From positions 1 to 32,539 of the forward strand of contig JAUWGW010000019.1 in NCBI GenBank assembly GCA_030606215.1: a DNA stretch of 32,539 nucleotides, read 5' to 3'. Numbering within the stretch: the stretch's first letter is position 1; each line of letters begins with the position of its first letter. Source of the stretch: a bacterium. GTDB taxonomy: Bacteria; NPL-UPA2; JAUVJM01. The notes beneath the pieces were generated by a model that made no database searches, had not been told where the DNA came from, and saw only the letters and a list, made by a program, of their open reading frames with translations. Shown one piece after another: positions 1 through 32,539 of this stretch. The position numbers and the translations under genes are program-made.

Positions 1-4
1 CCTG

Positions 5-44
5 CATAGGCACGAAGCAAACGGCCCAGCGGGCGGTGCCTATG
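5..44. repeat. Inverted repeat at the left edge (9-base arms)
   Basis: The arms cataggcac (5-13) and gtgcctatg (36-44) are perfect reverse complements around a 22-base loop rich in C and G. On the minus strand it directly follows the stop codon of the recombinase fragment at 40-435, and a T-rich plus strand follows at 49-57. It may be the end structure or terminator of the decayed recombinase element. Function is inferred; only the symmetry is seen. Confidence 0.4.
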
Positions 45-435
45 AATTATTTTTTTTCTGTAAATTCTTTTTCTTGCAGTTATGGATCGTATTGGGTAAA
101 ATTATTGGGATGGTTCGTTGAGATTCCGAATCCGGAGCCAATTTGAACGCTGAGGAAGGAGAAATTTGGTCATTAACAACTGAATTTCTCCTTTTTCTTT
201 TGGGCAAATTCGAATTTTGCCCAGCGGTCGCCCGCACCCGGCCGCTGGGCGTTTCTGTATAATCTTTTTCGTCACAACTACCCTTATAATAAAGACTTAC
301 CTCAATAAAATCTTTTGAGTAAATAATATTTTTGATGAATTTTTTCACCCAAAGATTCCTTTCAATTCCTTTTTTTCCGGGAAGGATTTTTCTAAAGTGC
401 TGGAGGGTTTGCTTGATGCTGTCCCCTAAATACAT
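40..435 (-). pseudogene. C-terminal fragment of a large serine recombinase
   Basis: This 131-codon reading frame resembles only the last part of large serine (resolvase/invertase-type) recombinases. Residues 1-50 have the lysine-rich helix and 'KKFIKNIIYSKDFIEVSLYY' strand that usually follow the zinc-ribbon and coiled-coil region. A basic tail with 'PSGRVRATAGQN' follows. The catalytic N-terminal domain, the Recombinase domain and the zinc ribbon are absent. Directly upstream in this frame there is a stop at 466-468. The first Met lies at 433-435, four bases after the stop of the TIR-like gene, so the fragment looks cut at that boundary. A second, N-terminal recombinase piece lies on the opposite strand at 1991-2353. 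Family assignment rests on my recognition of the C-terminal pattern and is moderate. It may not be expressed. Confidence 0.5.
217..250. repeat. GC-rich inverted repeat inside the recombinase fragment
   Basis: gcccagcgg (217-225) and ccgctgggc (242-250) are perfect 9-base complementary arms around a 16-base GC-rich loop, in otherwise AT-rich DNA. On the minus strand it lies over the codons for the PSGRVRATAG segment. A related gcccagcgggcgg word recurs at 24-36. It could be a structured 3' region of the recombinase mRNA or a recombination site; neither is shown. Confidence 0.45.
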
Positions 436-436
436 A

Positions 437-958
437 TTATGTGCTATGTGGAGAAAGCGAAATTTTTAATTTTCCAAATTTTATTTCTCCATTCTTGTTA
501 TAGGTAAGTTTGTATCTATCGTATTTTTTTATAGTTGCTTTTGCTTCTTTCAAAAAGTCTGAAATTTCAATATCCGACTTAATTACAAACCCTACATACA
601 TCGTTTTCATAAAGGCTAGTTTTTCTTCTGTTCCTTTTATTTTAGAATCTATATCACCAGAATGCCGCCACAGTGAATACATTGGCATAGTTTTTCTTTT
701 AGCTTTAATCTCCTTTTTCTCCGATTCTATTCCCTTTTTTTCATTATGCATCGTTTCAACATTATCGTATAATTCTGCAACTTTTTTCTCCGTTCTGTAT
801 AACACTACATCTAAATCCTCAAGATAGTTCTGAAGCTCGTCTTTGTTTTCAATTTTACCTAGATATAAATAGAATTCTTGCTGGGGATGTCCAAATCCTT
901 TAAATTCTGTATCCTCAATTACATCCGATAAAAACCAATTATCGCCCTTGGGCTCGAA
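437..958 (-). CDS. C-terminal half of the TIR/deoxyribosyltransferase-like gene, displaced by a frameshift
   Basis: Reading upstream of the first in-frame GTG (805), this frame stays open to a stop at 965-967. The translation from 958 starts FEPKGDNWFLSDVIED and has no good start codon of its own. It therefore looks like the second half of the gene at 939-1565. Dropping one G from the run of seven G (minus strand, 959-965) joins the two as ...RNLELGG-FEPKGDN... into one protein of about 375 residues. The segment has a globular stretch (about 1-45 of this part), a charged coiled-coil-like helix (EKKVAELYDNVETMHNEKK and onward) and a C-terminal mixed region. I do not recognise this half as a named domain. 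The GTG at 803-805 could start a short independent product, but no strong ribosome binding site supports that. Confidence 0.6.
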   Translation of the reverse strand, partial: FEPKGDNWFLSDVIEDTEFKGFGHPQQEFYLYLGKIENKDELQNYLEDLDVVLYRTEKKVAELYDNVETMHNEKKGIESEKKEIKAKRKTMPMYSLWRHSGDIDSKIKGTEEKLAFMKTMYVGFVIKSDIEISDFLKEAKATIKKYDRYKLTYNKNGEIKFGKLKISLSPHST

Positions 959-1565
959 CCCCCCCTAATTCCAAATTTCGCAATATTGTTTTTTCAGGCA
1001 TGGAGATTTTCTGGATAGTTTTATCTTCAGCTTCAGTGATTTTTATTGCTTCTTTTATGGCTCTGTCCAGTTCAGCGGCAATGTTGCCAGAGTTATATTT
1101 TACAGTATCATAACTTTGAATGTTAAATGCTAACTTCAACTTTTCCTTCTGTAAAGGTATTATGTGTTTTTTTAGTGCTGTCATTAATCCATATTCATAA
1201 TATACGTTAGGATTGGGAATGTTTCTTTTATCAACTATCAAATCATCTAAAATAACTATACAAAATTTCGCTTCGATTATTTTCCCACATATTTTAGTAC
1301 AAAATATATCCTGCCCGTATGCTCTCTCCCTGATGGCAATAATCGGCTCGGTTCCAACTTTTGTAAGCTTTTCAGACATCAATTCTAAAATAGGTTCTAG
1401 CTCGACATCATCAGGACAAGCAATAAAACATGATTTTGAAGCACCGAATATTTTTCCACATTTATGAACTTTACGTATGAAGCATTGTTGATTTACCTTG
1501 AATGCAGGGTAATCTATATGTTGAGGGAAGTGAGGCCAATAACGATAAGACTCTTGCCAAGCCAT
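939..1565 (-). CDS. TIR-like / nucleoside 2-deoxyribosyltransferase-like protein (N-terminal half of a frameshifted gene)
   Basis: Residues 45-140 have the layout of TIR-like and nucleoside-deoxyribosyltransferase folds. There is a first strand 'SCFIACPDD', a helix, 'CIVILDDL', then 'NPNVYYEYGLMTALKKHIIP'. Glu124 of the YEYG motif sits where the catalytic glutamate of these NAD- or nucleoside-cleaving families usually lies. The N-terminal 40 residues (WQESYRYWPHFPQ, Cys28, Cys36) are unassigned. The start is ATG at 1563-1565 with AGGAG upstream. The start overlaps the end of the XRE regulator by 52 bases, so the pair is probably one transcript. The frame ends artificially in VRAQGR just after the G-run at 959-965; the natural C-terminus is the frame at 437-958. 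An XRE regulator plus TIR-like effector suggests a defence or toxin role, but that is inference; NAD cleavage is not shown. Confidence 0.6.
   Translation of the reverse strand: MAWQESYRYWPHFPQHIDYPAFKVNQQCFIRKVHKCGKIFGASKSCFIACPDDVELEPILELMSEKLTKVGTEPIIAIRERAYGQDIFCTKICGKIIEAKFCIVILDDLIVDKRNIPNPNVYYEYGLMTALKKHIIPLQKEKLKLAFNIQSYDTVKYNSGNIAAELDRAIKEAIKITEAEDKTIQKISMPEKTILRNLELGGVRAQGR
959..965 (-). other. Run of seven G: frameshift point of the TIR-like gene
   Basis: The plus strand has seven C here (seven G on the coding strand). With six G the upstream and downstream frames fuse into one uninterrupted protein; with seven, translation ends eight codons after the run. The site could be a sequencing or assembly error, a recent inactivating indel, a phase-variable tract, or a programmed slip. 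Confidence 0.6.
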
Positions 1566-1777
1566 TTTTTTCTCCTGTATTGTTTCCTGCCAACTAATTC
1601 ATCTATAGTAATGTCCAGTGCATTAGCTATTTTAATAACCGTTTCAATTTTGGGATTTTCAATTCCATTTCTCTCTATCTTAATAAGGGTATTATAAGAA
1701 ATACCTGCTTCTTGAGCAAGCTTTTCCTGGGACCAACCTTTTTGTTTTCTGATTTTGGGTAAGTTTTTTAGATGCAT
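1514..1777 (-). CDS. XRE-family helix-turn-helix regulator
   Basis: The product is about 87 residues from ATG at 1775-1777, preceded by AAGGAG at good spacing. An upstream in-frame start at 1843 is less likely because it lacks such a site and adds residues before the domain. Residues about 4-58 form a complete HTH_3 domain: 'IRKQKGWSQEKLAQEAGIS' (helices 1-2), 'YNTLIKIERNG' (recognition helix region) and 'IETVIKIANALDITIDELV'. The natural protein probably ends soon after; the last 20 residues (KKWLGKSLIVIG...) are read over the start of the TIR-like gene. It is the first gene of the cassette and diverges from the small membrane protein and recombinase at 1893. The likely role is a repressor of its own transcript; the target is unknown. 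Confidence 0.8.
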   Translation of the reverse strand: MHLKNLPKIRKQKGWSQEKLAQEAGISYNTLIKIERNGIENPKIETVIKIANALDITIDELVGRKQYRRKKWLGKSLIVIGLTSLNI

Positions 1778-1799
1778 ATTTCGCTTGACTCCTTGGTAG

Positions 1800-1860
1800 T
1801 ACCGTGATACGCTATACCCGGATACTATACAACAATACCCCATATTGTAGGGCTATTTTA
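1800..1860. promoter_or_regulatory. Divergent intergenic region with possible XRE operator repeats
   Basis: Between the XRE regulator (minus) and the small membrane gene (plus) the sequence has repeated ctatac words within 'gctatacccggatactatac' and a related 'aataccccatattgta' block just to the right. Such clustered TATAC/GTATA words are common in self-controlled XRE cassettes. I could not define clear -35/-10 boxes here. Operator function is an inference from position. Confidence 0.3.
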
Positions 1861-1892
1861 ACTCTACTTTAAGACAAAATCAAGGAAATAAA

Positions 1893-2018
1893 ATGGAACC
1901 ATATTTCAGGTATTATTGCCGCCATTTTGTGGCAGGTATGGTTATCTTTGCAGTTATGGCGATTATTTGTGCAATTGTGGAGGGGATAAAATGGATTGTG
2001 CTGTTTATACGAGGGTAA
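1893..2018 (+). CDS. Small membrane protein, 41 residues, overlapping the recombinase start
   Basis: ATG at 1893-1895 follows AAGGAA at suitable spacing and opens a 41-codon frame ending TAA at 2016-2018. The product starts MEPYFRYYCRHFVAG. It has a hydrophobic core 'MVIFAVMAIICAIV' and a second one, 'WIVLFI', consistent with one or two membrane-crossing segments with a charged N-terminus. Its last 28 bases overlap the start of the serine recombinase at 1991 in another frame, so the two are probably translationally coupled. I do not recognise a family. It could be a membrane partner of the recombinase element, or a leader peptide controlling recombinase translation. Confidence 0.5.
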   Translation: MEPYFRYYCRHFVAGMVIFAVMAIICAIVEGIKWIVLFIRG

Positions 2019-2353
2019 GTACGGACAATCAGGCAGAAGTAGAGTTTAATTCGTGTGAAGCGCAGGAAGCGAAAATAAAATCCTTCATTCAGAGCCAAGA
2101 GAATATGGAGATTTTTAAAGTCTATTCTGATGTCGGGTTTACTGGTGCTAATATTAACCGACCAGCTTTAAGCGAAATGCTCCAAGATATAAAGCAAGGC
2201 AAAATCAATCTTGTTATATCTTATAAGATTGATCGATTGACTCGCTCGCCTAAGGATTTCTATCAGCTTATAGAGTTATTTGATAAATATGGTGTTGATT
2301 TTATATCGGTTACGGAAAGATTTGATACATCAACCCCACCCCTCCCCGGGTGA
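1991..2353 (+). pseudogene. Serine recombinase, N-terminal catalytic domain only (truncated)
   Basis: ATG at 1991, with GGAGGGG just upstream, starts 'MDCAVYTRVSTDNQAE', the resolvase/invertase N-terminus with the nucleophilic serine in YTRVS. 'VYSDVGFTGANINRPAL', 'ISYKIDRLTRSPKDFYQLI' and 'ERFDTSTP' are the other hallmarks of the catalytic domain. After FDTSTP, where the family continues into the long helix and the Recombinase and zinc-ribbon domains, the frame reads four unrelated residues and stops. Only about 115 of the roughly 450-550 residues of a large serine recombinase remain, so it is very probably inactive. The break at about 2335 coincides with a tRNA-like sequence (2344-2369) close to tRNA-Arg. 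The small membrane gene at 1893 overlaps its start. Confidence 0.8.
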
Positions 2354-2369
2354 GGCTCGAACTTCCGGC
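2344..2369. other. Imperfect copy of the tRNA-Arg 3' (T-arm) sequence; possible decayed attachment site
   Basis: The plus strand cccgggtgaggctcgaac here resembles cccgggaggattcgaacc in the T-arm/acceptor part of the tRNA-Arg at 2460-2477. The match runs on weakly to about 24 bases with gaps. It sits exactly where the serine recombinase reading frame loses similarity. Integrases commonly use tRNA 3' ends and leave partial copies, but the match is short and imperfect. Confidence 0.3.
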
Positions 2370-2420
2370 ACAAAACTAAACAACACAGATTCAATATAGC
2401 TTCCCTACCTTTGAAATAGA

Positions 2421-2438
2421 ACCCCAAAAAATAGGGGT
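2421..2438 (-). terminator. Weak hairpin downstream of tRNA-Arg
   Basis: On the minus strand, ACCCC and GGGGT pair around a T-rich loop about 15 bases after the tRNA CCA end, followed by TTCTATTTC. The five-pair stem and broken T tract make it a weak candidate terminator. Confidence 0.3.
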
Positions 2439-2452
2439 ATGGAATTTCATCC

Positions 2453-2528
<76 letters not shown>

Positions 2529-2535
2529 TAAAATA

Positions 2536-2579
2536 CAGTGGTCAGCATTCAGAAAAAACATACTGTCTACTCACCACTG
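2536..2579. repeat. Short inverted repeat between tRNA-Arg and the Suf operon end
   Basis: cagtggt (2536-2542) and accactg (2573-2579) are complementary arms around 30 bases, filling the gap between the desulforedoxin stop and the tRNA 5' end. It could act as an operon end structure; there is no T tract. Confidence 0.3.
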
Positions 2580-2590
2580 ATAACTTCCCA

Positions 2591-2722
2591 TTATAATACT
2601 ACATCTATTTTTTCCATAGGTTGCCCGCAACAAACCAGTTCACCGCCACCTACTTTTGTTACGGTAACTTCGTTGCCGCAGACATTGCATCTATATTTTT
2701 CCCCAATTTTTTCTACCGCCAT
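2591..2722 (-). CDS. Desulforedoxin-type rubredoxin-like Fe(SCys)4 protein, 43 residues
   Basis: The start ATG at 2720-2722 has a near-perfect AAGGAGG upstream, and the frame ends TAA at 2591-2593. The product starts MAVEKIGEKYRCNVCGNEV and continues to 'GELVCCGQPM'. This gives the four cysteines of desulforedoxin and of the desulfoferrodoxin N-terminal domain, CxxC then an adjacent CC (Cys12, Cys15, Cys31, Cys32). The C-terminal superoxide-reductase domain of desulfoferrodoxin is absent, so it is a free-standing one-iron electron carrier. It is the last gene of the suf-like operon, 11 bases after a flavin-type reductase that could be its electron donor. The fold is clear from the cysteine pattern; the redox partner is inferred. 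Confidence 0.88.
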   Translation of the reverse strand: MAVEKIGEKYRCNVCGNEVTVTKVGGGELVCCGQPMEKIDVVL

Positions 2723-2733
2723 GTCCCACCTCC

Positions 2734-3447
2734 TTAATACCCCACAAAATTTTCTATCTTGATATTGTCTCCTTCCACGCTCAATTTATTTTTCAAAATA
2801 TTTATTAAACTTTCTACCATCCTTGGAGGTCCGCAGATATAGAAAACTCTCTCGTTAAAATCCTGAATTTCTTCCTTTATCATCTTCTCATCTATATACC
2901 CGGTTCTGCCCTGCCAGACTTGTTTATCTATATCAGGGGAGGTCAAAGTATAAACCACACGCATGTTCTTGTTGACAGACTCCGCTTCGTCTAAATCCTG
3001 CTTGAATATTATATCTTCCTCTTTATCGTTGCCATAAAGTAATACCATGTCTGCCGGCAATCCCCTGTCTGTTGCAAACTTACATATGCTCCGTATAGGA
3101 GTTATTCCTATGCCCCCTGAAAGAAAGACTATCTTTTTATATTCACCTTCAAATGTAAAAGAGCCATAAGGCATCTTTAATTTTGCCCAATCACCAATCT
3201 TTAAACTATCCAGGGCTTTTGAAAAATCGCTGTCAGTTATTCTCTTGGTAAATTCCATATATCCTTTCTCCGTAGGAGAGTTTGAGAAAGAAAAATGTTT
3301 TGTCCTTTCTGTTCCTCCAATCTTTATGGTAACAAAAAAGAATTGTCCCGGTTTAAAATCTACACCCTCTTTTATTCCAAACCTAAAACTTTTTACATCG
3401 CGGGTTCTCTGTATCACATCTGATACCGTTGTCTCAAATACAATCAT
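2734..3447 (-). CDS. Ferredoxin-NAD(P)H reductase-type FAD/NAD-binding oxidoreductase
   Basis: The protein has 237 residues. Its N-terminal half is the FAD-binding barrel, with 'FKPGQFFFVTI' and 'RTKHFSFSNSP', the usual R-x-(Y/F)-S-x-(S/T) flavin contact. The C-terminal half is the NAD(P)-binding domain, with 'FLSGGIGITPIRSI', 'LLYGNDKEEDIIF' and 'YICGPPRMVESL'. No 2Fe-2S cysteine cluster follows, so it needs a separate carrier; the neighbouring desulforedoxin is an obvious candidate. It abuts SufB (its ATG directly follows the SufB stop), so it is in the same operon. A plausible role is supplying electrons from NAD(P)H for Fe-S cluster assembly or oxygen/superoxide defence. The exact substrate is unknown. 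Confidence 0.85.
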   Translation of the reverse strand: MIVFETTVSDVIQRTRDVKSFRFGIKEGVDFKPGQFFFVTIKIGGTERTKHFSFSNSPTEKGYMEFTKRITDSDFSKALDSLKIGDWAKLKMPYGSFTFEGEYKKIVFLSGGIGITPIRSICKFATDRGLPADMVLLYGNDKEEDIIFKQDLDEAESVNKNMRVVYTLTSPDIDKQVWQGRTGYIDEKMIKEEIQDFNERVFYICGPPRMVESLINILKNKLSVEGDNIKIENFVGY

Positions 3448-4644
3448 TTAGAACACTTCTCTTTCACAAGCAGATATGGCAACGTCTATCTCTTTTTGAA
3501 GTTCAGGAGGCAGCCCCATTATAGACGTGTCCATGAATCCCCTTATAATGGCTGCTTGCGCTTCGCCTTCATTCAGTCCTCGAGCCATAAGGTATTCTAT
3601 TTCATCCTTAGCAATTTTACCCACCGCAGCCTCATGAGACAAATCCACCCCTTTAATAGTTCCCTCCAGCTCGGGTATAGCGTGTATCAGACCTTTCTCG
3701 CTCACCATAAGACCCCTGCACTCAAGATGGGCCTTTATTCCCTGTGCTTCTCCTTTTAAATGACCTCTGGCAATAATATCTCCTCCTGCGCTAACTGCAC
3801 GGGCTACGACTTCTGCCCTTGAACCCTCTGCCTTCAATATCACCCTTGAGCCTACATCCAGATGCGCACCAGGAAGGGCAAACAGAATAGAATTATATCG
3901 AGCCATAGCCCTCTGCCCAACGAGCTCTGCCTTAGGATACATCTGTATAGTCTTTACCGGTTTAAGACAGATATAATTTGATAAGAATGTGCCGTTTTCT
4001 TCAACCAATGCGGCGGTCCTGGGTCTGACAGAGACATCTTCTGCCCAGTTGTGTATCATAGTAAAGGTTAGCTTTGCGCCTTTTTTGACATAAAACTCTG
4101 ATATGCCAATATGAAGGCCTCTGCGAACATCACTTGCTGTTGCACAGCCTGTTATAACCTGCAGGTCTGCCCCTTCTTCTGCAATTATTATATTATGGAC
4201 ATTCTGAATTATGTTATCTTCATTTATAAAAAGGCAGGCCTGTAAGGGATAAACCGCCTTCACACCAGGCAGCGCCCTTAAAAAATAACCGTGATGAGGC
4301 TGAGCCTCAGCCTGCTCAGTAAATTCATCAGCATCAACAGATAATACCTTCCAGAAATAGTTGTCCAACCACTTATACTTCTTAAGTGCTTCAGTAGTGC
4401 TCATTACCTCAAGACCAGGATAAAGGCTCTTTGAATATACTACGCTGTGGTCCATCTGAATATAGGTGCCGGAACGATTCTTATGAGATGGGTCAACTCC
4501 GGCAGATAGCATATTCTTCCTCTGGTCAGCGCTGACCTTTTCAAGGTCTTTTAAGTAAGACTTGCGTTTTGTCTCAGATTTGTATGACCCAATATCTATT
4601 TGCGGGATTTTCTTTTTGGTCTTTTCCGTTCGCACGCTATACAC
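3448..4644 (-). CDS. sufB: SufB-like Fe-S cluster scaffold protein (minimal type)
   Basis: The 398-residue product belongs to the SufB/SufD beta-helix family. Features are 'RSGTYIQMDHSVVYSK' near residue 57, the ATASDVRRGLHIGISEFYV strand region, and the C-terminal 'HLECRGLMV...HAIPELEG' block. In that block one Cys and the His/Glu correspond to cluster-building residues of SufB. It is shorter than the roughly 480-residue SufB of E. coli, and no SufD, SufE or SufS is next to it. With SufC alone this matches the minimal SmsC-SmsB (SufCB) arrangement of anaerobes and archaea. Its start overlaps the end of sufC by 49 bases, so translation is probably coupled. Role: scaffold on which Fe-S clusters are built in the cytoplasm. 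Confidence 0.9.
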   Translation of the reverse strand: MYSVRTEKTKKKIPQIDIGSYKSETKRKSYLKDLEKVSADQRKNMLSAGVDPSHKNRSGTYIQMDHSVVYSKSLYPGLEVMSTTEALKKYKWLDNYFWKVLSVDADEFTEQAEAQPHHGYFLRALPGVKAVYPLQACLFINEDNIIQNVHNIIIAEEGADLQVITGCATASDVRRGLHIGISEFYVKKGAKLTFTMIHNWAEDVSVRPRTAALVEENGTFLSNYICLKPVKTIQMYPKAELVGQRAMARYNSILFALPGAHLDVGSRVILKAEGSRAEVVARAVSAGGDIIARGHLKGEAQGIKAHLECRGLMVSEKGLIHAIPELEGTIKGVDLSHEAAVGKIAKDEIEYLMARGLNEGEAQAAIIRGFMDTSIMGLPPELQKEIDVAISACEREVF

Positions 4645-5333
4645 CTTTCATAACCGTGTTCTTTCACTGTTTCCAGTATTCTTCTGGGATCGCCAAGGCA
4701 GTGAATTCTACCGCCTGCCAAAACACAACCTTCATCTGCCTTTACATAGTCAAAAATATAACCGGTATGCGTAATAATCAAAGCGGCACTATCCTTGTCC
4801 TTACTGAGTATCCGATTCATAATCTTGCCTACCAGCACTACATTTTCTAAATCAACCCCTGATTCTGGTTCATCAAAAAGGCTAAGCTGCGGTGAGTGTG
4901 CCAGTAGTTGAAACAACTCAGAGCGTTTTAATTCTCCTCCGGAGAATCCTAAGCTTACATCTCTATCCAGGAATTCTTTCAGGTTAAGCTCCCCGGCTTC
5001 TTTGTCAGTATCAAAACCGCTCTTGCTTATTACATCTACCATCTGCCTGAGCTTAACCCCTCTTATTGTGGGTGGTCTCTGGAACATAATCCCTATGCCT
5101 GAACGGGCGCGTTCATCTACAGATAAATCATTTATCCGTTTGCCTTTAAATATAATATTTCCCCGTGTAATCTTATAATCAGAAAAGCCCATTATGGTCA
5201 TAAGCAGGGAGGTCTTGCCCGAACCATTAGGCCCAAGAAGTGCCATCCTCTCACCCTTCTTAATTTCAAGGTTTATGTCAGTCAGGACTTCCTTGCCAGA
5301 TACGGAAACAGTTAAATTTTCTATCTTTAACAT
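4596..5333 (-). CDS. sufC: SufC-like Fe-S assembly ATPase
   Basis: The ABC-type ATPase has 245 residues. It shows Walker A 'GPNGSGKTSLL', Q-loop 'MFQRPPTIRG', signature 'SGGELKRSELFQLL' and Walker B 'LSLFDEPESGVD', with a His switch in 'LIITHTGY'. 'DEPESGVD' and the extended 'KRSE' signature are typical of SufC rather than of transporters, and the partner gene is sufB. The C-terminal tail has an unusual Cys pair (ERCIACERKRPKRKSRK), encoded where it overlaps sufB. The gene starts 3 bases after the HAD phosphatase, so it is in one operon with it. Role: ATP hydrolysis driving SufB scaffold changes. Confidence 0.92.
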   Translation of the reverse strand: MLKIENLTVSVSGKEVLTDINLEIKKGERMALLGPNGSGKTSLLMTIMGFSDYKITRGNIIFKGKRINDLSVDERARSGIGIMFQRPPTIRGVKLRQMVDVISKSGFDTDKEAGELNLKEFLDRDVSLGFSGGELKRSELFQLLAHSPQLSLFDEPESGVDLENVVLVGKIMNRILSKDKDSAALIITHTGYIFDYVKADEGCVLAGGRIHCLGDPRRILETVKEHGYERCIACERKRPKRKSRK

Positions 5334-5336
5334 AGG

Positions 5337-5987
5337 CTACGGACGCTTTAAGAGAGGTATAAGCTCTTCAAGACTTCCTATTACGCTGTCACCTTCCTTC
5401 CCTCCGGCCCTATCAATATAGAAAGCCTTTACTCCTGCTCTTCTCGGTTCAAGATAGTCCATTTCCCACGAATCCCCGACATGCAGAAGCTCATCTATCT
5501 CTATATTCAATCTCAGGCACACCTCCCTGTAAACACGGCTTGTCTTAAGCCCCCTGAAATCAGATATTGTTGAAAAGGTTGTGTGAAAATAACCATCAAG
5601 TTTTTTCAACTTAACTTCAAGAAATTCTCTCGGCATAAGTGTGATAACAATCATGGGAAAACTTCCCTTCAGCGCTTCAAGAATAGCCCTGGCATCTGGA
5701 TAAAGCCTAATTTTTTCTTCATATTTCTGGAGGATTTCACCATAACTTTTCCGAAGTCCAAAAGTCCTGAGCCAGTAGTTCATATCATACCACCTCAAAT
5801 CTTTCTCTCCGACCTTCTCATATTCCCCAAGAACAAACCTGTGAGCTTCTTCAAAACTTATTCCTTCTTTTTCAGCGTGGAGGCGCGGTATTTCTTCAAG
5901 CCATATGAGGTCGTTGAATTCTGCATCAACAAGGGTCCCATCTACATCAAAAGAAACTACTTTTGTTTTCCCAACAAGCTCTTCCAT
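5337..5987 (-). CDS. HAD-superfamily hydrolase (phosphatase)
   Basis: The protein has 216 residues. Motif I is 'SFDVDGTLVDAEF' with nucleophile Asp14 and acid/base Asp16. A helical cap follows (about 20-100), then motif II in 'MIVITLMP', the motif III lysine around 'GLKTSRVY', and motif IV 'LLHVGDSWEMDYLEPRRAG'. This is a C1-capped HAD phosphatase; the substrate cannot be told. It is the first gene of the suf-like operon, 3 bases before sufC, with a promoter at 6015-6042 and AGGGGGG upstream of the ATG. Placement with Fe-S genes may be only operonic convenience. Confidence 0.85.
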   Translation of the reverse strand: MEELVGKTKVVSFDVDGTLVDAEFNDLIWLEEIPRLHAEKEGISFEEAHRFVLGEYEKVGEKDLRWYDMNYWLRTFGLRKSYGEILQKYEEKIRLYPDARAILEALKGSFPMIVITLMPREFLEVKLKKLDGYFHTTFSTISDFRGLKTSRVYREVCLRLNIEIDELLHVGDSWEMDYLEPRRAGVKAFYIDRAGGKEGDSVIGSLEELIPLLKRP

Positions 5988-6014
5988 CAGTAATCCCCCC
6001 TCTCTGGCTGTCTC

Positions 6015-6042
6015 ATTTTACCTCAACAAAACTAAAAGTCAA
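6015..6042 (-). promoter_or_regulatory. Sigma70-type promoter of the HAD-sufCB operon
   Basis: On the minus strand the boxes are TTGACT (6037-6042), a 16-base spacer, then TAAAAT (6015-6020). The start codon at 5987 lies about 27 bases downstream, behind a G-rich ribosome binding site. Confidence 0.7.
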
Positions 6043-6067
6043 CGCCTTTCAAAAACTAACTTTAGGT

Positions 6068-6096
6068 TTGACAATGTGAAGGCTATGTGCTATTCT
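6068..6096 (+). promoter_or_regulatory. Sigma70-type promoter of the trk operon
   Basis: TTGACA (6068-6073), 17 bases, TATTCT (6091-6096). Predicted transcription begins near 6103. This excludes the TTG at 6098 as start codon and favours GTG at 6122. It is divergent from the promoter at 6015-6042. Confidence 0.75.
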
Positions 6097-6121
6097 TTTG
6101 CGGAAAAGAGAGGATTCACAG

Positions 6122-6781
6122 GTGTATGTAATAATTATTGGTTGTGGTCGTGTGGGCTCTGTACTTGCTACACTTCTTTCTGAGCAGGGCAATAACATTG
6201 TTATAATTGATACGAATGAAGAGCGCCTATTGAGGCTCGGACCTGAATTTACCGGACAGACAATAGTAAGAGATGGAACAGATATAGCAATTTTAGAAGA
6301 AGCAAAAATCCAGGAAGCAGATGCCCTTGTTGCCGCTACAGGTGATGACAATTCAAATTTAATGAGCGCGCAAATTGCAAAAAACATATTTCAGGTAGAA
6401 AGAGTCCTTGTCAGAATTAAGGACCCGAATAAGCTTGATGTCTACAAGGAGTATGATCTTGAAGCCGTTTCTGCTACAACGCTTGCTGCATATAAACTCG
6501 CTGAAATGCTCAAGACAAGCAGAGAAATTGAGATATTGGGAAGTATCGGACAGGATAAAGCAAAAATCGTTAAATTCAAATTGCCAACACAAAAGACCTG
6601 CAGTACGCTCTCTCGCATGATTAGTTCTCATGTTTTCCAGCCGGCCGTAGTTTTTGTCAGCGGGAAACTGGAATTGGGTTTACCGGAAGATAAACTTTCA
6701 CCCGGAGCAGTTGTAGTCGGAAGCGTTCTTACAGAGGATATTAAACGCCTCAACCGGTTATTCTCCGAAGGAAAGAGCTAA
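6122..6781 (+). CDS. trkA: TrkA-type K+ uptake regulatory protein (RCK_N + RCK_C)
   Basis: From GTG at 6122 (after AGAGG, within the transcript of the promoter at 6068-6096) the product is about 219 residues. It opens directly with the Rossmann strand 'YVIIIGCGRVGSVLATLL'. 'IIDTNEERL', 'IVRDGTDIAIL' and 'DALVAATGDDNSNL' complete the RCK_N NAD-binding domain (about 1-130). Residues about 140-215 fit an RCK_C (TrkA_C) domain. Cytoplasmic, it would gate the TrkH channel in response to nucleotide. It has one RCK unit rather than the two of E. coli TrkA. The next gene overlaps its stop by one base (TAATG) and provides a second RCK_N, so the two may together replace the duplicated protein. Confidence 0.88.
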   Translation: MYVIIIGCGRVGSVLATLLSEQGNNIVIIDTNEERLLRLGPEFTGQTIVRDGTDIAILEEAKIQEADALVAATGDDNSNLMSAQIAKNIFQVERVLVRIKDPNKLDVYKEYDLEAVSATTLAAYKLAEMLKTSREIEILGSIGQDKAKIVKFKLPTQKTCSTLSRMISSHVFQPAVVFVSGKLELGLPEDKLSPGAVVVGSVLTEDIKRLNRLFSEGKS

Positions 6782-7203
6782 TGCAGATAGTAATCATCGG
6801 CGCGGGGGAAGTTGGTCACTCCTTAGCTGAGGCTCTGCTCAAAAATAAACATCAGGTAACAATAATAGAAAAGGAGCCAGCGAGATGTAATGGTATAGTC
6901 AAGCTATTGAATACAGTTGTTATTCACGGGGATGGAACTAATATTTCAACACTCGCTGACGCTGAAGTGGATAAGGCTGATATTCTTGTAGCTCTCACAG
7001 GGCGCGACCAGGATAATTTGATAGCTTGCCAGTTAGCCTCTAAGAAATTCGATGTGCCGCGGACAATAGCCAGGGTTACTCGCAAGCAGAATAAAGACCT
7101 TTTTGAGAAACTCGGCGGCGTGAGTATGACTGTCAGCACTACTGATATAATCTCTACAATCGTTGAAGAGGAAGTGTCAATGAAAGACACGAAAAAGAAG
7201 TGA
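6781..7203 (+). CDS. Second TrkA-N (RCK_N only) K+ regulatory protein
   Basis: The 140-residue product consists of one RCK_N domain: 'QIVIIGAGEVGHSLAEALL' (GxGxxG), 'VTIIEKEPARC', 'VVIHGDGTNISTL' and 'DILVALTGRDQDNLIACQLA'. It ends with a lysine-rich tail. No RCK_C domain is present, so it is shorter than usual TrkA units. It overlaps the first trkA stop by one base, and trkH follows 6 bases downstream, so the three genes form one operon. It most likely pairs with the first TrkA in the regulatory ring beneath TrkH. This is inferred from family architecture. Confidence 0.85.
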   Translation: MQIVIIGAGEVGHSLAEALLKNKHQVTIIEKEPARCNGIVKLLNTVVIHGDGTNISTLADAEVDKADILVALTGRDQDNLIACQLASKKFDVPRTIARVTRKQNKDLFEKLGGVSMTVSTTDIISTIVEEEVSMKDTKKK

Positions 7204-7209
7204 CATTAG

Positions 7210-8667
7210 ATGTTTTCTCTCAGGAGAAAATTAAGAGCGAAAAACCTGGCAATTATCAGCCATACAGGATTCCTCATGGTAGCCCTCGGTTTCCTGCTGC
7301 TCATTCCTCTACTGAGTCTTTTCTTCTCTCCGGAAAGTCCAGAACTTCTGCGAGCTTTTCTCCTCCCCTCAGGCGGAAGTATACTTGCTGGCATTATCCT
7401 CTGGAGAGGATTCCGTCCTAAGGAAACTGTTTTTCTCACAACCCCGGATGCGGCTATTATTGTAACATTAATCTGGGTTGTGGCAGTTCTGCTGGGTGCA
7501 ATACCTTTTATTCTGAGTAACACTCTTTCCGTCGTGGATGGGATTTTTGAGGCAATGAGCGGCTGGACCACTACGGGCCTCACAATGGTTAATCCTGATA
7601 ACATTCCCAAGGTTCTCCTCATGTGGCGAAGCCTTATGCAATTTGTTGGAGGTGCAGGATTGGCTGTCGTCATGCTTTCAGCAATTATCGGCTCGCTTGG
7701 TCCCGGAGTCTATGAGGCAGAAGCCCGGACAGACCATCTCCTGCCGCATGTAATGCATACCGCACGAATGATTATCAAGATATATCTGGCTTATTTCGTT
7801 CTCGGAGTTGGTCTCTACGTATTAGCAGGGCTTGGCCTTTTTGACGCTCTATGCCACACGATGTCCGGGCTTTCAACAGGGGGATTCTCCACCCATAGTG
7901 AGAGTATCGCTTATTGGAATAGACCTTCTGTTGAAATTGTAACTATGTTTCTGATGATTCTTGGAACTATCAATTTTGCTACTCACCATGCCGTCTTCTC
8001 AAGCCGCGGAAAAAAGGGATTCAAAGACGCTGAAATTGTCCTGATGTTGTGGCTGATAATATGCGCAACTTTTCTGATATTCATGCATACTGCCGGAGTT
8101 GATTCTGGAAGAAGCTTGAGAGAAAGCATTTTCCAGGCAGTATCAGCAGCTTCTGGAACGGGATATGCCACTGTATCTCTCAGAGGTTGGGGAGAACTAC
8201 CTTTATTCATTCTCGTAATTCTGATGTTAATTGAGGGTGGGACAGGTTCTACAGCCGGGGGGATAAAACTTTATCGTATCTGTATAATCATGAAATCTAT
8301 CTGGTGGTGGATAAAAAAGCAATTCTATCCATCTTCTGCTGTAATTCAACGGACCATATGGCGCCGCGGCGAAAAGCTTGAAATACAGGACAGACACATA
8401 CAGGCTGTTGCAGGTTTCGTCGGGATATATCTTCTCACTTACAGCATCGGTGTTCTAATTTTCTTATCTGACGGCTTCACGCTTAAAGAATCCACATTTG
8501 AGTTTGCGAGCGCAATCGGGACTGTCGGTTTATCCCTCGGCATAACAGGACCTGAGATGCCTCTGGCAAGCAAGATAGCCCAGATACTTGGTATGTGGCT
8601 GGGCAGGCTTGAGTTTATTGCCATCTTTCACGCTTTTATAAGGCTTGGGCGCAGTATTTTCAAATGA
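7210..8667 (+). CDS. trkH: TrkH/KtrB-family potassium uptake channel
   Basis: The integral membrane protein has 485 residues with about ten to twelve hydrophobic segments. The four pore-loop repeats typical of the SKT superfamily are visible: 'AMSGWTTTGLTMV', 'TMSGLSTGGFSTH', 'AVSAASGTGYATV' and 'FASAIGTVGLSLGI'. Each carries the selectivity-filter glycine. 'LIEGGTGSTAGGIKLYRI' is the conserved cytoplasmic loop. Length and N-terminal segments favour TrkH over the shorter KtrB. Two TrkA-type regulators lie directly upstream. Role: K+ import across the inner membrane, controlled by the RCK ring. Confidence 0.93.
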   Translation: MFSLRRKLRAKNLAIISHTGFLMVALGFLLLIPLLSLFFSPESPELLRAFLLPSGGSILAGIILWRGFRPKETVFLTTPDAAIIVTLIWVVAVLLGAIPFILSNTLSVVDGIFEAMSGWTTTGLTMVNPDNIPKVLLMWRSLMQFVGGAGLAVVMLSAIIGSLGPGVYEAEARTDHLLPHVMHTARMIIKIYLAYFVLGVGLYVLAGLGLFDALCHTMSGLSTGGFSTHSESIAYWNRPSVEIVTMFLMILGTINFATHHAVFSSRGKKGFKDAEIVLMLWLIICATFLIFMHTAGVDSGRSLRESIFQAVSAASGTGYATVSLRGWGELPLFILVILMLIEGGTGSTAGGIKLYRICIIMKSIWWWIKKQFYPSSAVIQRTIWRRGEKLEIQDRHIQAVAGFVGIYLLTYSIGVLIFLSDGFTLKESTFEFASAIGTVGLSLGITGPEMPLASKIAQILGMWLGRLEFIAIFHAFIRLGRSIFK

Positions 8668-8676
8668 CAGTGTTGC

Positions 8677-8764
8677 TGTCATTCTGAGGAGTAAAGCGCC
8701 TGTCCTCGAGCGAAACGAAGGAACGAAGAATCTCTATAGATTCTTCACTTCGTTCAGAATGACA
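8677..8764. repeat. Interspersed palindromic repeat after trkH
   Basis: Outer arms tgtcattctga (8677-8687) and tcagaatgaca (8754-8764) are perfect complements. The inner arms gaagaatct (8725-8733) and agattcttc (8738-8746) form a second perfect stem with a four-base loop. This 'TCATTCTGAG...GAAGAATCT' type is a common dispersed intergenic repeat in many bacterial genomes. It may also serve as a terminator or mRNA 3' stabiliser for the trk operon. Confidence 0.8.
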
Positions 8765-8810
8765 CACGGTTCACCGAATATTTACCCTAAATCAATAGGA
8801 GGGAAAAGAT

Positions 8811-9137
8811 ATGAGCGAAAAGGATGAAAAAACTGAAATGCTCTTTATACAGTTCATTTCAGGTCTTTACACTTCCACAATGCAGCATCTTGGCAAACTG
8901 ATGAATCCAGTAACCGGCGAGATAGAAAAAAATCTTGACGCCGCGCAGGCAACTATTGAACTGGTTAGAATGTTCAAGGAGAAAACAAAAGGCAGCCTCA
9001 ACCGGAGAGAATCCGACACAATAAATAATGCTCTCGCTAACATGCAGATGAACTATGTCGACGAGTTAAAGCGAACAGAGGAAGGAGACAAGGAAAAAAA
9101 AGAGGAAGAAAAGAAGGAAAATGGCCCTCAACAATGA
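8811..9137 (+). CDS. DUF1844 family protein
   Basis: The 108-residue acidic/lysine-rich protein starts at ATG 8811 behind AGGAGGG. Its N-terminal 75 residues match DUF1844: 'LFIQFISGLYTSTMQHLGKL', 'NLDAAQATIELVRMFKEKTKG' and a final 'NNALANMQMNYVDEL'. The C-terminal 30 residues are a low-complexity Glu/Lys tail. Members are short, helical, cytoplasmic proteins of unknown function in deltaproteobacteria, planctomycetes and candidate phyla. Its end overlaps the PBP2 start by 17 bases, suggesting coupled expression with cell wall synthesis. I cannot assign a function. Confidence 0.85.
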   Translation: MSEKDEKTEMLFIQFISGLYTSTMQHLGKLMNPVTGEIEKNLDAAQATIELVRMFKEKTKGSLNRRESDTINNALANMQMNYVDELKRTEEGDKEKKEEEKKENGPQQ

Positions 9138-10821
9138 TGAAGTAATGCCCCCGCAAAGACTCCCTCTCCTCGGGAAGGTGGCAATCGCCCTCTTTATCAT
9201 ACTGGCAGGACGGTTGTGGTACCTTCAGATTATTCAAGAGTCAAAATATATGACTCTGTCTCAGAAAAACAGCATCAAACTTGTCCGTCTTCAAGCTCCA
9301 AGAGGAGAGGTTATGGACAGGAATGGAGAGGTTCTCATAGGAAACCGACCCTGTTTTAATATCCTAACTTTCCGTTCAAAGGAGAGAGAAGACGCAGGCT
9401 GGGATAAACTCTTCTCTGCTCTGGGGGAGAAGAAGAAAGCTGCCAACCTCCCTCTGGGAAAATTTTCTCCCGTAAAAAAAGACGCAACGCGGGAAGAAAT
9501 CTCCCGGATTGAGGAGAGGAAAGCAGACTTGCCCGAAGTGAGTATTGAGGTTCAACCAAAAAGGCACTATCCGCATGGGAAGACTGCATCTCATATCCTT
9601 GGGTATGTTGGTGAAATTACTGACGTGGAATTGCAGCATCTGAGTCAAGAAGGGTATCGTGCGGGAGATACAATCGGGAAATCCGGCGTGGAGAAAAGCT
9701 TTGAAGAACACCTCAGAGGGAAAGATGGGGGTAAACAGGTTATTGTAAATGCCTGCGGGTATCAGGTAGATGTCCTCGGGTGCAAGGAACCTTTAGCTGG
9801 AAATGATCTCCGGTTAACTATTGATTACCGGATACAGGAAATTGTAGAAGATGTGATAGGAAGGAAACGAGGTTCAATTATAGTTATGGATCCGAGAAAT
9901 GGCGAGATTCTTGGTCTTGTAAGCCAACCTGGTTTTGACCCAAATATTTTCACCCGCAGAATTTCAACGACAGAGTGGAGGAAATTGAATGCTGGGGGAA
10001 GTGCAATTTTCACAAATAGAGCTATTCAAGGAGAGTATCCACCAGGCTCAACATTCAAATTGATAGTGGCAATTGCCGCTCTTGAGGAAGGGCTAATTGG
10101 GACTGATGAGGTGTTTGTGTGTAAGGGCTCGTATCAGGTTGGCAATCGAACATTTAGATGCTGGAAGAAAGGCGGGCATGGGCAATTGAATATTATTGAA
10201 GGAATTGTTCATTCCTGCGACGTATTTTTCTACCAGCTTGGAGAGCGTGTGGGTGTTGAGAGAATAGCTCTTTATGCACGTAAACTGGGACTTGGCAGCT
10301 CAACTGGTATAGACCTTCCCGGAGAAAGAAGCGGGCTTACTCCGACTCCTCAATGGAAAAGAAAAAAAAATGGAGTTAGCTGGTATCCCGGCGATACAGT
10401 TAATATGTCAATTGGCCAGGGATTTGTTCTCACAACTCCGATACAGATGGCAAATGCTTATTCCACCTTTGCCAATGGAGGGACACTGTATAGACCACAT
10501 GTGCTGAAAGGAGCTACTCCAGAAATAATAAGGGAGCTGAACTTAAAACCTTTGACGAAAAAGGTTTTGCGTGAAGCATTCACTTCAGTCGTTTCGCGAG
10601 GGACAGGGCATAAAGCAAAAGTCGCTGGAGTGGAAGTAGCCGGTAAGACAGGAACCTCGGAAAATCCGCATGGGGCAGACCACGCGTGGTTTATTGGATT
10701 TGCTCCAGCTCATTCTCCATCAGTATGTGTTTGCGTAATGCTTGAGAATGCAGGTCATGGGAGTTCGCAAGCCGCCCCGCTATGCGGAAAGATTATAAAG
10801 AGGATAATGCAGCTAAAATGA
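9121..10821 (+). CDS. mrdA: Penicillin-binding protein 2 (peptidoglycan D,D-transpeptidase, rod-shape type)
   Basis: The protein has 566 residues. There is one N-terminal membrane anchor (about residues 16-38, LLGKVAIALFIILAG), a dimerisation domain (about 45-225, with 'LQAPRGEVMDRNGEVL') and a transpeptidase domain. The active-site set is complete: S310-T-F-K313 after 'YPPG', S365-C-D367 and K509-T-G-T. 'GSIIVMDPRNGEILGLVSQPGFDPN' and 'IGQGFVLTTPIQMANAYSTFAN' are typical of PBP2/MrdA. It acts on the periplasmic face in lateral wall synthesis, usually with RodA, which is not in this window. It lies between DUF1844 (17-base overlap) and an exported PCM (ATGA overlap). FtsI is the alternative, but motif spacing and N-terminus fit PBP2 better. 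Confidence 0.9.
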   Translation: MALNNDEVMPPQRLPLLGKVAIALFIILAGRLWYLQIIQESKYMTLSQKNSIKLVRLQAPRGEVMDRNGEVLIGNRPCFNILTFRSKEREDAGWDKLFSALGEKKKAANLPLGKFSPVKKDATREEISRIEERKADLPEVSIEVQPKRHYPHGKTASHILGYVGEITDVELQHLSQEGYRAGDTIGKSGVEKSFEEHLRGKDGGKQVIVNACGYQVDVLGCKEPLAGNDLRLTIDYRIQEIVEDVIGRKRGSIIVMDPRNGEILGLVSQPGFDPNIFTRRISTTEWRKLNAGGSAIFTNRAIQGEYPPGSTFKLIVAIAALEEGLIGTDEVFVCKGSYQVGNRTFRCWKKGGHGQLNIIEGIVHSCDVFFYQLGERVGVERIALYARKLGLGSSTGIDLPGERSGLTPTPQWKRKKNGVSWYPGDTVNMSIGQGFVLTTPIQMANAYSTFANGGTLYRPHVLKGATPEIIRELNLKPLTKKVLREAFTSVVSRGTGHKAKVAGVEVAGKTGTSENPHGADHAWFIGFAPAHSPSVCVCVMLENAGHGSSQAAPLCGKIIKRIMQLK

Positions 10822-11519
10822 AATTTGTGAGTCTTTGTACATTGATGACTGTTGTGTTCAGTCTTTGTGAAAGTGCGATTGGAGAAATAGACTATCAGCA
10901 TCTCAGGATTCAAATGGTGGAAAGGCAGATTCGCGCACGCGGGGTAAAGGATAAAAAAGTTTTATCTGCAATGATGAAGGTTCCAAGGCACAAATTTGTC
11001 CTCGAAAAATATCTCAAAAAGGCATATGGAGATTATCCACTACCAATAGGAGAGGGACAGACAATTTCACAACCATACATTGTTGCAGTTATGACAGAGC
11101 TTCTGGAGCTTAAAGAGGGAGATAAAGTACTTGAGATAGGCACAGGTTCAGGGTATCAAGCCGCAATACTTGGAGAAATTACAAAAGAAGTTTACACTAT
11201 TGAAATTATTCCCGAACTTGCCAAAAGAGCAAAAAAGACCCTTCTCAGCCAGAGCTACGATTATATAAAGATAAAAGCCGGTGACGGATATTTTGGTTGG
11301 GAGGAATATGCTCCATTTGATGCGATAATTGTTACTGCCGCTCCGGCTCACATACCCCCTCCCCTAAAAAAGCAGCTAAAAGATGGGGGTAGAATAGTAA
11401 TACCGGTAGGAATGCCTGGTGCCTACCAAACTCTATGGCGGGTAAGAAAATCTGGCGAAAAACTTGAAATGAATAATATAATGGGAGTCTCTTTCGTCCC
11501 GTTTACAAGAGCCAGATAA
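10818..11519 (+). CDS. pcm: Protein-L-isoaspartate O-methyltransferase, apparently exported
   Basis: The start at ATG 10818 overlaps the PBP2 stop as ATGA and gives a 233-residue product; a 36-base longer start is possible. The chosen start gives a signal peptide-like N-terminus, 'MKFVSLCTLMTVVFSLCESA'. The enzyme follows: 'MVERQIRARGVKDKKVLSAM', 'VPRHKFV', 'PLPIGEGQTISQPYIVAVM', the SAM motif 'VLEIGTGSGYQAAIL', 'GDGYFGWEEYAPFDAIIVTAA' and 'GGRIVIPVG'. PCM methylates L-isoaspartyl residues to begin repair of damaged proteins. Typical PCM is cytoplasmic; the leader suggests a periplasmic version, where SAM supply would be unusual. Placement behind PBP2 suits envelope repair. Its 3' end overlaps the convergent gene by 87 bases. 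Confidence 0.9.
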   Translation: MKFVSLCTLMTVVFSLCESAIGEIDYQHLRIQMVERQIRARGVKDKKVLSAMMKVPRHKFVLEKYLKKAYGDYPLPIGEGQTISQPYIVAVMTELLELKEGDKVLEIGTGSGYQAAILGEITKEVYTIEIIPELAKRAKKTLLSQSYDYIKIKAGDGYFGWEEYAPFDAIIVTAAPAHIPPPLKKQLKDGGRIVIPVGMPGAYQTLWRVRKSGEKLEMNNIMGVSFVPFTRAR

Positions 11520-14099
11520 ACCACCCTTTACCTGTGATTCAGACACTGCGGAGCAAGTGCTTTTATACATGGTCACTACTGTCTTAATTGCAATAAGAGC
11601 AATGAGGTAGAAAAAAGCCCCACTGATTATGACCCAGTTATATCCTCTGGAAAGGTTAACCATCCCTGCAACGATAGATGCAATCACTGAAGCGCATCCA
11701 TTTATCCCCCACACCCATGGGAGAATTGCAGGTTCTATTCTTTTGACAAGTTTCAAACCCACAGGGAATGGAAATCCCATGAGCATACTTATAGGAAAAA
11801 GAACGCCTAATGAAAGTATAAATCGGAGAGGGAGATTCTCTCCCATGAAGAGATAAAAGAATTTTCGCAGGAAGAAACCGTAGATAAGTCCTGAGATTAC
11901 TATCGCTAATAAAATCGCTTCAATTTTTGAAGTGTATTTTAATCTGCCGGAGATGAGACTACCAATTGAAGAGAATACAAGTAGTGCCGCAAGAACGACG
12001 GAAAAAGCATAAGTAGGACGACCAAGAAAGAGAATAAAGTAGTGCATAAAGGATATTTCAAGAAAAAGGAACCCAATGCCGAGGGAGAAAAAGTAAGTGA
12101 AGAACACCCATTTTGTTCGTGGAGGAGGCATAAACACCCCCTCCCCCCTGTCCCCTCCCTCAAGGCCTGCCTGCCGCCCGCCTGCCGGCGAGGCAGGGCG
12201 AGGCAGGAGAGGGTGATAGTTACAGAGTTTTCGTGTTGAGCGCCGGAGAAGCGGTGCTATAATTAACAGAAATGAACTCAGCAGCGCAATTGAAAAAAGT
12301 AAAATGACAACCAAATATCCACATCCTCCGTACGGAAGCCATCTCCTGCCGAGATTTGCGAAGATTCCCGGAACCTGTTTCCATTTGAAAAAATGGAAGA
12401 AAAACGGACGGTTATCGCGAACTGCTGATATGTCGTACTCGTAATCCCTTAAGAATCTTTCCCTGCCATCTTTTTTGAGAATTCCCCGAAAAGTCTTGTA
12501 ATGGCAAGGTTCAGGAAAACAATTATAAATATTTACCTCTTCTTCATGAATATCTGGAAGCCAGACAACATCAAACTTCTTATCCTTACAGAATTTTCTC
12601 GCAATTTGAAGTTCGCAGGCTCTGAATGGAGTTCGCTTCACCAAAAATGTAGCTGTCATCCATCCTCTTATGAAAACAAGCTGTTCCCCGGGGTTCAAAA
12701 CTCCCCTCTCCTCAAGAGCTGTTACAATCGTTGCACCAAGCCGTATAGATTCACTTGGTGGTGTCTGCAGCCAGCGGGTTAAGAGAAGTATTCCATCCGG
12801 CGAGAGAATATTCAGATAATCTTTTATTGCTTCCACAGTGTAAAGATGCCCTTCTCTAAGGCTGAAAGCGCCGCTCATCACAGCGCCAAAAGATTCGCTC
12901 AGAGAAACCGTAACAAGGTCAAACTTTCTCTTTGTCCTTCGGACATATGTTCTTGCATTTTCCCCAACTATTTGAACATTTCTATTCAAATACGGCTCGT
13001 TTACCTCCCTCCTAATCATCCTGACAATGAGCGGATTACTTTCTACAACAGTTACAGATGGTACTCCGTGATAAATCGCACTCAATACATCAAGTCCTCC
13101 GTGAGGCTCTATTATCAGAGCTCCTTCCTTTCTCCCTCCCCACTCGTGGGGGAGGGAAGGGTGGGGGGAAGAGAGAGGAGATAGGTGGGGGTATATCTTG
13201 TAAGCTAAGGTGCCAGGTAAGTATTCTATAAATCCCAGTTCCTCATAAGTTTTGAAAACTGTTACACCTGTAAGATTCTCACCGTCAATAGTCAACCCAA
13301 GCTGCGGGGGGAGGCTCCCTTCAAATGTATGACTCAACCCTGGAGCATATTTCACTACCGGGCTTTCAATAATGTCAACTCGTGAAATTGCGTTCTCCTT
13401 AGTGTTAATAACTCTCGCTTTTTCAGATTTAAGAGCCAGTGGCAAGCTTTTATAAGGAGACAGGCTAATCTCAAGTGAAGGACTTCCTAAGATCGTGACA
13501 GCGGTAACCAGAATAGCCGTCAAAACGGCAATATAGAGGTATCTTCTGCCCGGGATTGAAAAGAGAAAAGTTGAGATAAGTCCGATATAAGCTACAACAA
13601 CAGGAATTTTATCTGCCTTACCAATCAATGGGATTGATAAAACAAGAAAACACCCCACTCCAGAACCAAGCAAATTATAGAAGTAGATGAGGTGTGCTTT
13701 TTCTACAAATCGCACTAAGCTCATCCCAATCAATAAACCCGCAAGAAAGAACGGAATGGAAAGTGAAAGATAAAGAAAAGCGAGATATGCAATCTGCAGC
13801 GGTTCTATCCCAATACGAAAAGAATCGAATGGAATTCTGTTAACTGCTATGAAAGAGAGAAGAATTGTTATAGAAAATAGAGAAGAAATAATAGTAAACC
13901 GGCTTTGTGTATTCCTCTTAAACCACGATGGGAAAATAGCTAAAAATGAACCACTTGCTCCAAACCCGAGCAGTGCAAGGCTTATAATCATGAATGCAAA
14001 GTGATACCACTGGGAAATGGAAAAGATGCGGGTAAGCCCTATCTGGAATGCGAGTGTGGCACAGGAAACAAGAAATATGCCGGAGTAAATGGACGCCAT
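11433..14099 (-). CDS. Large membrane protein with spermidine/spermine synthase-like methyltransferase-fold domain
   Basis: The product has 888 residues. Residues about 1-205 form seven or so membrane helices. About 210-600 is a soluble spermidine-synthase-like Rossmann domain with 'ALIIEPHGGLDVLSAIYHG' and 'VTVVESNPLIVRMIRREV', the acidic binding loop, plus 'VRRTKRKFDLVTVSLSESFG'. About 600-870 is a second membrane block ('FFTYFFSLGIGFLFLEISFMHYF'). Such fused proteins are usually annotated spermidine-synthase-like; real polyamine synthesis is unproven. Two palindromic DNA repeats are inserted in frame (residues about 305-320 and 630-650), adding Pro/Gly-rich segments. The start ATG abuts the coaBC stop. 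The last roughly 29 codons overlap pcm tail to tail, so the native C-terminus may be shorter. Confidence 0.75.
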   Translation of the reverse strand: MASIYSGIFLVSCATLAFQIGLTRIFSISQWYHFAFMIISLALLGFGASGSFLAIFPSWFKRNTQSRFTIISSLFSITILLSFIAVNRIPFDSFRIGIEPLQIAYLAFLYLSLSIPFFLAGLLIGMSLVRFVEKAHLIYFYNLLGSGVGCFLVLSIPLIGKADKIPVVVAYIGLISTFLFSIPGRRYLYIAVLTAILVTAVTILGSPSLEISLSPYKSLPLALKSEKARVINTKENAISRVDIIESPVVKYAPGLSHTFEGSLPPQLGLTIDGENLTGVTVFKTYEELGFIEYLPGTLAYKIYPHLSPLSSPHPSLPHEWGGRKEGALIIEPHGGLDVLSAIYHGVPSVTVVESNPLIVRMIRREVNEPYLNRNVQIVGENARTYVRRTKRKFDLVTVSLSESFGAVMSGAFSLREGHLYTVEAIKDYLNILSPDGILLLTRWLQTPPSESIRLGATIVTALEERGVLNPGEQLVFIRGWMTATFLVKRTPFRACELQIARKFCKDKKFDVVWLPDIHEEEVNIYNCFPEPCHYKTFRGILKKDGRERFLRDYEYDISAVRDNRPFFFHFFKWKQVPGIFANLGRRWLPYGGCGYLVVILLFSIALLSSFLLIIAPLLRRSTRKLCNYHPLLPRPASPAGGRQAGLEGGDRGEGVFMPPPRTKWVFFTYFFSLGIGFLFLEISFMHYFILFLGRPTYAFSVVLAALLVFSSIGSLISGRLKYTSKIEAILLAIVISGLIYGFFLRKFFYLFMGENLPLRFILSLGVLFPISMLMGFPFPVGLKLVKRIEPAILPWVWGINGCASVIASIVAGMVNLSRGYNWVIISGAFFYLIALIAIKTVVTMYKSTCSAVSESQVKGGLSGSCKRDERDSHYIIHFKFFARFSYPP
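12150..12212. repeat. CCTGCC/GGCAGG-rich palindromic repeat inside the spermidine-synthase-like gene
   Basis: Plus strand has ggcctgcctgccgcccgcc followed by complementary ggcgaggcagggcgaggcagg. It stays in frame and encodes a Pro/Gly/Arg-rich insert (RPASPAGGRQAGLEGG) between two membrane segments. GC content is far above the host gene, which suggests insertion of a mobile palindromic element. Confidence 0.7.
13131..13190. repeat. CCCTCCCCA-type palindromic repeat inside the spermidine-synthase-like gene
   Basis: ccctcccca, then ctcg, then tgggggaggg makes a near-perfect hairpin (one bulged base) at 13134-13156, followed by a G-rich stretch. Read in frame it adds 'SPHPSLPHEWGGRKEG' within the soluble domain. 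It resembles dispersed repeats elsewhere in bacterial genomes rather than domain sequence. Confidence 0.7.
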
Positions 14100-15275
14100 T
14101 CAGGATAGTTTTTTTACTCTATCAAGTATTAGATGTGCTATTTTCTCTTTGGGCAATTTCGGTAATTCTTCTACATTCCCTTCCCTGTCAACTATTCTCA
14201 TTTTTGCCTCAATCACCCCAAAACCTGCTGAAGGGTCGCTTACAACTATAAGGTCCAGATTTTTCTTAAGGAGCTTATCCTTAGCTCTGCGTATATTGTC
14301 ATGAGTATCCAGGGAAAAACCAACAAGAATTTTCTTGCCCTTCTTCTTCCCCAGCTCCTTCAGAATATCAGGATTTTCCTGCAGCTCAAGCACAAATTTC
14401 TCTTTCCCCTTCTCAATCTTCATAAGCGCTTTTTTCTTCGGGCGGTAATTGGCCACTGCAGATGACATCACAACTATACTGGCTCGCCTGAAGTTTTCAA
14501 GGATTGCCTTTCTCATCTGTAGTGCCGTTTCAACACGGATAACTTTTACATTGCGAGGAGGCGCAAGATGAGTCGGTCCTGTTACCAGTATAACTTTTGC
14601 TCCTCTCTCCATCGCAGCTTTTGCTAAGGCAAATCCCATCTTTCCTGTGGATGGATTACTTATGTAACGGACAGGGTCTATTGGTTCCCTTGTTGGCCCT
14701 GCGCTGACAATTATAGTCTGCCCTGAGAAATCCTTTTCACGTAGTAAGCTCCTAACTTCATCAACAATTGTTCCTACATCAGCAAGTCTCCCTTTTCCTG
14801 CTTTTCCGGATGCAAGTTCGCCAACTTCCGGCTCAATAAATCTGATGTCCCTGTCTTTCAACAACTTCATATTGCATCTAACGATCGGGTTTTCATACAT
14901 CGCTTCGTTCATCGCAGGTGCCATTACAATTGGTGCTTTTGTTGCAAGTGCAACTGTGGAAAGCAAATCATCCGCCAGCCCGTGAGCAAGCTTCCCGATA
15001 ATATTGGCAGTTGCAGGCGCAATGAGCAAAAGGTCGGCTTTCTCAGCAAGGGAAATGTGTTTTACATCCGATGCATTAACTTCCTGAAAAAGTGAGCAAT
15101 AAACCTCGTTCATGGAAAGAGTCCTCAATGTCAGTGGAGAAATAAGTCTTGCAGCAGATTCTGTCATCACAACTTTTACTTCTGCCTCTTCTTTGATGAG
15201 GAGTCTTATAATCTCACAAGACTTATATGCCGCTATACTTCCTGTAACTCCAAGTAATATTTTCTTCCCCTTCAC
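14100..15275 (-). CDS. coaBC: CoaBC: phosphopantothenoylcysteine decarboxylase / phosphopantothenate-cysteine ligase
   Basis: The 391-residue bifunctional enzyme covers two CoA synthesis steps. The N-terminal CoaC flavoprotein (about 1-180) has 'ILLGVTGSIAAYKSCEIIR', the active-site histidine in 'VKHISLAEKADLLLIAPATA' and the substrate motif 'APAMNEAMYENP'. The C-terminal CoaB (about 185-391) starts 'IIVSAGPTREPIDPVRYISN' and has 'SSAVANYRPKKKALMKIEKG', containing the ligase lysines. It makes 4'-phosphopantetheine from phosphopantothenate, cysteine, and CTP in the usual bacterial enzyme. It overlaps rpoZ by 4 bases (ATGA) and is followed immediately by the spermidine-synthase-like gene. Fusion and length are normal. 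Confidence 0.95.
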   Translation of the reverse strand: MKGKKILLGVTGSIAAYKSCEIIRLLIKEEAEVKVVMTESAARLISPLTLRTLSMNEVYCSLFQEVNASDVKHISLAEKADLLLIAPATANIIGKLAHGLADDLLSTVALATKAPIVMAPAMNEAMYENPIVRCNMKLLKDRDIRFIEPEVGELASGKAGKGRLADVGTIVDEVRSLLREKDFSGQTIIVSAGPTREPIDPVRYISNPSTGKMGFALAKAAMERGAKVILVTGPTHLAPPRNVKVIRVETALQMRKAILENFRRASIVVMSSAVANYRPKKKALMKIEKGKEKFVLELQENPDILKELGKKKGKKILVGFSLDTHDNIRRAKDKLLKKNLDLIVVSDPSAGFGVIEAKMRIVDREGNVEELPKLPKEKIAHLILDRVKKLS

Positions 15276-15469
15276 TTTTTATCCTGCTCCTTATATTTTA
15301 TCTTGCCCTTTGCGATTTCCCACAGAGCCAAAGTACTTGGCTTTGAACATTCAACATCAACCAGTCTCGGAGCTCCTTCAGCAAGCTGTCTGGTTCGTCT
15401 TGCGGCAACAATTACGAGTTGATAAGCACCGTCAATCTTCTTCCTGAGTTCTTCAATCGGAACATCCAC
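15272..15469 (-). CDS. rpoZ: RNA polymerase omega subunit
   Basis: The 65-residue omega subunit has 'DGAYQLVIVAARRTRQLAEG' as its conserved core, where the family carries the RxxQL element, followed by 'KPSTLALWEIAKGKIKYK', the second helix. It starts 17 bases inside gmk and ends with a 4-base overlap with coaBC; gmk-rpoZ-coaBC is a classic conserved order. It helps fold and assemble the beta' subunit. The length is normal for short omegas. Confidence 0.92.
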   Translation of the reverse strand: MDVPIEELRKKIDGAYQLVIVAARRTRQLAEGAPRLVDVECSKPSTLALWEIAKGKIKYKEQDKK

Positions 15470-16055
15470 TTTTTTCTCCCCTCCGTTTCCCGGATTCTCT
15501 GTATTTTCTTACTATTCCTTCCAGCTCTGCCAGTGCATCTTTCAGGTTTTCATTAATAATGATATGGTCATAGCGCTCAGAAAAAGAGAGTTCCTTAGCT
15601 GCCGTTATGAGCCGTTTCTTCACTTCTTCAGGACTGTCACTGTGTCTACCCTGCAGCCTCTTTTCAAGGGCTTCCATAGAAGGCGCGCAAATAAAGATAA
15701 GCAGTGCAGAAGGAAACTGCTTTTTGATTCTTAGAGCCCCCTGAACATCAATATCAAGTAATATGTCTTCCCCTTCCTTCAGCTTCTTTTCAATAAATTC
15801 TCTGGGAGTTCCATACAGATTACCGTGAACCTCAGCCCATTCAACAAACTTATTCTCCTCTATCCAATCCTTGAAAACTTCCCTTGAAACGAAACAGTAA
15901 TCCTTCCCCTCTATTTCCGAACTTCTTGGAGAACGAGACGTCATAGACACAGAATACTCAAGGTCAGACATAAGTTTTCTTAAACTTTGCCTGAGAGTTG
16001 TTTTTCCTGCTCCTGACGGAGCAGAAATTACTATTAAATTTCCCTTACTCAACAT
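15453..16055 (-). CDS. gmk: Guanylate kinase
   Basis: The 200-residue enzyme has the P-loop 'VISAPSGAGKTTLRQSL' at residues 9-25. GMP-binding residues lie in 'SVSMTSRSPRSSEIEGKDY' and 'DILLDIDVQGALRIKKQFP', with the lid arginines in 'LEKRLQGRHSDSPEEVKKRL'. It phosphorylates GMP to GDP with ATP. It overlaps the upstream yicC gene by 11 bases and the downstream rpoZ by 17, so it is within one transcript. Nothing is odd. Confidence 0.95.
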   Translation of the reverse strand: MLSKGNLIVISAPSGAGKTTLRQSLRKLMSDLEYSVSMTSRSPRSSEIEGKDYCFVSREVFKDWIEENKFVEWAEVHGNLYGTPREFIEKKLKEGEDILLDIDVQGALRIKKQFPSALLIFICAPSMEALEKRLQGRHSDSPEEVKKRLITAAKELSFSERYDHIIINENLKDALAELEGIVRKYRESGKRRGEKSGCSD

Positions 16056-16914
16056 TCTGAACCTGCTCCCGCATCTTTTGAAGTTCAGCCTTAATATCTA
16101 TCACATTCTTAGAAATACTCAGGTCATTAGCCTTGGCTCCGATAGTATTAACCTCCCGATTCATCTCCTGAATAAGAAAATCCAGTTTCTGTCCAATTTC
16201 TTTATTCTCCTGCCCAAGTGTTTCGCCGAACTGTTGAAGAAGCCCCGAGAACCTCGTCGTCTCCTCGTCAATATTCATACGCTGAATAATAAAAGCTACC
16301 TCAGAACTAAGGCGCGCCTCATCAAGCCTTAGATTAAATTCTCTTGCCCTCTCATGTAGAAGGCGAGTATACTTACCGGCAACTTTACCCGACCTCATCT
16401 GAACACTTTCAAGTTTTCTGCAAGTAACAGATATTGATTTCGCAAGTTCTTTTCCTATTGTCTCCCCTTCTTTCCTCCGCATTGCGATGAGTAAGTCGCA
16501 AGCCTCCGCAGTTCCCCTCTTTACAAATTGCCAGATTCTGTCAGATTCAATTTCGGGTTCTTCAATTCTTATGACTTCAGGGAGATTTGCAATGAAATCA
16601 ATCCCCACCTCACCTTTTAAATGCAACTTTCTTCCCACTTTTCTTAATGTTTTGAGGTACTCCTCAACAAGTTTACTATCTATCTCAACTTTTTTATCCA
16701 GGGTTTTTCTTTCCCATCTGAAGAATATATTTAACTTTCCACGCCTTATTCTTCTTCCAATATATCCTCTCATCTTTCCTTCAAGAACCATAAGCTCACG
16801 AGGTAATCTTACTGAAATTTCGCAGAATCTGTGGTTGACGGATGAAATCTCTATACGGAAAACGCCATAGGGACAGCTGACCTTAGCCTGCCCATACCCC
16901 GTCATACTGTGCAT
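16045..16914 (-). CDS. yicC: YicC-family protein (endoribonuclease-like)
   Basis: The 289-residue protein starts 'MHSMTGYGQAKVSCPYGVF', the YicC N-terminal signature SMTG(Y/F)G. It ends with 'EMNREVNTIGAKANDLSISK', the DUF1732 hallmark, which includes the conserved acidic residues. The middle has 'EISSVNHRFCEISVRLPREL'. E. coli YicC is reported as an RNase acting on small RNA; substrates here are unknown. It is first of yicC-gmk-rpoZ-coaBC. GGAGG lies about 11 bases before the ATG, so either the first or the second Met (SMTG) could be used. Upstream is a palindromic repeat (16967-17007). Confidence 0.92.
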   Translation of the reverse strand: MHSMTGYGQAKVSCPYGVFRIEISSVNHRFCEISVRLPRELMVLEGKMRGYIGRRIRRGKLNIFFRWERKTLDKKVEIDSKLVEEYLKTLRKVGRKLHLKGEVGIDFIANLPEVIRIEEPEIESDRIWQFVKRGTAEACDLLIAMRRKEGETIGKELAKSISVTCRKLESVQMRSGKVAGKYTRLLHERAREFNLRLDEARLSSEVAFIIQRMNIDEETTRFSGLLQQFGETLGQENKEIGQKLDFLIQEMNREVNTIGAKANDLSISKNVIDIKAELQKMREQVQNVE

Positions 16915-16966
16915 TTCTAATTCTACCTCCAGAAACGTAAATATTCAGCAAACTCCGTTTCCTGTC

Positions 16967-17007
16967 ATTCCCGCACAAGCGGGAATCCATCCCCACTTTC
17001 GTGAGGA
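16967..17007. repeat. Pair of short hairpin repeats between the TIM-barrel gene and yicC
   Basis: attcccgc-acaa-gcgggaat (16967-16986) is a perfect eight-pair hairpin, followed by tccccac-tttc-gtgagga (16990-17007) with one mismatch. The 'TCATTCCCGC..GCGGGAATCC' unit is a common dispersed intergenic repeat. It could terminate or stabilise the upstream pyr transcript. Confidence 0.75.
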
Positions 17008-17041
17008 CGGGTTTGGATTTTAGATTTTTCGGAACGTCTTC

Positions 17042-17926
17042 TTAAAGAAGTCCTTTTAAGTATGAAACGTCCTTTTTCATAACCGCTAATGCCTCTTCCC
17101 CGGAATATTTCCACAAACTTTCATCTTCAATACAGATATCTCTATCATAACCTGCCTTTTTCAAAATCTCTATATATTTACTATGGTCTATATCACCTTC
17201 ATATATCGGTGAGACATATTCATTATACTTATAACCAATTTCTCTCTTCTTACTTCTAATCTCTACAGGATACTTTATATTCTTAACGTGGGTATGCCTT
17301 ACCAGTGGTGCAAATTCTTCAAATATCTTATAAACTTCATCAATCGGAAAGCCATACCAGTAAAAATTACCCGAATCCAGACAAAGTCCTAATCGTCCGT
17401 CTCCTACTTCATTTATCACTCTCCTTAAAAACTCAGGGTTATTTCCATATTTTCCATGGTTCTCTATTCCCAAATATACTTTCTTCTCCTTTTGAATCTC
17501 ATCAAATACTCTCCTTAACGCTTTGCTGGACATCCCAGCCGCCTCTTCTATGGATACCTCTCTTTCTGTCTTTATAATAGGGTCTATTCTTATCGCCCTC
17601 GTGTTAAAATGCTCCGTTACCTCAATGCACTTTATTATCCAGTCTGTTTGCTTTTTCATATCTTCATCAGCAAAATTATTGTGCATCAGGAATGAAGAGA
17701 CCTTCAAATTATTACTTGACAACTCTTCTTCCAGCCTCTTTATCCCTTCCTCTCCTCTTAGATTTATCTTCCCATCTTCTTTTAAAGAATAGACGCTGTC
17801 GTCATCAAAATACTCAAGCTCAATTGCGTCAAGTTCAAGATACTTCATCGCCTCTACGATATTTCCCTTCTTCCCGAGAAACTCACTAACTTCACGTGCG
17901 CCAAAATCCCTTACAGAAACATACAT
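17042..17926 (-). CDS. Sugar phosphate isomerase/epimerase-like TIM-barrel protein
   Basis: The 294-residue protein belongs to the xylose isomerase-like TIM-barrel superfamily (AP_endonuc_2). Putative metal ligands lie in order on barrel strands: Glu in 'KVYLGIENHGKYGNN', Asp in 'LGLCLDSGNFYWYG', His in 'VRHTHVKNIKYP' and Glu in 'DICIEDESLWKY'. This fits an isomerase or epimerase rather than a DNA repair enzyme, but the substrate cannot be read from sequence. It follows pyrE by only 3 bases, so it is the last gene of the pyr operon. No known UMP pathway step needs it. The relation to pyrimidines may be regulatory or accidental. Confidence 0.8.
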   Translation of the reverse strand: MYVSVRDFGAREVSEFLGKKGNIVEAMKYLELDAIELEYFDDDSVYSLKEDGKINLRGEEGIKRLEEELSSNNLKVSSFLMHNNFADEDMKKQTDWIIKCIEVTEHFNTRAIRIDPIIKTEREVSIEEAAGMSSKALRRVFDEIQKEKKVYLGIENHGKYGNNPEFLRRVINEVGDGRLGLCLDSGNFYWYGFPIDEVYKIFEEFAPLVRHTHVKNIKYPVEIRSKKREIGYKYNEYVSPIYEGDIDHSKYIEILKKAGYDRDICIEDESLWKYSGEEALAVMKKDVSYLKGLL

Positions 17927-17929
17927 TCT

Positions 17930-18511
17930 TCATCCTCCCCCTTTTTTTCTGCTTCCTGGTTTTACTAATGGAATCCCTTCCCTGCACAGGGGACAGTCTT
18001 CCGGATTATATGTCTTCATTTCAAGAGCGAGAAGAGATTTTGCATCCTGATTAAAACTCATTTTCCCGGAGCTCCTGTCAACGATAAACCCGCACCCTAT
18101 GATAACTCCCCCTGCTTTCTCAACCAACCCTATGATTTCCTTAGTGGATGCACCTGTAGTGACTACATCCTCTACTATGAGCACACTGTCTCCTCTCTCA
18201 ATTTTGAAGCCGCGGCGGAGAACCATTTCACCTGAGACTACTCTTTCAGCAAATATAGCCCTTGCTCCCAATACCCTGGCTACTTCATGGCATACAATAA
18301 TACCTCCAAGCGCAGGTGCAATTACAACTTTAATCTCTTTATCTTTAAATGGTTCTGCGACCTGCCTCGCAATTTTTTCTGCAAGTTCCGGATACTGGAA
18401 AACCAATGCACACTGGACATAATTTGGACTGTGCAGCCCCGAACTTAGCTCAAAATGCCCTTCAAGGAAAGCCCCAGTTTTCTTCAAGATGGAAAGCATT
18501 TCACTGTTCAT
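17930..18511 (-). CDS. pyrE: Orotate phosphoribosyltransferase
   Basis: The 193-residue enzyme has the PRPP motif 'SVLIVEDVVTTGASTKEII'. The N-terminal 'LKKTGAFLEGHFELSSGLHS' is typical of PyrE, as is 'VVIAPALGGIIVCHEVARVLG'. It converts orotate plus PRPP to OMP. The C-terminus carries an unusual Cys-containing stretch 'YNPEDCPLCREGIPLVKPGS', seen in thermophile/archaeal-like PyrE proteins. It overlaps pyrF by 4 bases and precedes the TIM-barrel gene by 3. There is no frameshift or missing motif. Confidence 0.95.
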   Translation of the reverse strand: MNSEMLSILKKTGAFLEGHFELSSGLHSPNYVQCALVFQYPELAEKIARQVAEPFKDKEIKVVIAPALGGIIVCHEVARVLGARAIFAERVVSGEMVLRRGFKIERGDSVLIVEDVVTTGASTKEIIGLVEKAGGVIIGCGFIVDRSSGKMSFNQDAKSLLALEMKTYNPEDCPLCREGIPLVKPGSRKKGGG

Positions 18512-19200
18512 CTCATCTCACGCAGTATTTTCTCCGCCGCCTCTTGCCTGTTAGGAGCTTCAATAATCGGTCTTCCTATAACAATATAGTCAGCCCCAGC
18601 CTCTATAGCCTGTTTTGGAGTAAGAGTTCTCCTCTGGTCGTGAGGAGCAGCCCATGCTGGTCTTACTCCCGGCGTAATAATCAATTTGCTTCCACATATT
18701 TTTCTGACAGCGGTTATTTCTCTCGGTGAGCAAATCACTCCATCAAGTCCAGATTCCATTGCAAGTTGAGCCAGATGCAGGACTTCCTCCTCAACTGACC
18801 CGGACATTCCAAGTTCCTTCTTGATTATACCATCATTGAGATGCGTCAGCATAGTTACCCCGAATACAAGGGGATTTCCAGACACCTTGCTTGCTTCCTT
18901 AGCCGCTTTCATCATCTCTTTCCCGCCGAGGCAATGAACATCATACATATCAACATTAAGCTTAGCAATTACCTCTGATGTCTTCGCAGCAGTGTTTGGT
19001 ATATCATGCAGTTTTAAGTCAAGGAAGACCCTTGCCCCCGTCTCTTTAACCATTTTCACCGATTCTGCACCACCTATTGTAAAAAGTCTACTACCAACTT
19101 TGTAAATATTTATATATCCTCTCAACTCCTGAATAATTTGCTGCGCTTCTTCTAAAGCACTAACATCAAGAGCAAGTATCAATCTTTCCTTAGCTTCCAT
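18508..19200 (-). CDS. pyrF: Orotidine 5'-phosphate decarboxylase
   Basis: The 230-residue TIM-barrel enzyme has the catalytic set 'ARVFLDLKLHDIPNTAAKT' (Asp-Lys-His-Asp), substrate strand 'LILALDVSALEEA', phosphate loop 'GVRPAWAAPHDQRRTLTP' and 'AGADYIVIGRPIIEA'. It decarboxylates OMP to UMP, the last step of the pathway. The start overlaps pyrD by 11 bases, the end overlaps pyrE by 4. Standard length. Confidence 0.96.
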   Translation of the reverse strand: MEAKERLILALDVSALEEAQQIIQELRGYINIYKVGSRLFTIGGAESVKMVKETGARVFLDLKLHDIPNTAAKTSEVIAKLNVDMYDVHCLGGKEMMKAAKEASKVSGNPLVFGVTMLTHLNDGIIKKELGMSGSVEEEVLHLAQLAMESGLDGVICSPREITAVRKICGSKLIITPGVRPAWAAPHDQRRTLTPKQAIEAGADYIVIGRPIIEAPNRQEAAEKILREMR

Positions 19201-20104
19201 CTAAATTCCCGACAATCTGAGATACTGACGCAAAACCATTTTGCACCAGGTAATCTTCTATCCCCTGAACAATTTCCTCTATGATATCCGGATTAGAAAA
19301 GAGAGCTGTTCCCACAGCAATAGCCTTAGCCCCTGCCAGCATAAACTCAATTGCATCAGAAGCTCTCATAACTCCGCCCATTCCCACTACAGGAATCTTA
19401 ACGACCCTGCACACATCCCACACCATTTTAAGAGCTAACGGCTTTATCGCAGGTCCTGTCAGACCGCCGGTTGTGTTGCCAAGCACCGGTTTCCTCGTCT
19501 CTATATCTATAGCCATCCCCGGGAAAGAGTTGATAAGAGAGATAGCATCCGCACCTTTTTCTTCACAGGTTCCGGCAATTTCAGTAATATCGGTAACCTG
19601 AGGTGACAGTTTCACTATCAGCGGGAGCCGGCACTTCTTCCGAATACTTTCAAGGAGCTTTCCCGCTGCGGCAGGGTCCTGCGCTAAAATTCTCTTCCCA
19701 ATATTAGGGCATGATAGATTCAACTCAATCCCGGAAATACCCTCTGCATCAGTTAAAAACTCAATTAGCTCCACAAACTCCTCTACAGTTTCACCCCCTA
19801 TACTTACAATGATTGGTGTGCCGAGATTGCGCAATCCCGGAAGCTTTTCTCTTATGAGAGCAGATACACCTATATTATGCAAGCCAATTGCATTTAATAA
19901 ACCCGCTGGAGTTTCAACAATCCTCGGGGGAGGATTGCCCTGCCGTGGTTTCAGAGTAACACTCTTTAAAACAATTGCTCCAAGCTTTTTCACGTCAACC
20001 AGCTCTTCATATTCTTCTCCATAGCCAAAGGTTCCTGAAGCAACCATTAAAGGGTTACGCATCTTAATCCCGGCAAAATTTACAGTTAAATCAGGCTTTC
20101 CCAT
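19190..20104 (-). CDS. pyrD: Dihydroorotate dehydrogenase, class 1B catalytic subunit
   Basis: The FMN enzyme has 304 residues. 'GIELNLSCPNIG' carries the catalytic cysteine characteristic of class 1; class 2 has serine. 'NPLMVASGTFGYGEEY' binds FMN and substrate, and 'VGTALFSNPDIIEEIVQGI' is the C-terminal phosphate site. Pairing with pyrK makes it class 1B: NAD+ accepts electrons via PyrK, suited to anaerobic growth. It overlaps pyrK by 19 bases and pyrF by 11, consistent with stoichiometric expression. It oxidises dihydroorotate to orotate in the cytoplasm. Confidence 0.95.
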   Translation of the reverse strand: MGKPDLTVNFAGIKMRNPLMVASGTFGYGEEYEELVDVKKLGAIVLKSVTLKPRQGNPPPRIVETPAGLLNAIGLHNIGVSALIREKLPGLRNLGTPIIVSIGGETVEEFVELIEFLTDAEGISGIELNLSCPNIGKRILAQDPAAAGKLLESIRKKCRLPLIVKLSPQVTDITEIAGTCEEKGADAISLINSFPGMAIDIETRKPVLGNTTGGLTGPAIKPLALKMVWDVCRVVKIPVVGMGGVMRASDAIEFMLAGAKAIAVGTALFSNPDIIEEIVQGIEDYLVQNGFASVSQIVGNLDGS

Positions 20105-20862
20105 GAAACTATGCTTGCATCAAATACAGGTCCATCCTTACATACACGCCTGTAGATTGTGCTACCATCCTTCTCCTTTGTTTTTATTACACACCCTAAA
20201 CATGCCCCCACACCGCAGGCCATCTGGTTCTCAATCGACACCTGACAGGGAATACCACAATTACCACATGTATCTGCAACTTCTTTCAATAAAGCGACTG
20301 GACCACATGCATAAACAATCGCCGGAGTTTCTCTTTTTAGAAACTCCTCGAAAAGAGAACTGACTAACCCTTTCTTCCCATAACTACCATCATCAGTTGT
20401 AACTTCTACTGAAAAACCAAGTTTCTTGAATTCTTCCTCATAAAGGATAAGTTCTCCTGTCCTTGCACCGATTAGGACCTGCTTCCGCGCAGCTTTAAGG
20501 AAATGTGCGAGAAAAAGCACGGGCGCAGCTCCTATCCCTCCTGCTACAATCATAACTGATTCCGGAGACGGCTCAACATTGAATCCATGCCCGAGAGGTC
20601 CAACAATATCAAGTTTCTCTCCCGGCTTTTTCTCTGAAAGTAATTTTGTCCCGCTCCCAATGACCTTGTAGAGTAGTTTCACTTCGTTTGAATCAATTTC
20701 ATGAATACTCAACGGTCTTCTCAGAAGAGGCTCAAATGTAGAGGAACAACGGATGTGAACAAACTGCCCGGGACAGGCAGATTGTATCCGTTTCCATATT
20801 GCTATACCCATCCGGAAAATGCCCGGTGCAACTTCTTCATTACTCAGAATTTCCTGCTTCAC
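20086..20862 (-). CDS. pyrK: Dihydroorotate dehydrogenase electron transfer subunit
   Basis: The 258-residue protein has an FAD-binding barrel with 'LLRRPLSIHEID' and an NAD-binding domain with 'VMIVAGGIGAAPVLFLAHFL' and 'IVYACGPVALLKEVA'. A C-terminal 2Fe-2S site follows: three cysteines in 'ACGVGACLGCVIKTK' and a fourth in 'YRRVCKDGPVF'. This is complete PyrK, passing electrons from PyrD FMN to NAD+. Extra cysteines in 'CGNCGIPCQV' just before the cluster are common in this family. It overlaps pyrC by 4 bases and pyrD by 19. Confidence 0.95.
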   Translation of the reverse strand: MKQEILSNEEVAPGIFRMGIAIWKRIQSACPGQFVHIRCSSTFEPLLRRPLSIHEIDSNEVKLLYKVIGSGTKLLSEKKPGEKLDIVGPLGHGFNVEPSPESVMIVAGGIGAAPVLFLAHFLKAARKQVLIGARTGELILYEEEFKKLGFSVEVTTDDGSYGKKGLVSSLFEEFLKRETPAIVYACGPVALLKEVADTCGNCGIPCQVSIENQMACGVGACLGCVIKTKEKDGSTIYRRVCKDGPVFDASIVSWESLI

Positions 20863-22142
20863 CTCAACTTGCCATTCTCAAGAACGGGTTTTCCTCTAAC
20901 AATCACTGTTTCAACAATACCTTTAAGTTTTCTGCCGATAAAGGGAGAATTTTTGCTTTTTGAGAAAAATTTCTCCGCATCTACTGTATATTCCGCATCA
21001 GGGTCAACAATAGTTATATCAGCATCAGCTCCGGGACTTAATGTTCCCTTATTCAACCCAAGAATACCTGCGGGATTTACGGTCATCCTGGCAACTGCTT
21101 CTCTAAGAGTTAAAACTCCTTCATCCACAAGTTCACTCATTACAAGAGAAAAAGAGGTTTCAAGACCGATGATGCCAGACGGCGCCGAAGAAAACTCCAT
21201 CTCCTTCTCAACAATAGTATGAGGAGCGTGGTCTGTTGCAATAACATCAATTGTCCCATCTTTAAGCCCCTGCTTGATTGCTTCAACATCCAGGGATGTG
21301 CGAAGCGGCGGATTAATCCTGGTATTTGTGCTAAAACTTCTTACTTCTTCATCTGTCAGGGTAAAATAATGAGGAGCTGTTTCTGCGCTCACGCTTATTC
21401 CTCTCTCCTTTGCGCGCCTCACCAGTTCAACTGAACCTGCTGTGCTCACGTGAGCAATATGAAGTTTAGACTGTGTCATCTCAGCAAGCATTATGTCGCG
21501 GGCTACCGCTACTTCTTCGGCAACTTGCGGAATACCCTGAAGCCCGAGTAGTGTTGAGACAAATCCTTCATTCATAACTCCTCCGGAAGATAAACTCTTA
21601 TCCTCACAGTGAGATATAACAGTCAGATTGAACATCCTCGCATATTCCAATGCGCGGCGCATCAAATCTCCATCTTTAACAGGCTCCCCGTCATCACTGA
21701 TTGCTGCAACACCTGCAGAAAATAATTCGCCTATATCTGAAAGTTCCTCCCCCGCTAACCCCCTGGTTATAGCACCTACAGGATATACCTGAATATAACC
21801 TCTCTCCTCCGCCTGTGAGAGGATAAATTCAACTATGCCAGCATTATCTATAGGTGGGGTTGTATTCGGCATACAGGCTATCCCTGTGAAACCACCATGC
21901 ACTGCCGCAGATGTGCCCGTCTCTATAGTTTCCTCATCCTCCCTGCCGGGTTCCCGCAGATGAACATGCATGTCAATCAATCCTGGCAGAACCAATTTGC
22001 CTCTGGCATCAATAATTTTTATCTTTTCCCCTATTTTCTTTGAAACAGCAGAAATTTTGTCTCCTTCTATCAGGATATCCCTGACTTCATCAAGATTATT
22101 TGCAGGGTCAACTACCCTTCCATTTTTAATCAGGATTTTCAC
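20859..22142 (-). CDS. pyrC: Dihydroorotase
   Basis: The 427-residue class I dihydroorotase has the zinc motif '[20 protein letters not shown]' at about residues 54-73. The bridging Asp is in '[10 protein letters not shown]', the histidine in '[13 protein letters not shown]', another in '[13 protein letters not shown]', and the catalytic Asp in '[14 protein letters not shown]'. It cyclises carbamoyl aspartate to dihydroorotate. The start overlaps pyrB by 17 bases. All metal residues are present, so it is an active enzyme rather than the inactive partner type. Confidence 0.95.
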
Positions 22143-23061
22143 TTTTCACCCCTGAAAGAAGGTACATAACCGCCATCCGTATTGCTACTCCGCTTGTTAC
22201 CTGCTCAAGAATCACCGATTGCGGACCATCAGCGACATCCGGGTCAAGTTCTATTCCCCTGTTTACGGGTCCCGGATGCATTATCAAAGCATCAGGCTTG
22301 GCAATTTTTAGACGGTCCCTATTAATTCCAAATATTTTTCTGTATTCACGAAGAGAAGGAATCAAATTCTTCCCCTGTCTCTCCCGCTGAATCCGCAGAA
22401 CCATCACTACATCTACTCCCTTAATAGCTTCCTCTACGCGATACTTAACCTTAACCCCCATTTTCTCAATATATGGCGGGATGTAAGTCGGAGGTCCTGC
22501 TATTACTACCTCAGCGCCAACTTTGGTCAACCCCCATATATTTGACCTTGCAACCCTACTGTGTGAAATATCTCCTATAATTGCAACTTTTAATCCCTTG
22601 AGCCTGCCCTTTTTCTCCCTGATTGTAAACATATCTAACAGAGCCTGTGTCGGATGCTCATGACAACCGTCCCCTGCATTTATCACTCCTGGTTCAATTT
22701 CTCCTGCAAGCCGATGCGGTGCGCCAGCCATACTGTGGCGCATGATGACTAAATCCACCTTCATTGCCTCAATATTTCTGACTGTATCCCGTAGACTCTC
22801 CCCCTTGAGCATACTGCTTGTGCTTGCTGATATATTCACCATATCGGCGCTTAGCCTCTTAGCAGCTAATTCAAAAGAAACACGGGTTCTGGTGCTCGGT
22901 TCAAGGAAGAGAAGGACTGCAGTTTTCCCCCTCAGAGTAGGCACTTTCTTGATAGCTCTCGTCGATATTTCCTTGAAAGAATCCGCAGTATCCAGAATAA
23001 AAATTATTTCATCCTTTGTTAATTGCTCAAGTCCTAAAAGGTCTCGCTTATCCCACTTCAT
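22126..23061 (-). CDS. pyrB: Aspartate carbamoyltransferase catalytic subunit
   Basis: The 311-residue enzyme has carbamoyl phosphate loop '[20 protein letters not shown]', '80s loop' region '[20 protein letters not shown]', '[14 protein letters not shown]' and '[16 protein letters not shown]'. It joins carbamoyl phosphate and aspartate, the first committed step. No pyrI regulatory subunit is beside it, fitting the unregulated Bacillus-type trimer controlled by PyrR instead. Its ATG overlaps the pyrR stop by 4 bases. carA and carB, which supply carbamoyl phosphate, are not in the window. Confidence 0.96.
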
Positions 23062-23609
23062 TTTTCCACTTTCTCGACAACTATTACCTGCTCTTTACCA
23101 TCAACCTCATTAATTTGCACATCAACAACCTCATCCTCAGAAGTCGGCACATTCTCTCCAACATAATCCGCATGAATCGGCAGTTCACGATGCCCTCTGT
23201 CAATTAGGACAGCTATCTGCACCAAACCAGGTCTTCCAAAATCTATAAGCTGGTCAATTGCCGCGCGCATTGTCCTTGCGGTATATAGCACATCATCCAC
23301 AAGGATTACTCTTTTCCCCGTCAAGTCAAATGGTATCTCCGTTTTATGAACTACAGGTTGAGATGCAACTGCTGTCAGGTCATCTCTGTAAAGGGTAATA
23401 TCCAGTATTCCAAACGGCACCTTACTGCCTGTGATTTCTTCTATTTTCCTGACAACCCTCTCTGCAAGATATGCTCCCCTTGTTCTGATACCGATAATAA
23501 CAAGTTCATCTGTAGTTTTACATCCTTCAATTATCTCACGGGAAACCCTATCAAGGGTCTTCTCAATCGCAACCGCATCCATTATCTTTCTTTTCTCACG
23601 AAATCCCAT
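23058..23609 (-). CDS. pyrR: PyrR bifunctional regulator / uracil phosphoribosyltransferase
   Basis: The 183-residue protein has the PRPP motif '[19 protein letters not shown]' and the PyrR signatures '[14 protein letters not shown]' and '[19 protein letters not shown]'. '[20 protein letters not shown]' closes it. In Bacillus it binds leader RNA in the presence of UMP to cause attenuation. Here I see no long untranslated leader: the gene overlaps the end of the MNT-HEPN gene by 14 bases, and the promoter at 24483-24512 gives only a short leader. It may therefore act as a uracil phosphoribosyltransferase, or by a site within coding sequence. Confidence 0.95.
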
Positions 23610-24456
23610 CTATCGCTCCCAAATATCTCTCCAAAAAATTAGCAATCTTTTTATACAATGGCGGGAATTCCAGAACGAAATTCTGAATCTTTTCATAAAG
23701 GATATCCAAATACTCGTGTGCCAAAATATTCCTTAAGCCGGCAAATTTTGAAAGTCTTCTTGAATCTTTCTCAGTTAGACCGGCAAAAATCCCAAAGTCA
23801 CGAAGAGCTCCCTCATAAGTTTTTGGCATCATCTTTTTCTCCGATGCCAAAATAATTTTGGCCGCATCTATAGCCGCGTTAATAATATTTTCTGTCCACC
23901 TCTCGATATTTCTCCTCTTAGTTTTATCGCTTTGATATTCCTTAAAAGTCAATTGCCTGAATTCTTCGAGTTCCTTCAATTCATCATCCAAAAATTGCAG
24001 CCTTTCAAAAAGCCTGATTTTCTGTTCTGGTAATAGCGATTCCGCTCTTTGGTAAATTCCGAAATAATCTTTCGCAAATTCCAGGAAATCCTCTGCTTCC
24101 AGGCTTTCTCTCAAATAAATCTCCAAATACAGTTTTTGGTCTTTAATTACCAGAGGAATCCCTGTCTTTATCACATTGGAGACTAAAGAAGCCGGGGCAT
24201 TATTCAGGCAAACTAAATCAACTTCTTTTTCAACAATATCAGTGACTTCCGCCCAGATTTCATCTGTATTCTCATAACTTATATCTTTCTCCCTCTCAGC
24301 TCCTTTTTCTTCCGGTTTCAGATAGACAGCAACATCAAAATCAGATTCAGAAACTTCCCGCCCTTTGGCGTAAGAACCAAAAACGAAAGCCATCAGCACG
24401 TCATCTCTTTTCGCAAAATAATCTTTCAATAACTTAATTTTTTCTTCGCAGTTCAT
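23596..24456 (-). CDS. Fused MNT-type nucleotidyltransferase and HEPN domain protein
   Basis: The 286-residue protein fuses two normally separate toxin-antitoxin partners. Residues 1-110 are a minimal nucleotidyltransferase: G27-S28, ten residues, then D39-F-D41 (GSX10DXD), with third Asp80 in 'EVDLVCL'. Residues about 120-280 form a HEPN helical bundle with the RX4HXY RNase motif R242-N-I-L-A-H247-E-Y249. In two-gene MntA-HepT systems the nucleotidyltransferase adds AMP to the motif tyrosine and silences the toxin; the fusion would do this within one chain. It has its own promoter (24483-24512) and overlaps pyrR by 14 bases, so it is first gene of the pyr transcript. All key residues are present. 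RNase activity is inferred. Confidence 0.88.
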   Translation of the reverse strand: MNCEEKIKLLKDYFAKRDDVLMAFVFGSYAKGREVSESDFDVAVYLKPEEKGAEREKDISYENTDEIWAEVTDIVEKEVDLVCLNNAPASLVSNVIKTGIPLVIKDQKLYLEIYLRESLEAEDFLEFAKDYFGIYQRAESLLPEQKIRLFERLQFLDDELKELEEFRQLTFKEYQSDKTKRRNIERWTENIINAAIDAAKIILASEKKMMPKTYEGALRDFGIFAGLTEKDSRRLSKFAGLRNILAHEYLDILYEKIQNFVLEFPPLYKKIANFLERYLGAIDGIS

Positions 24457-24482
24457 CAGTCTTGTACACTCCCCTCCCGTAC

Positions 24483-24512
24483 ATATTACATCACAGGTGG
24501 AAAACCCGTCAA
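24483..24512 (-). promoter_or_regulatory. Sigma70-type promoter of the MNT-HEPN/pyr operon
   Basis: Minus strand TTGACG (24507-24512), 18 bases, TAATAT (24483-24488). Transcription would begin near 24475, leaving a leader of about 20 bases with a GGGAGGGGAG ribosome binding stretch. There is no room for a PyrR-type attenuator. Confidence 0.6.
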
Positions 24513-24643
24513 GCGAATAGTGTGAGGCATGTGGGAATGGGAAGAGACATCGTACCCCCCCCTAGGTTAGTTTGTTTTGGTGAAAGAATATGAATTAAGA
24601 TTAAGGAGGTTTTAAGAGAAGGATATTTTTTAAAGTGTAGAGA

Positions 24644-24672
24644 TTGACAACACCACATTCTTATTGTAAAAT
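24644..24672 (+). promoter_or_regulatory. Sigma70-type promoter giving a near-leaderless mRNA
   Basis: TTGACA (24644-24649), exactly 17 bases, TAAAAT (24667-24672). The ATG at 24680 lies 7 bases after the -10 box, at or next to the expected transcription start, and no Shine-Dalgarno sequence precedes it. Confidence 0.65.
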
Positions 24673-24679
24673 TTGGATA

Positions 24680-25471
24680 ATGAACATTTATCTGGAACTG
24701 ACGCAAAAATTCAACGGTGGTCGTTTGCGGGTGATACTTGGAGGAGGGCAGGCGGTTGTTCTGCATCGTCTGGCAATCATGAGTAAGGATGCAGACTGGA
24801 TTCTACGGGAAGATCAGGAAACCATGAACCATGTGCTTTCAGTTCTTGAGGGATATGGCGCCCGCTACCGGTTCGGTGCTCCATTAGACATCCGGTGGCT
24901 GGCAGGTGGTTGGAGTGCACACCTAGAGTTCGCGTGGGAGAGATTGCGCGTGCGAACGGATTTCGTCACGCGGCCACCCAGATTGAGCACAGAAAGACTT
25001 CAAAGAATGTGGCAAGGACAGGAGGGACGGGATGTTCCTTTCGTAAATTTGAGTGACTTGGCTGAGTTAAAGAAAACTAACCGCGAGAAGGACTACACCG
25101 TAATAGGAGAACTTGCCAGGAATATGCAGGACATTGATGATCAGATTATGTACTCGCGCAGCGCTCGCGATTTGATGAAAATTGCTGCAGAATATCCGGA
25201 ACAAGTTAAGAATCTTGCGCAAAAACGTTCTGTTCTTCCGGCAGTTTCAAAGGGATTAGATGAACTGGAGGCCGCGTTGGACTTGGAGCGTCGCCAACTG
25301 ATCCATGCCAATGAGAGAAGACTTGCCAGATACATGAACGCTGCCGGAGCTTGGGCTAAGGCCTGGCAGAGCATCGCGCACGAAATTGAAGGCCTCCAAC
25401 TGAGTAAAGCACATGTGATACTGGTTGGAAAGGCCCAGGATGTACTTCCATTCGAAGTGCAGGAAGGATAG
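24680..25471 (+). CDS. Nucleotidyltransferase-fold protein (AbiEii-like/DUF6036-like)
   Basis: From ATG 24680 the protein has 263 residues; the 36-base longer TTG frame would start inside the promoter and is rejected. 'VILGGGQAVVLHRLAIMSKDADWIL' has the layout of minimal nucleotidyltransferases (GG..A..H......D.D), with the motif 'KDADW'. 'VRTDFVTRPPRLS' and 'FVNLSDLAELKKTNREKDY' match the later strand and the K-x-x-x-x-x-KD element common in this group. Residues about 150-263 are helical and unassigned. AbiEii-type proteins are toxin or abortive-infection enzymes paired with a small antitoxin. The small protein directly downstream could be the partner, though the order differs from AbiEi-AbiEii. 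Family name is a structural-pattern guess. Confidence 0.6.
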   Translation: MNIYLELTQKFNGGRLRVILGGGQAVVLHRLAIMSKDADWILREDQETMNHVLSVLEGYGARYRFGAPLDIRWLAGGWSAHLEFAWERLRVRTDFVTRPPRLSTERLQRMWQGQEGRDVPFVNLSDLAELKKTNREKDYTVIGELARNMQDIDDQIMYSRSARDLMKIAAEYPEQVKNLAQKRSVLPAVSKGLDELEAALDLERRQLIHANERRLARYMNAAGAWAKAWQSIAHEIEGLQLSKAHVILVGKAQDVLPFEVQEG

Positions 25472-25473
25472 CT

Positions 25474-25668
25474 GTGATTTGGTTCAGGGATGAGTTCTTG
25501 AGCGAAGAGGATCTGGACCTGAAGTTCTTGACAGGCGAGGAGCTTGAAACAGTCTGGAACGCGTGGTTGGAACAGGCGCAGTTTACCAATGAAGAAGACA
25601 GGCATACTTATTCACACGGAGTGTTCCTATCCGAGCCGCCTTGGAGCGAGGCTACCCCTTTGTTTTAA
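25474..25668 (+). CDS. Small acidic protein of unknown function, 64 residues
   Basis: GTG at 25474 follows AGGAAGG with 6 bases between, 2 bases after the stop of the nucleotidyltransferase-like gene, so it is probably co-translated. The product starts MIWFRDEFLSEEDLDLKFL and contains 'WNAWLEQAQFTNEEDRH' and 'YSHGVFLSEPPW'. It is acidic and predicted helical; I recognise no family. Its end overlaps rluD by 42 bases tail to tail. It could be a partner or antitoxin of the upstream protein. Confidence 0.6.
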   Translation: MIWFRDEFLSEEDLDLKFLTGEELETVWNAWLEQAQFTNEEDRHTYSHGVFLSEPPWSEATPLF

Positions 25669-26610
25669 CGTCTCTATCTGCCTCACCATATCTTCCGGCA
25701 TAGGGGCAGTGAATTCCAAATACTTCCCGGTAGCAGGGTGAATGAAGCCGAGAAGTTCTGCATGAAGCGCCTGGCGTTTTATGGAAATATGCGGTGCTTT
25801 TCTTCCATAAGTTTTATCTCCTGCCACAGGATGTCCGATAGATGCTAAATGAACTCTTATCTGATGTGTCCGCCCTGTCTTTAGCGAAACACTGAGAAGG
25901 GTAAAAGCGCTCTGCGCCGCGAGTCCCGAAGTATGTCGTGGCGCGGTGACCTCATCTCCAACCTGGAATCTTTCACAAACCTTATAATTTGTAATTGCTT
26001 CCTTCCCCCCGATATACCTTACAGACATTTTCTCCTTATGCCTTCCCATGGGCGCTGCAATTTCCCCTTCCTCAGGCTCAACCTTTCCGAGCACAAGCGC
26101 TTTATATCTTCTCCTGAGCTCTCTCTTCCGAAGCTGTTTCGTAATATGAAGATGACACCTGTCACTCTTTGCAATAAAAAGCGCTCCGGATGTATCTTTA
26201 TCCAGACGGTGAACAATTCCCGGACGCAGTGGTCCATTGATTGTTGAAAGCTTCTGCGTATGCGCGAGAAGAGCATGAACCAGCGTTCCTCCCTGAGTCA
26301 AGTTTACCGGGTGAACAATTATACCCGCACTCTTATTAACTACAATGAGCTCTTCATCTTCATATAGAATATTAAGAGGGATTTTCTCAGGAATAATTTT
26401 CTGCGGTTCATCTTCAGGAACTTCAATAACTACGGAATCTCCAGGATTAAGTCTATGTCCCGGTTTCAGAAAATCTCCATTTACAGAGACTTCCCCCTCC
26501 GCTATTAACTTTTGAATCCTTGAGCGGGAGAACTCAGAAAAATGCTGATGCAGGAATACATCAAGTCTCTCATGCAAATCTTCCTCTCCAACTACAAGAG
26601 TTTGTTTCAT
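25627..26610 (-). CDS. rluD: RluD-family 23S rRNA pseudouridine synthase
   Basis: The 327-residue enzyme has an N-terminal S4 RNA-binding domain (about 12-75, 'ERLDVFLHQHFSEFSRSRIQ') and a catalytic domain with 'GIVHRLDKDTSGALFIAKS', whose Asp is the nucleophile. 'VSLKTGRTHQIRVHLASIGHP' and 'RQALHAELLGFIHP' follow. It isomerises uridines in 23S rRNA; RluD type (positions 1911/1915/1917 in E. coli) fits the domain order, but RluC is possible. It follows lspA by 7 bases, the usual lspA-rluD pairing. Confidence 0.92.
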   Translation of the reverse strand: MKQTLVVGEEDLHERLDVFLHQHFSEFSRSRIQKLIAEGEVSVNGDFLKPGHRLNPGDSVVIEVPEDEPQKIIPEKIPLNILYEDEELIVVNKSAGIIVHPVNLTQGGTLVHALLAHTQKLSTINGPLRPGIVHRLDKDTSGALFIAKSDRCHLHITKQLRKRELRRRYKALVLGKVEPEEGEIAAPMGRHKEKMSVRYIGGKEAITNYKVCERFQVGDEVTAPRHTSGLAAQSAFTLLSVSLKTGRTHQIRVHLASIGHPVAGDKTYGRKAPHISIKRQALHAELLGFIHPATGKYLEFTAPMPEDMVRQIETLKQRGSLAPRRLG

Positions 26611-26617
26611 CTTCCCC

Positions 26618-27058
26618 TTAATCCTGAATCCTGTCTTTTTTATGGCATAGTTTCCATAGTATCAGTACTACTCCGATAGTTACAGCTGAATCAGCCAGAT
26701 TGAATACAGGCCAGACCTTAAAATCAAGAAAATCAATGACATAGCCAGACCTTAACCGGTCTACAAGATTACCCGATGCTCCCCCTAAAAGCAGACCAAC
26801 TCCAACCTGCAGAATACATTCTAAACCGGCGGCCTGCCGATAAAAAATTAAAATCATTGCAATCGTCAGGATGGATAGAATCATCAGGATAGCAGCCTGA
26901 TGCTGGAACATACCAAAAGCGCATCCAGTATTGTGAATGAGACTTATATGGAATACACCTTTGATAATCGGAATGGATTCCCCGGGAACAAGCTTCAAAT
27001 GTACCAGATATTTGGAGAGCTGGTCAACCAGTAGGATGCCAAATGCAATCGGAAGCAA
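26618..27058 (-). CDS. lspA: Lipoprotein signal peptidase (signal peptidase II)
   Basis: The 146-residue membrane protein has four hydrophobic segments. 'ILLVDQLSKYLVHLKL', 'ISLIHNTGCAFGMFQ' and the two catalytic aspartates in 'GGASGNLVDRLRSGYVIDF' and 'VFNLADSAVTIG' are all present. It cleaves the signal peptide of lipidated prolipoproteins in the inner membrane. The start is TTG at 27056-27058, with GAAGGTG upstream inside the DksA-like remnant. ileS-dksA-lspA-rluD is a common gene order, supporting the zinc-finger gene call next door. Confidence 0.92.
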   Translation of the reverse strand: MLPIAFGILLVDQLSKYLVHLKLVPGESIPIIKGVFHISLIHNTGCAFGMFQHQAAILMILSILTIAMILIFYRQAAGLECILQVGVGLLLGGASGNLVDRLRSGYVIDFLDFKVWPVFNLADSAVTIGVVLILWKLCHKKDRIQD

Positions 27059-27060
27059 CT

Positions 27061-27237
27061 TTATTCACCTTCAATCTGCTCCTTACATTTCTTGCACAAC
27101 CTTGCATACGGAACTATCTCAAGCCGCCTTTTACCAACATTCTTCTTACATTTCTTGCAGATACTGTATGTCCCATCCTCCATTCGCAGGAGAGCTTCAT
27201 CAATCTCAAAAAGAATTTTCTGTTCCGCTGAATTTTT
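27061..27237 (-). pseudogene. DksA/TraR-type zinc-finger remnant between ileS and lspA
   Basis: The minus strand frame ending TAA at 27061-27063 encodes 'AEQKILFEIDEALLRMEDG', then the DksA/TraR C4 zinc finger 'CKKC' ... 'CKKCKEQIEGE' (C27, C30, C48, C51 counted from 27237). This is the C-terminal half of DksA/TraR proteins, which bind RNA polymerase. Only 58 codons lie between the upstream stop TGA (27238-27240) and the end. No standard start with a ribosome binding site exists in them; the first ATG (27181-27183) would leave only the finger. The ileS stop lies 5 bases further upstream, so there is no space for the N-terminal coiled coil. It is either a decayed gene or a TraR-sized protein with a non-standard start. 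Confidence 0.65.
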
Positions 27238-27242
27238 TCAAT

Positions 27243-29972
27243 TCACTTTTTTTCATAAGCTCCTCTCACCACCTTCAGACAAGTTTCACATATTTCCGGA
27301 TGTTCACTATCCATCCCGATAGATGTGCTGTATTTCCAGCAGCGGCTGCATTTCTCACCATCTGCTTTAGAGACCCCCACATGCAGCTCTTCAGAATTAC
27401 TTTCTTTACATTCTACCTGTGAGACAATAAAGATTGCGGGGAGCTCATCTTCATACTGCCCTAAGAGGCTCAACAGTTCACCCTGAGCCGCCTCAAGAAT
27501 AACCTTAGCCTCAAGACTATTCCCGATTAATTTCTTCTGGCGCGCCTCCTCAAGATGTCTGTTAACTTCATCCCTGACACTTAGAAGTTTACCCCAGCGT
27601 TTTTCAAGTTCCTCATCAATGTGATTGCTTTTTACATCCGGCAATGAACTAAGGTGAACACTTACAGGTTCTTTAATCGGAATGTGTCCCCATATTTCCT
27701 CGCAGGTATGCGGTAGAACCGGAGCCATTAGCCTTACCAGCGTGCAGAGAACTTCATGAAGCACTGTCTGCGTGCTTCTTCTTTCAAAACATTTAGCAGG
27801 TAAAGTATAAAGTCTGTCCTTTACAACATCAAAATAGAAAGCGCTTAAATCAACTGTGCAGAAATTGTGCATACCATGATAAAGACGATGAAATTCAAAA
27901 GTATCATACGCAAATCCTGCTATTTTAACAAAATTCCGGAGTCTGCTCAAGACCCACTTTTCCATCTCAGGCAAATCTTCATATCTTATGGAATCTTTCG
28001 CAGAATCAAAATCATGGATGTTGCCAAGAATATACCGCGCTGTGTTGCGAAATCGTCTGTACGCTTCACCAACCCTTTCCAGAACTTCATCCGAAAACTT
28101 GATATCGCTCTGATAATCCTCAGCAGATACCCAGAGTCTGAGCACATCCGCTCCATATTTATTCACAGCATCTCTTGCCGGGATGAGATTTCCGAGCGAT
28201 TTGGACATTTTTTTTCCTTCGCCGTCCACCATAAACCCGTGTGTCAACACTCTCCTATAAGGCGTTTTGCCTTCAACAGCCACTGAAGCTAAAAGTGAGG
28301 TCTGAAACCACCCGCGATACTGGTCTGTTCCTTCCAGGTAAAGGTCAGCGGGATAATTCAATTCTTCCCTATTCTTTGTAACCGCCTGAAAACTTATGCC
28401 GGAATCAAACCAGACATCAAAAATATCCTTCTCCTTCCTGAACTTTTCTCCGCCACAATGTTCGCATTTTGAGCTTGTCCCAAGAAGCTCTTTTTCATCC
28501 TTCTCATACCAGACATCGCTTCCATCCGTAGATATAAGCTTCTTTATGTATTCAGCATTTATCTTAACGTGCCCGCAGCTCTCACAATAAAATGCGGGAA
28601 TCGGGACTCCCCAGAACCGCTGTCTTGATATACACCAGTCAGGACGTTCCCTGACCATATTGCTTATTCGGACTTCCCCCCATTCAGGGACCCATTGAAC
28701 TTCCCGAACTTCTGAAATTGCTTTCTCCCGGAGTTTATCAACTGAAATGAACCACTGTTCTGTCGCTCTCACTATGAGAGGTTTTTTACACCGCCAGCAG
28801 TGAGGATACGAATGCGTAATTTCTTCTGCAAAATAGAGACACTTGTTTCTCTTCATCTTTTCAATTATGGCTGAATTTGCCTCAAATACATTCTTCCCGG
28901 CAAACTCCCCGGCTTCTTCTGTAAAATTACCTTTCTCATCAACGGGTGAGAGCACAGGTAATTTCAATCTTTCCCCGAGCTCAAAATCTTCCCTTCCATG
29001 TCCGGGTGCTGTGTGAACACAACCTGTCCCCTCATTTCTTGATACATGCTCACCAGAAACAATTGGAGATTCTCTGTCCATAAATGGATGTTTGCAAACC
29101 AAACCGGCTATTTCTTTTCCCTCTTTTCTGCCTATAATTTCATATTGCTGTATTCCAAGTAGTTCCATTATTTCTGCGGCAAGGTCTTCAACCATTATGA
29201 GAGTTTCCTCCGCCGTTTTCACAATTGCGTATTGATAGTCAGGATGGACTGCAATTGCAGCATTTGCAATAAGTGTCCACGGTGTTGTTGTCCAGACAAG
29301 GACAGAACCTGCAAAATCCTGCGATTTGAGAGGAAACTTTATATATATTGAAGGGGAACGATGTTCACCGTATTCAATCTCTGCTTCAGCTAACGCTGTC
29401 TCACATGACGGACACCAGTGAATAGGTCTTAACCCCCTGTAAATAAGTCCATCTTTCCACATCTTTCCAAACACTTCTATCTCCGCCGCTTCATACCGGG
29501 AGTCCATCGTCAGATATGAATTATCCCAGTCACCGAAAACTCCAAGTCTCTTGAACTCCTCCTTCTGAAGATTTACGAATTTCTGTGCATGCTCCCTGCA
29601 TCTCTTTCTTATTTCCGGAGCTGACAGCTCATTGCGCGGTATCCTGAGAGATTTCATAACCTGAAGTTCAATTGGAAGTCCATGACAATCCCATCCTGGT
29701 AAGAAAGGAGCATCAGAACCGGACATTGTTTTGAACCTCACGACAATGTCCTTTAAAATCTTATTCAGCGCAGTCCCTATATGGATACTCTCATTGGCAT
29801 ACGGCGGCCCATCATGCAGTATATATTTTGGTTTTCCTGCGCTTTTCTCTCTTATTTTCTCATAAATTTGATTTTTCTCCCAGAACTTCTCAATCTCCAC
29901 CTCCCGTTTCGAAAGGTCTGCCTTCATCGGGAAAGAAGTTTTGGGCAAATTTAATGTCTTCTTATAGTCCAT
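27243..29972 (-). CDS. ileS: Isoleucyl-tRNA synthetase
   Basis: The 909-residue class I synthetase has '[19 protein letters not shown]' with H64-I-G-T67 (the HIGH motif, Thr in the fourth position as in many IleS). '[15 protein letters not shown]' is near residue 590, an editing domain lies between about 180 and 390, and the C-terminal zinc site is '[12 protein letters not shown]...CETCLKVV'. '[22 protein letters not shown]'-like sequence around residues 448-470 also binds zinc. It charges tRNA-Ile and edits valine. It follows trxA by 2 bases. Full length and intact. Confidence 0.97.
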
Positions 29973-29974
29973 AC

Positions 29975-30310
29975 TTACTCTGAAACTACCTCGGATAATA
30001 TCTGCTTCAACTCTGATTCCGATTTTACTCCAACAAATTCACTTACTACCTTACCCTGCTTAAAAATCTTAACTAAAGGGATAGCAGTAATCTCGTACGT
30101 TATAGCTAAATCCCGATTTTCATCTACATTAACCCTGGCAATAGAAACTTTTCCCTGGTACTCCTCAACAATACGTTCAAGAATTGGTTCAAGCATCCTG
30201 CATGGTGCACACCATTCCGCCCAGAAATCTACAATGACAGGCTGGTTTGAAGAAACCTTAATAACTTTTTCCTCAAACTCACCAGGATGAACTTCAAAAT
30301 TCTCCCCCAT
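29975..30310 (-). CDS. trxA: Thioredoxin
   Basis: The 111-residue thioredoxin has the active site '[17 protein letters not shown]' (WCAPC in place of the common WCGPC) and cis-proline loop '[16 protein letters not shown]'. The N-terminus is cytoplasmic, with no signal peptide. It reduces disulfides in cytoplasmic proteins. It lies between proC (2 bases upstream) and ileS (2 bases downstream), clearly in one transcript. Ala for Gly between the cysteines is an accepted variant and may shift redox potential. Confidence 0.94.
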
Positions 30311-30312
30311 AT

Positions 30313-31116
30313 TTATCCTCCCTTTCTTAATTCCCCTGACCGACGAGCGGCTCCAAGGATAGCCTCAATAAGAGCCTCTTTAAAATTATTTTTTTCAAGG
30401 AAATTCAATGCGGCCTCCGTTGTCCCACCGGGAGAAGTTACTTTCCTTCGCAAATCCGCAGGCTCAGCACCCTTTTCCACAAGCATTTTTGCCGAACCGA
30501 GGATAGTTCCTCTTGCGAGGCGCTGAACTATCTCCTGTGGCAGGTTCATTCTCTTTCCCGCTTCCTCCATCGCCTCCGCCATAAAGAATACATACGCAGG
30601 ACCACTCCCACTGAGCGCAGTTACTGCATCCATCAACTGCTCATCCACACTAACAACAATCCCTACTGCTGAGAATACGCTAAACGCTTTCTCCATATGA
30701 AGTTCTGCTGCAAAACTCCCTTTAGCAGCTGCTGTCACCCCCTGATTAACCAGAGCAGGTGCATTTGGCATTGCCCTTATAACAGGTATTTCCCCTGTGA
30801 ACTTCTCTATATCCGCTATTGTAATTCCCGCCGCAATAGATATCAACAGTTTAGAAGAATTGAGCGAGGGGGTTATCTCCTTCAGAACAGAGTTAACAAT
30901 CCCGGGCTTAACAGCGAGAACTATTATGTCCGCCCACTCAGCAAGTTCAGAGTTGCTTTTCATCCCCTCTATTCCAAAGTCCCTCTCCACAATTTTCAGT
31001 TTTTCCATATCTATATCCGACATCCTGATAAACTCTTTCCCTGCAACTCCTCCCTGCAGAATCCCGCCTGCCAGAGCTCGCCCCATATTCCCCGCACCAA
31101 CAAATCCTATTTTCAT
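30313..31116 (-). CDS. proC: Pyrroline-5-carboxylate reductase
   Basis: The 267-residue enzyme has the NAD(P) motif 'KIGFVGAGNMGRALAGGIL', 'IIVLAVKPGIVNSVLKEI', 'PVIRAMPNAPALVNQGVTA' and 'VTALSGSGPAYVFFMAEAM'. 'LRRKVTSPGGTTEAALNFLE' is the C-terminal signature. It makes proline from pyrroline-5-carboxylate. A promoter at 31126-31154 places the ATG 9 bases after the -10 box with no usable Shine-Dalgarno at normal distance. It is first gene of proC-trxA-ileS-lspA-rluD. Confidence 0.95.
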   Translation of the reverse strand: MKIGFVGAGNMGRALAGGILQGGVAGKEFIRMSDIDMEKLKIVERDFGIEGMKSNSELAEWADIIVLAVKPGIVNSVLKEITPSLNSSKLLISIAAGITIADIEKFTGEIPVIRAMPNAPALVNQGVTAAAKGSFAAELHMEKAFSVFSAVGIVVSVDEQLMDAVTALSGSGPAYVFFMAEAMEEAGKRMNLPQEIVQRLARGTILGSAKMLVEKGAEPADLRRKVTSPGGTTEAALNFLEKNNFKEALIEAILGAARRSGELRKGG

Positions 31117-31125
31117 ACTGCTAAG

Positions 31126-31154
31126 AAAATACCCTCCTCTTAACTCCCTGTCAA
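31126..31154 (-). promoter_or_regulatory. Sigma70-type promoter of the proC operon, near-leaderless
   Basis: Minus strand TTGACA (31149-31154), 17 bases, TATTTT (31126-31131), then 9 bases to ATG. An AGGAGGG lies in the spacer, 16 bases from the ATG, which is too far for normal use and would not be transcribed from this promoter. Confidence 0.6.
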
Positions 31155-31315
31155 GTCCTTTCTTCTATGGTGATGTTACAATAAACGTGAATTGGAAGGT
31201 TGTCTTTCGACCTAAAAATTGTGGCTCTGAAGGCGGGGATTTTCGATACTTTCAGGAGGGAGTTTACCCACGCGTCTATTTATACTAACAAACGATGACG
31301 ATTTCTGATGACCGG

Positions 31316-32323
31316 TTATTTTTTTCTCCTCCTCAAGAAGGGAAGTAAACCCAATAGTCCAGAAGAGAAAAGTAAAAAGGTAGCGGGTTCTGGAACAGCA
31401 CTAGCAACACGGAAACCGCGAGGGGCACTGGCGAGCAGTTCCGGATTATCGATTAATTCACCTCCCGAATCAAGATCAATGAGGGGGCTTTTCCAGCTGC
31501 CCCCGCGAAGAACACGCTGGGTGCTACTACCCCATTCCTCGATCCATTCATACAAGTTTCCTCCCTGGTCAAAAGTTCCCCAGGGAGAGGGGGAGGAGAC
31601 ATAGGCACCAACATCAGTGATGTGGCCTACTGCACTATAGAAATTTGCGGAATTATTTCCTCCTGGTGGAGATTCTGCAGTGGGTGCGGTATCAGAACCT
31701 GTGGGATAGTCATAATAGCCACCATCACCATCATTCTTATCAGGGTCATAGTAAGCGGCCTTATACCACTCATCCCTTGTGGGGATCCAATAGAGGGCAT
31801 CAGGCTTGTGTGCATCCGGGTCATTGTCGTAAGTATCATCGTACCCCCGGGAATCAAGAGAGTCCCCGGGATCAAAGTTGTAGGCCCCAGCCTCTGTTTC
31901 CGTGCTTCCCGGAGTAAGATGATCGTTGTGCAGCCAGTTACAGAACCTTGCCGCATCATACCAGTTGACATGATCTATGGGTTTATTCTCCCAGCCGCTG
32001 GTCACAAAGTAACTACCTCCAGAGTAGGTGATGTTCGTCATATACGAGTTGTGCAAATCATGCTCATCAGATCCACCCGGATCGACAGCATTCAGGAAAT
32101 CACAGTACTCGGTATGGGTAGTCTCATACTTACCGATGTAGTAGTCATAGGTTACTCGTCCATAGCTAGTGTAATCGGGATAGTTGAGATCCCCTTTTTG
32201 TGCGGTAATCATAAGTTTAGCGGACCACCCGGAAGCAGGGTTAATCATATCTGTAAGGCAAAAGACCCCCACGAGCACCAGAAGTAAACTCACTTTCTTA
32301 AAACCAGATAAACCTAAGTTCAT
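31316..32323 (-). CDS. Secreted PEP-CTERM protein with formylglycine-generating-enzyme-like (SUMF1) domain
   Basis: The start is set at ATG 32321-32323, behind AAGGGAG and downstream of a promoter at 32355-32383; longer versions would begin in the promoter. The 335-residue product has a signal peptide (KKVSLLLVLVGVFCLTDM). An SUMF1-like domain follows, with 'YYIGKYETTHTEYCDFLNAV', 'PIDHVNWYDAARFCNWL', 'WIPTRDEWYKAAYYD', 'GNLYEWIEEWG', 'RVLRGGSWKS' and 'PRGFRVA'. The end is a PEP-CTERM sorting signal: 'VPEPATF', a hydrophobic run, then 'RRRKK'. The cysteines that activate true formylglycine enzymes are missing from the C-terminal part, so it probably binds rather than modifies sulfatases. An exosortase elsewhere would process it at the envelope. 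Confidence 0.9.
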   Translation of the reverse strand: MNLGLSGFKKVSLLLVLVGVFCLTDMINPASGWSAKLMITAQKGDLNYPDYTSYGRVTYDYYIGKYETTHTEYCDFLNAVDPGGSDEHDLHNSYMTNITYSGGSYFVTSGWENKPIDHVNWYDAARFCNWLHNDHLTPGSTETEAGAYNFDPGDSLDSRGYDDTYDNDPDAHKPDALYWIPTRDEWYKAAYYDPDKNDGDGGYYDYPTGSDTAPTAESPPGGNNSANFYSAVGHITDVGAYVSSPSPWGTFDQGGNLYEWIEEWGSSTQRVLRGGSWKSPLIDLDSGGELIDNPELLASAPRGFRVASAVPEPATFLLFSSGLLGLLPFLRRRKK

Positions 32324-32354
32324 TTTAGCTCCCTTAAGGTTTTTTACTTTTATT

Positions 32355-32383
32355 AAGATAGCACACTTTTCGGGTTTTGTCAA
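32355..32383 (-). promoter_or_regulatory. Sigma70-type promoter of the PEP-CTERM gene
   Basis: Minus strand TTGACA (32378-32383), 17 bases, TATCTT (32355-32360). The ATG at 32323 is about 31 bases beyond the -10 box, giving a leader with the AAGGGAG site. Confidence 0.75.
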
Positions 32384-32430
32384 AAGAAAAAGTTTAACGG
32401 TAATATAATAAAAAGTGTGTAATTTCAGAT

Positions 32431-32459
32431 TTGCTTGAGAAAAACAAAGGGTGTATCCT
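32431..32459 (+). promoter_or_regulatory. Candidate promoter of the gene starting at 32525
   Basis: TTGCTT (32431-32436), 17 bases, TATCCT (32454-32459). The -10 box lies within the left arm of the inverted repeat at 32449-32523, so transcripts from it would lack most of that arm. Confidence 0.45.
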
Positions 32460-32523
32460 TTCAGTCTAAGGAAAAAAAGATTCGGCAATGGGGCCGGATC
32501 TAAAACAGAAAGGAGATACACCC
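32449..32523 (+). repeat. Inverted repeat enclosing the ribosome binding site of the next gene
   Basis: Left arm gggtgtatcctttc (32449-32462) pairs with gaaaggagatacaccc (32508-32523): nine pairs, a two-base bulge, then five pairs. The right arm contains the AAAGGAG Shine-Dalgarno of the ATG at 32525. A smaller hairpin gattcggc/gccggatc (32479-32486 and 32493-32500) is nested inside. The layout resembles insertion-sequence leaders that block translation from read-through RNA. Confidence 0.55.
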
Positions 32524-32524
32524 T

Positions 32525-32539
32525 ATGTTAGAGTTAACA
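32525..32539 (+). CDS. Start of a plus-strand gene cut by the window edge (possible transposase)
   Basis: ATG at 32525 follows AAAGGAG with good spacing and reads MLELT before the window ends. Five codons are too few for any family assignment. The enclosing inverted repeat and promoter placement suggest an insertion-sequence transposase. Confidence 0.4.

Follow-up and report, generated by a model that had tools for sequence, protein, structure and literature searches.

In the insertion sequences IS10 and IS50, which belong to the IS4 family, the start site of the transposase gene is folded away in RNA that enters from outside and is free in the RNA of the internal promoter. The IS200 transposase differs from that of the IS256 type. 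In IS200 a stem occludes the ribosome binding site, and beside it a terminator for impinging transcripts is described (PMC3196728); in ISPpu9 a structure of the 5' leader limits translation of the transposase and an antisense small RNA stimulates it (PMC8450116). Elements of the IS256 family are described to circularise, and the joined ends form a promoter; in ISCth4 the -35 of this junction promoter lies at bp 6-11 of the right end and its -10 at bp 8-13 of the left end, and such fusion promoters are reported to raise transposase expression (PMC7780238). In the available parts of the accounts of IS256 and ISCth4, a junction promoter and an antisense RNA are described, without a start-site stem (PMC7780238, PMC10266640), and in the open-licence papers searched, mostly as titles and abstracts, we found no description of such a stem in any IS256-family element. 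The available parts of PMC4265352 and PMC5006887 describe no read-through mechanism, and in those of PMC2266710 none of the looked-up terms on the subject was found.

Here we analyse the right-hand end of a DNA stretch of 32,539 nucleotides (the window), in which the leader of an IS256-family transposase gene quite probably hides its start in outside RNA and leaves it open in RNA from an internal promoter. The logic of IS10 and IS50 had been predicted for this locus, and the control layout fits, the start being by calculation paired in outside RNA and open in internal RNA; the family does not, since it is IS256 and not IS4, and the two transposase families are unrelated. Moreover, unlike in IS10 and IS50, the left arm of the stem contains the -10 box itself, which pairs with the Shine-Dalgarno region. 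As in IS200, a stem occludes the ribosome binding site (PMC3196728), whereas no terminator-like site was found near the leader within 32200-32539. With ISPpu9 the locus shares a leader structure that would limit translation of the transposase, but in place of an antisense RNA that stimulates translation there (PMC8450116), leaders of the window type show no excess of antisense promoters (1/28 leaders at p<=0.05). With IS256 and ISCth4, as far as described, it shares the transposase family, the terminal repeats and the split junction promoter with its -35 at the same place of the right end (PMC7780238). The principle is already known for IS10/IS50 and IS200, and its recurrence in the IS256 family would be a new variant.

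According to the mechanism that we propose, RNA derived from a neighbouring gene would carry both arms and fold, by which the Shine-Dalgarno and the start codon would be hidden, and an element landing in a transcribed place would make no transposase on that account alone. RNA of the element's own promoter, whose -10 box lies within the left arm, would begin past that arm (predicted at about 32466) and keep the start site open, so that identical bases would serve as -10 box and as anti-Shine-Dalgarno. Provided that translation follows the predicted folding, we infer from structure and energy that outside RNA would go untranslated and internal RNA would be translated; probably only the element's own weak promoter yields readable RNA. 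The features of the locus are collected in the table.

Table. Features at the right-hand end of the window
Feature	Position	Strand	Basis
Outward promoter TTGACA-17-TATCTT beside the insertion	32355..32383	-	promoter scan; 15 nt from element end
Left end of the insertion sequence	32399..32539	+	141-nt identity to contig C22; element runs past contig end
Left terminal inverted repeat, GGTAATATAATAAAAAGTGTGTAATTTCA	32399..32427	+	aligns with the left end in genome G003, whose right end is an imperfect inverted copy
TATAAT in the inverted repeat, which may be the -10 half of a promoter formed at a circle junction or with the flank	32404..32409	+	sequence; ISCth4/IS256 precedent as described (PMC7780238)
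-35-like TTGCTT of the putative internal promoter	32431..32436	+	TTG spacing in relatives
Left arm of the sequestering stem	32443..32462	+	inverted repeat and RNA fold
-10-like TATCCT inside the left arm, pairing with the Shine-Dalgarno region	32454..32459	+	fold and relatives
Small hairpin within the loop	32478..32501	+	fold; loop length and sequence not conserved
Right arm, spanning Shine-Dalgarno and start codon	32508..32529	+	inverted repeat and RNA fold
Shine-Dalgarno AAGGAG	32510..32515	+	sequence
First 15 nt of the transposase gene (ATG TTA GAG TTA ACA)	32525..32539	+	corresponds in position to the start of the transposase in G003 (L008:1633)

The source genome has 1.52 Mb in 34 contigs, one of which (C23) is the entire window, and this contig ends inside a repeat. 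Its terminal 141 nt, 32399-32539, are identical to positions 1-141 (minus strand) of contig C22 of the same assembly, and the flanks diverge at once; because the 141-nt end recurs exactly and the flanks diverge, a sequence present in at least two copies is taken to have its left boundary at 32399. Such sharing of exactly 141 terminal nt is seen for 12 pairs of contig ends in the assembly, as one expects when repeats break an assembly made with k=141. Two complete elements in G003, a genome of the same phylum (candidate division NPL-UPA2), have left ends that match the window end at 72% identity over 129 nt. In G006, a third genome of this phylum, the last bases of contig C81 are the first 23 nt of the terminal repeat, with one mismatch. 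A search for further copies of the leader had been proposed, and there are two in the source genome, two in G003 and many in relatives. Among the 500 nt at each end of all 34 source contigs, compared for shared ends and for the right inverted repeat, no right end of the window element was found; the source assembly gave no transposase of this type at E<=1e-20, and the viral contigs scanned with the G003 transposase gave no relative. As for the rest of the window, its positions 1-141 are another 141-nt repeat, common to the start of contig C13, and its sole Rfam match at the gathering threshold is a tRNA. Further multi-copy sequences break the assembly at the ends of C2, C3, C4, C28 and C30, of C5, C6 and C32, and of C6, C9 and C18; such multi-copy contig ends recurrently carry, for example, TGTCAAGACAATTTAAAAATGTCC, and are perhaps mobile elements.

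The contig end cuts the transposase gene of the window after 15 nt, and its identity rests on relatives, via the left end of the element. In G003 each of the two copies precedes a full transposase gene, and the copy in L008 is a complete element with inverted terminal repeats at both ends, which agrees with the expectation that the leader stands at the start of a mobile gene. The G003 transposase matches PF00872 (Transposase_mut) at E 1.1e-85, only Transposase_mut and MULE being matched, and reaches 327 bits against the NCBI IS256 model NF033543 (cut-off 150); this model was above its cut-off in all 7 proteins scanned, namely six of this lineage and IS256 itself. A search of solved structures gave one match, the Mutator-family transposase 6xg8 (E 7e-42). 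No IS4 model was among the NCBIfam matches for the scanned proteins, which gives no sign of IS4-type membership, and the six proteins of this lineage had no ISKra4 model among their listed matches and stayed far below the cut-off for ISLre2. Target duplications of 8-9 bp are present in 9 of the 16 relatives with both ends found and fix the ends of these nine; none was seen in the other 7, including L112, a G003 element. The terminal repeats of the relatives read GGTARYGTA..TGTGTAA at left ends and TACACA..TTACC at right ends. Judged by sequence, the window closes with the left end of an IS256-family (Mutator-like) insertion sequence. Beyond the right terminal repeat, one and the same AT-rich sequence follows in both G003 copies (L008 and L112), and their left flanks differ.

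At the start of this gene the original prediction had placed an inverted repeat of 14 pairs with the Shine-Dalgarno of the ATG at 32525 in its right arm, and both points hold. The repeat 32443-32457 / 32515-32529 is 93% complementary over 15 nt, which makes 14 pairs, and the RNA 32431-32539 folds at -36.7 kcal/mol as compared with -19.3 (sd 3.0) for shuffles (z -5.8; 0/200 as good). The full stem consists of 4+8+7 pairs, 32443-32446/32526-32529, 32448-32455/32517-32524 and 32456-32462/32508-32514, and the GA at 32515-32516 bulges out. Since the Shine-Dalgarno lies mostly in the added inner 7-pair segment, protection reaches beyond the 14-pair core; two bases of the ATG (32525-32527) are paired too. 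Compensating changes are already seen when the G003 arms are compared with those of the window.

Such a stem is not restricted to these two genomes. Relatives were scanned with a four-protein alignment in one genome per species; the best 80 of 556 relatives are 28-58% identical, except the query's own element, and upstream of the near members the same layout is found with different sequences. An upstream arm that pairs with the Shine-Dalgarno is present at p<=0.05 in 23/32 close and 24/57 wider transposase genes as against 5/98 neighbouring genes, and at p<=0.005 in 18/32 and 15/57 as against 2/98, where the start was chosen automatically, dinucleotide shuffles were used, and the control consists of neighbouring open frames, from L112-L191 only, to which almost the same rule for the start was applied. 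This test omits near-duplicates and any locus that had no start, scored above -5 for the Shine-Dalgarno or offered too little upstream sequence. Nine of the 32 close genes fail it: in L116, L120, L131 and L133 the start is seemingly misassigned, L141 and L143 are N-terminally incomplete matches, and L084, L132 and L145 fail outright. Among 12 plasmid-borne IS256-family members, hand-chosen from 60 listed and counted at the annotated start only, 7 have the arm at p<=0.05, namely IS256 (p 0.030, weak), IS16 (0.020), ISEf1 (0.030), ISAba26 (0.025) and members from Lactiplantibacillus, Parageobacillus and Thermovirga; no such arm was seen at that start in the other 5 (ISRm5, ISXax1, ISEc58, one member from Rhodococcus and one from E. 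coli). When a covariance model of 28 leaders was run on 70 further loci, 25 gave the leader at E<=0.1, always on the transposase strand and no more than about 190 nt upstream of the aligned gene; one additional antisense hit fell on a palindrome. Nine weaker rows followed at E between 0.1 and 1, of which 5 were at leaders and 4 elsewhere. L083, which lies on the same contig as the model member L139, was not counted. The start-site stem recurs in many members of the IS256 family from many phyla, and some subgroups show none.

The 28 leaders, aligned with MAFFT, are the window and 27 of the 28 loci L112-L139, the fragment L136 being omitted. Their starts were chosen for strongest pairing and the stretches cut at the predicted left arm and the start codon (by hand in L115, L120 and L126), so the alignment is blind to structure and the choice of stretch is not. 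RNAalifold predicts the helix unaided, with two-sided changes in 8 of its 11 pairs. In a helix of 13 pairs, 86.8% of the cells are paired as compared with 75.6% (sd 1.1) in shuffles and 42-58% when the arms are slid by 1-3; two-sided cells number 48 vs 14.4 shuffled and the covariation score is 0.409 vs 0.201 (0/500 for each of these, and for the paired cells too), and 9 pairs with a two-sided change stand against 6.0 shuffled (5/500). Most weight falls on the two-sided changes and the slid control, because comparisons with shuffles are inflated by relatedness and the arms were already in view when the stretches were chosen.

In all 28 leaders the cost of opening is lower in the internal RNA, by at least 5 kcal/mol in 27 of them, and this is insensitive to the exact start. 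To free the stretch from Shine-Dalgarno to start codon takes a median of 16.7 kcal/mol with the left arm and 5.0 in internal RNA; the window itself gives 16.8 vs 4.2 kcal/mol, with just 15 nt of coding sequence in the calculation. The mean unpaired probability of the Shine-Dalgarno shows a softer contrast than the energy, with medians of 0.18 in outside and 0.56 in internal RNA and the expected direction in 26/28 leaders, and it rises from <0.1 to >0.5 in only 1/28. By these calculations a start paired in outside RNA and open in internal RNA, as in the IS10/IS50 type of control, is what the leaders predict.

As for the internal promoter, the claim that the left arm overlaps the gene's own -10 box is supported by close relatives, in which the position and the spacing are conserved, but TTGCTT-17-TATCCT in the window matches only 7/12 of the consensus and was missed by the promoter scanner. 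The sole plus-strand promoter from the scan of 32200-32539 is TTGTCA-18-TAATAT (32377-32406, 9/12), which straddles the flank and the element end. In the 28 leaders TTG stands 17 nt before the TAT of the left-arm TATYCT in 10 and 16-19 nt before it in 21, with the peak at 17; the best -35 match averages 3.96 vs 2.90 (sd 0.16) in shuffles, 0/300 of which reach it, and when leaders are clustered, 16/21 representatives have TTG at 16-19 nt vs 1-4 of 21 at other 4-nt ranges. This spacing counts as independent evidence because pairing with the Shine-Dalgarno must explain part of the conservation of TATCCT. In the wider leaders the -35 signal is weak, with TTG at 17 nt in 3/30 and TATCCT in 17/30, and in the 28 testable ones the best -35 match is 3.21 vs 2.85, 3/300 shuffles being as high. 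The putative internal promoter is well supported in close relatives of the window and unproven in the wider family. As was originally supposed, the transcription start is predicted, from the TTG spacing in relatives, to lie right of the left arm and thus not left of 32449.

It could be considered that the stem damps every transposase mRNA and that the real start lies further left, in the inverted repeat or in the flank, so that the leader would be a general brake as in IS200. The inverted repeat does carry a TATAAT, at bp 6-11 of the element's left end, and in copy C22 (L003:131-160, minus strand) a flanking TTGAGA stands 18 nt before this TATAAT, which makes a hybrid promoter of 11/12 consensus that points into the transposase from outside the stem; the one at the window flank has 9/12. 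Moreover, TTGAC[AG] is present as the -35 half of a junction promoter in 17/21 right ends found (the pattern being restricted to preset pentamers), and junction RNA, which starts left of the left arm and carries both arms, costs a median of 16.2 kcal/mol to open as compared with 16.7 for outside RNA. The weak -35 signal of the wider family points the same way. Against a brake of this kind speaks the TTG of close relatives, whose distance to the left-arm TAT peaks at 17 nt, and a start closed in all RNAs would leave little transposase; we hold it to be unlikely. Junction-promoter RNA was also considered as a route to open translation and rejected, being closed like outside RNA. Such a closed junction RNA is unexpected, fits poorly with the role presumed for the junction promoter and so counts against our reading; it would mean that either the junction promoter does not feed the transposase, or the stem gets opened, or translation leaks. 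A comparison of offsets across element flanks gave no enrichment of a flanking -35 placed to serve the left-end -10. Under the reading that we prefer, of a start hidden in outside RNA and open in internal RNA, the C22 and window-flank promoters would be examples of the fortuitous promoters that such a leader would guard against. It is a possible but rather doubtful extension of the same reading that a left arm combining -10 box and anti-Shine-Dalgarno is found across much of the IS256 family, with read-through and junction RNA both silenced and the transposase made almost only from the weak internal promoter.

Pairing of the Shine-Dalgarno is typical of RNA thermometers, and since this stem pairs it likewise, it might be a switch that opens under a condition, be it a thermometer, a riboswitch or a target of antisense RNA. 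An antisense RNA at the first start site is in fact described for the Enterococcus IS256 (PMC10266640), but antisense promoters are without excess in our leaders, opening costs 10-22 kcal/mol, which we judge high for a thermometer, and no shared aptamer was seen, as neither the length nor the sequence of the loop is constant and the distance from anchor to start is 39-79 nt. Nor is there any Rfam family at the gathering threshold in the window leader or in the leaders of 20 relatives, where the 4 matches lie elsewhere, a c-di-GMP-II match in L137 being 230 nt further left on the opposite strand. A switch thus seems improbable. Still less likely is that the inverted repeat is a DNA site for the transposase or a host factor, with the RNA stem incidental: the repeat does lie within about 130 bp of the element end, but 0-2 nt separate its right arm from the start codon in 27/28 leaders (8 nt in the other one) and the distance from the terminal-repeat motif to the left arm varies over 19-57 nt, so that the stem follows the start codon and not the DNA end, and the arm sequences change with pairing kept. 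A chance inverted repeat upstream of an ordinary gene, for which the weak promoter score alone would speak, is hardly credible in view of the fold z of -5.8, the family-wide excess of arms and the covariation.

The place of insertion deserves attention in its own right. In 14 of 29 near elements (45 flanks), the window with its 15 nt included, an outward promoter of at least 10/12 has its -35 starting 14-17 nt from the element end; 3 more near elements have one at 26-27 nt, and none lies at 0-13 or 18-24 nt. Shuffled flanks give 0.26 promoters at 14-17 nt, and there is one inward promoter in all; the 14-17 nt range was picked after a first look at the flanks. The promoters at 26-27 nt stand one helical turn beyond those at 14-17. 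In the window the promoter beside the insertion is likely that of the neighbour gene 31316-32320 (minus strand), which has a sulfatase-modifying-factor-like domain and a PEP-CTERM motif (PF03781, PF07589). No promoter at 14-17 nt was found for 36 wider IS256 elements, whose ends come from a crude repeat search and are probably misplaced in some cases. Promoter-proximal targeting is reported for the TnGBS/ISLre2 family and for members of the ISKra4 group, and IS256 insertion is called apparently random in the available part of the same source (PMC3942029); in the model scan the six scanned proteins of the promoter-adjacent lineage fit IS256 and not ISKra4 or ISLre2. Insertion 14-17 bp upstream of outward promoters does not fit the apparently random insertion published for IS256, as far as that account is available (PMC3942029).

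To sum up, a fused -10/anti-Shine-Dalgarno arm would be a compact way to discriminate an element's own RNA from foreign RNA. Elements of the IS256 type are widespread in bacteria, and a shared lock on the start site would explain quiet copies in transcribed regions. Moreover, such a lock gives a sharp prediction on the junction promoter, and the reading in which junction RNA is silenced, if true, would run against the accepted boost of transposase by junction promoters in copy-out/paste-in elements.
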